From Mycolicibacterium confluentis (GTDB lineage: Bacteria > Actinomycetota > Actinomycetes > Mycobacteriales > Mycobacteriaceae), in the NCBI RefSeq assembly GCF_010729895.1, contig NZ_AP022612.1, positions 5,766,001 to 5,830,000 of the forward strand: 64,000 bases of DNA. Direction: 5' to 3'. Positions 1-64,000 of the stretch are shown one piece after another (position 1 is the stretch's first letter; every line of letters begins with the position of its first letter). The position numbers were made by a program, and so were the translations under genes. The notes beneath the pieces are model-generated. The model was not told the origin of the DNA and ran no database searches. It worked only from the letters and a program-made list of their open reading frames with translations.

Positions 1-29
1 ACATAGTCTTTATCTCCCTTGGGTTTTCT

Positions 30-1349
30 TCAGAAGGCGGTGAGGTACTGGTCGACTTCCCAGGCGCTGACCGCGCTGTGGTAGGCGAAGAACTCGTCGC
101 GTTTGAGGTTGGCGAAGTACTCGGAGACGCCCGGTCCGACGGCGTCGAGCACGCCGGTCACCACCGAGTCGGTCTCCAGAGCGTCGACCGCGTGCAACAG
201 CGTCGGCGGCAGCGCCGTGCGACCCTGGACCGCTCCGACAGTGCCCGGATCGGCGCTGCGCTTGATGCCGTCGAGTCCGGCGCCCAGTGCGGCGGCGATC
301 GCGAGATACGGGTTGGCCGCGCCGTCGGCGCCGCGCAGTTCGATGCGCTGGTTGTCCGGGATCCGGATGTAGTGCGTGCGATCGTTGCCGCCGTAAGAGG
401 GTTGGCGCGGCGCCCACGAGGCGCCTGATGCCGTGCTGAGAGCGCCAGTGCGCTTGTAGGAGTTGACCGTTGGGCCGATCACAGCCTGCAGAGCGCAGGC
501 GTGGTCGAGGATGCCGCCGACGAATGCGTAAGCGGTGTCGGACAGTCCGAGGCCCTTGGTGTCATCCGAGTCGGTGGGGAAGACGGGTTGTCCCGCGCTG
601 GTCAGCGACATGTGGAAGTGCAGGCCGCTGCCCGTGCGGTCACCGAACGGTTTGGGCATGAACGTCGCGACCATGCCGCGTTCGGCAGCGATCATCGACA
701 GCAGGTAGCGCAGCGTGACGACGCGGTCCGCGGTGACCAGCGCCTCGGCGTACTCGAAGTTCTGCTCGAACTGGCCGTTGCCGTCCTCGTGGTCGTTGGC
801 GTAGTTGGACCAGCCCAGGGTGTTCATGGCGGCCGAGATGGTGGTCAGGTGCTCGTACATCCGGGTGACGCCGCGTGCGTCATAACAGGGTTGGGCCGCG
901 GTGTCGTCGGCGTCGGCCGTGCGCAGGCTGCCGTCGGGGTTGCGCTTGAGCAGGAAGTATTCGACCTCGGCGCCCACCCAGGGTTCGAAGCCGGCGTCGG
1001 CCGCGCGTTGGACGAGGGACTTGAGGATGACACGGGGCGCGAAGCGCCACGGCTGGCCTTCGACGTGCGGGTCGCAGTGCACGATCGCCAGGCCCTCTTT
1101 GATGAAGGGGACAGGCGTGAATGAACTCGGATCCGGGATCGCCATCAGGTCGGGATCCTTGGGCTCTTGACCCATGGCGCCGACGGCGTAGCCCGCGAAG
1201 CCCACACCCTCGGTTGCCAACTGCTCGACCGCCTCGACGGGAACCAGCTTGGCGCAGGGCTTTCCGCGCAGATCGACAAACAACGCGAGCAGGAACCGGG
1301 TGCCGGCCTGCTCGGCGAGAGCGGCGAGTTCACTCTTGGTGGCCATCAT
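30..1349 (-). CDS. glnT: Type III glutamine synthetase-like enzyme (GlnT family)
   Basis: The 439-residue protein has the glutamine synthetase catalytic fold. A GAEVEYF motif near residue 125 and NGQFEQNFEY near residue 192 supply metal- and substrate-binding glutamates, and SGLHFHMSL near residue 242 supplies the histidine motif. A RIELRG motif lies near the C-terminus. This shorter GlnT/type III-like branch differs from the usual GlnA and includes enzymes that make gamma-glutamyl amides, so the exact amine substrate is uncertain. It lies downstream of amt on the same strand, which supports a role in using external ammonium or a small amine. Two ATGs are adjacent (1349 and 1346). GAGGAG abuts the first, and an AAAGG nine bases upstream would fit it. 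Further genes of this cluster may lie beyond the window edge. Confidence 0.88.
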   Translation of the reverse strand: MMATKSELAALAEQAGTRFLLALFVDLRGKPCAKLVPVEAVEQLATEGVGFAGYAVGAMGQEPKDPDLMAIPDPSSFTPVPFIKEGLAIVHCDPHVEGQPWRFAPRVILKSLVQRAADAGFEPWVGAEVEYFLLKRNPDGSLRTADADDTAAQPCYDARGVTRMYEHLTTISAAMNTLGWSNYANDHEDGNGQFEQNFEYAEALVTADRVVTLRYLLSMIAAERGMVATFMPKPFGDRTGSGLHFHMSLTSAGQPVFPTDSDDTKGLGLSDTAYAFVGGILDHACALQAVIGPTVNSYKRTGALSTASGASWAPRQPSYGGNDRTHYIRIPDNQRIELRGADGAANPYLAIAAALGAGLDGIKRSADPGTVGAVQGRTALPPTLLHAVDALETDSVVTGVLDAVGPGVSEYFANLKRDEFFAYHSAVSAWEVDQYLTAF

Positions 1350-1649
1350 CTCCTCGGACCTTTCGAAGTCTCGTGACAGGAATCAACGTATCACTGGATG
1401 AAACAGTGTGCAGTGCGAGCGAAGGGGTGGATGTCTCCGGGTTGGGGTGTCATATGCCCGGCGCCGAGCCACTTTGAGCCAATGCGCTCGTTGCCTGCGC
1501 GACACTTAAACCTCTGCGAGGACACGCCGGGCGGGGCCGCAGAGGTTTAAGCCTCGGCGCGGAATTCCGGGGAACGGCACAACCCCTGCGACGCGCCCGG
1601 CCGGCGCGGGACTAGCCCACGCCGGCCGGCGTCGCGTCGAAGAGAACGG
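1350..1649. other. Intergenic region between amt and glnT
   Basis: These 300 bases hold no convincing gene. The only clear structure is a 63-bp palindromic element at 1497-1559, described separately. The glnT ribosome binding site (GAGGAG on the minus strand at 1350-1355) lies at the left end. The spacing is long for a simple amt-glnT operon, so glnT may have its own promoter here. Confidence 0.6.
1497..1559. repeat. 63-bp palindromic dispersed repeat, copy 1
   Basis: The element contains perfect 14-base arms, CTTAAACCTCTGCG and CGCAGAGGTTTAAG, around a GC-rich centre. A second copy at 37058-37120 has the same length and matches at 54 of 63 positions. Both copies lie between two minus-strand genes, just downstream of one stop codon or at it. 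The hairpin could terminate amt transcripts, but it has no T tract, and the conservation outside the arms suggests a mobile or structural repeat. Confidence 0.8.
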
Positions 1650-2903
1650 TCAGGCGAACTCAAGTTCGTACGAGCCGTCCTTGTGGAACTTCGCGTCGAT
1701 GCCCTTCTCCTCGTCCTCTGGAGCCACCCGAATGCCGATCGTCTTCTTGAGCACGAAGGCGATCGCGAACGCGACGACGAACGAGTAGAGGATGACGGCA
1801 CCGGCGGCGATCGCCTGCTTCCACAACTGACCGAACCCGCCGCCGTAGAGCAGACCGTTGGTGGCGTTGGGCATCGACTCGCTGGCCAGCACGCCGACCA
1901 TGAGCGTGCCGATCAGGCCGCCGACCAGGTGGACGCCCACGACGTCGAGGGTGTCGTCGTAGCCGAACTTCGACTTCAACGCCACGGCGTACGGGCACAC
2001 CGCACCAGCAACGAGGCCCAGGATGATCGCACCGACCGGCGTGACCGCACCGCACGCCGGAGTGATGGCGACCAGGCCCGTGATGGCACCCGACGCCGCA
2101 CCGACACCGGTCACGTGGCCGGTCCTCAGTTTCTCCACGGCCAGCCAGCCGAGCACGGCCGCGCAGGTCGTGACGAACGTCGTGACCATGACGATCGCGG
2201 CCGAATTACCCGCTGCCAGAGCGGATCCACCGTTGAACGCGTACCAGCCAGCCCACAGCATCCCGGCGCCCAGCAGGGTCAGCGGCACGTTGTGCGGCTT
2301 GCGGTCACTACCCCAGCTGAGCGACTTTCCGAGCACAATCGCCACCGCGAGCGCCGCGATGCCGGCGTTGATGTGCACCGCGGTGCCGCCGGCGAAGTCG
2401 ATGGCCCCGAGCTTGTTGGCGATCCACCCGCCCATCGAGTCCTCGGTGACCACCCCGTCGAATGCGAACACCCAGTGCGCCACCGGGAAATACACCAACA
2501 CGGCCCACAGGCCCGCGAACAGCATCCACGAACCGAACTTCATCCGGTCGGCCACCGCGCCGGAGATCAGGGCCACGGTGATCGCCGCGAACAGCGCCTG
2601 GAACAACGCGAACAGGCTGACCGGAAGGCCGTCGACCGTGGTCATCGGCTCCAGAAGGTCCTTCATCCCGGCGAACTCGGTGATGTTGCCGACCAGACCG
2701 CCAGACGAGGTCCCGAACGTCATCGAGAACCCGAACAGGACCCACAGCACGCCAACCAGAGAGGCCGCGCCGAAGGTCATCATCATCATGTTGGTGGAAC
2801 TCTTCACCGAAACCATGCCGCCGTAGAACAACGCCAGGCCGGGGATCATCAGCGTGAGGCCGATGATGCAACACAGCATGAAAGCAGTGGTGCCTGTGTC
2901 CAT
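1650..2903 (-). CDS. amt: Ammonium transporter Amt
   Basis: This is a 417-residue inner-membrane ammonium channel of the Amt/MEP/Rh family, with 11 predicted membrane segments. Family hallmarks are visible: FYGGMV near the N-terminus, DFAGGTAVHINAG carrying the first pore histidine, AFNGGSALAAGN, and GVHLVGG carrying the second pore histidine. The start at 2903 is chosen because AGGAG at 2911-2915 lies seven bases from this ATG. An ATG at 2909 is too close to it. No glnB/glnD genes follow, unlike the other mycobacterial amt locus. The partner here is the glutamine synthetase-like gene. A GlnR-type box lies upstream at 2991-3008, which suggests induction under nitrogen limitation. Confidence 0.95.
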   Translation of the reverse strand: MDTGTTAFMLCCIIGLTLMIPGLALFYGGMVSVKSSTNMMMMTFGAASLVGVLWVLFGFSMTFGTSSGGLVGNITEFAGMKDLLEPMTTVDGLPVSLFALFQALFAAITVALISGAVADRMKFGSWMLFAGLWAVLVYFPVAHWVFAFDGVVTEDSMGGWIANKLGAIDFAGGTAVHINAGIAALAVAIVLGKSLSWGSDRKPHNVPLTLLGAGMLWAGWYAFNGGSALAAGNSAAIVMVTTFVTTCAAVLGWLAVEKLRTGHVTGVGAASGAITGLVAITPACGAVTPVGAIILGLVAGAVCPYAVALKSKFGYDDTLDVVGVHLVGGLIGTLMVGVLASESMPNATNGLLYGGGFGQLWKQAIAAGAVILYSFVVAFAIAFVLKKTIGIRVAPEDEEKGIDAKFHKDGSYELEFA

Positions 2904-2950
2904 ACTCATCTCCTGAGGTGGGTGCCGGCCCTGGATGGCCGATCCACCAG

Positions 2951-2970
2951 ACAGTGACCGTCGTCACTGT
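2951..2970. promoter_or_regulatory. Inverted repeat in amt leader
   Basis: ACAGTGAC and GTCACTGT form perfect 8-base arms separated by four bases, 48 bases upstream of the amt start. It may be an operator or a leader hairpin. No regulator can be assigned from sequence alone. Confidence 0.45.
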
Positions 2971-2990
2971 TACGCCGGCAGGCGTGCGGT

Positions 2991-3008
2991 GTTTCGTCTT
3001 GGTTAACC
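2991..3008 (-). promoter_or_regulatory. GlnR-like box upstream of amt
   Basis: Read on the minus strand the site contains GTTAAC then GAAAC with an AC-n9-AC spacing. This is the pattern described for the actinobacterial nitrogen regulator GlnR. It lies about 90 bases upstream of amt and between amt and a divergent gene, a suitable place for activation. The match is by eye only. Confidence 0.5.
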
Positions 3009-3042
3009 CTGGCCAGAGCGGGTCGGTAGGGTGGATTTCCTT

Positions 3043-3489
3043 ATGCACCGACTGCGCGACATCAACCGACGGTTCCTGGTCTACGGGCTGATCCTGCTGG
3101 TCGGCCTCGGCGTCGTGCTGTACGAGACGGTGTTCAACAAGCCCTCGGAGGAGTGCCGGCCTGTCCGCGACTTCCTGGAGTTCAACCAGGAGCAGACCAA
3201 GGTCATCAACGAGAAGGGCGACAACGCGAGCATCGCCGACTACGAGGGCTGGGCCGACGGCCTGGCCGAGCGTTCCGGCCGCGTCACCAACCCCGACCTC
3301 GCGGTGCAGGCCGTGCGAGTGGCCGACCTTGCGAATCGCTTCGTCATCAAGCTGCCGGCGCTTCGGGCCCAGACCAATGTCCAGCCCGGGACCGAGGAGC
3401 AGACGCCGGCGATCGTCTATGAGATGTCGGCGATCAACACTCAGATCAGCGATGGAATACGTGCACTGAACCAGTCCTGCCCGGACTGA
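3043..3489 (+). CDS. Small single-pass membrane protein, unknown function
   Basis: The 148-residue protein has an N-terminal basic stretch, one membrane segment (residues about 10-30, [19 protein letters not shown]) and a mainly helical extracytoplasmic domain with two cysteines, one near the membrane (EECRPV) and one near the C-terminus (NQSCPD), that could form a disulfide. No known family was recognised. ATG 3043 is preferred because AGGGTGG at 3028-3034 sits eight bases upstream. A GTG at 3031 overlaps that site. It lies between amt (divergent) and ask (same strand). Similar proteins appear to be confined to mycobacteria, but this was not searched. Confidence 0.75.
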
Positions 3490-3589
3490 GCCGCTGGGAC
3501 GGGTCCGGCCGTCCGGTCGGGGTGGAAAAACCACGTGCGCTTCTCCCTTATCCTTGACGGGACCAATCCCCACCCTGAGAGGGCAGACA

Positions 3590-5892
<2,303 letters not shown>

Positions 5893-5926
5893 TCTTTTGC
5901 GCCGAAACGATCGTTTGGGCGCAATA

Positions 5927-7030
5927 GTGCGAGTGGCCTGCGCCATCTCGTCGATCTCGGCGGTGTGGATGGTCGCGCCGGCGCACGCCACGACGGATGT
6001 CCTGCTGGCGCCCGGTCAGGTGGTCCGCATCGGCCCTACCGCGGGAACCGGAACGCCGACAAGCGATTACGGCATCGGTGCGACCGATCTGTGTGAGTTC
6101 ATGGAGTTCCCCACCGAACTGCTGCAGGTCTGTGGCGACAGCTTCGCGGGCCAAGGGGTGGGTTTCGGGGGATGGTTCTCGCCGATCGCGCTGCACGTCG
6201 ACCGATCGTCGCTCGACGCCCCGGAGGGAGTCCGCTACACCGGGGTGACCGGCATCGGCAGGCCGCTGCTGGCGGAGGCGACGCCACCCGGATCGTCGCA
6301 GCTGCCGTCGGGTGTGGTGGAGATCAACCGGCAGAACTACATGCTGGTCACCGTCACCACCCGGTTGGTTCCCGGTGAGTCGCGTCTGGTGAAAGCCGAA
6401 GCCGCACAGACTGGTTGGAAGACCATCCCGGGCTCCGCCCGACCCGCCGACTACGCCGACCGCCGCCAGTCCCAGATCAGCGGCTACTACGACAGGATTC
6501 CGACGCCGGATTCCCCGACCGGCTGGGTGTACATCGTCGCCAACAGTTTCGATCGAACCCAGCCCGTGACGCTGTACCGGGTGCCGCCCGGTGATTTCAC
6601 CGATCGCGCTAAGTGGCAGGGCTTTTCGGCTCTTCCGGGAGCAGACGGCGGGTGGGGCAAGCCGCCGACCCCGCTGTGGGGTGGCCAGGTGGGGGAGATG
6701 AGCGTGCGCCAACTCGACGGCATGACGGTGCTGTCGTACTTCAACGCCACGACGGGAAACATGGAGATCCGGGTGGCCGCGGACCCGACGCAACTGGGCA
6801 GCGCACCCGTCACCACCGTCGTGCAGGCATCGGAGTGGCCGGACCGGGCCGAGGATCTGCCGTCCCCAGAGGACAACCGACTGGCCCAGCCCTATGGCGG
6901 CTACATCGCGCCGAACTCGACGATCGATGACGTGCGTGTCTTCGTCAGCCAGTGGAACACCGAGTCCCGGGAGCGGGCGCCGTACCGAGTGATCCAGTTC
7001 GCGGTGAACCCGTTCAAGCCCGGCTCATAG
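5927..7030 (+). CDS. Secreted DUF4185 protein, probable endo-D-arabinanase (GH183-like)
   Basis: The protein of about 367 residues begins with a signal peptide ending near APAHA and is otherwise soluble. The body has the repeated aromatic and beta-rich pattern of DUF4185 proteins, for example GWVYIVANSF, GEMSVRQLDG and FVSQWNT. DUF4185 members were shown to be endo-D-arabinanases and placed in glycoside hydrolase family 183, so the likely substrate is mycobacterial arabinogalactan or lipoarabinomannan. The locus corresponds by position to Rv3707c. The start is uncertain: GTG at 5927 or 5933 and TTG at 5915 are all in frame and none has a strong ribosome binding site. It follows asd by 34 bases and may be read with it. 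Confidence 0.75.
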   Translation: MRVACAISSISAVWMVAPAHATTDVLLAPGQVVRIGPTAGTGTPTSDYGIGATDLCEFMEFPTELLQVCGDSFAGQGVGFGGWFSPIALHVDRSSLDAPEGVRYTGVTGIGRPLLAEATPPGSSQLPSGVVEINRQNYMLVTVTTRLVPGESRLVKAEAAQTGWKTIPGSARPADYADRRQSQISGYYDRIPTPDSPTGWVYIVANSFDRTQPVTLYRVPPGDFTDRAKWQGFSALPGADGGWGKPPTPLWGGQVGEMSVRQLDGMTVLSYFNATTGNMEIRVAADPTQLGSAPVTTVVQASEWPDRAEDLPSPEDNRLAQPYGGYIAPNSTIDDVRVFVSQWNTESRERAPYRVIQFAVNPFKPGS

Positions 7031-7137
7031 CCAATGGGTCTTCAGGTGTAGTTCGCACACTGGTTGGCCTGACTTCACAGGATCCTCCTAACTGGCGTCT
7101 AACCTGCGCTGTGCTCAGGCGGAGGATGATTCCCGGT

Positions 7138-7566
7138 ATGAGTGAAACGCCTGCGTCGTCGAACGACCCCACCGGACCCCTCAGTGCCGAACCGCTGACG
7201 CCCGCGACGCCGGCCGTCGTCGAGCACAAGCCGAATCGGCTCTACCAGGTCGCCGCTTGGGTGGCGATCGTCGCCGGGACGCTGTTCATCGTCGCCGTCG
7301 TGTTCTTCTCCGGCTTCATCATCGGTGGGCACTCCGACGGTGGGCAGGGCCACTTCAGGCACCACGGCGACATGATGTTCGATCGCGGCGGGCCGATGGG
7401 CCCGATGGGCCCCGGAATGCGGCCCGGTGGACCTGGCGGACCTGGTGGCCCCGGCGGACCCGAGCAGGGGCACCGCTGGCCGGGTCCGGGCAACTTCGGT
7501 CCGGGCCAGATGCCGCCGCCTCCGCAGCCGACTCAGCCCGCGCAACCCACAACGCCTCAGCGCTGA
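7138..7566 (+). CDS. Proline/glycine-rich single-pass membrane protein
   Basis: The protein of 142 residues has a short N-terminal region, one membrane segment near residues 38-60 (VAAWVAIVAGTLFIVAVV) and a C-terminal tail made of Gly-Pro-Met and Pro-Gln repeats with several histidines. It matches the position of small proline-rich mycobacterial proteins beside the ergothioneine cluster (Rv3706c/Rv3705A region). The tail suggests an extracytoplasmic, disordered segment, perhaps metal- or wall-associated. No function is known. ATG 7138 follows a GGAGG at 7121-7125. An ATG at 7126 directly abuts that site and is less likely. Confidence 0.7.
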   Translation: MSETPASSNDPTGPLSAEPLTPATPAVVEHKPNRLYQVAAWVAIVAGTLFIVAVVFFSGFIIGGHSDGGQGHFRHHGDMMFDRGGPMGPMGPGMRPGGPGGPGGPGGPEQGHRWPGPGNFGPGQMPPPPQPTQPAQPTTPQR

Positions 7567-7574
7567 CCCCTCGA

Positions 7575-7620
7575 CCCACAGCATCCACCTGCCCCCATGC
7601 AGGTGGATGTTGTGTTTTGT
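7575..7620 (+). terminator. Hairpin terminator after the proline-rich protein gene
   Basis: CATCCACCTGC (7582-7592) and GCAGGTGGATG (7599-7609) form perfect 11-base arms with a six-base loop, followed by TTGTGTTTTG. It begins 16 bases after the stop codon at 7566. Confidence 0.8.
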
Positions 7621-7690
7621 GGGTACATCCGTCACGAGCGGCCGACCTTGTACAACGAAGGCCGGTGATTCTCGTACAGACGCCCCGCAA

Positions 7691-7718
7691 GCGGGGACCC
7701 CAGCACGCTCGCGGGGGA
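7691..7718. repeat. GC-rich inverted dispersed repeat, copy 1
   Basis: A stretch of about 27 bases containing GGGACCCCAGC and GCTCGCGGG resembles, in inverted orientation, the sequence at 57647-57672. It lies in the leader region of ohr, next to a CCCCGC-AA-GCGGGG hairpin (7683-7696). The match is imperfect and was judged by eye. Confidence 0.45.
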
Positions 7719-7771
7719 GAAGGAATTCCTGGCATGATCGGAATTCGGCAGAAACGGACAGGAGTGCACGA

Positions 7772-8200
7772 ATGAGCATCGATGTCGTCTACACCGCAGA
7801 ATCGACCGCGAGCGGCGGAGGCCGCGACGGTCACGTGAAGTCCGCCGACGGGAAGATCGACCTGGACACCCGACCGCCCAAGGAGATGGGCGGCAGCGGC
7901 GAGGGGGTCAACCCTGAACTGCTCTTCTCGGCCGGCTACTCGGCGTGCTTCCTCGGGGCCCTGAGGCTGGTGGCCCGCAACGAGAAGATCGCGATCGACG
8001 ATGCCAGCGGCATCACCGCGAAGATCGGGTTCGGCAAGGATTCCGACGGCGGATTCGGCCTGACCGCCGAACTCATCGGCTATCTGCCCGGCCTCGAGCA
8101 GGCCACCGCCGACGACCTGATGCAGAAGGCGCACCAGGTGTGTCCGTACTCCAAGGCCACCCGGGGCAACATCGACGTGACGCTGCTGGCGAAGGTGTGA
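7772..8200 (+). CDS. ohr: Organic hydroperoxide resistance protein (Ohr/OsmC family)
   Basis: The 142-residue peroxidase detoxifies organic hydroperoxides through two cysteines, Cys59 in YSACFLGAL and Cys124 in CPYSKATRG. Arg34 in DTRPPKE matches the conserved active-site arginine of Ohr, which separates it from OsmC. ATG 7772 has ACAGGAG upstream at good spacing. The next gene starts at its stop codon. It sits just upstream of the ergothioneine genes, in a region rich in redox defence. Confidence 0.92.
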   Translation: MSIDVVYTAESTASGGGRDGHVKSADGKIDLDTRPPKEMGGSGEGVNPELLFSAGYSACFLGALRLVARNEKIAIDDASGITAKIGFGKDSDGGFGLTAELIGYLPGLEQATADDLMQKAHQVCPYSKATRGNIDVTLLAKV

Positions 8201-8202
8201 GC

Positions 8203-8853
8203 GTGCGGCGGGCGTCGGCCGTGGCGGCTGCCGCGACCGTGGGGTGCGCGGCCGTGTTCGCGGCACCCGCGCAGGCCCGCCCGTCGGACCCCGGCGTGGT
8301 GAACTACGCGGTGCTGGGCAAGGGCTCGGTGAGCAATATCGTCGGCGGCCGGATCACAGAAGAAACGCTGTTCAGCTACCCCTTCCAGGCGTTCTCCGTC
8401 GACCTCCCGGCCTGCAACAACTGGGCCGACATCGGCCTGCCCGAGGTGTACAACGACCCCGATCTCGCGTCGTTCAACGGAGCGACGGCCCAGACGTCGC
8501 CCACCGACGACACACACTTCGTCAAACAGGCCATCGGGGTGTTCGCGACCAACGATGCCGCGCAACGGGCGTACCGCAGGGTTATGGACCGCACGGCGGG
8601 GTGTCACGACCAGACGGCGACGATGCGGTTGGACAACGGCGTGACGCAGGTGTGGTCCTTCGCCGGAGGTTCGGTGGGCCCCGCCGAGGCGGCCTGGGTC
8701 AAGCAGGAGGCCGGGTCGGACCGGCGCTGCTTCACCCAGACTCGACTGCGGGAGAACGTACTTCTACAGGCGAAAGTCTGTCAGTCGGGCAACGGGGGCC
8801 CGGCGGTGAATGTGCTGGCAGGAGCGATGCAGAACGCCTTGGGCCAGTACTGA
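8203..8853 (+). CDS. Secreted PknH-sensor-like protein
   Basis: The 216-residue protein has a cleavable signal peptide ending in APAQA and an exported domain with paired cysteines (near PACNNW, AGCHDQ, RRCFTQ and KVCQSG). The pattern resembles the extracellular sensor domain of PknH and the related mycobacterial proteins of Rv3705c type. Such domains may bind a small ligand, but none is known. The GTG at 8203 is chosen because GAAGG (8191-8195) lies seven bases upstream. A GTG at 8197 overlaps the ohr stop. It is probably co-transcribed with ohr. Confidence 0.75.
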   Translation: MRRASAVAAAATVGCAAVFAAPAQARPSDPGVVNYAVLGKGSVSNIVGGRITEETLFSYPFQAFSVDLPACNNWADIGLPEVYNDPDLASFNGATAQTSPTDDTHFVKQAIGVFATNDAAQRAYRRVMDRTAGCHDQTATMRLDNGVTQVWSFAGGSVGPAEAAWVKQEAGSDRRCFTQTRLRENVLLQAKVCQSGNGGPAVNVLAGAMQNALGQY

Positions 8854-8901
8854 CCAAGAAGAGGGCGGGAGTTTGTCGGTGGTCTCCACCAAGATGTACT
8901 T

Positions 8902-10167
8902 ATGACGTTCGTCGTCACCGACGAGCAGCACGGCGTGCGCGAACTGGCGGGTTCGGCGGACGCCGCGCGGCACATTGCTGCGACCAGCCTGATCGACGGC
9001 CCCACGGGCCGCGTGGGCATCGAGATCGAGGCACACTGCATCGATCTGACTGACCCGATGCGTCGGCCCTCGTGGACGGAGATCCAGCAGGTCATCGCGG
9101 GTCTGTCGGCGCTTCCCGGCGGCAGCCGAATCACCGTGGAACCGGGCGGGGCGGTCGAACTGTCGGGTCCACCCGAGGACGGCGCAGTCGCGGCGATCAG
9201 CGGGATGCTGGCCGACCGCGCAGTGCTGCAGAACGCCTTCACCGAGGCGGGCCTCGGGCTGCTGCTGCTCGGGGCCGACCCCCTGCGGGAACCCCGTCGG
9301 ATCAACCCCGGCGCGCGCTACGCGGCGATGGAGCAGTTCTTCACCGCCAGCGGATCGGCTGACGCCTGTGCCGCGATGATGACCTCGACCGCTTCAGTGC
9401 AGGTCAACCTCGACGCTGGACCTGAATCGGGCTGGGCTGGAAGGGTTCGGCTGGCTCATGCGTTGGGACCGACGATGATCGCGATCGCCGCCAACTCGCC
9501 GCTGTTGAGCGGCCGGTTCACGGGGTGGGCCTCCACCCGTCAGCAGGTGTGGGGCCAGCTGGATTCCGCGCGTTGCGGGCCCGTCCTGGGAGCCAGCGGC
9601 GAGGACCCGGCCTCCGACTGGGCGCGGTATGCGTTGAAGGCCCCCGTGATGATGGTGCACGCCCCCGAACCAGTCCCGGTGCTGAAATGGGTGCCGTTCA
9701 TTGACTGGGCGGACGGCCGGGTGCTGCTGGGCGGGCGCCGCCCCACCACCGCGGACCTCGACTACCACCTGACGACGTTGTTCCCGCCCGTGCGCCCGCG
9801 CGGGTGGCTGGAGATCCGCTACCTCGACGTCCTTCCGGACGCGTTGTGGCCCGCGGCCGTGTTCATGCTGACCACACTGCTCGACGAGCCGGAGGCGGCG
9901 GCCGTCGCGGCCGAGGCGGTCGCCCCGGTGGCCACAGCCTGGGACACCGCCGCACGCCTCGGCCTGCGCGATCGGCACCTGTACGACGCCGCCGTGGTGT
10001 GCGTCGGCCTGGCTGCCGAACGCGCGCCAGCCGAGCTGACTGAGTCGATGGAAGCGCTGGTCGCATTGGTCAGCCAGAGTCGCAGCCCCGCAGACGATGT
10101 CGCCGATGCGGTGGTCCGGACCGGCGTCGGCCCCGTGGTCACCCAACTGGCCCGAGGAGTCTCATGA
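8902..10167 (+). CDS. egtA: Glutamate-cysteine ligase EgtA
   Basis: This 421-residue ATP-dependent ligase joins glutamate and cysteine to give gamma-glutamylcysteine, the sulfur donor of ergothioneine synthesis. GIEIEAHC near residue 35 and the [16 protein letters not shown] segment are typical of GCS2/GshA-like enzymes. Its stop overlaps the egtB start as ATGA, so the five egt genes form a translationally coupled operon. No clear ribosome binding site precedes ATG 8902. Confidence 0.95.
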
Positions 10168-11435
10168 ACCGCCGCGAACTGGCCGACGGTCTGATCCGTG
10201 CACGGGAGCGGACACTGGCCCTGGTGGATTTCGACGACGATGAACTCCACCGCCAGTACCACCCGCTGATGAGCCCGCTGGTGTGGGACCTCGCGCACAT
10301 CGGTCAGCAGGAGGAGCTGTGGCTCCTGCGCGGCGGTGATCTTGAGGTGCCCGGACTGCTGGCCCCAAACGTCGAGAACCTCTACGACGCGTTCGAGCAC
10401 TCCCGGGCCAGTCGCGTCGACCTGCCGCTGATGTCGCCGAAGCAGGCGCACTCCTACCTGAATACGGTGCGGGACAGGGCGTTCGATGCACTCGATGCGC
10501 TGCATGACGAGGATCCCGGTTTTGTGTTCGGCCTCGTCGTCAGCCACGAGAACCAGCACGGCGAGACCATGCTGCAGGCGCTGAACCTGCGTGCCGGCGC
10601 ACCGATCCTCGACGCGGGTGCCCGGCTGCCCCAGGGGCGGCCCGACGTCGCAGGCAGCGATGTTGTGGTGCCGGGTGGACCTTTCGTGCTCGGTGTCGAC
10701 GCGAAGGGCGAACCGTACTCCTTGGACAACGAGCGTCCGGCGCACGTCGTCGACGTCCCGGCCTTCCGGATCGGCCGGGTGCCGGTGACCAACCGCGAGT
10801 GGCGCCAGTTCATCGACGACGGCGGGTACCGCGAGCGGCGCTGGTGGTCGGACCGGGGATGGGCGCACCGCAACGAGACCGAACTGGTTGCGCCGCAGTT
10901 CTGGAACCCGGACGGCACCCGCACCAGATTCGGCCACGTCGAGACCATCCCGGACGGCGAACCGGTCCAGCACGTCACGTATTTCGAGGCCGAGGCGTAC
11001 GCCGCCTGGGCGGGCGCCCGCCTGCCCACCGAGGTCGAGTGGGAGAAGGCGTGTGCGTGGGATCCCCACACGCAGCGACGGCGCAGGTTCCCCTGGGGCG
11101 ACACGGCTCCTGATGCCACGCGGGCCAACCTCGGCGGTACGGCACGCCGGCCGGCGGAGGTGGGTGCCTATCCGGACGGTGCCTCGGCGTATGGCGTCGA
11201 GCAGATGCTCGGCGACGTGTGGGAGTGGACCAGTTCGGCGCTGCGCCCCTGGCCCGGCTTCACGCCGATGATCTACGAGCGCTACACCCAGCCCTTCTTC
11301 GACGGCGACTACCGCGTGCTGCGCGGTGGCTCGTGGGCGGTGTCCGCAGACATTCTGCGGCCCAGTTTCCGCAACTGGGACCACCCGATCCGGCGGCAGA
11401 TCTTCTCCGGCCTCCGCCTGGCCTGGGACATCTGA
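10164..11435 (+). CDS. egtB: Ergothioneine sulfoxide synthase EgtB
   Basis: The 423-residue non-heme iron enzyme joins gamma-glutamylcysteine to hercynine using oxygen. The DinB-like N-terminal half carries the iron ligands His45 (LAHIGQQ), His128 and His132 (SHENQHGE). The C-terminal half is a formylglycine-generating-enzyme-like (C-type lectin) fold with [17 protein letters not shown] and VLRGGSW. GAGGAG at 10154-10159 serves its ATG. Its stop codon shares one base with the egtC start. Confidence 0.97.
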
Positions 11436-12136
11436 TGTGCCGTCATCTGGGTTGGCTCGGCGCGCCGGTATCGGTGGCCTCGTTGGTCCTTGATCCGCCC
11501 AACAGCCTTCTGGTGCAGTCGTATTCACCGCGGCGGCAGAAACACGGGCTGATGAACGCCGACGGGTGGGGAGTGGGTTTCTACTCGGCGGATCTGCCCG
11601 ACGGGCGTCCGGCGCGCTGGCGCAGTGCCGCACCGATCTGGGGGGACGCGTCGCTGGCGTCCGTGGCGCCCGCCCTGGTGAGCGGATGCGTGCTGGCCGC
11701 GGTGCGGTCGGCCACGGTCGGCATGCCGATCGAGTCCACCGCCTCGGCACCCTTCACCGACGGGACCGCACTGCTGTCCCACAACGGCATCGTCAACCGG
11801 GCCGTGCTTCCCCTGGCCCCGGACGCCGAGTCGACGGTCGACAGCGCGATCCTGGCGGCCCACATCTTCGCGCGTGGCCTGGACAACCTCGGCGACACCG
11901 TGGCCGCCGTCGGCGCCGAGGATCCGAATGCGCGCCTGAACATCCTGGTCGCCGACGGCACTCGACTGCTGGCCACCGCATGGGGCGACACCCTGTCGGT
12001 GCTGCGTCGCCCCGACGGCGTCGTCCTCGCCAGCGAACCCTACGATGACCACCCGGACTGGGAGGACATCCCGGACCGTCACCTCGTCGAGGTCAGCGCG
12101 ACAGGCGTGACACTGACCGCCCTGAAAGGACTGTGA
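11435..12136 (+). CDS. egtC: Class II glutamine amidotransferase EgtC
   Basis: The 233-residue N-terminal-nucleophile hydrolase removes glutamate from gamma-glutamyl hercynylcysteine sulfoxide. Cys2 directly after the initiator (MCRHLGW) is the nucleophile, and [10 protein letters not shown] is the class II signature. The start at 11435 in a TGATG overlap with egtB is required to place the cysteine at position 2. The gene ends in a GTGA overlap with egtD. Confidence 0.96.
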
Positions 12137-13098
12137 CGGTGCTGCTCTCCAATCTGCTTCCCGCCGACCACGCCGCCCGCGAACTGCGCAACGATGTCCG
12201 CGACGGTGTGACCACTACGCCGAAATCGCTGCCGCCCAAATGGTTTTACGATGCCGAGGGTAGTGCGCTGTTCGACCAGATCACCCGTCTGCCGGAGTAC
12301 TACCCGACCCGGGCTGAGGCCGCGATTCTGGCCGAGCGCGCGGGTGAGATCGCCGAGGCCAGCGGGGCCGACACTCTCGTCGAGCTGGGCAGTGGCACGT
12401 CGGAGAAGACCCGAAGGCTGCTCGACGCGCTGCGAGCGCAGGGGACGCTGCGACGATTCGTGCCGTTCGACGTGGACGCCTCGGTGCTGGCTCAGGCCGG
12501 CGCCGAACTGCAGCGTGACTACCCGGGCCTCGACATCGACGCGGTGTGTGGGGACTTCGAACGTCACCTTGGTGAGATCCCCACCGGCGGAACACGGCTC
12601 ATCGCATTCCTGGGCTCCACGATCGGCAACCTGACTCCCGGACCGCGATCCGCTTTCCTGTCGGCGTTGGCCGAGGCCCTGGATCCGGGCGACATGCTGC
12701 TGCTGGGCACCGACCTGGTCAAGGACACCGACCGCCTGGTCCGGGCCTACGACGACAGCGCCGGTGTCACGGCGGCGTTCAACCGCAACGTGCTGTCCGT
12801 GATCAACCGGGAACTGCACGCCGATTTCGACCTCACTGCCTTCGAGCATGTCGCCAGATGGAATTCGACCGACCAGCGGATCGAGATGTGGCTGCGTTCC
12901 TCCTCCCGCCAGCGTGTCGTGATCGCGGATCTGGGCCTGACCGTCGACTTCGGCGTCGGTGAGGAGATGCTCACCGAGGTGTCCTGCAAGTTCACCGAGG
13001 CGGGCATCGGCGAGGAACTGGCCGCCGTGGGCCTTCGTCGCACCCACTGGTGGACCGACCCGGCCGGTGATTTCGGGCTGTCCCTGGCGGTCAGATGA
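12133..13098 (+). CDS. egtD: Histidine N-alpha-trimethyltransferase EgtD
   Basis: The 321-residue enzyme uses S-adenosylmethionine to trimethylate histidine to hercynine, the first committed step. [17 protein letters not shown] and [12 protein letters not shown] are the family's substrate and SAM-binding motifs. The length equals the characterised M. smegmatis enzyme, which supports GTG 12133. A GTG at 12139 has slightly better ribosome-site spacing. The stop overlaps the egtE start as ATGA. Confidence 0.96.
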
Positions 13099-14237
13099 TC
13101 GCCGACGCTGTGCTGGCCGAGAAGTGGCGCGCGGCCAGGCCCCCGATGGCCGGAGTGCACGTGGACTCGGCGGCGTGTTCGCGGCAGTCCTTCGCGGTGC
13201 TTGATGCCACGGCGCAGCATGCCCGGCACGAAGCCGAGGTTGGCGGGTATGTGGCTGCGCTGGCCGCCGTGCCGGCCCTGGACGCGGGGCGCGCGGCCAT
13301 CGCGACGCTGACGGGCTTGTCGTCCGCCGACGTCGCGTTCACCACCAGCGCGCAGCACTCCCTGGATCTGCTGCTCGGCGCTTGGACGGGTGAGCGCAGC
13401 GTGGCATGTGTGCCCGGTGAGTTCGGGCCCAATCTCGCGGTGATGGCCGCGCACGACTTCGACGTCCGGGCGTTGCCGGTCGACGACGACGGCCGCGTCC
13501 GCGTCGACGACCTCACCTCGTTCCTGCGCGCCGACAGGCCGGGACTGGTGCACCTGACCGGAGTTCCCAGCCACCGCGGCATCGCCCAACCAGTGCGGGA
13601 CATCGCGCAGGTGTGCGACGACGTCGGCGTTCCCCTGGTGCTCGACGCCGCACAGGCCCTGGGGCAGTTGGACTGCGCTGTCGGCGCGTCCGCCGTGTAC
13701 TCGACGTCGCGCAAGTGGATGGCCGGCCCCCGCGGCGTGGGATTCGTGGCGGTTCGGCCGGACTTCGCCGAGCGCCTGGCTCGCCGGGTGCCGCCCGTGG
13801 AGTGGGGCGTGGCGCTCTCGGTGCTGCAGAGCTTCGAATACGTCGAGGCGAACATCGCTGCGCGGCTGGGCTTCTCGGTTGCCCTGGGTGAGCATCTGGC
13901 CGCGGGCCCAGAAACCGTACGGGCAGCGTTGGCGGCAGTGGGCCGTGCCACCCGGGAGCGGCTGGACTCTGTGGCGGGCTGGCGGGTGGTCGAGGCGTCC
14001 GAGGACCCCACGGCCATCACGACGCTGATCCCGCCCGACGGGCTCGACCCCGCCGCGGTGCGCACCGCACTGATCGCCGAGCACGGTGTGGTCACCACCG
14101 CGGCCGAAATCGCCAGGGCACCATTTGAATTAACCACACCGGTGCTGCGTGTCGCGCCCCATGTCGATGTGTCCGCGCAGGACCTGGACCATGTGGCGGA
14201 TGCCCTGCTCAGCGTGAGTACACGGCAGACTTCTTGA
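13095..14237 (+). CDS. egtE: Hercynylcysteine sulfoxide lyase EgtE
   Basis: The 380-residue PLP enzyme of the aminotransferase class V/NifS fold cleaves the C-S bond to release ergothioneine. Asp184 (VLDAAQALG) and Lys207 (STSRKWMAG) match the cofactor-binding aspartate and Schiff-base lysine. It is the last gene of the egt operon. Its final 29 bases overlap the 3' end of a convergent membrane protein gene. Confidence 0.95.
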
Positions 14238-14619
14238 GGCCGGACGCCATCACGAGTCCCGCCATCACCGCGGCGCCCAGAAGAAGCGCCGCGACGTCGC
14301 CCCACAGATGACCCATGTGATGTCCGTCGTCGCCGAAGGACTGCACGGCCATGACCCCGGCGTGCACGACGCTGGACCACACGGCGAACCAGATCACACT
14401 CAGGTTGGCCTCGGGACGCCGCGCCGCAATCCAGAGGAACACGCCCAGCGTCACATACAGGCCGACGATCATCATGAAGTAGTTGGACGTGTAGGGCGGG
14501 CCGGGGTGCCAGGCCCATCCCGATGGCCAGACCACCGCCAGTGGATAGAGAAGGATCATCGCTGCGCCGAAGACGACGAGTGCGATCTGAAGAAGTCGGT
14601 AACTTCGTGACGTTGCCAT
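14209..14619 (-). CDS. Four-helix membrane protein, unknown function
   Basis: The 136-residue protein has four predicted membrane helices ([53 protein letters not shown] and [16 protein letters not shown]). A histidine-rich loop ([11 protein letters not shown]) between helices three and four might bind metal. No characterised family was recognised. ATG 14619 is chosen because AAGGGGG lies six to twelve bases upstream. An in-frame ATG at 14634 lies before that site. It converges on and overlaps egtE. Confidence 0.72.
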
Positions 14620-14645
14620 GGTGACCCCCTTCACCGGCGGCGGCG

Positions 14646-15314
14646 CTACTCCTTGTGTGCGCTCAACAGGAACGCCGGAAACTTGAGGCGGCCCTTGGCG
14701 TCGCGGGGATGCGGCGGGGCGGGCACACCCGGGATCTGCAGATCGTTGGCGTGGATGAACGCCGGGCGCACGTCATCGATCACCCAGTATCTGCCGACGG
14801 CTTCGCGCAACTCGTCTTCGTCGACCTCATTGGGCTTGACCTCGAGATCGGGCGGGAACGCACCCTTGGCGAAGACCAGGATGTAGTAGTGGGCACCGGG
14901 GGCGGCAGCGCGGAACACCGACCGCTGATAGCCGTCGCGACCCTCCACCGGCAGCGAGTGGAACAGCGTGCTGTCGAGGATGGTGTTGAACTGCTCGTCG
15001 AACCCGGTGAATGTCGTGATGTCGGCCTCGACGAATGTCGCTGTGGTCAACCCTCGTTCCTCGGCCGCCCGGCGCGCCGCGGCCACAGCCGTGGGCACCA
15101 GATCGATGCCGACGACGGTGAACCCCTTGGCCGCCAGTGCCAGTGACAACTCGGCGTGCCCGCACCCGGCGTCCAGCACGGTACCCGTGACTTTGCCGTC
15201 GTCGATCAGCGCCGTGAGTTCAGGTTGCGGCTCCCCGATGTTCCACGGCGGCGGACCCTCGAACTTGCCCTCGCCCCGGTATGCGTCGTCCCAGTCCATG
15301 ACGTCAGAACTCAT
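14646..15314 (-). CDS. SAM-dependent class I methyltransferase
   Basis: The 222-residue protein has motif I (VLDAGCGHAE), motif II (VVGIDL) and an acidic motif (EADITTF) of Rossmann-fold methyltransferases. The N-terminal WDDAYRGEG and PPWNIGEPQPE resemble thiopurine-methyltransferase-like enzymes. It corresponds by position to Rv3699. The start is set at ATG 15314: a TACCGT box at 15322-15327 lies seven bases upstream and no Shine-Dalgarno sequence is present, which suggests a leaderless message. A GTG at 15323 is the alternative. The substrate is unknown. Confidence 0.85.
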   Translation of the reverse strand: MSSDVMDWDDAYRGEGKFEGPPPWNIGEPQPELTALIDDGKVTGTVLDAGCGHAELSLALAAKGFTVVGIDLVPTAVAAARRAAEERGLTTATFVEADITTFTGFDEQFNTILDSTLFHSLPVEGRDGYQRSVFRAAAPGAHYYILVFAKGAFPPDLEVKPNEVDEDELREAVGRYWVIDDVRPAFIHANDLQIPGVPAPPHPRDAKGRLKFPAFLLSAHKE

Positions 15315-15359
15315 GACGGTCACGGTACGCCCGCGAGCTGACAGGTGTTTGTGGGTCTG

Positions 15360-15878
15360 TCAGTCACAGGCGGCAGCGACGCTCTCGGCGGCGTCGTCGA
15401 TTTGGTTCTCCTGGCCGTCCATCTCGGGATCGCTGGCCGCACCGTGCCCGGCCGAATACTCCAGCAGCGCGCCGGTGTAACTACGGATCGCCTGCGCGAC
15501 GTTGGTCGGGGTGTTGGGTGGGATCAGGCTTTCGAGTTGGGCGGCGATCGCGCTCTCGGCCTGCGTGAACCGATTGGTGGCCGCCTTCACGGCCCGGTCG
15601 CCCCATTGCCAATGGGGTCCGCTGACGACAGGCAGCCATTCGGCGTAGGCCTGCTCCCATTGGCGGCTGGCCACTCGATAGGCGTTGCAGGCCTGATCGC
15701 GGGCCTGCTCCTCGGTGAGAGTGTGCGACACATTCACCTCGGGCCGATGCTGCGCGGTGATCAGCCCGGACATCACCCACCCCGCCAGCGCGGAGACCAC
15801 CACAAGCACGAGCAGGCCCGCGGAGAGCAGCAGCCAGTGCCGATGCTGCGAACCGTAGGGCGTCTCATCACGGGTCAC
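15360..15878 (-). CDS. Single-pass membrane protein, unknown function
   Basis: The 172-residue protein has a membrane segment (LLLSAGLLVLVVVSALAG) near residues 15-35 and an exported helical domain with cysteines in QACNAY and at the C-terminal ACD. This architecture is common among mycobacterial membrane-anchored proteins of unknown role. GTG 15878 overlaps the stop of the upstream ligase-like gene as GTGA, so the two are translationally coupled. An ATG at 15896 is possible. Confidence 0.7.
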   Translation of the reverse strand: MTRDETPYGSQHRHWLLLSAGLLVLVVVSALAGWVMSGLITAQHRPEVNVSHTLTEEQARDQACNAYRVASRQWEQAYAEWLPVVSGPHWQWGDRAVKAATNRFTQAESAIAAQLESLIPPNTPTNVAQAIRSYTGALLEYSAGHGAASDPEMDGQENQIDDAAESVAAACD

Positions 15879-17356
15879 GCCGCGGGACCGTCCCACGAGT
15901 GCACAGGCTCATTGCTGTGCATGCGCTCGCAGTACAGGCGCAGCATGTCGGCCAGGGCCTGCGGCCGTGTCAGCCCGCGTTCCTGCAGTGCGTGCACGGT
16001 GCCCACCTGCCAGGCCGCACCCGTGCGACCGGACTTGGCGCGGTGCTCGATGACACCGAGGTAGCGGTCCCGAACCTCCCCGGCCACGCCGCGGCGCTGC
16101 AGGCCCTCGTGTGCCAGTGGCAGCAGGTGGCGCAGCACCAGTTCCTGCGGCGTCACGGCGCCCAGTCCCGGCCAGTACAGTTCGGCCTCCATCCCGTACC
16201 GGGCCGCGTTGTGGAAATTGTGTTCTGCCGCAGCGAAACTCATCTTGGTCCAGACTGGGCGATCGTCGTCGGAGAGCATGCGCATCATTCCGTGGTAGAA
16301 CGCCGCGTTGGCCATCATGTCGACGACCGTCGGCCCCGCGGGCAGCACGCGGTTCTCCACTCGAAGGTGGGGACGTCCCCCCACGACGTCGTACACCGGG
16401 CGGTTCCATCGGTAGACCGTGCCGTTGTGCAGGCGTAGTTCCGACAGCGTCGGGGTGCGACCGGCGGCCAGTTCGGCCTGCGGATCCTCGTCGGACAGTT
16501 CGGGCAGCAGGGACGGGAAGAAGCGCACGTTCTCCTCGAACAGATCGAAGATCGAGGTGATCCAGCGCTCCCCGAACCAGACTCGGGGTCGAACGCCCTG
16601 CGCTTTGAGTTCCTCTGGGCGGGTGTCGGTGGCCTGCGCGAACAGTTCGATGCGCGTCTCGGCCCACAGCTGGTGGCCGAAGAAGAACGGCGAGTTGGCG
16701 CCCAGGGCCAACTGGGGTCCGGCCAGAGCCTGCGCGGCATTCCAGCTGGCGGCGAAGTCGGCCGGGGACACCTGGGAATGCAGTTGCATGCTGGTGCAGG
16801 CCGATTCGGGGGCGATGGTCTCGGCGAGCATCGACAACCGCTCCGGTCCGTCGATGTCGATCACGATGTCCTCACCGCGTGCCGTGAAGATCGAATCGTT
16901 GAGGGCACGGTAGCGGATCGACTCGCTCATCCAGTCCTGCGCGAGGTGTTCGGGCATCAGGGTCGGCAGGATGCCGATCATCACGATGTGGGCACCGCTT
17001 CGGTTGGCCTTCTCCTCTGCCGCGTTGAGACTGGCTCGGACCTCCCCCTCGAGTTCCAGTGCCGAACGTCCCGGCAGTGGTCGCGGCGGGACGTTGAATT
17101 CGATGTTGTAGGCGCCCAATTCGGTCTGATAGGCCGGGTCGGCGATCGAGGCGAGCACATCGGTGTTGCTCATCGCGGGCTGATAGTCACCGTCGACGAG
17201 GTTGCACTCGATCTCCATGCCGGTCAGGGGCCTGTCGATGTCGAAACTGGACTGCGCCAGCATGGTCTCGAAAACATCCAGGCACAGCTGGACCTTTCGG
17301 CGGTACTCCTGGCGATGTGCGCGGGTGTAGTGCGTCGCCTTGACCTCTTCGCCCAC
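15875..17356 (-). CDS. Glutamate-cysteine-ligase-like carboxylate-amine ligase
   Basis: The 493-residue protein belongs to the GCS2/YbdK superfamily. LTGMEIECNLVDGDY near residue 45 and GAYNIEFNVPPRPL carry the acidic metal/ATP ligands. HLRVENRVLPAGPTVVD lies in the C-terminal half. It is longer than EgtA and corresponds by position to Rv3698. Its substrates are unknown; ligation of glutamate or another acid to an amine is expected. GTG 17356 has no Shine-Dalgarno sequence, but TAGCAT at 17363-17368 lies six bases upstream, which suggests a leaderless start. It overlaps the following membrane protein gene by four bases. Confidence 0.85.
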   Translation of the reverse strand: MGEEVKATHYTRAHRQEYRRKVQLCLDVFETMLAQSSFDIDRPLTGMEIECNLVDGDYQPAMSNTDVLASIADPAYQTELGAYNIEFNVPPRPLPGRSALELEGEVRASLNAAEEKANRSGAHIVMIGILPTLMPEHLAQDWMSESIRYRALNDSIFTARGEDIVIDIDGPERLSMLAETIAPESACTSMQLHSQVSPADFAASWNAAQALAGPQLALGANSPFFFGHQLWAETRIELFAQATDTRPEELKAQGVRPRVWFGERWITSIFDLFEENVRFFPSLLPELSDEDPQAELAAGRTPTLSELRLHNGTVYRWNRPVYDVVGGRPHLRVENRVLPAGPTVVDMMANAAFYHGMMRMLSDDDRPVWTKMSFAAAEHNFHNAARYGMEAELYWPGLGAVTPQELVLRHLLPLAHEGLQRRGVAGEVRDRYLGVIEHRAKSGRTGAAWQVGTVHALQERGLTRPQALADMLRLYCERMHSNEPVHSWDGPAA

Positions 17357-17487
17357 ACCGCGATGCTAGCCACGCTCCGGCGTCTAGGGCGGAGTTCGCG
17401 CAGAGTCGTCAGCCCGCACCCCCTGCTCCTTGAATCGCGTTTCGGAGCGCGAGATTGCCGAAGCGTGGCGGACTTGCTCAGAAACCG

Positions 17488-17516
17488 TTCCGAATATTAA
17501 CGCCGGAGTCTATATT
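17488..17516 (+). promoter_or_regulatory. Promoter of the PGRS-like gene
   Basis: TTCCGA (17488-17493) and TATATT (17511-17516) are spaced by 17 bases within an unusually AT-rich patch. A transcript would begin about 45 bases before ATG 17568, leaving room for GGAAAGG at 17552-17558. Confidence 0.6.
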
Positions 17517-17567
17517 TTCATTGCTTCTTCAAGCATTTTCCCGTCGACCACCGGAAAGGTTTCGCGC

Positions 17568-20500
17568 ATGGGTCAAGAGCCGACGATGTCGCCGCACTCC
17601 CAAACACGTTCAGGGAAGCCGAGAGGTCGCCGTCGCCGGCAGCGTCGCATCGAGCCCTACGCCTGGTTGGGCGCGGGTGCGGTCACCTTGGGGGTCGGGG
17701 CGGCACTGACCCTCGGCGCCGGAGTCGCCTGCGCCGAGACCGACGGGGACTCCGCGTCAGCGCCGTCGGCACAGCGTGGCGGCGACGCCTCCGGCTCGAC
17801 CGCCGACCGCACGCGCAGCAGGGCGAACAGACTGTTCACCGCCGGGCCCGCCCCCGCCGCCGGTGACTCCGGGGTGTCCAACCGCATCGCGAACAGGGCT
17901 GCCGCTCTGGAGAAGTCGGCATCGAAGTCGGACGACGACTCCGTACCCGCTTCGGCGAAGCGGTCGACCGCACGGCCGACTCGCCTCGCCGATTCCGAGA
18001 TGTCCAGCCGGATAGCGAAGAGGCTTGCAGCCCTGGAGAAATCGGGTTCGGACTCGGGCGTGGACACTCTCGCCGCATCGGTGAGAGCAACGTCCGTGAA
18101 TTCCGTTGCCTCACTGCCTGCCCCGGCAGCGGCGCTCAAACCACCAGCCCTGCCGACTCCCGAGGACGTCGTCGGCTTCTTCTTCGGTGATGGCACGGCC
18201 ACGCGCCCCAACGGCGGCATCATCATCGGCAACGGCTACTCGTGGACCGCCGACACATGCCCCACCGTCGCCTGCAAGGGTGGCAACGGCGGACTGATCG
18301 GCAACGGCGGCGCAGGATTCAACGGCGGAAACGGCGGTAACGCCGGGCTGTTCGGCAACGGGGGAGACGGCGGCGCCGGCGTGGCGTGGGTCAACGACGG
18401 CGCCGGTGGCCACGGTGGCCGGGCGATCCTGTGGGGCCACGGCGGTGCAGGCGGCGCGGCAACCACCGGTGCGATCGGCGGGCGGGGCGGCACCGCTGGC
18501 CTCTTCTACGGCGACGGCGGTGATGGCGGCCGCGGCGGCAACTCGGTGCCGGCGGGCTCCACCGGCGGTCGTGGCGGCAATGGTGGTGACACCGGCCTCT
18601 TCTCGTGGTGGGGCGCCGCAGGGAACGGCGGCGCCGGTGGTGCCGCCACGAATGGTGGGGCAGGGGGTGACGGCGGAAGCGGCGGCCTGTTCGCGGTGTT
18701 CGCCAATGGCGGTGCCGGCGGCGCGGGCGGTGTCGGACCCCACGGCGGTGCCGGGGGCGACGGCGGCAACGGCGGCCTCTGGTTCGGTGACGGTGGGGAC
18801 GGCGGCACTGGCGGATACGGCGGTGGTGACGGCGGGAACGGCGGCAGCGTCGGAATGTTCTCTCTGCTCGGAAGGGGCGGTGACGGTGGCAGCGGCGGCT
18901 TCGGCCAGATCGGCCGAGTCGGTGTCAACGGTGGCACTCCCGGCGAGCGCGGTGGCGATGGTCTGCCCGGTGGACCCGGCGGAACTGGTGGAAACGGCGG
19001 GAACGGCAGTTGGTTCCTCGGCATGGGCGGCGACGGGGGCTCCGGTGGCGCTGGTGGGACCGGCGGCAACGGAGGTAAGGGCGCCAGCGGCACGAGCGTC
19101 AGCATCGGTGACGGCGGCGCTGCCGGGGACGGCGGTACGGGCGGCGATGGAGGCGTCGGCGGCGCCCAGGGCGGTGAGGCCGGGGTCGGACGCTACCTCT
19201 TCGTGCTCGCGTCGAATGGTCGGGCCGGAACCAGCGGTGCAGGCGGCGCGGGCGGCCAGGGAGGTGTCGGCGGTGAGGGCGGCGACACCACAGACGTCGA
19301 CGGGCGCGGCGGCGCGGGCGGTGACGGAGGCAGGGGTGGCCGGGGTGGCCCCGGTGGTGCAGCGACCGCGATCTCGGCTGCCGGTGCCGGTGGCGCCGGC
19401 GGTCAGGGCGGCACCGCCGGAGGGGGCGGCACCACACGGTCAGGGCTCGGTGGGGCCGCTGGTCTCGGCGGAGAAGGTGGTGACGGCGGCGCCGGTGGCG
19501 CCGGGTCGGCCACCCAGGTCAGCGGTGACGGCGGCACCGGTGGTGCTGGCGGGGTCGGCGGAATCGGTGGGGCAGGCACGACCGGCGCCGACGGAGGCAC
19601 CGGTGGTGACGGCGGCGATGGCGCGGGTGCTGGTGCTGACGGCGGAGCGGGCGTCGGTGACCCCGGCTACGGCGGCGCAGGCGGTGCGGGTGGCGCCGGC
19701 GGCACCGGATCGTCGACCGACGGCGATGACGGCGACGACGGCCGCAACGGCTCAGCCGGAACCGGCAACGCCGCGACCGTACAGCGGGCCACCACGCCGG
19801 GTGGGCTCTTCGCGGGCCTGGTGGACCAGCTCAACTACATCCTGTTCAACCGGCCGCCCACAGTGGACGCGACCCAGAGCCCTGCGACCGGACCCGACAA
19901 GGAGATCTCCGGCGACCTGAATGGCAGCTCCAACAACGGATTCGCCCCCACCTACTCTCTTGGAGAGGGGCCTCGGTACGGCACCGTCGACCTGGACCCG
20001 GACACCGGGAAGTACACCTACACGCCGGACTCGACCTTGATCCAGTCCGGGATCACCGACAGCTTCACCGTCGTGATCAACAACGGGTCGAGGGCCAAGC
20101 TGCCCGGCCTGTTGGGTGGGGTGCAGCAGTGGCTGCACTCGCTGGCGATCCGGATCGGGCTCGCGTCCCCCGACACCGCGGAGGAGAAGGTCGTGCTGGT
20201 GGTGCGCGGTGACGGCATGTACGGCGACCTGAGCAACGCCGTGTACTGGGTGAAACAGAGCTACTTCAACTGTGTGCTGATGGCGTCGGCGATGGCGGTG
20301 GCCCAGGTCACCGGCGAACCGACTCCCGCCGAGGCTCTGATGGTGGAGATCGCGAAAACCTCTGACAGCGTGGAGACTCCCGGGCAGAAGATGTATCTGG
20401 ACGAGAACATCGAAGACGGTGTGGCCGAGGCCGACGCGGTGGTGCTGATGGAGACCAACTTCGGTGTCAAGGCCACCCTCACCAAGTACAACACCGTCGA

Positions 20501-20861
20501 CGACGACGGCAACGTCACCGCGGCGACGCTGGTGGACGGGCAGCGCGCCCTCAGCGATGCCGAGGCGGCGTTGCAGCAGGGCAAGGCCATCATTGCCTTC
20601 GTCAACAGTTCCGTGATCTGGAATGCCGCCCACGGTATGGAAGCCTCGGGTACACCGAACTACTTCAACTCCGACCACGCGGTGGTGGTGATCGCAGTCG
20701 ACCTGAAGAAGGGTCTGGTGTACCTCAACGACAGCGGTCCAGAGTTCGGTCAGGGTATGGCGGTGCCGATCGGCGCCTTCATGAATGCCTGGCAGAGCAA
20801 CGATTACGAGACGATCGTGGTCGAGAAGGCCGGGGCCCAATCGGGCCCGGTGGCGGCCTGA
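17568..20861 (+). CDS. PGRS-like glycine-rich exported protein with C39-like peptidase domain
   Basis: The protein has about 1097 residues. It has an arginine-rich N-terminus, a signal or anchor segment ending in GVACA (about residue 56), and a linker with repeated [20 protein letters not shown] units. Residues about 235-735 consist of GGxGG/NGG repeats like the PGRS region of PE_PGRS proteins. A VCBS/cadherin-like beta domain follows (about 760-840). The C-terminal domain (about 885-1090) resembles C39-like papain-fold peptidases, with Gln897 and Cys902 in KQSYFNC, His1037 in [12 protein letters not shown], and Asn1054/Asp1055 in YLNDSGP. There is no PE domain. Start ATG 17568 has GGAAAGG nine bases upstream. 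The gene interrupts otherwise conserved order between the ligase-like gene and glpK. Confidence 0.85.
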
Positions 20862-20873
20862 ATCTGGCATGCC

Positions 20874-20906
20874 GGACGCACCCAGAGTCTCACTCTGGGT
20901 GCGTCC
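20874..20906. terminator. Bidirectional hairpin terminator between convergent genes
   Basis: GGACGCACCCAGAGT and ACTCTGGGTGCGTCC are perfect 15-base arms with a three-base loop. The right arm encodes the last codons of the convergent methyltransferase gene, which ends at 20890. The PGRS-like gene ends 12 bases to the left. Confidence 0.8.
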
Positions 20907-21639
20907 GCCGCGCCACCACGATCTGCGGTCCGGTGAGTCCGCCGCGCAACTTGACGTCGATGCTGGGATCCGCGTGCCGGGCCAGTGCCCGCAGCGCCGA
21001 CGGGCTGTAGCAGCGCAGTGAACTGATCACGCCGTCGTGCACGAAGGGGAGCACAGGCGCCCACGGCAGCATGGTCGCCAGGCGCAGCACATGCAGCGGT
21101 GCCGGCGGCCGGGGCAGATCGATGATCAGCAGTTGCCGCCCGACCCGGGTGCCCTCGGCGAAGACCCGTGCGGCCTGCCCGGGCGACAGATGGTGGAACG
21201 ACAGCGCGAACAGCACCAGGTCGAACGACGCGTCGGGGGCGTCGATGGCCGTCGCATCCATCTGGCGCACCGTGGCACGGGGCCGCGTCCCCAGATCTCC
21301 TGCCGCGATCCGGGCGACGGATTCGGGGTTGAGGTCGGTCACGGTCACCTCAGCAGTCGGGTGATCGTCGAGGATCAGCCGGGACACCGCGCCATGTCCG
21401 GCACCAAGTTCGAGGATCTTTGGATCGGGTACCGCAGCGACCAACTCCAGGGCCGTATGGGCGAACCGCTGATGGTTGCCGAACACCCGCCCGGTCCAGT
21501 CCAGCGCCGAGACCACCTGTCGCTTGACGTGGTCGTCGACATCGTCGCGGTCCAGGTATTCGAGTCGGTTGGTCTGCAGCAGGCGGTCCAGGCACGACGC
21601 GTCGAAGCCGCCCCGGGGCATCCGATCAATGTCGGTCAT
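20890..21639 (-). CDS. SAM-dependent methyltransferase
   Basis: The 249-residue protein has motif I ([11 protein letters not shown]), motif II ([10 protein letters not shown]), an acidic motif ([11 protein letters not shown]) and motif IV-like [11 protein letters not shown], as in UbiE/COQ5-type enzymes. ATG 21639 is chosen because AGGCAGG lies five bases upstream; ATGs farther out lack this. It diverges from glpK with 65 bases between start codons. The substrate is unknown. A link to lipid or quinone methylation is only a guess from the fold. Confidence 0.82.
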
Positions 21640-21704
21640 GTCTGCCTGCCTGCGGCCCATGTAGTCCATCATGGACGGTCGGAAGTGAATCCGGAGGAGA
21701 CACC

Positions 21705-23222
21705 TTGGCTGACTTTGTGGCGGCGATCGACCAGGGCACCACCAGCACGCGTGCGATGATCTTCGACCACGCCGGGCGTGAGATCGGGAGGCACCAACTC
21801 GAACACGAGCAGATCCTGCCGCAGGCGGGGTGGGTCGAACACAATCCCGTGGAGATCTGGGAACGCACGGTTTCGGTGCTGGTGTCGGTGCTCAACAACA
21901 CCGGGTTGCGGCCCTCTGACCTGGCGGCGCTCGGCATCACCAATCAACGCGAGACCGCACTGGTGTGGGATCGCCGGACGGGACGGCCCTTCTACAACGC
22001 GATTGTCTGGCAGGACACCCGCACCGACCGCATAGCGTCGGCGTTGGACCGCGACGGGCGCGGCGACGTCATCCGCACCAAGGCCGGTCTGCCGCCGGCC
22101 ACGTATTTCTCGGCCGGCAAGGTGCAGTGGATCCTGGAGAACATCGACGGTGTCCGTGAGGCCGCCGAACGCGGCGATGCGCTCTTCGGCACGGCCGACA
22201 CCTGGGTGCTGTGGAACCTCACCGGCGGTGCCCGCGGCGGCGTGCACGTCACCGACGTCACCAACGCGAGCCGCACCATGCTGATGAACCTGGAGACGCT
22301 CGACTGGGACGACGAACTGTTGTCGTTCTTCGGGATTCCCCGGCAGATGCTGCCCAGTATCGAGTCGTCCTCGGTGTCCGAGCCCTACGGCGTGGCCTTC
22401 GACAGCGGTCCGATCCGGGCGGAGATCCCGGTGACCGGCATCCTCGGTGACCAGCAGGCCGCGATGGTCGGGCAGGTGTGCCTTTCGGCCGGTGAGGCCA
22501 AGAACACCTATGGCACAGGCAATTTCCTGCTGCTCAACACCGGTGAGAAGATCGTGCGCTCGGGCAATGGCCTGCTCACCACGGTGTGCTACCGGTTCGG
22601 GGACGCCAAACCTGTGTACGCCCTGGAGGGTTCGATCGCTGTGACGGGTTCGGCGATCCAGTGGCTGCGCGATCAACTGGGGATCATCAGCGGGGCCGCA
22701 CAGAGTGAGGCGCTGGCCCGGCAGGTGGAGGACAACGGCGGCGTGTATTTCGTGCCGGCATTCTCGGGGCTGTTCGCACCGTATTGGCGTTCGGATGCCC
22801 GCGGCGCGATTGTCGGGCTGTCGCGGTTCAACACCAACGCGCATCTGGCTCGCGCTGCGCTGGAGGCGATCTGCTATCAGAGCCGCGATGTCGTAGACGC
22901 CATGGAGGCCGACTCCGGCGTGCACCTGGAGGTGCTCAAGGTCGACGGCGGCATCACCGCGAACGAGCTGTGCATGCAGATCCAGTCCGATGTGCTGGGC
23001 GTCGATGTGGTGAAACCCGTTGTCGCGGAGACGACTGCGCTCGGTGCGGCCTACGCCGCCGGGTTGGGTATCGGGTTCTGGTCGGATCCCGAAGAGCTGC
23101 GAGCCAACTGGCATGAGGACCGCCGCTGGTCACCGGAGTGGACCGATGACCAGCGGGCCAAGGGTTATGCGGGCTGGCAGAAAGCCGTCCAACGGACCCT
23201 GGACTGGGTGGACGTGGAGTGA
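21705..23222 (+). CDS. glpK: Glycerol kinase
   Basis: The 505-residue FGGY-family kinase phosphorylates glycerol to glycerol-3-phosphate. [16 protein letters not shown] is the N-terminal nucleotide-binding motif, [10 protein letters not shown] the substrate loop, [12 protein letters not shown] the hinge, and [15 protein letters not shown] the C-terminal FGGY signature. The start is a TTG at 21705 with GGAGGAGA at 21692-21699. A hairpin terminator follows the stop. Confidence 0.97.
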
Positions 23223-23224
23223 TC

Positions 23225-23255
23225 TGTGGAGTCTCGGCGGCGCTGAGACTCCACA
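23225..23255. terminator. Bidirectional hairpin between glpK and padR
   Basis: TGTGGAGTCTC (23225-23235) and GAGACTCCACA (23245-23255) form perfect 11-base arms just after the glpK stop and just before the convergent gene's stop at 23261. It can serve both genes. Confidence 0.8.
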
Positions 23256-23260
23256 AATCC

Positions 23261-23980
23261 CTAGTCCTCGCCGAGGATCTGGTAGATCTCGCGCCGGGCG
23301 GTGTTGACGATGTCGATGATGCGTTGCTGCTGCTCGGCAGAGGCGGCATGTGTCGACTGCGCGACCGCGGCGGCAAGCTGTCCGAGTGCCGCGCTCAGGT
23401 TCATCTGCCCCGGGTCGGCGTCCTCGGTGATCTCGTCCCACGGCGCGGTCTCGATCTTGTCGGCGGCCTCGCGCCCCTGCTCCGTGAGCTCGAAGAGCTT
23501 CTTGCTGCCGCCCTGCTCCGCGGCGGCGACGATCAGGCCCTCGTCCTCAAGCATCTGCAGCGTGGGATACACCGAGCCTGGGCTGGGCTTCCACAACTGC
23601 TGAGTGCGCTCGGCGATCTCCTGGATCATCTCGTAGCCGTGCATGGGGCGTTCGGCGAGCAGTTTGAGGATCGCGATGCGCACGTCACCGCGCCTGCCGC
23701 GTCCGCGGCCGCCTCCGCGACCCCGGCCGCCGGCTCCGAACGCGGGACCGAAGCCCGGTCCGAAGGGCAGAACGTAGCCGCTGAGGCCGCTGGGGCCGTT
23801 GAAGCCGGGGCCGAACGGGCCGCCGCGGTGTTCCCGGACGTGATCCCGGAACTCGCGACGGGCCTCGCGGCGGGCGTCGCGGAAATCGCGGCGACCTGCG
23901 CCGAAGGGGGGCGGGCCGGCGCCGAGCGGTGATTGGCCGGAACCAAAGGGGCCTTGAGGGGGTGTGAATGGGGTGTTCAT
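23261..23980 (-). CDS. PadR-family regulator with long disordered N-terminus
   Basis: The 239-residue protein has a PadR winged-helix domain at about residues 105-185 (IAILKLLAERPMHGYEMIQ, PSPGSVYPTLQMLEDEGLI) and a C-terminal dimerisation helix. About 100 residues of low-complexity sequence precede it: Pro/Gly/Phe-rich at first, then Arg/Glu-rich (FRDARREARREFRDHVREH), then GRGRGGGRGRGRRG. That extension is much longer than in ordinary PadR proteins. ATG 23980 has AGGAGA at eight bases. A palindrome near 24033-24042 in its promoter may be its own operator. Confidence 0.88.
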   Translation of the reverse strand: MNTPFTPPQGPFGSGQSPLGAGPPPFGAGRRDFRDARREARREFRDHVREHRGGPFGPGFNGPSGLSGYVLPFGPGFGPAFGAGGRGRGGGRGRGRRGDVRIAILKLLAERPMHGYEMIQEIAERTQQLWKPSPGSVYPTLQMLEDEGLIVAAAEQGGSKKLFELTEQGREAADKIETAPWDEITEDADPGQMNLSAALGQLAAAVAQSTHAASAEQQQRIIDIVNTARREIYQILGED

Positions 23981-24019
23981 AGGTCTTCTCCTGGAAGTGG
24001 GTGGGAACGCCTCCCGCGT

Positions 24020-24044
24020 TCCGATACAGTAACGATATATCGGA
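24020..24044. promoter_or_regulatory. Palindromic site upstream of padR
   Basis: TCCGATA (24020-24026) is repeated in inverted form as TATCGGA (24038-24044). The right half includes the perfect palindrome CGATATATCG (24033-24042). It lies 40-65 bases upstream of the padR start, where autoregulation by the PadR protein would be expected. Confidence 0.5.
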
Positions 24045-24186
24045 AGTGTGTCGCGATGCAACCAGATATTCCGAACGGGAGAGGGCGCGGCCGCTCACGG
24101 CGGCTTAGAGTGCGGCCTGGCCCTTCGGAGTCAACAGTCACGCGGCGGCCAGTGTGTGGTCGCTGAGAGGGGTCTAACCTCGGCGA

Positions 24187-25362
24187 ATGGGCGATTTCGG
24201 CTTCGACGACCTGGCCCTCCTGGCGGCCATCGGTCTGGTCGGACCGTTGTTGGCCGCCGCCCCGGGTCTCCGATTGCCGGTGATCATTGGAGAACTCGCG
24301 GCCGGTCTCGTGATCGGCAACACCGGCCTGCGCGTTCTTGATCCGGATGAGCCGACCTTCGCCATGCTGGCCGCAGTCGGCTTCGCGTTGGTGATGTTCG
24401 TCGTCGGCACCCACGTCCCGATCCACGAGATCGGTTTGCGCGGTGCGCTACCCGCAGCGGTCGCGCGCTCCGCACTGATCGGTGTCGTGGCCGCGGGCCT
24501 TGCGGTGCTGCTGGACGCGGTCTTCGGGGGCGGTCACATCCTGCTGTTCGCGGTGCTGATGGCGTCCTCGTCGGCGGCGCTGGCACTGCCGTTGATTCAG
24601 TCGCTTGAGCTGGACGGGCCACCCGTGCTGTCGGTCACCGCACAGATCGCCATCGCCGACACCGCCGCAATCGTGTTGGTGCCGTTGGTGATCGAGACCG
24701 ACCGCGCGGTGCGCACGGCAGTGGGAGCCGTGGTGGTCGCGGGCGCGGCCGCAGTGATCTACGGGCTGCTGCGACTGGTGGACCGCCGAAGGCTGCGCCG
24801 GTTCCATAAGTACTCCGAACGCCACCGATTCGCCCTTGAACTCCGAATCAGCCTGCTGCTGCTGTTCGCCTTGGCGGCCATCGCCACCACCGCACACGTC
24901 TCGACGATGTTGGCGGGTTTCACCCTCGGCTTGGCCGTGGGTGCGGTCGGGCAGCCGCGGCGATTGGCGCGGCAGCTGTTCGGCATCACCGAGGGGTTCT
25001 TCGGGCCGGTCTTCTTCGTGTGGCTGGGCGCGTCACTGGATGTGCGCGAACTCGCGCACCATCCCCGGTTGATCGCCCTGGGAGTGGCCCTGGGACTGGG
25101 GGCCGTTGCCGCGCATGCCGTTGCGGTCTTTACCGGTCAGCCGCTGACCCTGGCAGTGCTGGCGTCGGGTCAGCTGGGCGTGCCGATTGCGGCGGCCACC
25201 CTGGGCACCGAGGACCACCTGCTGGCCCCCGGGGAGCCGGCCGCGCTGATGCTCGGCGCCCTGGTCACGATTGCTGCGGTGTCGATTGCGAATCGCGTGG
25301 CGAGGCACCGACGTCGTATCCACGAAACGCCCGGGCCACCAGAACCGCAGCCGTCAGCGTGA
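24187..25362 (+). CDS. CPA2-type cation/proton antiporter
   Basis: The 391-residue protein has about 12 membrane helices and the Na+/H+ exchanger fold of the KefB/GerN/NapA group (GPLLAAAPGLRLPVIIGELAAG opening, EGFFGPVFFVWLGASLDV later). IAIADTAAIV carries the aspartate expected at the ion site. No TrkA-N nucleotide-binding domain is present. It would exchange Na+ or K+ for protons across the inner membrane. TAACCT at 24175-24180 lies six bases before ATG with no Shine-Dalgarno sequence, so the message may be leaderless. Its last 98 bases overlap the convergent lfrA gene. Confidence 0.88.
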   Translation: MGDFGFDDLALLAAIGLVGPLLAAAPGLRLPVIIGELAAGLVIGNTGLRVLDPDEPTFAMLAAVGFALVMFVVGTHVPIHEIGLRGALPAAVARSALIGVVAAGLAVLLDAVFGGGHILLFAVLMASSSAALALPLIQSLELDGPPVLSVTAQIAIADTAAIVLVPLVIETDRAVRTAVGAVVVAGAAAVIYGLLRLVDRRRLRRFHKYSERHRFALELRISLLLLFALAAIATTAHVSTMLAGFTLGLAVGAVGQPRRLARQLFGITEGFFGPVFFVWLGASLDVRELAHHPRLIALGVALGLGAVAAHAVAVFTGQPLTLAVLASGQLGVPIAAATLGTEDHLLAPGEPAALMLGALVTIAAVSIANRVARHRRRIHETPGPPEPQPSA

Positions 25363-26839
25363 GGGCCGCGGCAATGGCCGCGGTCGGTGCGATGCCCGAG
25401 TCGAACGCCGTGCGCGCCGAGTCCAGCAGGCGTTCGGCCACCGCCGGCGACACTTCCCGTGCGACGGCCGTGGCCCCGCCGATGCTCTCGGTGGCGTCGG
25501 CCGCGGCCTGATCCGACAACTGCGCCGGGACCACGACGTTGGCGCGGTAGAAGGCCGTGAAGATCGTGCCCAGCGTCGCGGTGCCGACGACCGCGCCGAG
25601 CTCGTAAGCGGTCTCCGAGACAGCGGACGCCGCACCCGCTTTCGCGGGCGGGACCGAGGCGACGATGGTGTCGTTGGACACCGTCTGCGACACGCCGACA
25701 CCGAGTTCGAGGATCACGAACGACGCGATCACCGCCGCGATGGTCAGGTCGTGGCGGAACAGCAGGATCAGGCCGAAGCCGGCTGACACCAGCAGCAGGC
25801 CCGCCACGATCAGGGTCTGCGGGGCAAAGCGTTTCGCGAGCTTGACCACGCCCATGCCGCCGGCGATCGACATCAGCGCGCCCGGCAGCGTGACCAGTCC
25901 GGCCATCAACGGCGACAGTCCGAGCACCAACTGCAGGTGCTGCGAGATGAAGAACAGGAAGCCGATCAAGCCGACGATGGACAGGAAGTTGGCCAGCACC
26001 GAGGAACTGAACGGACCGTAGGTGAACAGGCTCATGTCGAGCATCGGTGTACGGCTTCGGTTCTGGCGACGGACGAACCACACCCCCGCTGCGACACCGA
26101 GCGCCGCGGCCGCACCGGCGGTCACCGAGAGCCCGTCGTGCGCCGCGCTCTTGACGGCCCACACGATGGGCAGCATCGTGGCGAACGCCAGCGAGATGCT
26201 CAGCATGTCCAGTGGGCCCGGATTCGGATCCCGCGACTCAGGAACCAGTTTCGGTGCGAACACCAGAAGCGGCAACAAGATCGGCACCGCAACCAGGAAC
26301 ACCGAACCCCAGTGGAAGTGCTCGAGGAGAACGCCACCCACGATGGGGCCCAACGCGGACCCAGCGGTGAAGCACGAGGCCCAGATCGCAATGGCCAGGC
26401 GGCGCGACGAATCCTGGATGAAGATGTTGCGGATCAGCGACAGCGTGGACGGCATCAGCATCGCGCCGAAGACGCCGAGCAGCGCTCGCGCCCCGACGAG
26501 GGCATGCGCGCTCGGAGCGAAGGCCGCCGCGGCCGACACCACCGCGAAGCCCGTGGCACCGATCAGCAGCAGGCGGCGCCGTCCGACGCGGTCGCCGAGG
26601 CTGCCCATCGGCACCAGCAGAGCCGCGAGCACCAGCGAATAGACGTCGACGATCCACAACTGGGTGGCCGCCGAGGGACGGAAGTCCTCGGCGATCGAGG
26701 GCAGCGCGAAGGCCAGCACGGTGTTGTCGATGGCGATCAACAGCACCGGCAGCATCAGCACTGCCAGCGCGAACCACGCGGTGCGTGGAGTGGACTGCGA
26801 CGACGCCGAAGTGTCCGCCGAATCGAGGCGGGTGGACAT
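25265..26839 (-). CDS. lfrA: DHA2-family multidrug efflux pump, LfrA-like
   Basis: The 524-residue major facilitator has 14 predicted helices. It shows the DHA2 features of LfrA of M. smegmatis: IAIDNTVLAFALPSI in helix 1, GSLGDRVGRRRLL in the first cytoplasmic loop and a motif C-like GSALGPIVGGVLL. LfrA exports fluoroquinolones and dyes by proton exchange. ATG 26839 has AGGAG ten bases upstream. It lies 28 bases downstream of an LfrR-like repressor on the same strand, matching the known lfrR-lfrA operon. The 3' end overlaps the convergent antiporter by 98 bases. Confidence 0.9.
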   Translation of the reverse strand: MSTRLDSADTSASSQSTPRTAWFALAVLMLPVLLIAIDNTVLAFALPSIAEDFRPSAATQLWIVDVYSLVLAALLVPMGSLGDRVGRRRLLLIGATGFAVVSAAAAFAPSAHALVGARALLGVFGAMLMPSTLSLIRNIFIQDSSRRLAIAIWASCFTAGSALGPIVGGVLLEHFHWGSVFLVAVPILLPLLVFAPKLVPESRDPNPGPLDMLSISLAFATMLPIVWAVKSAAHDGLSVTAGAAAALGVAAGVWFVRRQNRSRTPMLDMSLFTYGPFSSSVLANFLSIVGLIGFLFFISQHLQLVLGLSPLMAGLVTLPGALMSIAGGMGVVKLAKRFAPQTLIVAGLLLVSAGFGLILLFRHDLTIAAVIASFVILELGVGVSQTVSNDTIVASVPPAKAGAASAVSETAYELGAVVGTATLGTIFTAFYRANVVVPAQLSDQAAADATESIGGATAVAREVSPAVAERLLDSARTAFDSGIAPTAAIAAALTLTAAVLVARAFRGYDVGASPRDSQSTPQQS

Positions 26840-26867
26840 GGGAACTACTCCTGAGAACGAAGGCCGG

Positions 26868-27434
26868 TCAGGCCGAAGGGGAAGAGATGGTGGCCTCGGT
26901 GAGGCTGGTCATGATCGCGTCGGCGACCTGGTGGCGTGGCATGCCATCGAACTTCATGGCGTCGAAGCCCGCCCCCAGCAGCGCCCAGAACACGCGCCGG
27001 GCCCACCCGGGCGGGATGTTGGGCCGGTCCACCGAGACCCGGTCGAGGATCTCCACGATGGCCTCGTCACCGGTTTCCATGTGGGCCACAAGTTCGGGAT
27101 CGGACAACACCGTGGGGTCGTTGTAGATGAAGTAGACGAGGGGCCCGATCTCGAGTTGAGACTCGACAACACGCCGCAGCGCAGGCACCGGAGGGCCGCA
27201 CATGGGTTCGGCCGCGGTGATGGCGTCCGAACTGAGGGCGTGCACGTGCAGTGCGAGGGCCCGGATCAGGTCGGTGCGCTCGGGAAAGTACCTGTGCAGG
27301 GTGCTTCGTCCCACCTCGGCGGCGTCGGCGACCTCCGCCAGTGGGGCACCGGGTCGGTCGGACAGCACGGACACCGCGGCGTCGAGGATCGCTCTCCTCG
27401 TGCGCGCGCGGGCACCCCGCTCCGACTCATCCAT
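26868..27434 (-). CDS. lfrR: TetR-family repressor LfrR
   Basis: The 188-residue regulator has a TetR helix-turn-helix (RRAILDAAVSVL, VGRSTLHRYFPERTDL) and a ligand domain closely resembling M. smegmatis LfrR (RRVVESQLEIGP, PPGWARRVFWALL, GMPRHQVADAIMTSL). LfrR represses lfrRA and is released by efflux substrates. ATG 27434 lies seven bases after TATTTT (27442-27447) with no Shine-Dalgarno sequence, so the operon message may be leaderless. Confidence 0.92.
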   Translation of the reverse strand: MDESERGARARTRRAILDAAVSVLSDRPGAPLAEVADAAEVGRSTLHRYFPERTDLIRALALHVHALSSDAITAAEPMCGPPVPALRRVVESQLEIGPLVYFIYNDPTVLSDPELVAHMETGDEAIVEILDRVSVDRPNIPPGWARRVFWALLGAGFDAMKFDGMPRHQVADAIMTSLTEATISSPSA

Positions 27435-27441
27435 GCATCAG

Positions 27442-27482
27442 AAAATAGCACAAATGGATCAAAATGGGACAGTGATGTCCCA
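27442..27482 (-). promoter_or_regulatory. lfrRA promoter and operator
   Basis: A minus-strand -10 box TATTTT (27442-27447) lies seven bases from the lfrR start. TGGGACA (27465-27471) and TGTCCCA (27476-27482) form perfect 7-base arms with a four-base centre, overlapping the expected -35 position. This suits repression by LfrR. Confidence 0.65.
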
Positions 27483-27497
27483 CACTGGGATGCTCAG

Positions 27498-27600
27498 CTC
27501 GCAGGGGTGGGCTCGCAGCCCACGCGGCTCCGCTCGCAGGGGTGGGCGCGCAGCCCGCGCGGCTCCGCTCGCAGGGGTGGGCGCGCAGCCCGCGCCGAGG
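27498..27600. repeat. Three tandem 35-bp repeats
   Basis: The unit starting CTCGCAGGGGTGGG begins at 27498, 27533 and 27568 with a strict 35-base period. Copies 1 and 2 differ at three positions, and the third decays after about 28 bases. Each unit contains the inverted pair GGGCGCGCAGCCC. It lies between the divergent lfrR promoter and the 3' end of the RDD gene. No gene is visible in it. Confidence 0.85.
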
Positions 27601-27670
27601 GCCGACTTGTTTACACCCTCACCTGGGAAAACCCGTCAACAAGTCGACTCTCGGCGACGGGACCGGCGGA

Positions 27671-28675
27671 TCAGGCGGGTGGGACGAAGCCCGTGCTGGG
27701 CGGAGGGGCGGGTGCCGGTGCGGGCGCCGGGGGTGGAGTGAAGTCTGCAGCCGCCGGGGGAGTCGGACCCGGGGATGGGCCGAAGGTCGGAGGTGGGGTC
27801 GGCGGCGCGAACGCCGGGGGTGGGGTCGCGGGCGCAGACATTGGGGCCACAGGCATCGGGGCCACGGACATCGGTGTCGCTGGGAAGTGCGCCGCCATCG
27901 GGAATCCACCCGCAGCGGGTCGGGCGGAGAGCCTGGCCAGTTCGCGACGATGACGCTCGGCCAGCACCGCCGCCAGCATGTACTGCGGCGGTGCGCCCGG
28001 CGGCGGTGGCGGCGAGATCTGGGCCGCGACCTCACCGGCGATCCGCGCCGCCATCTGATCGCGCAGCGCCGGTTCGAGTTCGTGTGCGCGGGACAGGAAT
28101 TGGCGAGCCAACTCGGCCTGCTCGGGCCGCAGCCCGGACAGCTGCAGCGACGAAGCCCACCAGGCCAGCGCCGGCGGCATGGCCGGGGGCGGGGCGAGTT
28201 TGGGGCCGCGCTCGCTGATCACGACGGTGCCGGCGAAGATGTCGCCGATGCGCTTGCCCTTCGGCGAGAGCAGGCTGCAGATCACCGCGGGAGCGCCACT
28301 GAGCATCCAGATCTCGACGAACCCGGACAGCGCCCGAAACAGCGCCTGCCGGAACCGCTCCGGGCCGCCGTCCTCGGAGACCACTCGCAGGCCCATCGCC
28401 ATCTTGCCGAGTGTGCGACCGCGGGTGGCCGTCTCGAACACCACGGGATAGCCAACGATGACGAGCACGGTGTAGATGATCAGGACCGCGGCCGACAAGG
28501 CGGTGTCGAACTGCAGCAGCGTCATCGCCCACAGCGCCACCCCGGCCACGTAACCCAGCAGCATCACGACGATGTCGATCAGCGCTGCGACCGCGCGCAC
28601 CGGCAGTTGGGCGATCTGAACGTCGAGGACCACCGCATCGCCGGTGACCACGGCATCCTTTGGCGTTCCGACCAT
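27671..28675 (-). CDS. RDD-family membrane protein with proline-rich tail
   Basis: The 334-residue protein begins with an RDD domain of about three helices (PVRAVAALIDIVVML contains the R and D signature residues; TRGRTLGKMAMGLRVV follows). A helical cytoplasmic region comes next, and then a tail of about 100 residues rich in Pro, Ala and Met. It corresponds by position to Rv3695. ATG 28675 has no clear ribosome binding site. It is divergent from the SpoIIM-like gene with only 27 bases between start codons, and next to the MoxR operon, with which RDD proteins often associate. Confidence 0.83.
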   Translation of the reverse strand: MVGTPKDAVVTGDAVVLDVQIAQLPVRAVAALIDIVVMLLGYVAGVALWAMTLLQFDTALSAAVLIIYTVLVIVGYPVVFETATRGRTLGKMAMGLRVVSEDGGPERFRQALFRALSGFVEIWMLSGAPAVICSLLSPKGKRIGDIFAGTVVISERGPKLAPPPAMPPALAWWASSLQLSGLRPEQAELARQFLSRAHELEPALRDQMAARIAGEVAAQISPPPPPGAPPQYMLAAVLAERHRRELARLSARPAAGGFPMAAHFPATPMSVAPMPVAPMSAPATPPPAFAPPTPPPTFGPSPGPTPPAAADFTPPPAPAPAPAPPPSTGFVPPA

Positions 28676-28689
28676 GCCGACGACGCTAC

Positions 28690-28702
28690 TAGAATTCCCC
28701 AG
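28690..28702 (+). promoter_or_regulatory. Leaderless promoter of the SpoIIM-like gene
   Basis: TAGAAT (28690-28695) is followed after exactly seven bases by GTG 28703, with no Shine-Dalgarno sequence. The 27-base gap to the divergent RDD start means the two promoters overlap. Confidence 0.6.
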
Positions 28703-29695
28703 GTGGATGTCGACGCGTTCGTGGTGGCCCACCGCCCCACCTGGGATCGGCTTGAGCACCTCACCAAGCGTCGACGGAATCTCTCCGGCGCCGAGGTCGA
28801 CGAATTGGTGGACCTGTATCAACGGGTCTCCACGCACCTGTCCATGCTGAGGTCCTCGTCGACCGATTCCGCCCTCATCGGGCGCCTTTCGACGCTCGTC
28901 GCGCGCGCCCGGTCAGCCGTGACGGGCGCGCACGCCCCACTGTGGAGTGAATTCATCCGGTTCTGGACGGTGTCCTTCCCGGTGGTTGCCTACCGAAGCT
29001 GGCGGTGGTGGCTGGGTTCGGCGATCGCCTTCTTCGTCGTGGCGATCGCGATCGGTTTCTGGGTGGCCAGCAATCCCGAGGTTCAGGCGACGATCGGCAC
29101 ACCGTCGGAGATCGCGCAGATGGTGGACCACGACTTCGAGTCGTACTACAGCGAGAACCCCGCGGGTTCCTTCGCGTTGCGGGTCTGGATCAACAACGCC
29201 TGGGTGGCCGCGCAGTGCATCGGGTTCGCGGTGGTGCTGGGCCTGCCGATTCCCTATGTGCTGTTCCAGAATGCGCTCAACGTCGGAGTCGCCGGTGGCC
29301 TGATGTTCGCCGCGGGCAAGGGCGGCCTGTTCCTGGGTCTGCTCACGCCGCACGGCCTGCTCGAGTTGACCGCGGTGTTTCTGGCGGCCGCCGCGGGCAT
29401 GCGTCTGGGGTGGTCGGTGATCGCGCCGGGCGACCGTCCCCGTGGTCAGGTGCTGGCCGAACAGGGCCGCGCCGTCGTCTCGGTCGCGGTCGGTCTGGTC
29501 GTGGTCCTGCTGATCTCGGGCCTGATAGAGGCACTGGTGACGCCCGCGCCGTTCCCGACGTGGTTGCGCATCACGATCGGGGTGCTCGCCGAGGTCGGAT
29601 TCCTGGCCTACATCATCTATTTCGGGCGACGGGCGGTCCGGGCCGGCGAGACGGGCGACCTGGCCGACGCGCCGGACGTCGTACCCACCCGGTGA
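28703..29695 (+). CDS. SpoIIM/DUF95-family membrane protein
   Basis: The 330-residue protein has a helical N-terminal segment (WDRLEHLTKRRRNLSGAEVDEL, with WxRLExL typical of the family) and then five to six membrane helices. Its length matches Rv3694c. In sporulators, SpoIIM works in septal peptidoglycan degradation. In actinobacteria without spores the role is unknown. Its constant neighbours (RDD protein, DUF58, MoxR) suggest a shared membrane or envelope function. The GTG start follows a -10 box by seven bases. Confidence 0.85.
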   Translation: MDVDAFVVAHRPTWDRLEHLTKRRRNLSGAEVDELVDLYQRVSTHLSMLRSSSTDSALIGRLSTLVARARSAVTGAHAPLWSEFIRFWTVSFPVVAYRSWRWWLGSAIAFFVVAIAIGFWVASNPEVQATIGTPSEIAQMVDHDFESYYSENPAGSFALRVWINNAWVAAQCIGFAVVLGLPIPYVLFQNALNVGVAGGLMFAAGKGGLFLGLLTPHGLLELTAVFLAAAAGMRLGWSVIAPGDRPRGQVLAEQGRAVVSVAVGLVVVLLISGLIEALVTPAPFPTWLRITIGVLAEVGFLAYIIYFGRRAVRAGETGDLADAPDVVPTR

Positions 29696-29699
29696 CGGG

Positions 29700-31022
29700 T
29701 CAGAGCCTACCGCTGGCCTTCATGGCCAGATACCGGTCGGCCAACGCGGGCGCCAACTCCTCCGGTGGGGCGTCGACGACCTCCACGCCGTGCTTGCGCA
29801 TCCGGGCGGCCAGCGCGCGCCGATCATTGCGGGAGCGCTCGGCGGCCGCGGCGTCATAGATCTGCGCGGCGTCAGAGCGACCTTCGGCCAACTCCTCAAC
29901 CCGCGGGTCGCTGACCGCCGCGACGATCACCTGGTGCCGGGTGGACAGCTGGGGCAGCACCGGGAGCAGGCCCTCGTCGAGCGCGGAGGCGTTGAGGTCG
30001 GTGAGCAGCACCACCAGTGCGCGGCGGCGCACCCGGCGCTGGATCGCCGAAACCGCTGCCGTGAAATCGGATTCCACCAGGGCGGGTTCCAGCGGCGCCA
30101 TGGCCTCCACGAGGCGGGCCAGCAGTTCGGTGCGGCTCGCGCCCACCACAGAGGAGCGGGCCACCCGATCATGGGCGAGGAAGTCGACGTGGTCGCCGGC
30201 GCGTGCCGCCAGCGCGGCCAGTAGCAGAGCGGCATCCAGCGACCAGTCCAGGCGGGGCCAACCGCTGGGGTCGCTCGCGGTGGGATCGACGCCGACACGG
30301 CCGGCCGAGGTCCGGCCCGTGTCGACCACCACGACAACTCGGCGGTCGCGCTCGGGTCGCCATGTGCGCACCACGACGTCGGCACGCCGTGCCGTGGCGC
30401 GCCAGTCGATCGAGCGGACGTCGTCGCCCACGACGTACTCGCGCAGCGAGTCGAATTCGGTGCCCTGTCCACGGATCAGCACCGGGATCAGCCCGTCGAG
30501 TTCCCGCAGCTTGGCCAGCCGGGACGGCAGGTGCTTGCGGGACAGGAACGGCGGCAGGATGCGCACGCTCCACGGCGCCCGATGCGTCGACTGCCTGCCC
30601 GCCAACCCGAGCGGCCCGATCGAGCGGGCGGTGACCACCGCGGACTCCTGGTCCCCACGGCGCACTGGCATCAGCCGGGTCGGCACGGAAACATGTTGTC
30701 CCGCAGCCAGATCGACAGGGTGGCTGCGTGGCTCGGCGCGTGCGCTCGGCGGCCACGCGTCGCGTACGACGCCACGGAACCGGGCGCGGCCGGTGTTGCG
30801 GACCTGCAGCTCGACGTCGACGGGCTCACCGAGGCGCGCCGACGTCGACCCCGCGCGGGACAACTGCAGCGCGCGAGGGCTGCCCGCGAGCGCCACATCG
30901 AGCAGCACGGCCACCGCCAGGAGCGCGAGAAGCGCCACGAAAGCCGTTGCCGGCCAGGGGGCCAACGCCACCGGCAGCACGCACAGCAGTGCCACCAGGC
31001 CGGCGCGTCCGGTGAGGATCAC
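29700..31022 (-). CDS. DUF58 protein
   Basis: The 440-residue protein starts with two membrane helices and carries a DUF58 domain (EFDSLREYVVGDDVRSIDWRATARR) followed by a von Willebrand A-like region (VVVVVDTGRTSAGRVG). Such proteins are the usual partners of MoxR ATPases. It is the last gene of the five-gene operon, with its GTG start overlapping the moxR stop by one base. Length and order match Rv3693. Confidence 0.9.
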   Translation of the reverse strand: MILTGRAGLVALLCVLPVALAPWPATAFVALLALLAVAVLLDVALAGSPRALQLSRAGSTSARLGEPVDVELQVRNTGRARFRGVVRDAWPPSARAEPRSHPVDLAAGQHVSVPTRLMPVRRGDQESAVVTARSIGPLGLAGRQSTHRAPWSVRILPPFLSRKHLPSRLAKLRELDGLIPVLIRGQGTEFDSLREYVVGDDVRSIDWRATARRADVVVRTWRPERDRRVVVVVDTGRTSAGRVGVDPTASDPSGWPRLDWSLDAALLLAALAARAGDHVDFLAHDRVARSSVVGASRTELLARLVEAMAPLEPALVESDFTAAVSAIQRRVRRRALVVLLTDLNASALDEGLLPVLPQLSTRHQVIVAAVSDPRVEELAEGRSDAAQIYDAAAAERSRNDRRALAARMRKHGVEVVDAPPEELAPALADRYLAMKASGRL

Positions 31023-32008
31023 TAGCGTGGAACCGGGACCGCGGCCAGAATCCCGTCGAGCACGCCGTCGGGCGTGGCACCCTCGAGTTCGGATTCGGGA
31101 CGCAGCGCCACGCGGTGCCGCAGCGTCGGGCGCGCCATGGCCTTGACGTCGTCGGGGGTGACGTAGTTGCGTCCGGACAGCCAGGCCCAGGATCGGGCGG
31201 TGTTCAACAGCGCGGTCGCACCGCGCGGCGAGACGCCGAGTTGCAGGGCCGGTGAGTTCCGGGTCGCGCCGACGATGTCGACGATGTAGCCCAGGATCTC
31301 GTTGGCCACCAGCACCTGCCGGACCGCGTCGCGGCCCGCCGCGAGTTCGGCCGGCCCGGCCACGGGCTGGATGAACGACAGGTCCCGCGGGTCGAAACCG
31401 TGGGCATGCCGGCCCAGGATCGCGATCTCCTGATCCCGCGGGGGCAGCGGCACATTCAGCTTGAGCAGGAACCGGTCGAGCTGCGCCTCGGGCAGCTGGT
31501 AGGTGCCCTCGTATTCGATGGGGTTCTGGGTCGCCGCGACGATGAACGGGTCCGGCAGTGGCCTGGGCTCACCGTCGATGCTGACCTGCCGTTCCTCCAT
31601 GGCCTCCAGCAGCGCGGCCTGGGTCTTGGGCGGTGTCCGGTTGATCTCGTCGGCCAGCATCAGGTTGGTGAAGACCGGGCCCTGACGGAACTCGAAGGCA
31701 GCGGTGCGGGCGTCGTAGACCAGCGATCCGGTGACGTCGCCGGGCATGAGGTCCGGCGTGAACTGAACCCGCTTGAACTCGAGTTGCAGCGCCGCGGACA
31801 GAGCGCGGACCAGGAGCGTCTTGGCCACGCCCGGAACACCTTCGAGCAGGACGTGCCCGCGGCACAGCAGGGCGATCACCAGTCCGCTGACCACGGCGTC
31901 CTGGCCGACGACGGCCTTGGCGATCTCGGCGCGCAGCGCCAGCAGTGCCGCCCGCGCCGATTCCGAGGCGGCGGACTCGGGCGGGGCCGAAGTGGTGGGG
32001 TGAGTCAC
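31022..32008 (-). CDS. moxR: MoxR-family AAA+ ATPase
   Basis: The 328-residue ATPase has Walker A (EGVPGVAKT), Walker B (LMLADEINR), the sensor motif ATQNP and the MoxR segment QLPEAQLDRF. MoxR proteins act as chaperone-like ATPases that remodel or insert cofactors into partner complexes. GTG 32008 overlaps the stop of the DUF4350 gene as GTGA. It corresponds to moxR2 (Rv3692) by position. Confidence 0.92.
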   Translation of the reverse strand: MTHPTTSAPPESAASESARAALLALRAEIAKAVVGQDAVVSGLVIALLCRGHVLLEGVPGVAKTLLVRALSAALQLEFKRVQFTPDLMPGDVTGSLVYDARTAAFEFRQGPVFTNLMLADEINRTPPKTQAALLEAMEERQVSIDGEPRPLPDPFIVAATQNPIEYEGTYQLPEAQLDRFLLKLNVPLPPRDQEIAILGRHAHGFDPRDLSFIQPVAGPAELAAGRDAVRQVLVANEILGYIVDIVGATRNSPALQLGVSPRGATALLNTARSWAWLSGRNYVTPDDVKAMARPTLRHRVALRPESELEGATPDGVLDGILAAVPVPR

Positions 32009-33150
32009 GAGTGCGCGACCTGCCTTTCGATGTCGTCGAGGGCGTGAGCCAGATGAACCAGATCGTCGTCGGTGGCCGGGGCCGGCCCGAACAGGGTGTG
32101 CTGCACCGAGAGCGGGTCGCTGTCGCCGCCCCGCTGGGCAAGATTCTGCGTGACCGCGGCGACCACCGCCGACGGATCCGCGTTGGCTGCGAGGCCTAGC
32201 CGGGGGAGCAGGCGCTGCAGCGTGGCCGTGCGGAGTGCCGCGGCGGCCTGGTCTCGGGCTCGGTGTGACCGGTACAGCCTGCCGCGGCCCTCGACGGTCT
32301 CGGACGCGCGCACCACGACGGGAAGTCGTTCGGAGACAAGCGGACCCAGCCGTCGGCCCTGCCACAGCGCCACCAGAAGCACGGCGAGACAGAGTTGCAG
32401 CACGATCCAGTTGAACCGATCGGGGATCAGATCGGTGATGTGGGCCGACCCGGTGTGATCACCCTCCATCTCCTGCGGCGCGTACCAGATCAGGCGCGGA
32501 TGCGAGCCCGCCAGATTCATCGCCAGTGCGGCGTTGCCCTCGCGCAGCAGCGTCGAGTTCGTCACGAAATCGGTGGTGCCGACAGCGGTGACGGTGCGCC
32601 CACCGTCGCGATAGCGCACCAGCGCACCGCCGTAGCAGGAGGTCACCTCGACACCGTCGTCGCCCTCGAATGCGTAGGTGGAACTGAACCACACGGTGCC
32701 CGCCTGTTGCGCCTCCCGCAGATCGCAGTCGGGTTCGCCGGTCAACGACGTCTGCGGCGCGTACTCCAACTTCGGAGCCAGGGCCTCCCGTGTGCGCGCA
32801 CTCGGGTTGATCAGCAGCAGGTCTCCCGAGGCGTCGGCCAGCGTCGTGAGCAGGTCTTCCTCCCACAGGTTGTAGGTCTGACCGACGAGCAGCAGGGTGT
32901 TCGGTCCGGACAACCGGGCGGCCTCGGAGGCGGTGGACGCGACCTCGACGTCGACGCCCTGATCGCGCAGCAGTGCCACCAACGCATGCGCACCGTCGGG
33001 TCCCGTCGCGTCGGGATCGAGGAGGCCGCCGTCGCGGGGCGCGGTCAACCAGGTCGTGATCGCGGCGAGCAGCACGATCAGGACGATGCCCAGCGCGACC
33101 CATCGCCACGTCCTGCCGCGACGAAGTGTCGCGGGCACGGTGGCGGTCAT
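32005..33150 (-). CDS. DUF4350 membrane-anchored protein
   Basis: The 381-residue protein has an N-terminal membrane helix (WVALGIVLIVLLAAITTWL), an extracytoplasmic domain of DUF4350 type (glutamine-amidotransferase-like fold; ATGPDGAHALVALLRDQGVD, NTLLLVGQTYNL), a second helix (WIVLQLCLAVLLVALW) and a cytoplasmic helical tail. ATG 33150 overlaps the preceding stop as ATGA. It matches Rv3691 in position. Its role in the MoxR operon is unknown. Confidence 0.85.
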   Translation of the reverse strand: MTATVPATLRRGRTWRWVALGIVLIVLLAAITTWLTAPRDGGLLDPDATGPDGAHALVALLRDQGVDVEVASTASEAARLSGPNTLLLVGQTYNLWEEDLLTTLADASGDLLLINPSARTREALAPKLEYAPQTSLTGEPDCDLREAQQAGTVWFSSTYAFEGDDGVEVTSCYGGALVRYRDGGRTVTAVGTTDFVTNSTLLREGNAALAMNLAGSHPRLIWYAPQEMEGDHTGSAHITDLIPDRFNWIVLQLCLAVLLVALWQGRRLGPLVSERLPVVVRASETVEGRGRLYRSHRARDQAAAALRTATLQRLLPRLGLAANADPSAVVAAVTQNLAQRGGDSDPLSVQHTLFGPAPATDDDLVHLAHALDDIERQVAHS

Positions 33151-33800
33151 CCGACCTCCGCCCAGGATGCGTCCATGGGCGCCGCACCACCGGAATCCGT
33201 CGCACCGCGGGGGCGGGCACGCAGGTGGTCGTCCAGTGCGCACATCAACCGGTAGCCGGCTTCGGTACCGGGACGTTCGCCGAACGTGACGTCGTTGAAT
33301 GCGGTTGCCGCGTCGAGGAATTCGCGGGACAGGTCAGGCATGGAGACGCCGGCCGCGCGTGCCAGCTCGTACGACGTACGGCCGGGCACCGGGGTGAGCA
33401 CCCCGGTCTCCTCCAGTTGCCGCGCGATCGCGCGCAGGCGGTGTCGAATGGCGGCGGCCCAGTCGCCGGAGGCTGCGTACTGTTCGGAGGTCTGCCGGTG
33501 CTGTTCGTTGCTCAGGTCAGCCGTTCCGAACAGCGCATAGTCGTCGCCGCGGTTGGTGCGCATGGTTTTTCGCGCGATACGCACAGCGACCACGACGGCC
33601 ACGATCACGAGGATCACCAGCAGAGTGATCGTGAGGAACCCACCCGGGATCTGAGAACCCTTGGACACGATGCGGAACAGGAGTTCGTCGAGCCATTCGG
33701 TGAGCCGGTCCGACGCCGAGGCCCGGGGGTAGATCGGCTTACTCAGCTCACTCTGGGCAAGGTCGTGCGCGGTGTCACGGTCGATGTCTACGGTTGGCAA
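33147..33800 (-). CDS. DUF4129 membrane protein
   Basis: The 217-residue protein has one central membrane helix (GFLTITLLVILVIVAVVVAV) and a C-terminal DUF4129 domain (AASGDWAAAIRHRLRAIARQLEE, TSYELAR). DUF4129 is found with transglutaminase-like and MoxR systems. No ATG or GTG suits the N-terminus. TTG 33800 with GAGG eight bases upstream gives exactly the length remembered for Rv3690. It starts 10 bases after the preceding gene's stop. Confidence 0.8.
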   Translation of the reverse strand: MPTVDIDRDTAHDLAQSELSKPIYPRASASDRLTEWLDELLFRIVSKGSQIPGGFLTITLLVILVIVAVVVAVRIARKTMRTNRGDDYALFGTADLSNEQHRQTSEQYAASGDWAAAIRHRLRAIARQLEETGVLTPVPGRTSYELARAAGVSMPDLSREFLDAATAFNDVTFGERPGTEAGYRLMCALDDHLRARPRGATDSGGAAPMDASWAEVG

Positions 33801-33810
33801 GGGCGTGACC

Positions 33811-35064
33811 TCAGCGTCGGACCAGCCACAGGTGGTCTGTCGATCCGGGGTCGGCGGGATTGGCCGTCGCACCGGTCTTCAGCGCCAGGTCGAAGGCCTC
33901 CGCGCGGATCCGTCGGTCGGTGTAGAGCAGGACAGTCACACCGGCGGTGAACGGCGTCGTGATGATCTGGCCGATGATCCCGCCGATGCTGGCCAGGATC
34001 ATCGCGCCGATGAACGAGGAACCCGAGGTGGAGGTCAGACCTCCCATCAGCAGTCCCGCGATGGCGAACGGGATGCCGACCGCAAACGCGATGATGTAAG
34101 TGATCAACGCCGTCAGCAGCCAGATCCCGAGGATGCGCCAGAAGCTTCCGCGCACCAGCGCGAACGACCGGGAGATCGAGGCCATCACGGGCTGATGCTC
34201 CAGCACCACCGTCGCGGGTGCGAACAACGTCATCACGGCGAACCACAGGCCGCCCGCGATGGCCGCGAGAGCCAGCGGGATGCCGATCACCACTCCACCC
34301 ACCGGACCGGCAGCAGCGATGAACATCGTGGTGATCAACACCAGGGCCGCCAGCGCCGCCAGGACGACACCGAGCAGCACCAGCGTGACGCCCAGAAGCG
34401 GCAGCAGGCGGCCTCGAATGCGTTGCCACGCTTCGCCGATGGTGATCGAAGTGCCGAAGATCGCGCGGCCGATCACGACGGTGAGCATGCCGGTGAGCAC
34501 CGTGGAGGCCAGCAGGGTCACGATGGTGCCGGGCAGTTCACTCCAGATCGCGGCCGCGAACGCCGTACCGAAACCCGCGTCCTCGGGGTCCATCTCCGCG
34601 ACGGTCCGCATCGGCCCGAGCTGCACCGCGAGCGCGATGATCTGGCTGATGAGCACCACGATCGTCGTCAGGCCCAACGTCGCCTTCGGATTGGTGCGCA
34701 CGTAGCCGACAGCGCCGTTGAAGATGTCGCTGAGCGTGAGCGGACGAAGCGGGATCACGCCGGGCTTGAGCTCCAGCTGTGGGGGTGGATATCCCGCCGC
34801 GGCGCCGTAACCCGGGGGCGGGCCGTAGCCCGGCAGTGTGTATCCAGGCGGTGTGTAGCCGGGTGGTGGGCCGTAGCCGGGCGGGGGCGCACTGCCGGCG
34901 GGCGGCGCATACCCGGGAGGAGGGGGGCCGTATCCGGGCGGGGGCTGCGGCGGGTATCCCGGTGGCGGATAACCGGGCGGCGGATAGCCGGCGCCGTATC
35001 CGGAGGGTTCGCCGCCTGAATACTCCGGCGGCGGCCAACCCTGACCCTGTGGTGGCATGGTCAC
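33811..35064 (-). CDS. Multi-pass membrane protein with Gly/Pro/Tyr-rich N-terminus
   Basis: The 417-residue protein opens with about 95 residues of PPPGYGPPPGY-type repeats and continues with six or more membrane helices resembling the membrane domain seen in some glycerophosphodiester phosphodiesterases. A conserved PLTLSDIFNGAVGYVRTNPK precedes the first helix. It is the first gene of the operon that continues through DUF4129, DUF4350, moxR and DUF58, and it corresponds to Rv3689. GTG 35064 or ATG 35058 could be the start. Confidence 0.85.
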   Translation of the reverse strand: MTMPPQGQGWPPPEYSGGEPSGYGAGYPPPGYPPPGYPPQPPPGYGPPPPGYAPPAGSAPPPGYGPPPGYTPPGYTLPGYGPPPGYGAAAGYPPPQLELKPGVIPLRPLTLSDIFNGAVGYVRTNPKATLGLTTIVVLISQIIALAVQLGPMRTVAEMDPEDAGFGTAFAAAIWSELPGTIVTLLASTVLTGMLTVVIGRAIFGTSITIGEAWQRIRGRLLPLLGVTLVLLGVVLAALAALVLITTMFIAAAGPVGGVVIGIPLALAAIAGGLWFAVMTLFAPATVVLEHQPVMASISRSFALVRGSFWRILGIWLLTALITYIIAFAVGIPFAIAGLLMGGLTSTSGSSFIGAMILASIGGIIGQIITTPFTAGVTVLLYTDRRIRAEAFDLALKTGATANPADPGSTDHLWLVRR

Positions 35065-35188
35065 CGAGAGATCCCCTGTCGTCGTCCCCGATCATGATGA
35101 TCGGTTTCCGACCAGTTTGGCACGACGATCCCCAGTGGCGGATCGGCAAAACGGTCCGCGCGGGTGCCCGCGGCGTAGCGTCGCAGGC

Positions 35189-35653
35189 ATGGCCGAACTC
35201 AAGGACCGCCTGCGGACAGATCTGACGGACGCGATGAAGTCGAAGGACAAGCTGCGGACCGCGACACTGCGGATGCTGTTGGCCGCCATCCAGACCGAAG
35301 AGGTCGCCGGCAAGGAACCTCGAGAACTGACCGACGATGACGTGCTCAAGGTGTTGGCTCGGGAGTCGCGCAAGCGGGGCGAGGCCGCCCAGATCTACGT
35401 CACCAACGGCCGCGGCGAACTGGCCGCCAACGAGCGCGCCGAGGCCCTCGTGATCGACGAGTACCTGCCGACCCCGCTCAACGACGACGAACTGGCCAAC
35501 GTCGTCGACACCGCGATCGCTCAGGTCTCCGAGACCAACGGCGAGGCGCCGACGATGCGACAGATGGGCCAGGTGATGAAGGCCGCCGCCGCGATCGCCG
35601 AGGGCAAGGCCGACGGCGCGCGCATCTCGGCGTTCGTCAAGGACCGCCTCTGA
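35189..35653 (+). CDS. GatB/YqeY-domain protein
   Basis: The 154-residue helical protein has the YqeY signature (LKDRLRTDLTDAMKSKDK, LRTATLRMLLAAI, EYLPTPLND, MGQVMKAA). The domain resembles the tRNA-binding tail of GatB amidotransferase subunits, but the standalone protein has no settled function. TAGCGT (35176-35181) lies seven bases before ATG 35189, and there is no Shine-Dalgarno sequence, so it is probably leaderless. Length matches Rv3688c. Confidence 0.92.
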   Translation: MAELKDRLRTDLTDAMKSKDKLRTATLRMLLAAIQTEEVAGKEPRELTDDDVLKVLARESRKRGEAAQIYVTNGRGELAANERAEALVIDEYLPTPLNDDELANVVDTAIAQVSETNGEAPTMRQMGQVMKAAAAIAEGKADGARISAFVKDRL

Positions 35654-35657
35654 CGGG

Positions 35658-36449
35658 TCAGAACCGGAACAGGGCCTCTTGTGTGGTTGTGGCCACCAAC
35701 CTGTTCGATGTGTCGTAGAACGAGCCGGTGACCAGGCCGCGGGAGCCGCTGTTGTTCATATTGCGCAGGTCGTAGCGGTGCCACTCATGGGGGTTGAACG
35801 GGCGGTGGAACCACACCGCGTGGTCGAGGCTGGTCGCGAAGCCGGCCTCCGGGGTGACCACGGTTCCGGGTGGCCGCGCCCCCGGCACCGTGCCGAAGTC
35901 CGACATGAACGCCAGTGTGCAGGCGCGCACCAGCGGATCGTCCTCGATCTCGTCGCGGGTGCGGAGCCACAGCGGTGGCACCGGGAAGGGACTGTCGGAC
36001 GCCTTCCAGCGGAATTCGAACCTGTCGGCGAGTTCGATGGGAGGGGTCTGCGGGGACATCCCGTCGAGGCCGACAGGGTCGATGGCTGGCGGATGGTGGT
36101 CGACGCCTGATTCAGGGATCTGGAACGACGTGATCATCTCCATGATCACCTTGCCGTGTTGCGTTGCGGTGACCCGGCGCGTGTCGAACGAGCGGCCGTC
36201 GCGGGTGCGCTCGACGACGAACTCGACCTCGGCGTCGTAGCTGCCGCCGCGGACGAAGTACAGGTGCAGCGAGTGCGGGTGTTTGTCGGGTTCCACCGTT
36301 GCTCCGGCCGCACCCAATGACTGCGCCGCGATCAGCCCACCGAACAGTCGGCTGCCCGGACCGGCTGGGGGCTCGGTCACCACGAACGTGTCGCCGTCGC
36401 GGTCGAACTGCAGGAGCTGAGCGATCCAGCTCTTATTGACACCTGTCAC
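35658..36449 (-). CDS. Acyl-CoA thioesterase II (TesB family)
   Basis: The 263-residue protein has the double hotdog fold of TesB, with RLFGGLIAAQSLGAA, DGRSFDTRRVTATQHG and LDHAVWFHRPFNPHEW (containing the catalytic aspartate). It hydrolyses acyl-CoA thioesters. GTG 36449 follows AGGG by nine bases. It lies 11 bases downstream of the SRPBCC gene on the same strand and converges with the YqeY gene. Confidence 0.92.
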   Translation of the reverse strand: MTGVNKSWIAQLLQFDRDGDTFVVTEPPAGPGSRLFGGLIAAQSLGAAGATVEPDKHPHSLHLYFVRGGSYDAEVEFVVERTRDGRSFDTRRVTATQHGKVIMEMITSFQIPESGVDHHPPAIDPVGLDGMSPQTPPIELADRFEFRWKASDSPFPVPPLWLRTRDEIEDDPLVRACTLAFMSDFGTVPGARPPGTVVTPEAGFATSLDHAVWFHRPFNPHEWHRYDLRNMNNSGSRGLVTGSFYDTSNRLVATTTQEALFRF

Positions 36450-36460
36450 GTTCGCCGACC

Positions 36461-36949
36461 CTATCGGGTGGCGAAGTACTTCCCACCATCGGTGGCCAAC
36501 CGGCCGAACCCGGCCTTGAGGACCGGCGCGAGCACCTTGAAGGGCAGGCGCAGCGCATTCCTGGGCTGGATCGCGACCTTCCAGATGAATCGGGTGCCGG
36601 TGCCGTCGGGCAATACCACGTAGTCCTCGGCGAACCGGCGGAACAGCGGTGCATTGGCCTCGGTGACGTAGAAGGAGTAGCCCTGCCCCTCGTCCCAGCG
36701 GAAGAAGTGCTCCCGCACCGCGGCCGGACCCAACCCGACCTCGCGCGTGCTGCCGACGCCGAACGGTCGCGGCGACGTCCACGTCAGCGAGGAGACGGAG
36801 TTCCCCCACGCGGCCAGCGACTCGTCGGACTGCAGCGACTCCCACACCCGCTCGGGTGGGGCGTCGTAGTGCTTCTCGTAGCGGAAGATGTGCGGGGCGG
36901 TGTCCAGGAACCTCGCGTCGGCGGGTTCGAGCGCAAACCAGCGTGCCAT
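36461..36949 (-). CDS. SRPBCC (START/polyketide cyclase-like) protein
   Basis: The 162-residue protein has a typical SRPBCC pattern (FRYEKHYDAPPERVWESL, GVGSTREVGLG, GTGTRFIWKVAIQPR), forming a hydrophobic pocket for a lipid or aromatic ligand. It precedes the TesB gene and may act with it in acyl metabolism. ATG 36949 is chosen by homology to the usual N-terminus. No strong ribosome binding site is seen. Confidence 0.75.
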   Translation of the reverse strand: MARWFALEPADARFLDTAPHIFRYEKHYDAPPERVWESLQSDESLAAWGNSVSSLTWTSPRPFGVGSTREVGLGPAAVREHFFRWDEGQGYSFYVTEANAPLFRRFAEDYVVLPDGTGTRFIWKVAIQPRNALRLPFKVLAPVLKAGFGRLATDGGKYFATR

Positions 36950-37057
36950 CGCATGAGCATGGCACGTGCCCGTGCCGCACGTCACGCCGGATTTGGCGCG
37001 CGGGCCGGCAGCGATAGGCCGGCCTTCGACCAAGGCGCACCCGGGTTCGCCCGGCGC

Positions 37058-37120
37058 GCGCGACACTTAAACCATTGCGCAGACACGCCGAGGTGCGTCG
37101 CAGAGGTTTAAGCCTCGGCG
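37058..37120. repeat. 63-bp palindromic dispersed repeat, copy 2
   Basis: This is the partner of the element at 1497-1559, with the same length and 54 of 63 matching positions. The right arm CGCAGAGGTTTAAG is unchanged, while the left arm has two substitutions. The TTA at 37108-37110 within it is the stop codon of the hydrolase gene that ends here, so the element also encodes that protein's last residues. Confidence 0.8.
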
Positions 37121-38052
37121 GAGAACGGAATCAGCGACTCAGCTCGGCTCGGCGCTAAAACACTTCGTAGGAAAGCGATCTGGTCCTTGACGACGCGGTC
37201 ATGCCATCGGTTGCCGGGATAGACGTCGAAATGGTCGCAGGGGTAGTGATGGACCGTCGCTCGCATCCGCGTCGCCGCCGACGTGGCTGGTGCGGGCGGT
37301 GCGGTCCGGTCCTGATCACCGATCTGCACGAGGGCCGGGCAGGTGACGTTCTTGGCGCTGGTGATCGGTCGATACCCACCCATGGCCAACACCAGTCGCG
37401 CGGTGAACTCGTTGCGCCAGGTGGGCCCGGCGATGTTGTACATCCCTTCGACGGCCCCCTCGGCGCCCAAGCCGGCCACTTCGCCGGGTGCGCCCACGAT
37501 CGGGATGAGCACGGGTGGGCGCCGGAGCAGCTTCGCCGCGACGTCGCGCACGCCATAAGCCATCACGCGCAGGAGGTATCTCGGTCCGAGCGTCCTCAGC
37601 ATGTGTGCGACCACGGGCAGTCCGTCGGTCGCGGGTGTCAGTGAGATGACTGCCGCCAGGCGCGGGTCGTCGGCCGCGACGCGGATGACGTGCCCACCGG
37701 ACAGCGAGACGCCCCATGCCACGATCCGCTCCGGATCCACATTCTCAAGCCGCCGGGCGTAGTCGATCACCGCGTGGTAGTCGGCGATCTGCCGGGGCAG
37801 CGAGATCAATTGTCTTGGCTGTCCAGAGGATTCGGCGAAGTGCCGGTAATCGAACGTCACGACGTCGGTGCCGGCGTCGGCCAGCGCCTCGGCGAACTCG
37901 AACAGCCCGCTGTCCTGTGTCGCACCGAGTCCGTGTGCCATGACGACGCAGGGCCGTCCTGCCGGACCGGCCAGCGCGTCCGTCGTCGCGACGAAGTGCC
38001 GCGCCGCGATGGTGTCGCCGCCGGACTGAATCTGGTGTGCGGCAGACGTCAT
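37108..38052 (-). CDS. Alpha/beta hydrolase
   Basis: The 314-residue protein has an oxyanion segment (VVMAHGLGATQDSGL), a nucleophile elbow (WGVSLSGGH) and a C-terminal histidine (PCDHFDVYPG), as in dienelactone hydrolase or acyl-esterase relatives. ATG 38052 overlaps the TetR stop as ATGA, so it is translated with the TetR and monooxygenase genes. An ester made by a Baeyer-Villiger reaction is a sensible substrate. The last few residues and the TAA stop derive from a dispersed repeat. Confidence 0.88.
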   Translation of the reverse strand: MTSAAHQIQSGGDTIAARHFVATTDALAGPAGRPCVVMAHGLGATQDSGLFEFAEALADAGTDVVTFDYRHFAESSGQPRQLISLPRQIADYHAVIDYARRLENVDPERIVAWGVSLSGGHVIRVAADDPRLAAVISLTPATDGLPVVAHMLRTLGPRYLLRVMAYGVRDVAAKLLRRPPVLIPIVGAPGEVAGLGAEGAVEGMYNIAGPTWRNEFTARLVLAMGGYRPITSAKNVTCPALVQIGDQDRTAPPAPATSAATRMRATVHHYPCDHFDVYPGNRWHDRVVKDQIAFLRSVLAPSRAESLIPFSAEA

Positions 38053-38678
38053 TGCGTTGTCCCTCCGAACAGTGCCATGTGCCAGGCGTGAATGATCGCC
38101 TCGAGAAGCGGGGCCGCGGCCTCGGGTCCGTCGTCGGAGCGGACGTGGCGGTCGAGTACCCGTTCGTTCATTGAGATGAGCGCGTGGGCAAGTGCCCCGG
38201 GGTTGGGGATGTCGATGGTGGGTTGCATGGCGATGAAGTCGCTGACGAACTCCTCGTACCGCTGCAACCACTGGTCCCAGATCGCCTTTGCCTCGGGATC
38301 GGAGTCGCGGGCATCGAGCATGGCCCGGAACAGGGTCCGGTGGGTGTGCCACGACTCGAAGGTCCGCGTCATGGCGTCGACGACGGAGTCTCGCGGGTCG
38401 CCGCCGCCGGCCAGGAATCCTCCGATGGTGAAGACGTCATCGTGGAAGATGCGGGTGAGCAGTTCGGTGACGGCTTCGTGCTTGCCCGCGAAGTAGAAAT
38501 AGAACGCCGGTCGCTTCAACCCCGCCGAGCGCGCCACCTCGGCGACGCTGACCTCAGCCAGCGACTGGGTCTGCAGTTGTTCCGCGAATGCCTCGAGAAG
38601 GCGCAGCCTGCTCTGGTCGCCGCGCGGTTGTGGCCGGCGGGCGTTGCGGCGTGAGGTCTGCGTCGGCTCAGGCGACAC
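38049..38678 (-). CDS. TetR-family regulator
   Basis: The 209-residue protein has the TetR DNA-binding domain (RLLEAFAEQLQTQSLAEVSV, SAGLKRPAFYFYFAGKHEAV) and an all-helical ligand domain. GTG 38678 with GAGG six bases upstream overlaps the end of the monooxygenase gene by 11 bases. It is the middle gene of a three-gene operon and probably represses it through the palindrome at 40083-40106. Confidence 0.88.
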   Translation of the reverse strand: MSPEPTQTSRRNARRPQPRGDQSRLRLLEAFAEQLQTQSLAEVSVAEVARSAGLKRPAFYFYFAGKHEAVTELLTRIFHDDVFTIGGFLAGGGDPRDSVVDAMTRTFESWHTHRTLFRAMLDARDSDPEAKAIWDQWLQRYEEFVSDFIAMQPTIDIPNPGALAHALISMNERVLDRHVRSDDGPEAAAPLLEAIIHAWHMALFGGTTQ

Positions 38679-40038
38679 CGGCGGCCTCGCGTGCCCGTCC
38701 GGCCAGCTGCACCGGTCCCAGTTTCTCGACGCGGCGCAGCCCGGCGGGAAGCTCACGCTTGCGCATGTTGCGTTCGTAGTCCCAGTAGTCGACCTGTTGG
38801 GTGTGACGCGGCTTGTCGACGAAGTGGCCGATGTACTTGCGCTCGTCCGCGGCGATGACGCGCCGCATCTCGGCTTCGGACGGGGGCCGGTAGGTGCCGG
38901 CGAGGTACGCGGCGGCCAACCGGGCCTGGCATTCGACGAACGGGAACAGCGTGGGCAGAGCCTGTGCGAACCCGATGAAGAGCAGGTCGTCGATACCCGG
39001 CTTGAGGATCCGCTTGTACAGCGGGAGCCGGTTGTCGGGGGCTTCGAGGAAGCTCCGGTCAAAGAACGGGAACGTGATGTTGTAGCCCGTCGCGTAGATG
39101 ATCACATCGGCTTCCACGGTGGAGCCGTCGACGAACACCACCGAACGGCCGTCGAGGCGTTCGATGTTCGGTTTCGCGGTCGCGTCACCCGACCCCAGCC
39201 GCATGAGGAGTTCGGCGGACTGGGTGGGGTGCGCCTCGAGGAATCGATGGTTGGGTTTCGGCAGCCCGTAGCGCTGCGGATCACCGAACATCAGCCGGGC
39301 GAAGGGCTGCATCGCGCGGCGTTGCCATGCCAGTGGGATCACGGGCAGCGAGTGCGCGATCTTGTCCGCGGTCATCCCGAAGACGTACTTGGGCACGACC
39401 CAGGCGCCGGACCGGGTGGAGAGATAAACGGTGTTGCGCCACGACTTCTGGGAGAGCTCGGAGACGAGGTCAGCGGCTGAGTTGCCGATGCCGACGACGA
39501 CGATGCGTTTGCCGCGCAGATCCAGCGGTTCGGTGGGGTCGATGTACTGGTGGGCGTGGATGCTCTCGCCGGTGAACTCGCCCGGGAAGTCGGGCGTGCG
39601 GGGATCCCAGTGATGTCCGTTCGCGACGACCAGGGTGTCGTAGCGTCGCGTCTGTCCATCCTGGGTGTCGAGCTCCCAGCCACCTTGAGGCAGGCGCCGG
39701 GCGTGCTTGACGCCGTTCTGGAACTGGATCCGCTCCAGAAGCCCGAAGGCCTCGGCGTACTCGTCCAGGTAGTCCTTGATCTGGGAGTGATGCGGATAGT
39801 CGGGAAGATCAGCCCGCATCGGGAAGTCACGGAACGACAGGCAGTCGCGCGAGGTGTCGATGTGCAGCGACCGATAAGCGCTGGAGTGACCGTTCGGGTT
39901 GCGGAACGCCCAGTTCCCGCCGATTCGGTCCGACGACTCGAAGCAGTCGTACTCGATGCCGGCGTCGGCGAGGTTCTTGCCCGTGGTCAGACCGCTGATG
40001 CCCGCCCCGATGATGGCCGTTGTGGGTGATGAAGACAT
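38668..40038 (-). CDS. Flavin-containing monooxygenase / Baeyer-Villiger-like
   Basis: The 456-residue enzyme has an FAD-binding GAGISG near residue 11, the FMO fingerprint FPGEFTGESIHAHQY (FxGxxxHxxxY) and an NADPH-binding GIGNSAADL. It would oxygenate a carbonyl, sulfur or nitrogen substrate using NADPH and oxygen. ATG 40038 is preceded by TAGGGATC. It leads an operon with a TetR regulator and a hydrolase, an arrangement that suits ketone-to-ester conversion followed by ester cleavage. Confidence 0.92.
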   Translation of the reverse strand: MSSSPTTAIIGAGISGLTTGKNLADAGIEYDCFESSDRIGGNWAFRNPNGHSSAYRSLHIDTSRDCLSFRDFPMRADLPDYPHHSQIKDYLDEYAEAFGLLERIQFQNGVKHARRLPQGGWELDTQDGQTRRYDTLVVANGHHWDPRTPDFPGEFTGESIHAHQYIDPTEPLDLRGKRIVVVGIGNSAADLVSELSQKSWRNTVYLSTRSGAWVVPKYVFGMTADKIAHSLPVIPLAWQRRAMQPFARLMFGDPQRYGLPKPNHRFLEAHPTQSAELLMRLGSGDATAKPNIERLDGRSVVFVDGSTVEADVIIYATGYNITFPFFDRSFLEAPDNRLPLYKRILKPGIDDLLFIGFAQALPTLFPFVECQARLAAAYLAGTYRPPSEAEMRRVIAADERKYIGHFVDKPRHTQQVDYWDYERNMRKRELPAGLRRVEKLGPVQLAGRAREAAGVA

Positions 40039-40082
40039 GATCCCTACCGTTCTGTGAACTCCGTCACCCGGCACGCTAGCCA

Positions 40083-40106
40083 AATCTCTGACAACAGTCA
40101 AAGATT
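40083..40106. promoter_or_regulatory. 24-bp palindromic operator of the FMO-TetR operon
   Basis: AATCT-c-TGAC-aaca-GTCA-a-AGATT is a nearly perfect palindrome 45 bases upstream of the monooxygenase start. Its size, symmetry and AT-content suit a TetR dimer. Confidence 0.7.
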
Positions 40107-40268
40107 CGTTTCGGCAGGCGCGCGCGCCGCTGCGAGGCCGGGGCCGGCGGGGATTCTCCCCCTTCGGGGCCCGAGCGTGCGGCTCGTCGGACAATGCGGC
40201 TTTCGCAGGTCCTGCGTTGCCGGGAGCAGGGTTTATGCCGGACCGACTACGGGCCGGGATACGCGACG

Positions 40269-41060
40269 TTAGGGGGTCGCCTGCAGGGTGCGAACGACTT
40301 GGTGGAGCGGTTCGGGCACGGTGGACACCGCGCCGATGAACGGGTGGGACAGCTCCACGACGAGAAAGAGTTGCGCGCCGACGAGAGTGCCGATGATGGC
40401 GACCATGGCGTAGTGGTTGGCGGGTTTTTCGACCCCGTAGATGATGGCGCAGCCCAACAGCAGCCCACTGGTGATGATGATGACGGCCCACAGCGACCAG
40501 GGTGGGCCGGTGTCGGTGGCGGCCTGCAGGATGCGTTCGGCGCGCGCCCTGCTCAGATCTTCGAGGTTGCCAAATGAGTTGGCCAGGAGGATCTCTTGTG
40601 CGTCAGTGCGTGACTGGGCGGTTTCGTAGGCGGCGTAGACCCGGTCGAGAGCCTTATCGGCCTCGGCGTAGGACCGGCCGGCGTTGATTTCGTCCCACTC
40701 GATGATGGCGGCCTGTTTGTATTCGAGCAGAGCCTGACGCATCCGGTCGCGGTCAGGCTGGTCGAAGATATGGGAGTCTCGGGCCAGTTGCGCTCCGGCG
40801 GTGCCTTCGGTGCGCACGATGCTGTCGGCATGGCTTATTTGTCCCCACATGGCTGAGACGACGAAGCCGATGAAGAACGCGAACACGAAGCCGACCACGC
40901 CGAAGGCGAATTTGGTGACATCGTTGTGTTCGTCGCCGCGAAGGTTCGGGAATCGGCGGCGCACAAAGGCCTGGGCGAGGATCGCGGTACCCGCGGTGCA
41001 GGCGACGATCAGAATCAGTAGCAGCGACGGTGGCACATGGCTGACCAGCCACTGACTCAC
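40269..41060 (-). CDS. DUF4239-like membrane protein
   Basis: The 263-residue protein has two N-terminal helices (PPSLLLILIVACTAGTAIL; FAFGVVGFVFAFFIGFVV), a long cytoplasmic helical region and two C-terminal helices (LWAVIIITSGLLLGCAII; YAMVAIIGTLVGAQLFLVVE), the bestrophin-like DUF4239 layout. GTG 41060 follows AAAGGGGG. No function is established. The 160 bases between it and the monooxygenase operator contain only GC-rich sequence. Confidence 0.78.
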   Translation of the reverse strand: MSQWLVSHVPPSLLLILIVACTAGTAILAQAFVRRRFPNLRGDEHNDVTKFAFGVVGFVFAFFIGFVVSAMWGQISHADSIVRTEGTAGAQLARDSHIFDQPDRDRMRQALLEYKQAAIIEWDEINAGRSYAEADKALDRVYAAYETAQSRTDAQEILLANSFGNLEDLSRARAERILQAATDTGPPWSLWAVIIITSGLLLGCAIIYGVEKPANHYAMVAIIGTLVGAQLFLVVELSHPFIGAVSTVPEPLHQVVRTLQATP

Positions 41061-41199
41061 CCGCGCCCCCTTTTCTCGTTGAGTGGGCAGAATCGCCCTT
41101 GAGCCGGAAACTGACTGTAAATGCCAGCCCGGCCGAATCGGGGTGTTTCGCGAATCCCCGGCCGGGCCCGAAGCGGCCGACTTCGGACTGGCAGCAGAA

Positions 41200-41227
41200 A
41201 GGCCCTGCCGGAATCCGGTCAGGGCCT
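41200..41227 (-). terminator. Intrinsic terminator of tRNA-Pro
   Basis: AGGCCCTG and CAGGGCCT form an 8-base stem extended inside by CCGG pairs. Read on the minus strand it is followed by TTTCTG. It begins 21 bases downstream of the tRNA 3' end. Confidence 0.75.
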
Positions 41228-41247
41228 CTGCCTTGCAGTCACACGAG

Positions 41248-41321
<74 letters not shown>

Positions 41322-41460
41322 CGTGAAGCCACGACAGCGTATCGCACGAGGGTGCCGAGAAGCCAAACGCGTTCCCCGGATCGGGATGGAGACGGTGTGT
41401 CGGTGACGTTGTAGCTCAGCAGAAGCTGCAATCTGAAAGCCTCACCGAAAGAGAAGAACT

Positions 41461-41634
41461 ATGACCGCGCTGGGTGCCGCACTCTACGGAGGATTCTTCG
41501 CCCTGGCCGCACTGTGGCTGTTCTTGACGGCCGAAGGTCAGGACCAGGAGCAGGACCGCTCGAACGCGGCCAGCTTCTCCGACGCCTCGGAGGGGTCGAT
41601 CCCTCTGCTGGTGACCCACTCGTCGTCGAAGTAG
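41461..41634 (+). CDS. Possible 57-residue membrane peptide
   Basis: An ATG preceded by AGAGAAG opens a 57-codon frame. Its first 24 residues ([16 protein letters not shown]) form a good membrane helix, followed by an acidic and serine-rich tail. The last 97 bases lie antisense to the 3' end of cds1. Only the hydrophobic part lies in otherwise non-coding DNA. It may be a real small protein or chance. Confidence 0.33.
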
Positions 41635-42632
41635 GTGTCCGCGTAGCGGTCGCCGCTGTCGGCCAGCAGGGTCACCACCGACCCGCTCTCTCCGCGCGCC
41701 ACCATCTCGGCCAGCAGGCCGAACGCGCCCCACATGTTGGTGCCCGTGGACGGCCCCACGCGCCGCCCCAGGACGCCGCTGACATGGCGGGCCGCCGCAA
41801 TCGACGCCGCATCGGGGACGCTCACCATCCGGTCGACGACGCCGGGCACGAACGACGGCTCCACGCGCGGTCGGCCGATGCCCTCGATCCTCGATGACTG
41901 ACCCGTGACGACGTCGCGGCCCTGCTGATACGACGGGAAGAACGCGGAGTTCTCCGGGTCCACGACGCACAGACGGGTCGCATAGCGGCGGTAACGGATG
42001 TAGCGGCCGATGGTCGCGCTGGTGCCGCCCGTGCCCGCGCCCACGACGATCCACGACGGCACCGGGTGCTCCTCGGCACGCATCTGGGAGAAGATCGACT
42101 CGGCGATGTTGTTGTTGCCGCGCCAGTCCGTCGCACGCTCGGCGTTGGTGAACTGATCCAGGTAGTGCCCGCCGGTCTCGTCGGCCAGACGCTGGGCCTC
42201 GGCGTAGACCTCACCGGAATTGTCGACGAAATGGCAACGGCCACCCTGGGATTCGATCAGCGCGATCTTCGACGAGCTCGTCGACTTCGGGACCACCGCG
42301 ATGAACGGCAGGCCCAGCAGCGCCGCGAAGTACGCCTCGGAGACGGCGGTCGACCCTGAGGACGCCTCGACCAGGGTGGTGTGTTCGCCGATCCATCCGT
42401 TGCACAGCGCGTACAGCAGCAGTGAACGCGCCAGGCGGTGCTTGAGGCTGCCCGTGATGTGGGTGGTCTCGTCCTTGAGGTACAGCGCGACGTCGGCACC
42501 GCCGCACCACGCCGACGGCAGCGGGTAGCGGAGAAGGTGCGTGTCGGCGCTGCGCCGGGCATCCGCCTCGATCAGCCTGACCGCGTTGTCCAGCCAGGCG
42601 CGGTCAGGGGTGTGTTCGCAGACCGAGTCCAC
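41538..42632 (-). CDS. cds1: PLP-dependent cysteine desulfhydrase Cds1-like
   Basis: The 364-residue fold-type II PLP enzyme is related to cysteine synthase. [10 protein letters not shown] carries the Schiff-base lysine, [10 protein letters not shown] the cofactor or substrate loop, and [18 protein letters not shown] the phosphate-binding glycine loop. It corresponds to Rv3684, described as a cysteine desulfhydrase that releases H2S from cysteine. GTG 42632 starts seven bases after the stop of the metallophosphoesterase gene, so they are co-transcribed. Confidence 0.88.
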
Positions 42633-42638
42633 GGCGAA

Positions 42639-43598
42639 TCAGTGCACAGCGGCTGTGGGCTGGGACTGGCCGAGGCTTCGGCTTGCGTCGCGTCCGCCGG
42701 TCGGGGCGGCGACCAGCGTCAGCAGCGTGGCCTCCGGGCGGCAGCAGAACCGCACCGGCGCGAACGGCGACGTGCCGATGCCCGCCGACACGTGCAGGGC
42801 CGTGTGTGCGCCCCACTTCGACGCACCCTTGACGCGGGAGGTGTCCAGGTCGCAGTTCGTCACGAGCGCACCCTTGAACGGCACGCACAGCTGGCCGCCG
42901 TGCGTGTGGCCGGCCATCACCAGCTGATAGCCGTCGGCCGCGAAGCGGTCCAGCACCCGGGTGTACGGCGCGTGCACCACGCCGAGGGTCAGGTTGGCTG
43001 CGGCGTTCGCCGGGCCGGCGATGGTGTCGTACCGGTCGCGCTGGATGTGCGGATCGTCCACGCCGGCTGCGGCGATCGTCACACCCGAGACCTCGATCTC
43101 ACGGCGCACGTGCGTCATGTCGAGCCACCCGCGTTCGGTGAACGCCGCGCGCAGGTCCTGCCAGGGCAGCGGCGTGCCGTGCGAACGGTGATCCCGGTCC
43201 GTCAGGTACTTGGCCGGGTTCTTCAGCGTGGGTCCGAAGTAGTCGTTGCTGCCGAACACGAACAGGCCCGGCACCGCCAGCAGATCGCCCAGCGACTGCA
43301 CGACGGCCGGCACGGCCTTGGGGTGCGACAGGTTGTCTCCGGTGTTGACCACCAGGTCGGGCTCCCACCGCGCCAGTTCCCGCAGCCACACCTGCTTGTG
43401 CTTCTGCGCGGGACGCATGTGCAGGTCCGACAGATGTAGGACCCGCAACGGCGAGGACCCCGGGCTCAGCACCGGCATCGTCACTTCGCGTACGACAAAC
43501 GCGTTGCGCTCGATGAGCGAGGCGTAGCCGATCCCGGCGATGGCCGAGCCGAGCGTGACTGCGGCGGTGCGTTTCAGGATGGGCACAACTGCGGACAT
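42639..43598 (-). CDS. Membrane-anchored metallophosphoesterase
   Basis: The 319-residue protein has an N-terminal anchor and the calcineurin-like metal motifs LHLSDLHM, VVNTGDN, GSNDYF and GHTHGGQ. It resembles YaeI-type phosphodiesterases. Length and position match Rv3683. ATG 43598 follows TATCCT (43605-43610) by six bases with no Shine-Dalgarno sequence, which suggests a leaderless message running on into cds1. Confidence 0.9.
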   Translation of the reverse strand: MSAVVPILKRTAAVTLGSAIAGIGYASLIERNAFVVREVTMPVLSPGSSPLRVLHLSDLHMRPAQKHKQVWLRELARWEPDLVVNTGDNLSHPKAVPAVVQSLGDLLAVPGLFVFGSNDYFGPTLKNPAKYLTDRDHRSHGTPLPWQDLRAAFTERGWLDMTHVRREIEVSGVTIAAAGVDDPHIQRDRYDTIAGPANAAANLTLGVVHAPYTRVLDRFAADGYQLVMAGHTHGGQLCVPFKGALVTNCDLDTSRVKGASKWGAHTALHVSAGIGTSPFAPVRFCCRPEATLLTLVAAPTGGRDASRSLGQSQPTAAVH

Positions 43599-43625
43599 GT
43601 GAGCAGGATACTGCTCACGTGTGCG

Positions 43626-46052
43626 TCACGGAGGCGGTGGCGGTACGAGAACCGGCACCGTGATGGGCGGCAGACCGGGGATCTCGACCACGGTCTGACC
43701 GAACTGCGGCGGTGGCGGCGGCATCCCGGGCGGCAGCAGCGGTGGCGGCGGCGCCGGAGGGATGCCGTTGCTGACCTGGATCGTGACGATCGACCCCGGA
43801 ATCGTCTGACCGCTGGGGGCGGTCCCCACGACCGTGCCTGCCGATGAACTGCTGTTCACCGAGGTCGGCTGATCGGCGACCTGGAATCCGGCCTCCTGGA
43901 TCCGCCTCCGGGCCCCGTCCTGGGTCAGGCCGGCGACGCTGGGCACCCGTGAGTTGGGGCCACCGTCGACATAACGGGGGTCGGTCGGCGGCATGACGAC
44001 GTCACCGAAGGTCGTCGCGATCGGCTTCATGGCCGCGAACCACGTGCTGGCGGGTTCGTTGCCGCCGAACAGCGACCCCGACCCGCACTGCCGCAGCGGC
44101 CACGAGCACAGCTCGCTGGGGGTGTTGGAGTCGTCGTAGATGTAGTTGGCGGCCGCGAGTTGATTGGTGAAGCCCAGGAAGCCCGACGACCGGTTGGACT
44201 CGGTGGTCCCGGTCTTGCCCGACATCGGCAGGTCCCACCCGACGGATCCGGCCGCGCCCGCGGCCGTGCCCGCCCCGGTGTCGTCCTTGCTCAACGCGTT
44301 GGCCATGGTGTTGGCCAGACCCTCCGGGACGACCTGCTCGCACGTCGCGGTGGTCACCGCGATCTCCCTGCCGTGCCGGTCGAAGACCTTCTCGACGGGG
44401 TTGGGCGGGCACCAGGTGCCGCCGGACGCCAGCGTCGCCGCGACGTTGGACAACTCGAGACCGTTGACCTCAATGGGCCCCAGGGTGAACGAGCCGATGT
44501 TCTGCCGCTTGACGAAATCGGCGAGGCTCTCGTTGCTTTCGGGGTCGTAGTCCCGCGCGGTGCCCGGGTCGGCGTACGAGCGCAGGCCCAGCTTGACGGC
44601 CATGTCGACCGCGCGCTGCACACCCACCTGCGAGATGAGCTTGGCGAACGCAGTGTTGGGCGAGGTCGCCAGCGCATCGGTGACGTTCATCGGGCTGCGG
44701 TAACTGCCGGCGTTCTGCACACACCAGGTGTCTTTGGGGCACCCCTTGGCGCCGCCGCTGCCGAGCCCCTTGGCCTCAAACCGGCTGGGCACGTCGAGTT
44801 GGGCGCTGATGCCCATGCCCATCTCGAGGGCGGCGGCCACGGTGAAGATCTTGAAGACCGACCCCGCGCCGTTGCCGACCAGGGAGAACGGCTGCGGCTG
44901 CATGGTCTCGTTCGCCTCGAGATTCAGCCCGTAGGTGCGGTTGCTGGCCATCGCGACGACCGGATGGGACTGCTTGCCCGGCCGGATCACGCTCATCACG
45001 CTGGCGACGCCCGGTGTGTCGGGGCTGGCGTAGCGGTTGACCGCATCTTTCACCGGGCCCTGGATGTCGGGATCCAGCGTGGTCTGAATGAGGTAGCCGC
45101 CCTTGGACAGCTGTTCCTTGCTGATGCCGGCGCGGGCCAGATACTCCTGGACGTAGTCACAGAAGAAGGCGCGATCACCCGCGGCGATGCAGCCGCGGGG
45201 GAGTTCGTTGGGCACGGGCAGCACGCCGAGCGGCTGTTCCCGGGCGGCGCGAAGCTCGTCGGCGTTGGTGGGCAGGTTCTCGATCATGGTGTCGAGCACG
45301 AGGTTGCGCCGAGCCAGCGCGCCCTCGGGGTTGGTGTACGGGTTCAGGGCGCTGGTCGACTGGACCAGGCCGGCCAGCAGCGCGGCCTGCTGCCAGTTCA
45401 GCTGCGACGCGTCGACGCCGAAGTAGGTCTGGGCGGCGTCCTGGATGCCGAAGGCGCCGTTGCCGAATGACACCAGGTTCAGGTACCGGGTCAGGATCTC
45501 CGGCTTGGTGAACGTCTTGTCCAGCGTCAGCGCCATGCGGATCTCGCGCAGCTTGCGGGCCGGGGTGGTCTCGATCGCAGCACGACGTTCGGCGTCGGTC
45601 TGGGCGGTGACCAGAAGTTGGTAGTTCTTGATGTACTGCTGCTCTATCGTCGACCCGCCGCGGGTGTCGGCCGCATTGGCCAGGTAGCCGGACAGGCCCG
45701 TGAGCGTGCCCTGCCAGTCCACGCCGTTGTGCTCGGCAAAGCGTTTGTCCTCGATGGACACGATTGCCAGCTTCATCGTGTCGGCGATCTGATCGCTGGG
45801 CACTTCGAAGCGCCGCTGTGAATACAGCCAGGCGATGACGTTGCCCTTGGCGTCGACCATGGTGCTGACGGCGGGGATGTCACCCTCGACCAATTGGGAC
45901 GATCCGTTGGAGACGACGTCGGATGCGCGGTTCGAAACGAGACCCAGTCCGCCCACGACGGGAAACATGAGTGCCGCCGCCACGACGGCGGCCAGAAGGC
46001 AGCACCAGGCCATCTTGATGACCGTCACTGCCACCGGTGGGCGTTCTGACAT
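43626..46052 (-). CDS. ponA2: Class A penicillin-binding protein PonA2
   Basis: The 808-residue bifunctional peptidoglycan synthase has a membrane anchor (residues about 12-40), a transglycosylase domain with Glu101 (EDKRFAEHNG), and a transpeptidase domain with Ser398-x-x-Lys401 (SVFK), SPN and KTGT. It also has a C-terminal PASTA domain (VPSVAGLTQDGARRRI) and a proline-rich tail. PonA2 is linked to survival in stress and non-replicating states. TAGGCT (46060-46065) lies seven bases before ATG 46052, which suggests a leaderless start. It is divergent from whiB4. Confidence 0.96.
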   Translation of the reverse strand: MSERPPVAVTVIKMAWCCLLAAVVAAALMFPVVGGLGLVSNRASDVVSNGSSQLVEGDIPAVSTMVDAKGNVIAWLYSQRRFEVPSDQIADTMKLAIVSIEDKRFAEHNGVDWQGTLTGLSGYLANAADTRGGSTIEQQYIKNYQLLVTAQTDAERRAAIETTPARKLREIRMALTLDKTFTKPEILTRYLNLVSFGNGAFGIQDAAQTYFGVDASQLNWQQAALLAGLVQSTSALNPYTNPEGALARRNLVLDTMIENLPTNADELRAAREQPLGVLPVPNELPRGCIAAGDRAFFCDYVQEYLARAGISKEQLSKGGYLIQTTLDPDIQGPVKDAVNRYASPDTPGVASVMSVIRPGKQSHPVVAMASNRTYGLNLEANETMQPQPFSLVGNGAGSVFKIFTVAAALEMGMGISAQLDVPSRFEAKGLGSGGAKGCPKDTWCVQNAGSYRSPMNVTDALATSPNTAFAKLISQVGVQRAVDMAVKLGLRSYADPGTARDYDPESNESLADFVKRQNIGSFTLGPIEVNGLELSNVAATLASGGTWCPPNPVEKVFDRHGREIAVTTATCEQVVPEGLANTMANALSKDDTGAGTAAGAAGSVGWDLPMSGKTGTTESNRSSGFLGFTNQLAAANYIYDDSNTPSELCSWPLRQCGSGSLFGGNEPASTWFAAMKPIATTFGDVVMPPTDPRYVDGGPNSRVPSVAGLTQDGARRRIQEAGFQVADQPTSVNSSSSAGTVVGTAPSGQTIPGSIVTIQVSNGIPPAPPPPLLPPGMPPPPPQFGQTVVEIPGLPPITVPVLVPPPPP

Positions 46053-46151
46053 GTCGTACAGCCTAACGATGCCCTGAGCGGGGCGAATGCCGAGCGTCGC
46101 GGTTCGCTTCGGCCTCGAAGCGGGGTGGTGGGACCCGATTCATGATCGGAC

Positions 46152-46165
46152 GGGACGCCCGTCCC
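46152..46165. promoter_or_regulatory. Inverted repeat in the ponA2-whiB4 gap
   Basis: GGGACG and CGTCCC form perfect 6-base arms separated by two bases, upstream of the whiB4 promoter. It may be an operator. No regulator can be named. Confidence 0.35.
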
Positions 46166-46186
46166 AAAAATGTGGGTCGAGAAGTG

Positions 46187-46216
46187 TTGCGCAAATGCAA
46201 CCTGACCACCTAACTT
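46187..46216 (+). promoter_or_regulatory. whiB4 promoter
   Basis: TTGCGC (46187-46192) and TAACTT (46211-46216) are spaced by 18 bases. A transcript would start about 110 bases before the whiB4 GTG. Inverted arms CACATC and GATGTG (46241-46259) lie in the leader and could bind a regulator. Confidence 0.55.
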
Positions 46217-46331
46217 ATACACACAGTGCGACGTAGGTAACACATCACGACGCGATGTGGTGTAGATCGCAACACGATCAACCGCAGAGTGGGGTGCCGC
46301 TGCAGAGCGGACCGAGCGAAGGGAATCGCTG

Positions 46332-46685
46332 GTGTCAGGTACTCGGACCGCAACGCGTAGGGCAACCCCAGCACCGATCACGGTGCCTGTCCAGGGTGTA
46401 GAGGCGGAAGCCCGCATCGCCTGGGTCTCGAAGGCTCGGTGTCGAGGCGCCGATCCCGACGAACTTTTCGTTCGCGGGGCCGCCCAGCGCAAGGCCGCGG
46501 TGATCTGCCGGCACTGCCCGGTGATCGCGGAGTGTGGGGCCGACGCGCTCGACAACCGGGTGGAGTTCGGGGTCTGGGGTGGCATGACCGAACGGCAGCG
46601 CCGAGCACTGCTCAAGCAGCATCCCGACGTGGTGTCATGGGCAGATTTCTTCGCCGCCCAGCGTAAGCACCGCACCGCTGGCTAA
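46332..46685 (+). CDS. whiB4: Redox-sensing transcription factor WhiB4
   Basis: The 117-residue Wbl protein binds a 4Fe-4S cluster through Cys37, Cys59, Cys62 and Cys68 (C-x21-C-x2-C-x5-C), followed by the GVWGG turn and a basic C-terminus. WhiB4 responds to oxygen and NO and controls antioxidant genes. GTG 46332 has AAGGGA nine bases upstream. The large gap to ponA2 contains its promoter. Confidence 0.95.
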   Translation: MSGTRTATRRATPAPITVPVQGVEAEARIAWVSKARCRGADPDELFVRGAAQRKAAVICRHCPVIAECGADALDNRVEFGVWGGMTERQRRALLKQHPDVVSWADFFAAQRKHRTAG

Positions 46686-46717
46686 TAACTGCGCCAACGT
46701 GATTTCCTGAGCACCCC

Positions 46718-47004
46718 ATGCGGCCCGCGCGCGCGCAGCGGGAGGAGTTCGCCGATCTTCTCGACTCGCTGACACCCGAGCAGTGGACGATAACGAGCCT
46801 GTGCGCCGGATGGACCGTGCGTGATGTGGCCGCACTCACCCGTTGCGTATCTCGCGAAGAGTCGTAGACGCCTGACGCTCAACATGGTTCGGGCATCCGG
46901 TGACATCGACCGCCTGAACGCCTGGGCCCTGTCCGATTTCGCGGCATCCCCACCCGAGGAACTCGCCCGCCTGATGCGGCCGGCGTGCCTCAGGCGCGTT
47001 TGAC
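46718..47004 (+). pseudogene. Decayed mycothiol-dependent maleylpyruvate isomerase-like gene
   Basis: From ATG 46718 the frame encodes 49 residues with the N-terminal DinB/MDMPI signature (ADLLDSLTPEQW, SLCAGWTVRDVAA) and stops at TAG 46865. The continuation of the family pattern (SGDIDRLNAWALSDFAAS, PPEELARLM) is found in another forward frame and ends at a TGA at 47002-47004. This indicates a frameshift near 46830, and the rest of the gene, normally 200 or more residues, is missing. A tandem repeat array starts just after it. Confidence 0.7.
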
Positions 47005-47007
47005 TAG

Positions 47008-47167
47008 CCTGACTCCTGCGCGCGGCTGGCGCCGCGGGCTTCGTCGTCAGGCGGGGCTGTTGCGCCTGACTCCTGCGCGCGGCTGGCGCCGCGGGCTTCG
47101 TCGTCAGGCGGGGCTGTTGCGCCTGACTCCTGCGCGCGGCTGACGCCGCGGGCTTCGTCGTCAGGCG
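47008..47167. repeat. Three tandem 57-bp hairpin repeats
   Basis: CCTGACTCCTGCGCGCGG begins at 47008, 47065 and 47122. Each unit can fold, with outer arms CCTGAC/GTCAGG and an inner GCGCGCGGC/GCCGCGGGC stem. The third copy runs into the end of bagB, whose stop codon is at 47161-47163. It looks like a terminator duplicated in tandem. Confidence 0.88.
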
Positions 47168-48276
47168 GTCAGCTGGTCCGCGATGGCCCGCAGGGCCTCC
47201 AGATCCGCCACATCGAACGGCAGCGACGGCACCCCGACGATCGACACGTGCGGGTTGGCGCCGGTGAACCGAGACAGCAGGCGGACCTCACGCTTGGCGG
47301 TCAGCCCGCGATCGGCGTGCACGCGCAGCACCGCTGCCGTTAAGGACTCGGGGTCCTTCTCCTCCAGCGCCTCCGCGGCGTCGACGGCCCGTTCGATGTG
47401 CAGCGAGCTCAGCGTGGGATGCGTGCGGTTGAGGATCAGACCCGCCAGCGGCATCCTCTCCTGCGACAGGCGGTCGACGAAGAACGTCGCCTCCCGCAGG
47501 GCATCCGGCGCCGGTGCGGACACCACGACGAACTGCGTGCCGCGCCGCTTCAACAGGTCGTAGGTGCGGTCCGCCTTCTCGCGGAAGCCGCCGAACGTCG
47601 AGTCCAGCGACTGCACGAAAGCCGATGCGTCCGAGAGCATCTGGGAACCCAGGACGGTGGACAGGGCCTTCATGGCCAGGCCCACCGCGCCGGTGACGAG
47701 CTTGCCGATGCCGCGTCCGGGTGCGAGCAGCAGACGCCACAGGCGGCCGTCCATGAAGCTGCCCAGTCGTTTCGGGGCATCCAGGAAGTCGAGTGCATTG
47801 CGCGACGGCGGGGTGTCCACCACCACCAGGTCCCAGCGATCCTGGGACAGCAGCTGCCCCAGCTTCTCCATCGCCATGTACTCCTGCGTGCCCGCCAGCG
47901 AGGTGGCCACCGTCTGATAGAACTGGTTATCCAGAATCGCTTGTGCGCGTTGCGGATCCGTGTTCTCGATGACCATCTCGTCGAACGTGCGACGCATGTC
48001 GAGCATCATCGCGTGCAGTTCGCCGGGCACCTCGGGTGCCAGCGGAACCCGCTGCGGGGTGTTGCCCAGATCCTTGATGCCCAGCGCCTGCGCCAGCCGC
48101 TTCGCGGGGTCGATGGTGAGCACCACGACGGTGCGCCCGTACTCGGCGGCACGCAACGCCATGGCGGCGGCCGTCGTCGTCTTGCCCACGCCGCCGGCGC
48201 CGCAGCACACGATGACGCGGTTGGAGGTGTCTTTGAGGATCGACGCGATGTCGAGCGCCGAAGGTGTCGTGCTCAT
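47161..48276 (-). CDS. bagB: ArsA/Get3-like ATPase, BagB-like
   Basis: The 371-residue ATPase has a deviant Walker A ([15 protein letters not shown]), a switch region ([15 protein letters not shown]) and a long helical subdomain of the ArsA/Get3 family. With its partner it corresponds to Rv3680/Rv3679, described as bacterial Get3-like proteins BagB and BagA. ATG 48276 overlaps the last bases of the upstream gene region, so the pair is an operon. A client cargo is not known from sequence. Confidence 0.88.
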
Positions 48277-49296
48277 CTAGCGGACCCCCTGCTGGGCGAG
48301 TGCCTCGGCGAGCTCATACAGGCTGCCGAGGTCGATGCCGTCGTTGATGGCGGGCAGTTCCAACCGCGGCACCTTGATCTCGTCAAGCTGCTCGGCGCTC
48401 TCTGACCGGGCTTTGATGCGGGTGGCGTGCTGGATGGTCTCCGTCAGCAGACCCGCGAAATCGTCATCGGAGAGCTTGATTCCGACGGACTCGAGATCAG
48501 CGCGCACGGCGTCGGCGTCGACGTCGCCCTCGGCGGCCTTGGCCAGGTCGTCGGGCTGCAGGAAATTCGGGATGTTGCGGTTGACGATCACGCTGCCGAT
48601 CGGCAGGCCCAACCCCTGAAGTTCTTCGATCGCCTCGACCGTCTCCTGGATGGGCAGCGACTCGAGCAGCGTCACCAGGTGGATCGCGGTCTGCTCGGAG
48701 TGCAGCAGCTTGACCACGCCGTCGGCCTGCGAGTGCACGGGCCCGCCCTTGGCCAGATCCGAGACGGCCTTGGTGACGTCCAGGAACCGGGAGATCCGCC
48801 CGGTCGGCGGCGAGTCGACGACGATGGCGTCGTAGACCGGGCGCTTGTTCTTGTCGAGTCGGATGACCGACTCCTTGATCTTGCCGGTCAGCAGCACATC
48901 GCGCAGACCAGGAGCGATGGTGGTGGCGAACTCGACGGCCCCGATGCGTTTCATCGCTCGACCGGCCAAGCCGAGGTTGTAGAACATGTCCAGGTACTCC
49001 ATGAAAGCGGCCTCGATGTCGATGGCCAGCGCATTCACTTGGCCACCGCCGTCGGCGGTCGCGATCTTGAGCTCCTCATATGGCAGGGGCGGCACATCGA
49101 AAAGCTGTGCAATGCCTTGTCGCTCTTCAACTTCCACCAGCAGCACTTTGCGGCCGCCTGCGGCCAACGTCAGTGCCAGAGCGGCAGCGACCGTCGACTT
49201 ACCGGTGCCCCCCTTGCCGGTGACGAAATGCAGTCGGGCCTCCGCCAAGCGGGAAGGCCAGCCGACGGTGCTGCCGCCGCTTGCTGTGGTCGCCAT
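48277..49296 (-). CDS. bagA: ArsA/Get3-like ATPase, BagA-like
   Basis: The 339-residue ATPase has Walker A VTGKGGTGKSTVAAA and the switch motif VVDSPPTGRISRFL, with the Get3-like fold. It forms an operon with bagB with no spacer. ATG 49296 is chosen because TAGCAT (49304-49309) lies seven bases upstream and no Shine-Dalgarno sequence is present, suggesting a leaderless message. An ATG at 49305 is inside that spacing. It is divergent from a small DUF4177 gene. Confidence 0.88.
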   Translation of the reverse strand: MATTASGGSTVGWPSRLAEARLHFVTGKGGTGKSTVAAALALTLAAGGRKVLLVEVEERQGIAQLFDVPPLPYEELKIATADGGGQVNALAIDIEAAFMEYLDMFYNLGLAGRAMKRIGAVEFATTIAPGLRDVLLTGKIKESVIRLDKNKRPVYDAIVVDSPPTGRISRFLDVTKAVSDLAKGGPVHSQADGVVKLLHSEQTAIHLVTLLESLPIQETVEAIEELQGLGLPIGSVIVNRNIPNFLQPDDLAKAAEGDVDADAVRADLESVGIKLSDDDFAGLLTETIQHATRIKARSESAEQLDEIKVPRLELPAINDGIDLGSLYELAEALAQQGVR

Positions 49297-49303
49297 GAAC
49301 TGC

Positions 49304-49338
49304 ATGCTAGTCAACGGGCTAGCAGTCATGACTAAGCT
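49304..49338. promoter_or_regulatory. Divergent leaderless promoters of bagA and the DUF4177 gene
   Basis: On the minus strand TAGCAT (49304-49309) serves bagA. On the plus strand TAAGCT (49333-49338) lies eight bases before ATG 49347. Only 50 bases separate the two start codons, so the promoters share control sequence. Confidence 0.5.
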
Positions 49339-49346
49339 CATGCCAC

Positions 49347-49508
49347 ATGAGCGATCGGACCGCCTGGGAGTACGCCACCGTGCCACTGCTGACCCACGCC
49401 ACCAAGCAGATTCTGGACCAGTGGGGAGAGGACGGCTGGGAGTTGGTCTCGGTGCTTCCCGGGCCCACCGGTGAGCAGCACGTCGCCTACCTGAAACGGG
49501 CGAAGTGA
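49347..49508 (+). CDS. DUF4177 small protein
   Basis: The 53-residue protein (MSDRTAWEYATVPLL, ILDQWGEDGWELVSVLP) has the DUF4177 pattern of a small beta-alpha-beta domain. It corresponds to Rv3678A. The RidA-family gene begins inside its stop codon (GTGA), so the two are co-translated. Function unknown. Confidence 0.85.
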   Translation: MSDRTAWEYATVPLLTHATKQILDQWGEDGWELVSVLPGPTGEQHVAYLKRAK

Positions 49509-49960
49509 GCGTCAAGGACAGGCTCGCGGAACTGGGCCTGGAGTTGCCCACCGTCGTCGCTCCACTGGCCGCCTACGTGCCCGCAGTGCGCACCGGCAAC
49601 CTGGTCTACACCTCGGGCCAGCTGCCGCTCGCCGACGGTGAGCTGTCGTCCGTCGGCAAGGTCGGCACCGCCGTCAGCCCCGAAGACGCCAAAACCGCGG
49701 CCCGAATCTGCGCGCTCAATGCGCTGGCGGCGATCGACGCGCTGGTCGGCATCGACTCGGTGACCCGCGTGGTCAAGGTGGTCGGATTCGTCGCCTCGGC
49801 GCCGGGCTTCACTGGACAACCCGGCGTCGTCAACGGTGCGTCCCAGCTCCTCGGCGAGGTCTTCGGGGACGCGGGCAGCCACGCCCGCTCGGCGGTCGGC
49901 GTGGCCGAACTGCCGCTCGACGCGCCTGTGGAGGTCGAACTCATCGTCGAGGTGGCGTGA
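49505..49960 (+). CDS. RidA/YjgF-family protein
   Basis: The 151-residue protein has the RidA fold (AAYVPAVRTGNLVYTSGQLP near residue 25, DAKTAARICALNALAAI). Canonical RidA hydrolyses reactive enamines from PLP enzymes. This longer mycobacterial subgroup lacks the usual conserved arginine context (RSAVGVAELPLDAPVE instead), so activity is uncertain. GTG 49505 overlaps the DUF4177 stop. The stop overlaps the next start as GTGA. Confidence 0.88.
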   Translation: MSVKDRLAELGLELPTVVAPLAAYVPAVRTGNLVYTSGQLPLADGELSSVGKVGTAVSPEDAKTAARICALNALAAIDALVGIDSVTRVVKVVGFVASAPGFTGQPGVVNGASQLLGEVFGDAGSHARSAVGVAELPLDAPVEVELIVEVA

Positions 49961-50736
49961 CCGCGCCGGAGCATCCCGCCTACGGACTGCTTCGTCCGGT
50001 GACCGACACGGCCTCGGTGCTGCTGTGCGACAACCCCGGCATCATGACGCTCGACGGCACCAACACCTGGGTGCTGCGCGGCCCCGGCAGCGACGAACTC
50101 GTGATCGTCGACCCCGGGCCCGACGATGACGCGCACCTGGACCGGATCGCGGCCCTCGGCACCATCCCGCTGGTTTTGATCAGCCACAAGCACGGCGATC
50201 ACACCGACGGCATCGACAAGCTCGTCGACCGCACCGGCGCCGTGGTGCGCTCGGTCGGCAGCGGCTTCCTGAGGGGCCTGGGCGGTCCCCTGACCGACGG
50301 CGAGGTGATCGACGCCGCGGGCCTGCGCATCACCGTCATGGCCACGCCAGGGCACACCGCGGACTCGATGAGCTTCCTGGTCGACGACGCCGTTCTGACC
50401 GCCGACACCGTGCTGGGCCGCGGTACCACCGTCATCGACAAAGAGGACGGCAGCCTGCGCGACTACCTGGAGTCGCTGCGCCGGCTGAGAGGACTCGGGC
50501 CGCGCACGGTGCTGCCCGGCCACGGACCCGATCTGCCCGACCTGCAGGCCGTCAGTGACTACTACCTCGCGCACCGCGAGGAGCGACTGGACCAGGTTCG
50601 CGACGCGCTGCGGACACTCGGGGACGACGCGACGGCACGGCAGATCGTCGAACACGTCTACACCGACGTGGACGAGAAGCTGTGGGAGGCCGCCGAATCA
50701 TCGGTGCAGGCCCAACTGGACTACCTGCGCGCATAA
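49957..50736 (+). CDS. Metallo-beta-lactamase-fold hydrolase
   Basis: The 259-residue protein has the metal motif SHKHGDHTDG (HxHxDH), GHTADS and LPGHGPD. A C-terminal helical wing (ERLDQVRDALRTL, ARQIVEHVYTDV) is typical of LACTB2-like hydrolases or nucleases. It corresponds to Rv3677c. It is translationally coupled to the RidA-family gene. The substrate is unknown. Confidence 0.9.
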   Translation: MTAPEHPAYGLLRPVTDTASVLLCDNPGIMTLDGTNTWVLRGPGSDELVIVDPGPDDDAHLDRIAALGTIPLVLISHKHGDHTDGIDKLVDRTGAVVRSVGSGFLRGLGGPLTDGEVIDAAGLRITVMATPGHTADSMSFLVDDAVLTADTVLGRGTTVIDKEDGSLRDYLESLRRLRGLGPRTVLPGHGPDLPDLQAVSDYYLAHREERLDQVRDALRTLGDDATARQIVEHVYTDVDEKLWEAAESSVQAQLDYLRA

Positions 50737-50747
50737 AGCCGCGCCGC

Positions 50748-50798
50748 GACTGCAGACAGGGCTGTGATGCCGTCGCAGCGGCAGCCCTGAGCGCAGTC
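50748..50798. terminator. Bidirectional terminator between the MBL-fold gene and crp
   Basis: GACTGC...CAGGGCTG pairs with CAGCCCTG...GCAGTC in a long, interrupted stem between two convergent genes. Confidence 0.65.
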
Positions 50799-50817
50799 TC
50801 GGCGCGGGAAAAGCTGG

Positions 50818-51492
50818 TCAGCGGGCGCGGCGCGCCAGGCGCTCGCTGTCGCTGATCAGCACGCTCTTGCCCTCGAGCCGGATCCAGCCGCGATGGGCGA
50901 AGTCCGCCAGGGCCTTGTTCACGGTCTCGCGGGAGGCGCCGACCAGCTGGGCGATCTCCTCCTGCGTGAGGTCGTGCGTGACGCGCAGCGCGCCGCCCTC
51001 CTGGGTGCCGAAGCGCTGAGCGAGCTGCAGCAGCTGCTTGGCCACACGGCCCGGCACGTCGGTGAAGATCAGGTCGGCGAGGTTGTTGTTGGTGCGGCGC
51101 AGGCGGCGGGCCAGCACGCGCAGCAGCTGCTCGGCGATCTCAGGACGGTCCTTGATCCACGCCTTGAGCGCGTCACGGTCCATCGAGACCGCACGCACCT
51201 CTGTGATGGTGGTGGCGCTCGACGTCCGCGGGCCGGGGTCGAAGATCGACAGCTCGCCGAACATGTCCGACGGTCCCATGATGGTCAGCAGATTCTCGCG
51301 GCCGTCCGGCGAACGCCGGCCGATCTTCACTTTGCCGGAGATGATGATGTACAGCCGATCGCCGGGCTCGCCCTCTGCGAAAACAGTGTGTCCGCGCGGA
51401 AAGTCCACGGGCTGCAACTGCTTGGTGAGCGCGGAAACAGCGCTGGGTTCGACTCCCTGGAAGATTCCGGCCCTGGCCAGGATCTCGTCCAC
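50818..51492 (-). CDS. crp: cAMP receptor protein Crp
   Basis: The 224-residue regulator has a cyclic-nucleotide-binding domain ([18 protein letters not shown], the phosphate-binding cassette), a long C-helix ([19 protein letters not shown]) and a winged helix ([20 protein letters not shown]). It corresponds to Rv3676, the global cAMP-responsive regulator. GTG 51492 has AGAGGGG upstream. Length equals the M. tuberculosis protein. Confidence 0.95.
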
Positions 51493-51594
51493 GTTGGCCC
51501 CTCTTAGTTCTGTGATGGTCTGATGCGCGCTGCCCAGCCCTCTATGGATTAGCGTGCTCAGTCTAGAGGTAGGCCGCTTAGCGACTAGCCAACG

Positions 51595-51873
51595 CTACAC
51601 ACGATTTGCTTGTCGAGTCTGTCGAAATTGCGGATTGCCTTCCAGTGTCCGGCACAACCGGGTCGGAAGATCGGGTTCTTCGGCGAATGCGACGGGCGTC
51701 GGCGGGGGCCGGAGACGCACGGGCGCGGGGCGCGGCAGCGCGGCCACCCGCTCGATGAGTTCGGCGACCTCGTCGTCGGTGTCGCGGTCGTCGATCGTCG
51801 TCTCCAAGCGTTCCAGCCCAAACGTCGCCATCATGAGCAGCCCGGGGACGGACGCTGCGAGCAACCAGGACAC
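51595..51873 (-). CDS. Small membrane protein
   Basis: The 92-residue protein has an N-terminal hydrophobic stretch ([20 protein letters not shown]) and an acidic then proline-rich tail. It occupies the position of Rv3675, a possible membrane protein, between crp and nth. GTG 51873 has no clear ribosome binding site. The tail may be variable in length. Confidence 0.6.
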
Positions 51874-51946
51874 ACGACGAAGTAAACACGGGCAAGGTCT
51901 CAGCAGGATTACGTTTTGCCATCCGCTGCGCCGCTACCCTGTGAGG

Positions 51947-52702
51947 GTGGCGGGCAAGGGAAAACGTGACCGGAAATGGGATCGCGAGACTCATCTCGGA
52001 CTGGTCCGCAGGGCCCGGAGGATGAACCGGACTTTGGCGAAGGCCTTTCCGCATGTGTACTGCGAACTGGACTTCACCAACCCGCTGGAACTGGCGGTCG
52101 CGACCATTCTGTCCGCGCAGAGCACCGACAAACGGGTCAACCTGACCACCCCCGCACTGTTCGCCCGGTATCGCACCGCGGCCGACTACGCGGGCGCCGA
52201 TCGCACCGAACTCGAAGAGCTCATTCGGCCCACCGGCTTCTACCGCAACAAGGCGACGTCGTTGATCGGGCTGGGCCAGGCGCTCGTGGAGAACTTCGAC
52301 GGTGAGGTGCCGCGCACGATGGACGAACTGGTGACGCTGCCCGGGGTGGGACGCAAGACCGCCAACGTGATCCTCGGCAATGCGTTCGACGTCCCGGGCA
52401 TCACGGTCGACACCCATTTCGGCCGCCTGGTCCGCCGGTGGCGCTGGACCGACGAAGAGGACCCCGTCAAGGTCGAGAAGATCGTTGGCGAACTGATCGA
52501 ACGCCGCGAGTGGACCCTGCTGAGCCACCGGGTGATCTTCCATGGCCGGCGCGTGTGCCACGCCCGCAAGCCGGCCTGCGGCGTCTGCGTGCTCGCCGAT
52601 GACTGCCCGTCCTTCGGGGCGGGCCCGACCGACCCGATGCTGGCCGCTCCGCTCGTGAAGGGGCCGGAGACCGAACACCTGCTGGCGTTGGCGGGTCTGT
52701 AA
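51947..52702 (+). CDS. nth: Endonuclease III
   Basis: The 251-residue DNA glycosylase/AP lyase removes oxidised pyrimidines. It has the helix-hairpin-helix [17 protein letters not shown] with the catalytic Lys in the family context, Asp in [10 protein letters not shown], and a 4Fe-4S loop C-x6-C-x2-C-x5-C ([17 protein letters not shown]). TACCCT (51935-51940) is six bases before GTG 51947. GTG 51941 is also in frame. A TlpA-like gene follows after six bases. Confidence 0.95.
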
Positions 52703-52708
52703 GCACAG

Positions 52709-53356
52709 ATGAACTCGTCGGCGCGCTGGACCCTGGCGATCGCAGTGGTCATGGTGTTGGTGCTTGGTGCCTTCGTCGCGGAGTTCGTGGGCTCCGACGA
52801 CGGTGAGCAGACGACGTCGCAGTCGGCCGAGGGCCCGCAGGCGCAGGACCGGCGCGCGGCCGACACCGCCGAGGCACTCGCGGGTCCGCGGCAGCGGGCC
52901 GACCTGCGCCCCTGCCCCGGTCCCGGCGTCGGACCGGGACCCGAGAAGTTGCGCGGCATCGCGTTGGAGTGCGCGTCCGACGGGTCCACCGTCGAGGTGG
53001 CCAAGACCGTCGCGGGCCGCCCCACCGTCCTGAACCTGTGGGCCTACTGGTGCGGGCCCTGCGCTGACGAACTGCCCGCGATGGCGGAGTATCAGCGCAG
53101 AGTCGGATCGGCGGTCACGGTGCTGACGGTCCACCAGGATCAGAACGAGGAGGCGGCCTTGTTGCGGCTCGCCGAACTGGGCGTCCACCTGCCCACGCTT
53201 CAGGACGGGCGGCGTCGCGTCGCGGGCGCGTTGCGCGTGCCGAACGTGATGCCCGCAACCGTCGTGCTGCGCGCGGACGGTAGCGTTGCCCAGATCCTGC
53301 CGCGGTCATTCGCCACCGCCGAAGAGATCGAGGCGGCGGTGGGTGACCTGCGATGA
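52709..53356 (+). CDS. Membrane-anchored TlpA-like thioredoxin-fold protein
   Basis: The 215-residue protein has an N-terminal anchor (WTLAIAVVMVLVLGAFVAEF), a disordered linker, and a thioredoxin-like domain with the redox motif WCGPC near residue 115 and a cis-proline segment (VMPATVVL). Two further cysteines (RPCPG, LECASD) lie before it, as in secreted thiol-disulfide proteins of Rv3673c type. It would act outside the membrane, beside marP in the same operon. Confidence 0.88.
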   Translation: MNSSARWTLAIAVVMVLVLGAFVAEFVGSDDGEQTTSQSAEGPQAQDRRAADTAEALAGPRQRADLRPCPGPGVGPGPEKLRGIALECASDGSTVEVAKTVAGRPTVLNLWAYWCGPCADELPAMAEYQRRVGSAVTVLTVHQDQNEEAALLRLAELGVHLPTLQDGRRRVAGALRVPNVMPATVVLRADGSVAQILPRSFATAEEIEAAVGDLR

Positions 53357-53366
53357 GGGGGGATGC

Positions 53367-54158
53367 GTGGTGAGCGCTGGTGGCACCGCGCGCTGGCGGG
53401 AACCCGTCCCGCTCGCGCCGCATGTCGGCCCGCCCTGGCTGCGTCCGCTGCTCGACAACGTCGACAAGGTCCGCGGCGCGTACCGCCGCCGAGTGCCCGC
53501 CGAGGTGCTCGCGATGATCACCGACGCCAACGCCCAGGCCGTCGCCGAGGGAACCGGGCGCGACGCGGCGGTTCTCGTGCTGTTCTCCGGTCCGCCGGAC
53601 ATGCCGGCTGACGGTGCTCTGCCGCCCGACGCCGACCTGCTCGTGACGGTCCGGGCCTCGACGCTGCGCCACCACGCCGGGCAGGCCGCCTTCCCGGGCG
53701 GCGCCAGCGACGCGGAGGACGGCGGACCGGTCGCGACGGCCCTGCGCGAGGCGTGGGAGGAGACCGGCATCGACACCTCGCGCATCCATCCGCTGGCGAC
53801 CCTGGAGCGCATGTTCATCCCGCCGTCGGGGTTCCATGTCGTCCCGGTGCTGGCCTATTCGCCGGACCCTGGCCCCGTGGAGGTCGTCGACGAGGCGGAA
53901 ACGGCTATTGTCGCGCGGGTGCCCGTGCGTGCGTTTGTGAACCCGGAGAACCGGCTGACGGTGTATCGCGCCAGCAGTACGCGACGCTTCGCCGGGCCGG
54001 CGTTCCTGCTCAACCAGATGCTGGTCTGGGGTTTCACGGGACAGGTGATCTCGGCGATGCTCGACGTCGCCGGATGGTCGAAGCCCTGGGACGCCGACCG
54101 CGTGCTCGAACTCGACGAGGCCATGGCGTTGGTGCCCACAGATGGTGAAGGTGTATGA
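53367..54158 (+). CDS. Nudix hydrolase, CoA-pyrophosphatase-like
   Basis: The 263-residue protein has the segment LRHHAGQAAFPGGASD typical of CoA diphosphatases, followed by the Nudix helix ALREAWEETGID with catalytic glutamates. The first half of the box is the CoA-type variant rather than the classical GX5EX7 form. It would cleave CoA or a related dinucleotide. GTG 53367 or 53370 follows GAGGGGGG. The stop overlaps marP as ATGA. Confidence 0.87.
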   Translation: MVSAGGTARWREPVPLAPHVGPPWLRPLLDNVDKVRGAYRRRVPAEVLAMITDANAQAVAEGTGRDAAVLVLFSGPPDMPADGALPPDADLLVTVRASTLRHHAGQAAFPGGASDAEDGGPVATALREAWEETGIDTSRIHPLATLERMFIPPSGFHVVPVLAYSPDPGPVEVVDEAETAIVARVPVRAFVNPENRLTVYRASSTRRFAGPAFLLNQMLVWGFTGQVISAMLDVAGWSKPWDADRVLELDEAMALVPTDGEGV

Positions 54159-55345
54159 CCACATCGCAATGGATCGACATCGCCATCGTCGCGCTGGCAT
54201 TCGTGTTCGCCGTGTCGGGATGGCGCTCCGGCGCGCTCGGTTCGGTGATGTCGCTGATCGGCGTCGCACTCGGCGGCGGGGCTGGTCTGCTGTTGGCCCC
54301 GCACCTCATCGACAAGATCGACGGTCAGCGGACCAAGCTGTTCGTCGCGCTGTTCCTGATCCTCGCACTCGTCGTGATCGGCGAGATCGCCGGCGTGGTG
54401 CTGGGCCGCGCCATGCGGGGCGTGATCCGTGGGTCGGGTCTGCGGTTCCTGGACTCGCTGGTCGGCGCCGTGGTGCAGATGCTGCTCGTGGTGGTGGCGG
54501 CCTGGATGCTCGGCAGCCCGCTCACGACCTCCGGGCAGCCGAATCTGGCTGCGGCGGTACAGGGTTCCAAGGTCATCTCGGAAGTCGAGGCGGTGGCACC
54601 GGAGTGGTTGCGGGCCTTCCCCAAACGGCTGTCCGAAGTCTGGGACACCTCGAATCTGCATGAGGCACTCGGCCCACTGGGACCGACCGCCATCGCAGCC
54701 GTCGACCCACCCGACGCCTCGTTGGCGACATCGCCGATCGTCGAGACCGTGCGACCCAGCGTGGTGAAGATCCGCGGAATGGCAGAGGGTTGTCAGAAGG
54801 TCTTGGAGGGCACCGGATTTGTGGTCGCCCCCAACCGGGTCATGTCGAACGCCCACGTCGTCGCCGGATCGGACAGTGTGACGATCGATTCTGACGGCAC
54901 CGAGTACTCCGCCACGGTGATCTCGTATGACCCCGACGCCGACATCTCGATCCTCGAGGTGCCCGACCTGCCCGCGCCACCGCTGCCGTTCGTCACAGAC
55001 CAGGCCGTGTCGGGCACCGACGTGCTGGTGCTCGGCTACCCCGGCGGCGGGGACTTCGCCGCCACGCCGGGACGCATCCGCGAGGTCATCGAACTCAACG
55101 GCCCCGACATCTACCACACGAAGACCGTCACCCGTGAGGTCTACACCATCAGAGGCACTGTCCGGCAGGGCAATTCCGGTGGACCACTGATCAACCGGGC
55201 GGGTCAGGTGCTCGGCGTCATCTTCGGCGCCGCGGTCGACGACAACGACACGGGATTCGTGCTGACGGCCAATGAGGTGTCCAAGCAGTTCCCCAAGATC
55301 AACAACACCGGGCGTGCGCCCACGGGCGCCTGCGTCGGCGGTTAA
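54155..55345 (+). CDS. marP: Periplasmic acid-resistance serine protease MarP
   Basis: The 396-residue protein has four N-terminal helices of CvpA type (to about residue 120) and a chymotrypsin-fold protease with His234 (SNAHVVAG), Asp263 (DADISILEV) and Ser341 (RQGNSGGPL). Cysteines at EGCQK and near the C-terminus (GACVGG) may form the disulfide seen in the M. tuberculosis enzyme. MarP cleaves and activates a peptidoglycan hydrolase in acid. The TAA stop shares TTAA with the convergent ephE stop. Confidence 0.95.
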   Translation: MTTSQWIDIAIVALAFVFAVSGWRSGALGSVMSLIGVALGGGAGLLLAPHLIDKIDGQRTKLFVALFLILALVVIGEIAGVVLGRAMRGVIRGSGLRFLDSLVGAVVQMLLVVVAAWMLGSPLTTSGQPNLAAAVQGSKVISEVEAVAPEWLRAFPKRLSEVWDTSNLHEALGPLGPTAIAAVDPPDASLATSPIVETVRPSVVKIRGMAEGCQKVLEGTGFVVAPNRVMSNAHVVAGSDSVTIDSDGTEYSATVISYDPDADISILEVPDLPAPPLPFVTDQAVSGTDVLVLGYPGGGDFAATPGRIREVIELNGPDIYHTKTVTREVYTIRGTVRQGNSGGPLINRAGQVLGVIFGAAVDDNDTGFVLTANEVSKQFPKINNTGRAPTGACVGG

Positions 55346-56289
55346 CCGAGTTCCGCCAGGAACCTCGTCAGGTGGTCGTTGACCGCCTCGGGCGCTTCCT
55401 CGTGGCCGAAATGACCGGCGCCGGCCAGTGACCCGAACTGACCCTGCGGCGCGTACCGGCGCGTCCGGGACACCGGATCCGCCAGCACGTACGGGTCGGC
55501 GTCGCCGCGCAGGTGCAGCATCGGGATGTCGAGGGGCTTGTCCATGGCCTGCATGAATCGCCGTCCCTCGGAGCGGAACTGACTGCGCACCGCCCAGCGC
55601 TGGTACTCGAAGGCGCAGTGCGCCGCACCCGGAATCTGGATGGCCTGCCGCAGGTGTCCGACGCTCGCCGAGAAGTCCTCTGATGCGGCCCATTTCGCAG
55701 ACGCGCGGCGACGGAACAGATCCTCGAGGGCGTGGGCATCGTGACGCGTGAGCATCCGTTCGGGCCACCACGGAGCCTGGTATGCCAGCAGCGAGCGCAG
55801 CAGTGCGCCACTCTGATCGCGGCGGGTCAGGGCGGAACGCCGCAGTGCCGCCGGATGCGGTGAACTGATCAGGGCGATGCCGCGCACCAACCGCGGATGC
55901 AGCACCGAGGTCGCCCAGCACACCAGGCCACCGTCGGCGTGGCCGACCAGCGTGGCCGAGGTGTGGCCCAGTGCGCGGATCAGTCCGGCGGTGTCGCCGG
56001 CCAGCGTCCACCCGTCGTAACCCCGGGGCGGTTTGTCGCTGCCGCCGTAGCCCCGCAGATCCACCGCGACCCCGCGCACGCCCGACAGGCCGCGCAGTTG
56101 GTGTCGCCACGACCACCAGAACGACCCGAAGCCGTGCAGGAAGATCACCAACGGGCGCGAGGCTGGGGGTGGATCGTTGGGCTTGGGATCGGCCTCGACC
56201 ACGTGGAACCGGATCCCGTTGGCGTGCACGTCGTGATGACGCCACGGTCCGGCGATGCGGGTCACCGAGGGGTCGGGACCAACCGCCAT
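55342..56289 (-). CDS. ephE: Alpha/beta hydrolase, EphE-like epoxide hydrolase
   Basis: The 315-residue protein has an oxyanion motif (FLHGFGSFWWSW), DLRGYGGSDKP, a nucleophile elbow with aspartate (VGHADGGLV) as in epoxide hydrolases, and a C-terminal histidine (GAGHFGHEE). It corresponds to Rv3670. It ends on the marP stop in a shared TTAA and follows the holin-X-like gene by seven bases in an operon. Confidence 0.85.
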   Translation of the reverse strand: MAVGPDPSVTRIAGPWRHHDVHANGIRFHVVEADPKPNDPPPASRPLVIFLHGFGSFWWSWRHQLRGLSGVRGVAVDLRGYGGSDKPPRGYDGWTLAGDTAGLIRALGHTSATLVGHADGGLVCWATSVLHPRLVRGIALISSPHPAALRRSALTRRDQSGALLRSLLAYQAPWWPERMLTRHDAHALEDLFRRRASAKWAASEDFSASVGHLRQAIQIPGAAHCAFEYQRWAVRSQFRSEGRRFMQAMDKPLDIPMLHLRGDADPYVLADPVSRTRRYAPQGQFGSLAGAGHFGHEEAPEAVNDHLTRFLAELG

Positions 56290-56296
56290 CAGACGG

Positions 56297-56815
56297 TCAC
56301 CAACCGGATGGGTCGGGTGCGTTGGCGGCTTTATCGGTCAGCGTGGTCTGGGCATGCGGGCCGCGGTGGTCACCAGGGGTCAGCGCCGACCGGGTCTCCT
56401 TGACCGACTCGATGGTCTGCTGAGGGCCCCGGATGCGCCGCACCTTCAGATACCCGAACAGCGCCAACACGGCCGTCACCACCAGCATGACGGCGAAGAC
56501 GATCAGGAACGCGACCCAGCGCCACAGCCAGGTGTCCAGCAGTTCGGCGACGAAGAAGAAAAAGAAGAACGTGGAGTAGAACAGGATGACCAGCGCGAGG
56601 ATGAAGAAGACGCTGCCGGTCAGCCCCTTCTTGACGTCGCGGGTGATCTCCGCCCGGGCCAGTTCGACTTCCGCCCGCACCAGCGTCGACACCTGGGCGG
56701 TGGCGTCCTTCACGAGGTCGCCGATGGAAGCGTCGGCCGGCACTGCATGCGGATCGACCAACGGGATTGAGGTCACGGTGGCGGGTACGCCGGTCTTGCG
56801 GTCACCTTTGCTCAC
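56297..56815 (-). CDS. Holin-X/DUF1469-like membrane protein
   Basis: The 172-residue protein has an amphipathic N-terminal helix (ASIGDLVKDATAQVSTLVRAE) followed by two membrane helices (GSVFFILALVILFYSTFFF and WVAFLIVFAVMLVVTAVLAL). This is the actinobacterial phage-holin superfamily III layout, though such chromosomal proteins are not phage genes. It corresponds to Rv3669. GTG 56815 has no strong ribosome binding site. Confidence 0.82.
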   Translation of the reverse strand: MSKGDRKTGVPATVTSIPLVDPHAVPADASIGDLVKDATAQVSTLVRAEVELARAEITRDVKKGLTGSVFFILALVILFYSTFFFFFFVAELLDTWLWRWVAFLIVFAVMLVVTAVLALFGYLKVRRIRGPQQTIESVKETRSALTPGDHRGPHAQTTLTDKAANAPDPSGW

Positions 56816-56933
56816 GATCGTTCATGTTGCCATGCCGTCTGGGGCCAGCACGACCCGCTGATACCGATGGTGCAGGTGTGGCCCGGCTAAACTGACGCGA
56901 CAGCAGGGGCTGGACGATGGCAGGAGATCATTG

Positions 56934-57629
56934 ATGACCGGACGCCGGCGGTGGGGAAGTCTGGCCAGTCTGTGCGTGGTGATCGGTTCGGGCGTCGCTC
57001 TCGCGGGGCCCGCGCACGCGGCCCCGGTGGTTCTCGGTGGCGGTTCGGGCATCGTGGTCAACGGCGAGTCGTTCTGCACGCTGACCGCGATCGGGCACGA
57101 CAACAGGGGTGACCTGGTCGGATTCACCTCGGCGCACTGCGGCGGCCCGGGCGCGACAGTGGCCGCCGAGGGCGCGGAGGCAGAAGGGCCCGTCGGCACC
57201 ATGGTCGCCGGGAATGACGGCCTGGACTATGCCGTCATCAAGTTCGACCCGGCCAAGGTGACCCCGACCAACAACGTCAAGGGCTTCCTCATCAACGGCC
57301 TCGGTCCCGACCCGAAGTTCGGCGCCGTGGCGTGCAAGCTGGGCCGCACGACGGGATATTCGTGCGGCGTCACGTGGGGCCCCGGCAAGGATCCCGGCAC
57401 CATCGTCAACCAGGTCTGCGGTCAGCCCGGGGACTCCGGTGCGCCCGTGACCGTCGACAACAAGCTGGTCGGCATGATCCACGGCGCGTTCACCGAGGAC
57501 CTGCCGACCTGCGTCATCAAGTTCATCCCGCTGCACACGCCAGCCGTGACGATGTCGTTCAACACGCAGTTGGCCGACATCGTGGCCAAGGACCGCCCGG
57601 GCAGCGGGTTCGTCCCGATCGGGTCCTAG
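56934..57629 (+). CDS. Secreted S1-family serine protease
   Basis: The 231-residue protein has a signal peptide ending in GPAHA and a small trypsin/streptogrisin-like domain with His in TSAHCGG, Asp in DYAVIKFDP and Ser in GQPGDSGAPV. Cysteines around each motif suit disulfides in an exported enzyme. It corresponds to Rv3668c. ATG 56934 has AGGAGA at suitable spacing. A TTG at 56931 is an alternative. Confidence 0.88.
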   Translation: MTGRRRWGSLASLCVVIGSGVALAGPAHAAPVVLGGGSGIVVNGESFCTLTAIGHDNRGDLVGFTSAHCGGPGATVAAEGAEAEGPVGTMVAGNDGLDYAVIKFDPAKVTPTNNVKGFLINGLGPDPKFGAVACKLGRTTGYSCGVTWGPGKDPGTIVNQVCGQPGDSGAPVTVDNKLVGMIHGAFTEDLPTCVIKFIPLHTPAVTMSFNTQLADIVAKDRPGSGFVPIGS

Positions 57630-57646
57630 CTCTTCCCAGGGCCTTT

Positions 57647-57690
57647 TCCCGCGAGCGGGCTGGGGTCCCGCGAGCGGCCGCTCGCGGGAA
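57647..57690. terminator. Palindromic terminator/repeat after the S1 protease gene
   Basis: TCCCGCGAGCGG and CCGCTCGCGGGA (57667-57690) form a perfect 24-base palindrome. The left part, 57647-57672, resembles in inverted form the repeat at 7691-7718. It stands between the protease gene and the convergent acs remnant and can terminate both. Confidence 0.65.
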
Positions 57691-57699
57691 GTGAGAGGG

Positions 57700-57795
57700 C
57701 TACTTGCCTGCGCGGATGGCTTCGAAGACGCTGGGGTCGAGCAGTGTTGAGGCGTCGCCGAGGTCGCGGGTTTCGGCGACGTCGCGCAGCAGACG
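57700..57795 (-). pseudogene. C-terminal remnant of acetyl-CoA synthetase
   Basis: On the minus strand 31 codons followed by TAG encode LLRDVAETRDLGDAST and LLDPSVFEAIRAGK, the usual C-terminus of acetyl-CoA synthetases. The expected preceding SGKIMRR motif is absent, so the rest of the gene has been removed at about 57796. In M. tuberculosis acs (Rv3667) is the next gene at this position, so this fragment marks the exact break in conserved order. Confidence 0.75.
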
Positions 57796-58127
57796 CGCTG
57801 TGAAGTGGATACGGAGTGGTGGCGTGCGTCACGTGGGGCCGCTGATGCGACGCCGAGTATGCCGCGCCGGGGCTCGCTCCAACGGTCTGGACCGAGGACT
57901 TTACGTACTGTCGACGGCGACGCCCGCGTACTTGACACTTCGCGTGTGGGGCTGCCAGCGAATATCCAGCACTGTTCTTCAACACGGCAGTTTCAACGTG
58001 TGCTTGCCGGCTCGCGGCCGCAACATCGGCCTGATCGGACACTCCGCCCGGCCCGGCGGAAGGGGCGCCGGCGAAGGAATCGAGATCGACGCGTTCGCCC
58101 TCAGACGCTTGCCCCGATGGGCAGCAA
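57796..58127. other. Unrecognised sequence at the start of the accessory segment
   Basis: No gene or family was recognised in these 332 bases in any frame. Several frames stay open by high GC content, but none has a convincing start or motif. It is probably rearrangement debris between the acs remnant and the first hydrolase copy. Confidence 0.5.
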
Positions 58128-58838
58128 ACCGAAATTCTCGGCTACCCGACATAGGTTGCGCAGGGCGGTGATTGGGGCTCGGTCATCGCCTCCTGGCTCG
58201 GTTTCGATCACCCTCAGTCATGCCGTGCCATCTATCTCAGCACTGACGGGCTACGACCGCACGGAGCCACACCCTATGAGGCGGACCGATCTGGTGAGTG
58301 GACCAACGAAGAGTTGGCACACTTCGCGATGGAGGGCACCGATTTCCAAGTTGAATTGGGTTACTACCGCATCCAGGTGACACGGCCGCAAACGCTAGGC
58401 ATCGCGCTGCACGACAGCCCGCTGGGAGCTGCAGCCTGGATTATCGAGAAGTACAAAAGATGGTCCAACTGTGTCGACTGCGATGACATCGGCGAACGTC
58501 TCGGATGGCAGAACTTGCTGACCATCGTGATGCTCTACCTCATCGACGACGCATTCGTCACCTCGACATGGATCTACGCCGGCCATGAACTGGACGATCC
58601 GTCTACTCTGCCTCCGGGCGCCAGAGTAGAAGTCCCGACGGCCTTCGCTGCCTACCGGGACCCCGTAGATCCCGCACCGCCACGATCACTGGTTGAACGT
58701 TCGCACAATCTGATCAGCGGGACTGAAATGCCCAAGGGCGGCCACTTCGCAGCTCTCGAGGAGTCCAAATTGTCTGCGGCAGATCTGCGCAGATTCCTGG
58801 GTCTAATCGACGAGACAGTATTTTCACCCTACGCATAA
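58128..58838 (+). pseudogene. Epoxide hydrolase 3' fragment, copy 1
   Basis: The fragment starts within EILGYPT, hits TAG at 58152-58154, then continues for 227 open codons with VAQGGDWGSV (nucleophile aspartate), WIIEKYKRW and KGGHFAAL (catalytic histidine), ending at 58838. It matches the C-terminal two thirds of EHN-type epoxide hydrolases. The N-terminal part is absent here. The TAG replaces the tyrosine codon normal in GYxxYVAQGGDWG. A shorter internal start might still be translated, but it would lack the oxyanion half. Confidence 0.8.
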
Positions 58839-58845
58839 CAGCAGA
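58128..58845. repeat. Direct repeat of 718 bp, copy 1
   Basis: This segment is repeated at 63059-63775. By eye the copies differ by one deleted A (AA at 58348-58349 versus a single A at 63279) and one T/C change (GAGTCC versus GAGCCC near their ends). Both carry the 3' part of an epoxide hydrolase gene. They flank about 4.2 kb with three intact genes. Confidence 0.95.
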
Positions 58846-59117
58846 GCCGACGGCGACATTTGCACCTGGGGCAGGGCGGTGGGGCGCCAACCCGCTCGCG
58901 TTCTCGGAGAGGTTCGGTGGCGGAGTCCCACAGGTGGCTGTTCGAGCCAGTGCGTTGACAGATCGTAAGGCAATCGTGGGTGAACAGATGACAATTGCCA
59001 TCTCGCGCTGCGCCCGTCACGAGAACACACTTCAGGAGCGTGTGCGCGGTCGAATGTCCTTCGCTCAGAAAAACTTTGGCGCGCGTTCTAGTGCTTTCAA
59101 CCCTTCAAGGAGTTAAT
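58846..59117. other. Gene-free spacer before the MFS gene
   Basis: No family was recognised in these 272 bases. AAGGAG at 59107-59112 is the ribosome binding site of the next gene. A promoter for that gene must lie here, but no convincing pair of boxes was found. Confidence 0.4.
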
Positions 59118-60398
59118 GTGCCGCGATCGTCACCGAGCAAATGGGCAATGCTCGGAATTGCCTACCTGGTGCTGCTGGCAGCGTACGTTCCGTTCCTCGG
59201 ATGGACGCCCAAGCTCACCAGTGTCATGGAAGACCTGTCGTTGAACTACACGCAGGCAGGCGCCCTCTCCTCAGTGGCGGGACTTGCTGCCGGAATTGCC
59301 CTGCTCTCCGGTGGGGTGATCACGTCGAAGTGGGGGCCCAAGAACATCCTGCTTGCGGGTCTGGCTGGTGGAGTGATCGGTCTGCTGCTGTTCGCATACG
59401 CAGACAGTTACACGGTGGCGATGATCGCTCGTGTCATCAGCGGCGCCGCAGCCGGCTTTCTTTTCGTCGGCACGTACACCGTTGCTGTCAACTGGTTTCA
59501 GAAGTCGAAAGAGACCGGTAGGGCACTCGGCATCATGGCAACCGGTGATGGGACCGGTTTGCTGTTCGCGCTTTACGTCTTCGCGTGGGTGCTGACGTTG
59601 ATGGGTTGGCGTGGTGGACTTGTCGCCGGCGCAATCGGCCTTGTCGTGGTGCTTGCAGTCGTCTACTTCCTGGTCCCAGGCGGCGCGGGGTCGACGGATG
59701 AAGCGCAGACCGAACAGGTCACGTCGAACGGGACATCAGCGCGCCCGGGGCTGCTTGCTTCGGTGCTGCGCCGAGGCGTGATTATCGCGGCAATATTCGC
59801 TATCGGAACCACCGGGCTTTTCACACTCCTCGCAGCCTGGATGCCTGCGGTACTGGTGGAGGGCGCTGGTTGGTCGGAGTCCAACGCGGGTCTGGTTGCG
59901 TCGTCGTTCGCCGTGGTCGGTATCACCACTGCGCTACTGGGAGGTTTCCTCTCCGACCGTATCGGCCGCAAACCGGTGTTGGTCGCGGGCGGGTTCGCCG
60001 GAAGTTTGGGCGTGGCAGGCACGGCTCTCGCTCTTTCCGCCGGGAACTACACCCTAGTCGCGGTCTGCATCCCGATCATCGGCCTAGGCATCTATCTGGC
60101 TTTCCCCGTGGCGGTAGCCCTCGCCGTTGAGGCTACCGAACCGGAATTCGTCGGCGCCGCAAATGGACTGGTACTGGGATCCGGATACATCGTGGGTGGC
60201 TTCATCTACCCGCTCGCGCTCGGCAGCATCAAGGACGCGACCGGCGACTACGCCGTAGGGTTCTATGCACTCGCTGTCGCGACATTCGTCCTTTGTGCGC
60301 TGGCTCCGTTGTTGGCCAAGAAGACGGCACATGCAGCGGCAACGGGTGCGGGCGACGTGAGAGGCACCGACCGACACGATCTCGAACCGCAGACGTAA
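59118..60398 (+). CDS. MFS transporter
   Basis: The 426-residue major facilitator has 12 predicted helices, a motif A-like GGVITSKWGPKNILLAG after helix 2 and DRIGRKPVLVAGG after helix 8. It resembles the CynX/NimT and sugar/organic-acid groups, so uptake or efflux of a small organic acid or amide is likely. GTG 59118 has AAGGAG five bases upstream. A strong hairpin terminator follows. It belongs to the accessory segment and may import the substrate of the adjacent amidase. Confidence 0.85.
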   Translation: MPRSSPSKWAMLGIAYLVLLAAYVPFLGWTPKLTSVMEDLSLNYTQAGALSSVAGLAAGIALLSGGVITSKWGPKNILLAGLAGGVIGLLLFAYADSYTVAMIARVISGAAAGFLFVGTYTVAVNWFQKSKETGRALGIMATGDGTGLLFALYVFAWVLTLMGWRGGLVAGAIGLVVVLAVVYFLVPGGAGSTDEAQTEQVTSNGTSARPGLLASVLRRGVIIAAIFAIGTTGLFTLLAAWMPAVLVEGAGWSESNAGLVASSFAVVGITTALLGGFLSDRIGRKPVLVAGGFAGSLGVAGTALALSAGNYTLVAVCIPIIGLGIYLAFPVAVALAVEATEPEFVGAANGLVLGSGYIVGGFIYPLALGSIKDATGDYAVGFYALAVATFVLCALAPLLAKKTAHAAATGAGDVRGTDRHDLEPQT

Positions 60399-60402
60399 TA
60401 GT

Positions 60403-60444
60403 CGGGCTTCACGGGGTAGTGCGCTCGCTACCCCGTGAAGCCCG
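60403..60444 (+). terminator. Hairpin terminator after the MFS gene
   Basis: CGGGCTTCACGGGGTAG and CTACCCCGTGAAGCCCG are perfect 17-base arms with an eight-base loop, four bases after the MFS stop codon. The 235 bases from here to the amidase start contain no recognisable gene. Confidence 0.85.
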
Positions 60445-60679
60445 TGACCGACCCAGCTCCCTGCAATTTCGGATACTGCGCCGAGTCATCGCATCGGGAT
60501 CTGGCTTCACTCCATGTGACATTCCGGCTGCAGCGCAAGAATGAAGGGTTCGCGGCGATTCGCGATTGGTGCGGGCCACTCGTTCACACTCACTGGGATG
60601 AAGGCGCCGCTCACCCCTGCCGATCAGCCGAATTGCGCGAGAGCAAAACTAGATGTCAATGAGGTTGTTGAGGAGCAGT

Positions 60680-62104
60680 ATGAGCACGGACCTCCACTAC
60701 ATGTCGGCTGTGGACCTACTGAAGGCGTTCAGAGAGAAGTCAATCTCTCCGCTTGAGGCGCTGGAGTCGGTGCAAACTCGCGCCGACGAAGTCGAGCCCA
60801 AGATCAACGCACTGCTGGAACGTGACTGGGAAGACCACACGATTCGTGCGCGCGCGTCGACCGAACGGTATGCAGCGGGTACGCCCTTGGGGCCACTCGA
60901 TGGACTACCGGTGGTGGTGAAGGAAGAGCACCCCATGGCCGGCCGCGAGCAGTCATCGGGATCCCTGGTCGTCCGTGACACTGCTGCAGAGACACATCCT
61001 GTGCCGGAGAGGATGATCAACGCCGGAGCCGTTGTGCACGCCCGGACGACAACTCCTGAATTTGCTTGCGCAGCGATATGTTTCAGCGAGAAGTGGGGCG
61101 TGACACGCAATCCCTGGAACAGGGACTACACGCCCGGTGGCTCATCGGGGGGGTCCGCAGCTGCCTTGGCCAGCGGCACTGCGTACCTCGCAAGTGCATC
61201 CGATATGGGTGGGTCTATCCGGATCCCCGCGAGCTTTTCGGGTGTCGTCGGGTTCAAGGCCCCTTACGGACGCGTTCCGTCCATGCCGCCCTACGGCCTG
61301 AGTACGTACTGCCACGAGGGTCCGATGGCCCGCACCGTCGAAGACGTCGTTCTCTTCCAGAACGTCATCCAAGGTCAGCATCACAAGGACCCGATTTCCC
61401 TTCCGTCGAATCCCGTTCCCACCGATCTCGGGGACGTTCGCGGACTCAAAGTGGCGTATGCGCTGACACTCGGCGATTATGCCGTCGAACCCGAAATTTC
61501 CTTGAACACCAAGAGATTTGCGGACGCTCTCGCTGATGCCGGCGCCGACGTCACCGAAGTTACGGTGCCTGTGGTTGCGAAGATGGTCTTCGAAACGTTG
61601 CTCGCCCACTTCGATCGCAACCTCAGCGAGTACGTCGACACCGCCTGTCGTGACGACAGCGACTACGACCGCCTCATGCCCTATACCCGGCATATCGTCG
61701 AGCTCTGCCGAGAGGCCGGTGGTCGAATCTCGCCGTTGCAAGGAATAACCCGCGAGGCTGAGATTCAAGCCGCGGTACTCCAGGTCTTCGAAAACCACGA
61801 CGCTCTAATCTGTCCCACCATGGGAGCCTACGGATACCTCGCCGACGACAGCTATCTCGACGGTATCGAGACCAACGGCCACCGCTTCCACCACTACCTC
61901 GAAACCGCGCTCACGCCTGTGTTCAATATCGCCAGCCGGCATCCCGTTCTGAATGTCCCTTCTGGTTTGGCCCCCAACGGTGTCCCGACGGGAGTGCAGA
62001 TTGTTGCTCGGCCTTACGACGACGTCACCGCGTTCCGCGTCGGTGCAGCCGCCGAGAAAGCCCTCGGCATCTGGTTGAATCCCGAGTGGCGACCGAACAT
62101 CTAG
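60680..62104 (+). CDS. Amidase (amidase signature family)
   Basis: The 474-residue hydrolase has the Ser-cisSer-Lys triad motifs: VVVKEEHP (Lys), GGSSGGSAAALASG (first serine) and DMGGSIRIPASFSGV (nucleophile serine). Length and motifs suit enzymes hydrolysing small amides or carbamates. ATG 60680 has GAGGAG four bases upstream. It lies between the MFS and cupin genes. The nature of the amide is unknown. Confidence 0.92.
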   Translation: MSTDLHYMSAVDLLKAFREKSISPLEALESVQTRADEVEPKINALLERDWEDHTIRARASTERYAAGTPLGPLDGLPVVVKEEHPMAGREQSSGSLVVRDTAAETHPVPERMINAGAVVHARTTTPEFACAAICFSEKWGVTRNPWNRDYTPGGSSGGSAAALASGTAYLASASDMGGSIRIPASFSGVVGFKAPYGRVPSMPPYGLSTYCHEGPMARTVEDVVLFQNVIQGQHHKDPISLPSNPVPTDLGDVRGLKVAYALTLGDYAVEPEISLNTKRFADALADAGADVTEVTVPVVAKMVFETLLAHFDRNLSEYVDTACRDDSDYDRLMPYTRHIVELCREAGGRISPLQGITREAEIQAAVLQVFENHDALICPTMGAYGYLADDSYLDGIETNGHRFHHYLETALTPVFNIASRHPVLNVPSGLAPNGVPTGVQIVARPYDDVTAFRVGAAAEKALGIWLNPEWRPNI

Positions 62105-62291
62105 GGGAATACTCGGATGGGTCGGCGCGGGGCGTTCGGCGTTCCCGCTACAGCACGCAGGGTATCGACCGTCCGAGCTTTGGGTCGGCACCTGCCTGGC
62201 TGTTTGGACGTAGGTTGCCATCGGTTACACATCGAGAATTGACGCAAACTCAAGCCAATCGACCCAGCATTTCTGAGAAGCGTTGAACTCC

Positions 62292-62297
62292 TATAAT
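62292..62297 (+). promoter_or_regulatory. Consensus -10 box of the cupin gene
   Basis: A perfect TATAAT in an AT-rich patch lies 41 bases before the cupin ATG, with no good -35 hexamer at 17 bases. The rest of 62105-62338 contains no gene. Confidence 0.6.
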
Positions 62298-62338
62298 TTT
62301 CACGCAATCCGACCCAAATCTGAAAGAACAGGTGCAGC

Positions 62339-62683
62339 ATGCAGAAGTTCGAACTCAACTGGACGCCCTTCGAGGCCGTGGCTCCCGAGCGTGTGACGGA
62401 GGGGCAGCCCACCACACGACTGGCTGAAGGCGTTGCCGGCGAGGCCCTGAAATCCGGGCTGTGGGAGGTGACGCCGGGCAGATTCACCACGGCCCCCAAG
62501 GGATTCGATGAAGTCATTCACATCGTCAGCGGGAAAGGGGTATTGCGGTCCGTTGATGGAAGTTCGATCGACCTGGCACCTGGAGTTTCGTTCCTGATGG
62601 AAGATGGCTTCGTCGGCGAGTGGGAGATCGTTGAGCCACTTCGGAAGTTCTACGCAAAGGTATCGACAACCACGGTCGCCTAG
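62339..62683 (+). CDS. DUF861-type cupin protein
   Basis: The 114-residue protein has the cupin_3/DUF861 pattern: LWEVTPGRFT, DEVIHIVSGKGVLRSVDGSS, DLAPGVSFLMEDGFVGEWEI and LRKFYAK. Such proteins include ureidoglycine aminohydrolase relatives and small stress or catabolic proteins. ATG 62339 follows an AGAACAGG sequence. The epoxide hydrolase fragment begins directly after its TAG in the same frame. Confidence 0.85.
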   Translation: MQKFELNWTPFEAVAPERVTEGQPTTRLAEGVAGEALKSGLWEVTPGRFTTAPKGFDEVIHIVSGKGVLRSVDGSSIDLAPGVSFLMEDGFVGEWEIVEPLRKFYAKVSTTTVA

Positions 62684-63768
62684 CTGGGGCGCAGCCAGCT
62701 TGGTACCCCCATCGAGCACGTACAGCGACTGCGCGAGTTCTGGCTCAAATCCTTCGACTGGGCACGCTCCCAAGAAGAACTCAACAGGCTCCCGCAGTTT
62801 CGCTGCACGGTCGCTGGCGACAACCCGCACTACGTCCACCTCCGATCCCGCACCGGGCAGCCCCGCGGTGCTCTCGTACTGATACACGGATGGCCGGGCT
62901 CGTTCTTCGAGTTCTACGGCCTCATCGACGAGCTGATGTCAGACCCGGCGTGGTCTTACGACATCGTGGTGCCGTCATTACCGGGTTTCGCTTTCAGTAC
63001 CCCGTTGAGCCGGCCGCTGGGGTGTCGCGCAATGGCCAATCGCATTCGCACGCTCATGACCGAAATTCTCGGCTACCCGACATAGGTTGCGCAGGGCGGT
63101 GATTGGGGCTCGGTCATCGCCTCCTGGCTCGGTTTCGATCACCCTCAGTCATGCCGTGCCATCTATCTCAGCACTGACGGGCTACGACCGCACGGAGCCA
63201 CACCCTATGAGGCGGACCGATCTGGTGAGTGGACCAACGAAGAGTTGGCACACTTCGCGATGGAGGGCACCGATTTCCAGTTGAATTGGGTTACTACCGC
63301 ATCCAGGTGACACGGCCGCAAACGCTAGGCATCGCGCTGCACGACAGCCCGCTGGGAGCTGCAGCCTGGATTATCGAGAAGTACAAAAGATGGTCCAACT
63401 GTGTCGACTGCGATGACATCGGCGAACGTCTCGGATGGCAGAACTTGCTGACCATCGTGATGCTCTACCTCATCGACGACGCATTCGTCACCTCGACATG
63501 GATCTACGCCGGCCATGAACTGGACGATCCGTCTACTCTGCCTCCGGGCGCCAGAGTAGAAGTCCCGACGGCCTTCGCTGCCTACCGGGACCCCGTAGAT
63601 CCCGCACCGCCACGATCACTGGTTGAACGTTCGCACAATCTGATCAGCGGGACTGAAATGCCCAAGGGCGGCCACTTCGCAGCTCTCGAGGAGCCCAAAT
63701 TGTCTGCGGCAGATCTGCGCAGATTCCTGGGTCTAATCGACGAGACAGTATTTTCACCCTACGCATAA
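62684..63768 (+). pseudogene. Epoxide hydrolase gene, broken copy 2
   Basis: The reading frame begins directly after the cupin stop, without its own start codon, and lacks about 40 N-terminal residues of the EHN domain. It then shows REFWLKSFDWARSQEELN, LIHGWPGSFFEFYGL (oxyanion) and VVPSLPGFAFS. TAG at 63083-63085 interrupts GYPTxVAQGGDWG, and a one-base deletion at 63279 shifts the frame after GTDFQ. The rest continues in another frame to the KGGHFAAL histidine motif and stops at 63768. The gene cannot make an active enzyme unless the TAG and the shift are sequencing errors. Confidence 0.85.
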
Positions 63769-63775
63769 CAGCAGA
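63059..63775. repeat. Direct repeat of 717 bp, copy 2
   Basis: This is the partner of 58128-58845, one base shorter. Unlike copy 1, it is continuous on its left with the 5' part of the hydrolase gene, so this is probably the source copy. Its right border is followed by a tyrosine recombinase fragment. Confidence 0.95.
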
Positions 63776-63914
63776 ACGCACCTGCCTGCACATCGAGATC
63801 TCGCCCCACCGGATCAGCCCACGGATTGGCGAAGACGTAATCGCTATCCAGGTCGCCGTACTCGGCATGCAGGTAATCGCAGTACATGCGGATGGACCGG
63901 CCCGGTACCGGAAC
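63776..63914 (-). pseudogene. Tyrosine recombinase fragment
   Basis: The minus strand encodes VPVPGRSIRMYCDYLHAEY followed by GDLDSDYVFANPW, a pattern typical of the central part of actinobacterial tyrosine recombinases. A stop lies upstream in the frame (a TAA near 63930) and the catalytic Arg/His/Tyr region is missing downstream, where the sequence runs into the hydrolase repeat. It is a truncated mobile-element gene. Confidence 0.65.
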
Positions 63915-64000
63915 CTGATGCGATCCGACTTAGCCCGCGCCCCATCGGTATTCACCCGGCCCACCACCGACAACACGCACGCAACGGCGTCGATGGCCTC
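63915..64000. other. Unresolved window edge
   Basis: No gene could be assigned in these 86 bases. They may belong to the same degraded recombinase gene in another frame. Confidence 0.35.

Follow-up and report, generated by a model that had tools for sequence, protein, structure and literature searches.

The window analyzed here is a stretch of 64,000 nucleotides, and it contains a forward-strand gene encoding a protein of 1097 amino acids, P0001, with a signal-like N-terminus, a linker, a glycine-rich PGRS domain, an Ig-like domain and a C39/papain-like domain. The features of the locus are:

15875..17356 (−): upstream neighbor, which we take to be carboxylate-amine ligase-like
17553..17559 (+): GGAAAGG, a Shine-Dalgarno-like box in the sequence, ending 8 nt upstream of the ATG
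17568..20861 (+): whole gene, 1097 aa (P0001), ORF translation without inner stop
17568..17735 (+): residues 1-56, with an Arg-rich n-region, a hydrophobic core ([18 protein letters not shown]) and an AxA site (ACA-E)
17736..18152 (+): residues 57-195, linker predicted to be disordered (pLDDT; dN/dS 0.48)
18153..18335 (+): residues 196-256, motif at the entry to the PGRS, containing Cys231 and Cys236 (alignment)
18276..19757 (+): residues 237-730, PGRS, predicted to be folded, with hydrophobic loops chiefly in residues 237-551
19818..20177 (+): residues 751-870, helix and Big_9-type Ig-like domain
20202..20828 (+): residues 879-1087, C39/papain-like domain (predicted model, Pfam)
20256..20258 (+): Gln897, presumed oxyanion-hole residue (32/32 modules; 54/55 domains)
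20271..20273 (+): Cys902, presumed nucleophile (32/32; 52/55)
20676..20678 (+): His1037, presumed general base (32/32; 54/54 with a residue, 1 gap)
20727..20732 (+): Asn1054-Asp1055, presumed third catalytic residue (32/32; 54/54 with a residue, 1 gap)
20890..21672 (−): downstream neighbor, presumably methyltransferase-like
21705..23222 (+): downstream neighbor, presumably glycerol kinase-like (glpK)

P0001 is the product of a real, selected gene and not a chance reading frame, because it shares 91% identity across the C-terminal 239 aa with its orthologue in Mycobacterium sp. ACS4331 (L010) and the whole-gene dN/dS between the two is 0.21. By region, dN/dS is 0.19 in residues 1-56, 0.48 in the linker, 0.15 in both the PGRS and the Ig part, and 0.23 in the C39 part. 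No NCBIfam model matched P0001, and a search of plasmid DNA returned 25 records with partial matches of 60-80% identity, none of them covering 80% of the gene.

The signal segment proposed in the initial annotation is present at the N-terminus as a signal-like sequence. Signal peptides were judged in this study with simple criteria rather than with a dedicated prediction program; on these criteria, P0001 is very likely exported via a signal peptide. A lipoprotein reading was considered and rejected: the ACS4331 orthologue has Tyr in place of Cys55, which leaves no conserved lipobox. Two side observations concern this part of the protein. The genome of origin harbors a recurrent signal segment, [FY][VI]GR[VI]G[AG]LAVA[LM]G, with seven matches at E < 1e-4 (L195-L201), two of them in PGRS proteins and the rest in different exported proteins; the P0001 segment resembles it at E 0.86 only. 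In addition, LP[VA]EFGG was seen by eye ahead of the hydrophobic core in 12 of 20 PGRS-C39 loci (L043-L045, L047-L050, L055, L056 and L058-L060), and may possibly be an extended signal.

The gene had also been described as interrupting an otherwise conserved order, which is borne out in the loci where order can be seen. In 11 of the 22 glpK loci of relatives, no more than 1.5 kb separates the ligase gene from glpK, and in four of these the methyltransferase lies between the two; in the other 11 loci the flank covered does not contain the ligase. A PGRS-C39 match was found at none of the 22. In ACS4331 the PGRS-C39 gene sits between the ligase and glpK, and the methyltransferase gave no tblastn match; by eye, only a short similar start is seen (L010:8720-8939). 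The simplest reading of these sequences is that the PGRS-C39 gene at the glpK locus is an insertion.

The C39/papain-like domain and its family

Structure prediction gives the C-terminal domain a papain/C39-like fold, as the initial annotation had proposed, with PDB matches that include 3erv and the C39 domains of PCAT1 and ComA, the latter two over the core fold with an rmsd of 2.2. Searches of PDB sequences with P0001 and with alignments A1 and A3 found no convincing relative, and the fold claim therefore rests on comparison of the model. On that basis we regard a C39/papain-like fold as almost certain. The Pfam family Peptidase_C39_2 (PF13529, cut-off 24) scores 26.1 on the domain alone, 24.0 when the Ig domain is included and 20.1 on full-length P0001. 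Gln897, Cys902, His1037, Asn1054 and Asp1055 are in the places given by the initial annotation and are invariant in the 32 aligned modules of A1, two rows of which (L011 and L017) are the same sequence. Structural alignments of the predicted model imply that Cys902 and His1037 may be close enough to interact. The beta domain that precedes the C39-like domain appears to be Ig-like, of the Big_9 type: PF17963 matches 15 of 32 modules, though not P0001 itself.

The conserved residues and the model suggest that the domain is likely an active thiol hydrolase, which probably acts as a surface peptidase. Some observations count against this explanation. Full-length P0001 stays under the Pfam cut-offs for Peptidase_C39_2 and for PGRS; the cysteine is absent in 3 of 55 domains (two Ala, one Ser), all of them outside the PGRS group; the same fold occurs in proteins that are not simple peptidases, such as the phytochelatin synthase Alr0975 and CtaG; and a weak BtrH_N match was obtained in 3 of 27 domains. 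The domain might instead serve as an acyl- or amide-transferase, or in binding, though this is rather unlikely.

The domain was found in 162 of 297 genomes of the same genus. In an order-wide draw it was carried by 13 of the 22 genomes from this genus, that of P0001 among them, and by 3 of 178 others, there in partial form. Among 40 loci, 20 have a full PGRS (L043-L062), one (L066) has a PGRS whose reading frame starts within the repeat, and 19, several of which are arranged in tandem, lack it. Shorter signal plus C39-like proteins, in frames of about 245-510 aa and several in tandem, were also noticed (L077-L082). In a midpoint-rooted tree of 55 domains, which leaves out those matched over <150 query residues, the 29 PGRS-bearing domains fall on one side of a single branch (99/96), a topology that fits an origin of PGRS-C39 proteins from one fusion. 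The tree bears as well on the idea of a released protein used in competition between bacteria, its C-terminus serving as a variable effector. Some sister PGRS proteins do end in other domains, including TNT (L148, L158) and an aspartyl peptidase (L155, twice); the PGRS, Ig and C39 layout, however, forms one stable group, and this role appears quite unlikely.

A PGRS predicted to be folded

The glycine-rich repeat of about 500 residues in the initial annotation is confirmed: glycine amounts to 0.36-0.54 of each 50-residue block between residues 251 and 750 of P0001, which contains 97 'GG'. The Pfam PGRS model (PF21526) reaches 17 bits on the full-length protein against a cut-off of 27; composition and predicted fold agree with a PGRS. 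In an AlphaFold2 prediction that drew on 21 full-length sequences, blocks within residues 200-730 had pLDDT values of 71-95, mostly 80-95, and values below 50 were obtained for residues 1-195; the full-length model has a mean pLDDT of 73.9 and a pTM of 0.54. The stretch predicted to be disordered is the linker (residues 57-195), not the PGRS. The closest PDB match of the PGRS model is 7jjv, a nine-helix polyproline-II bundle (E 4e-4), with a low TM-score (<=0.34), and the match may lean on glycine content.

Further features of the region were computed. The PGRS has 29 close hydrophobic pairs, compared with 12.0 in shuffled sequences (none of 2000 reached that value). Residues 237-551, a stretch of 315, contain 52 hydrophobic residues, and the 184 residues that follow contain 10. 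Cys231 and Cys236, in the entry motif, are invariant in all 21 full-length proteins. The PGRS measures 544-593 residues in 20 of 20 relatives (L043-L062; 40-residue glycine window), and all 499 PGRS codons align without gaps to the ACS4331 orthologue.

Given that transporter C39 domains cut after double glycine, the C39-like domain might cleave Gly-Gly bonds in the PGRS of its own chain or of other proteins. The 97 'GG' of P0001 and the presence of PCAT1 and ComA among the structural matches speak for this possibility, as does PecA, a surface protease of the PE_PGRS family, which according to PMC6819658 cleaves both itself and further members of that family. A tightly folded PGRS would, however, be expected to resist cleavage, and we consider the proposal improbable.

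The initial annotation viewed the glycine repeat as a wall-spanning spacer, and its length and position, between signal and enzyme, would suit a flexible spacer through the cell wall. Such a role is nevertheless unlikely: the PGRS is predicted to be folded, its size is nearly constant in relatives, its codons align gap-free with a dN/dS of 0.15, and its top PDB match is a helical bundle, albeit with a low TM-score. The predicted folded PGRS of P0001 fits better with the published 'sail' model (PMC9436101) than with a loose spacer. Anchoring of the PGRS loops in the mycomembrane is, on balance, slightly favored.

Absence of PE and a wider class of PGRS proteins

PE domains are the usual partners of PGRS platforms, and PE_PGRS proteins are exported through type VII secretion by means of their PE domain; a few of them carry enzyme domains. 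The claim that P0001 has no PE domain withstood several searches:

(i). Pfam detects no PE domain on P0001, nor on any of the 21 full-length proteins that include it.

(ii). A six-frame search of the own genome with PF00934 gives a single match, in a 104-aa frame at C1:4523026, away from the P0001 locus. This result rejects the idea that the choice of a late start codon had concealed a PE domain.

(iii). Across 41 genomes, 33 of them with PGRS regions, 113 PE matches were found (1-8 per genome). None lies inside the 80 PGRS regions, and the nearest is 23 kb from a region edge. Five of the 20 PGRS-C39 regions (G032, G178, G172, G156 and G151) were left out of this search; their proteins are covered by the Pfam scan of 21.

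(iv). The same profile finds PE on two classical PE_PGRS proteins, L211 and L212.

(v). The GRPLI motif that precedes the PGRS in PE_PGRS proteins is absent from P0001, whose entry reads instead [13 protein letters not shown]....C.

By sequence criteria, P0001 is PE-free with very little room for doubt. The view that it is a PE_PGRS protein whose PE was missed by start choice or recently lost draws on the PGRS common to both and on the PE-PGRS_C domain of sister proteins, and is made very improbable by the six-frame search, the lack of PE matches in the 80 regions and the detection of PE on L211 and L212 by the same profile.

A 72-residue query spanning the entry motif matched at least 50 of 148 same-genus genomes; as the query includes the Cys pair, its matches are biased to carriers of that pair. 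From the matches listed, 80 regions containing 83 PGRS frames were chosen, apart from the C39-bearing loci described above; they belong to 33 of the 50 matching genomes, for the most part those with good assemblies. A simple signal-peptide test was passed by 78 of the 83 frames, compared with 16.8 in shuffles; of the five that failed, one (L130) is cut at its 5' end and the other four have a hydrophobic segment by eye. A Cys pair occurs near the PGRS start in 82 of 83 frames; elsewhere in the PGRS, Cys accounts for 13 of 44,462 residues. In the genome of P0001 there are five PF21526 matches and, among the matches listed, three exceed the cut-off. The search for the same N-terminus plus PGRS architecture thus recovered many proteins, and the notion of a PE-free route confined to the C39 protein proved too narrow: PGRS proteins with other C-termini, or with none, share the layout.

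More than 100 residues follow the PGRS (glycine window) in 19 of the 83 frames, and 64 lack such a part. Ten of the 19 C-terminal parts match a named Pfam domain over the cut-off with a stretch of its own; that of L120 is C39 by alignment, and the rest gave either no Pfam match or matches without a significant stretch. The domains matched in Pfam are:

L155, twice: PE-PGRS_C aspartyl peptidase, the domain known from PE_PGRS16
L148 (E 3e-20), L158 (E 5e-23): TNT
L129, L138: NHL repeats
L178, L179: Calx-beta with GH5
L145, L177: Ig repeats

When whole proteins were scanned with Pfam, the PE-PGRS_C domain appeared with three N-terminal layouts. It follows PE and PGRS in L211 and L212, which show that classical PE+PGRS proteins exist in the genus; it follows a signal-like head and a Cys-pair PGRS, without PE, in both L155 proteins; and it stands alone behind a signal-like N-terminus in L207, L209 and L210. 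A tentative proposal, for which the chances are slightly short of even, is that PGRS proteins of environmental mycobacteria form a broad class of surface platforms in which a signal peptide precedes a glycine sandwich capped by a Cys pair, in part with exchangeable C-terminal enzymes, and that the PE_PGRS proteins of pathogens are a later branch in which PE replaced the signal peptide.

Two additional frames may be mentioned. A plasmid gene of Tsukamurella tyrosinosolvens (L213:1280-3433), annotated as 'PGRS repeat-containing protein', has a PGRS over the cut-off, no PE by Pfam and a signal-like start. In the genome of P0001, a 2053-aa frame (G000:C1:2921127; L195, L206) contains 64 N.G.GN repeats, presumably MPTR-like, and matches Pentapeptide_2 at E 9e-171; it has a signal-like N-terminus and no PPE domain by Pfam, and is possibly a PPE-free counterpart.

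Proposed mechanism and relation to known systems

A surface thiol hydrolase carried on a folded PGRS, and exported without type VII targeting, is in our opinion a reasonably well-supported explanation and the best one for P0001. The steps that we infer are as follows:

(i). A Sec-type signal peptide would carry the protein across the inner membrane and be cleaved near residue 56.

(ii). The disordered linker (residues 57-195) would lead into a PGRS capped by the Cys231-Cys236 pair, probably as a disulfide.

(iii). The PGRS would fold as a flat sandwich of polyglycine-II helices, with its hydrophobic loops in the mycomembrane, as has been proposed for PE_PGRS proteins.

(iv). The Ig-like domain may then present the C39/papain-like domain.

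(v). The latter, a putative thiol hydrolase and most likely a peptidase, would act on surface proteins or peptides.

Of the earlier view that a cysteine peptidase is placed on the mycobacterial surface without PE, the PE-free state and the predicted C39-like fold are supported, and surface location and peptidase activity are probable.

P0001 resembles PE_PGRS proteins such as PecA, PE_PGRS35 and PE_PGRS16 in joining a PGRS platform to a C-terminal protease-type domain, and two sister proteins of its class (L155) carry PE-PGRS_C itself, a domain with no match on P0001 and none in its genome. The differences lie in the head (signal-like instead of PE), in the PGRS entry (a Cys-pair motif where L211 and L212 have GRPLIGDG..GAPGTG) and in the active site, presumed to be of cysteine type in P0001 in place of the aspartic type. 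With Peptidase_C39_2 (PF13529, e.g., 3erv) the protein shares the fold, the residue order and, for the domain alone, a Pfam score above the cut-off; unlike that family in general, its C39 domain is joined to Ig and PGRS and is mostly mycobacterial. The transporter domains of PCAT and ComA share the core fold (rmsd 2.2), but Pfam finds no ABC transporter domain on P0001.

A 2025 review (PMC11939664) describes PGRS proteins of M. smegmatis and of Mycolicibacterium species related to it, and states that a PE domain in them needs confirmation. These proteins are similar to P0001 in that their PGRS occurs in non-pathogenic mycobacteria; the review leaves their N-termini open, whereas the present analysis interprets the N-terminus as a signal peptide and charts the C-terminal domains. 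Apart from the remark in PMC11939664, the literature searches showed nothing on PE-free PGRS proteins or on mycobacterial C39 domains with PGRS.

P0001 is one of many hardly described proteins of this kind. PGRS domains have been studied almost only as ESX-exported PE_PGRS proteins in pathogens. If the explanation proposed above is true, PGRS function would be separable from type VII secretion and could be studied in environmental mycobacteria and in harmless laboratory strains, which would bear on the question that PMC11939664 raises about PGRS proteins of M. smegmatis and its relatives. The three settings of a single aspartyl-peptidase domain, behind PE, behind a signal-like head joined to a PGRS, and directly behind a signal-like head, offer a natural comparison for the origin of PE_PGRS proteins.
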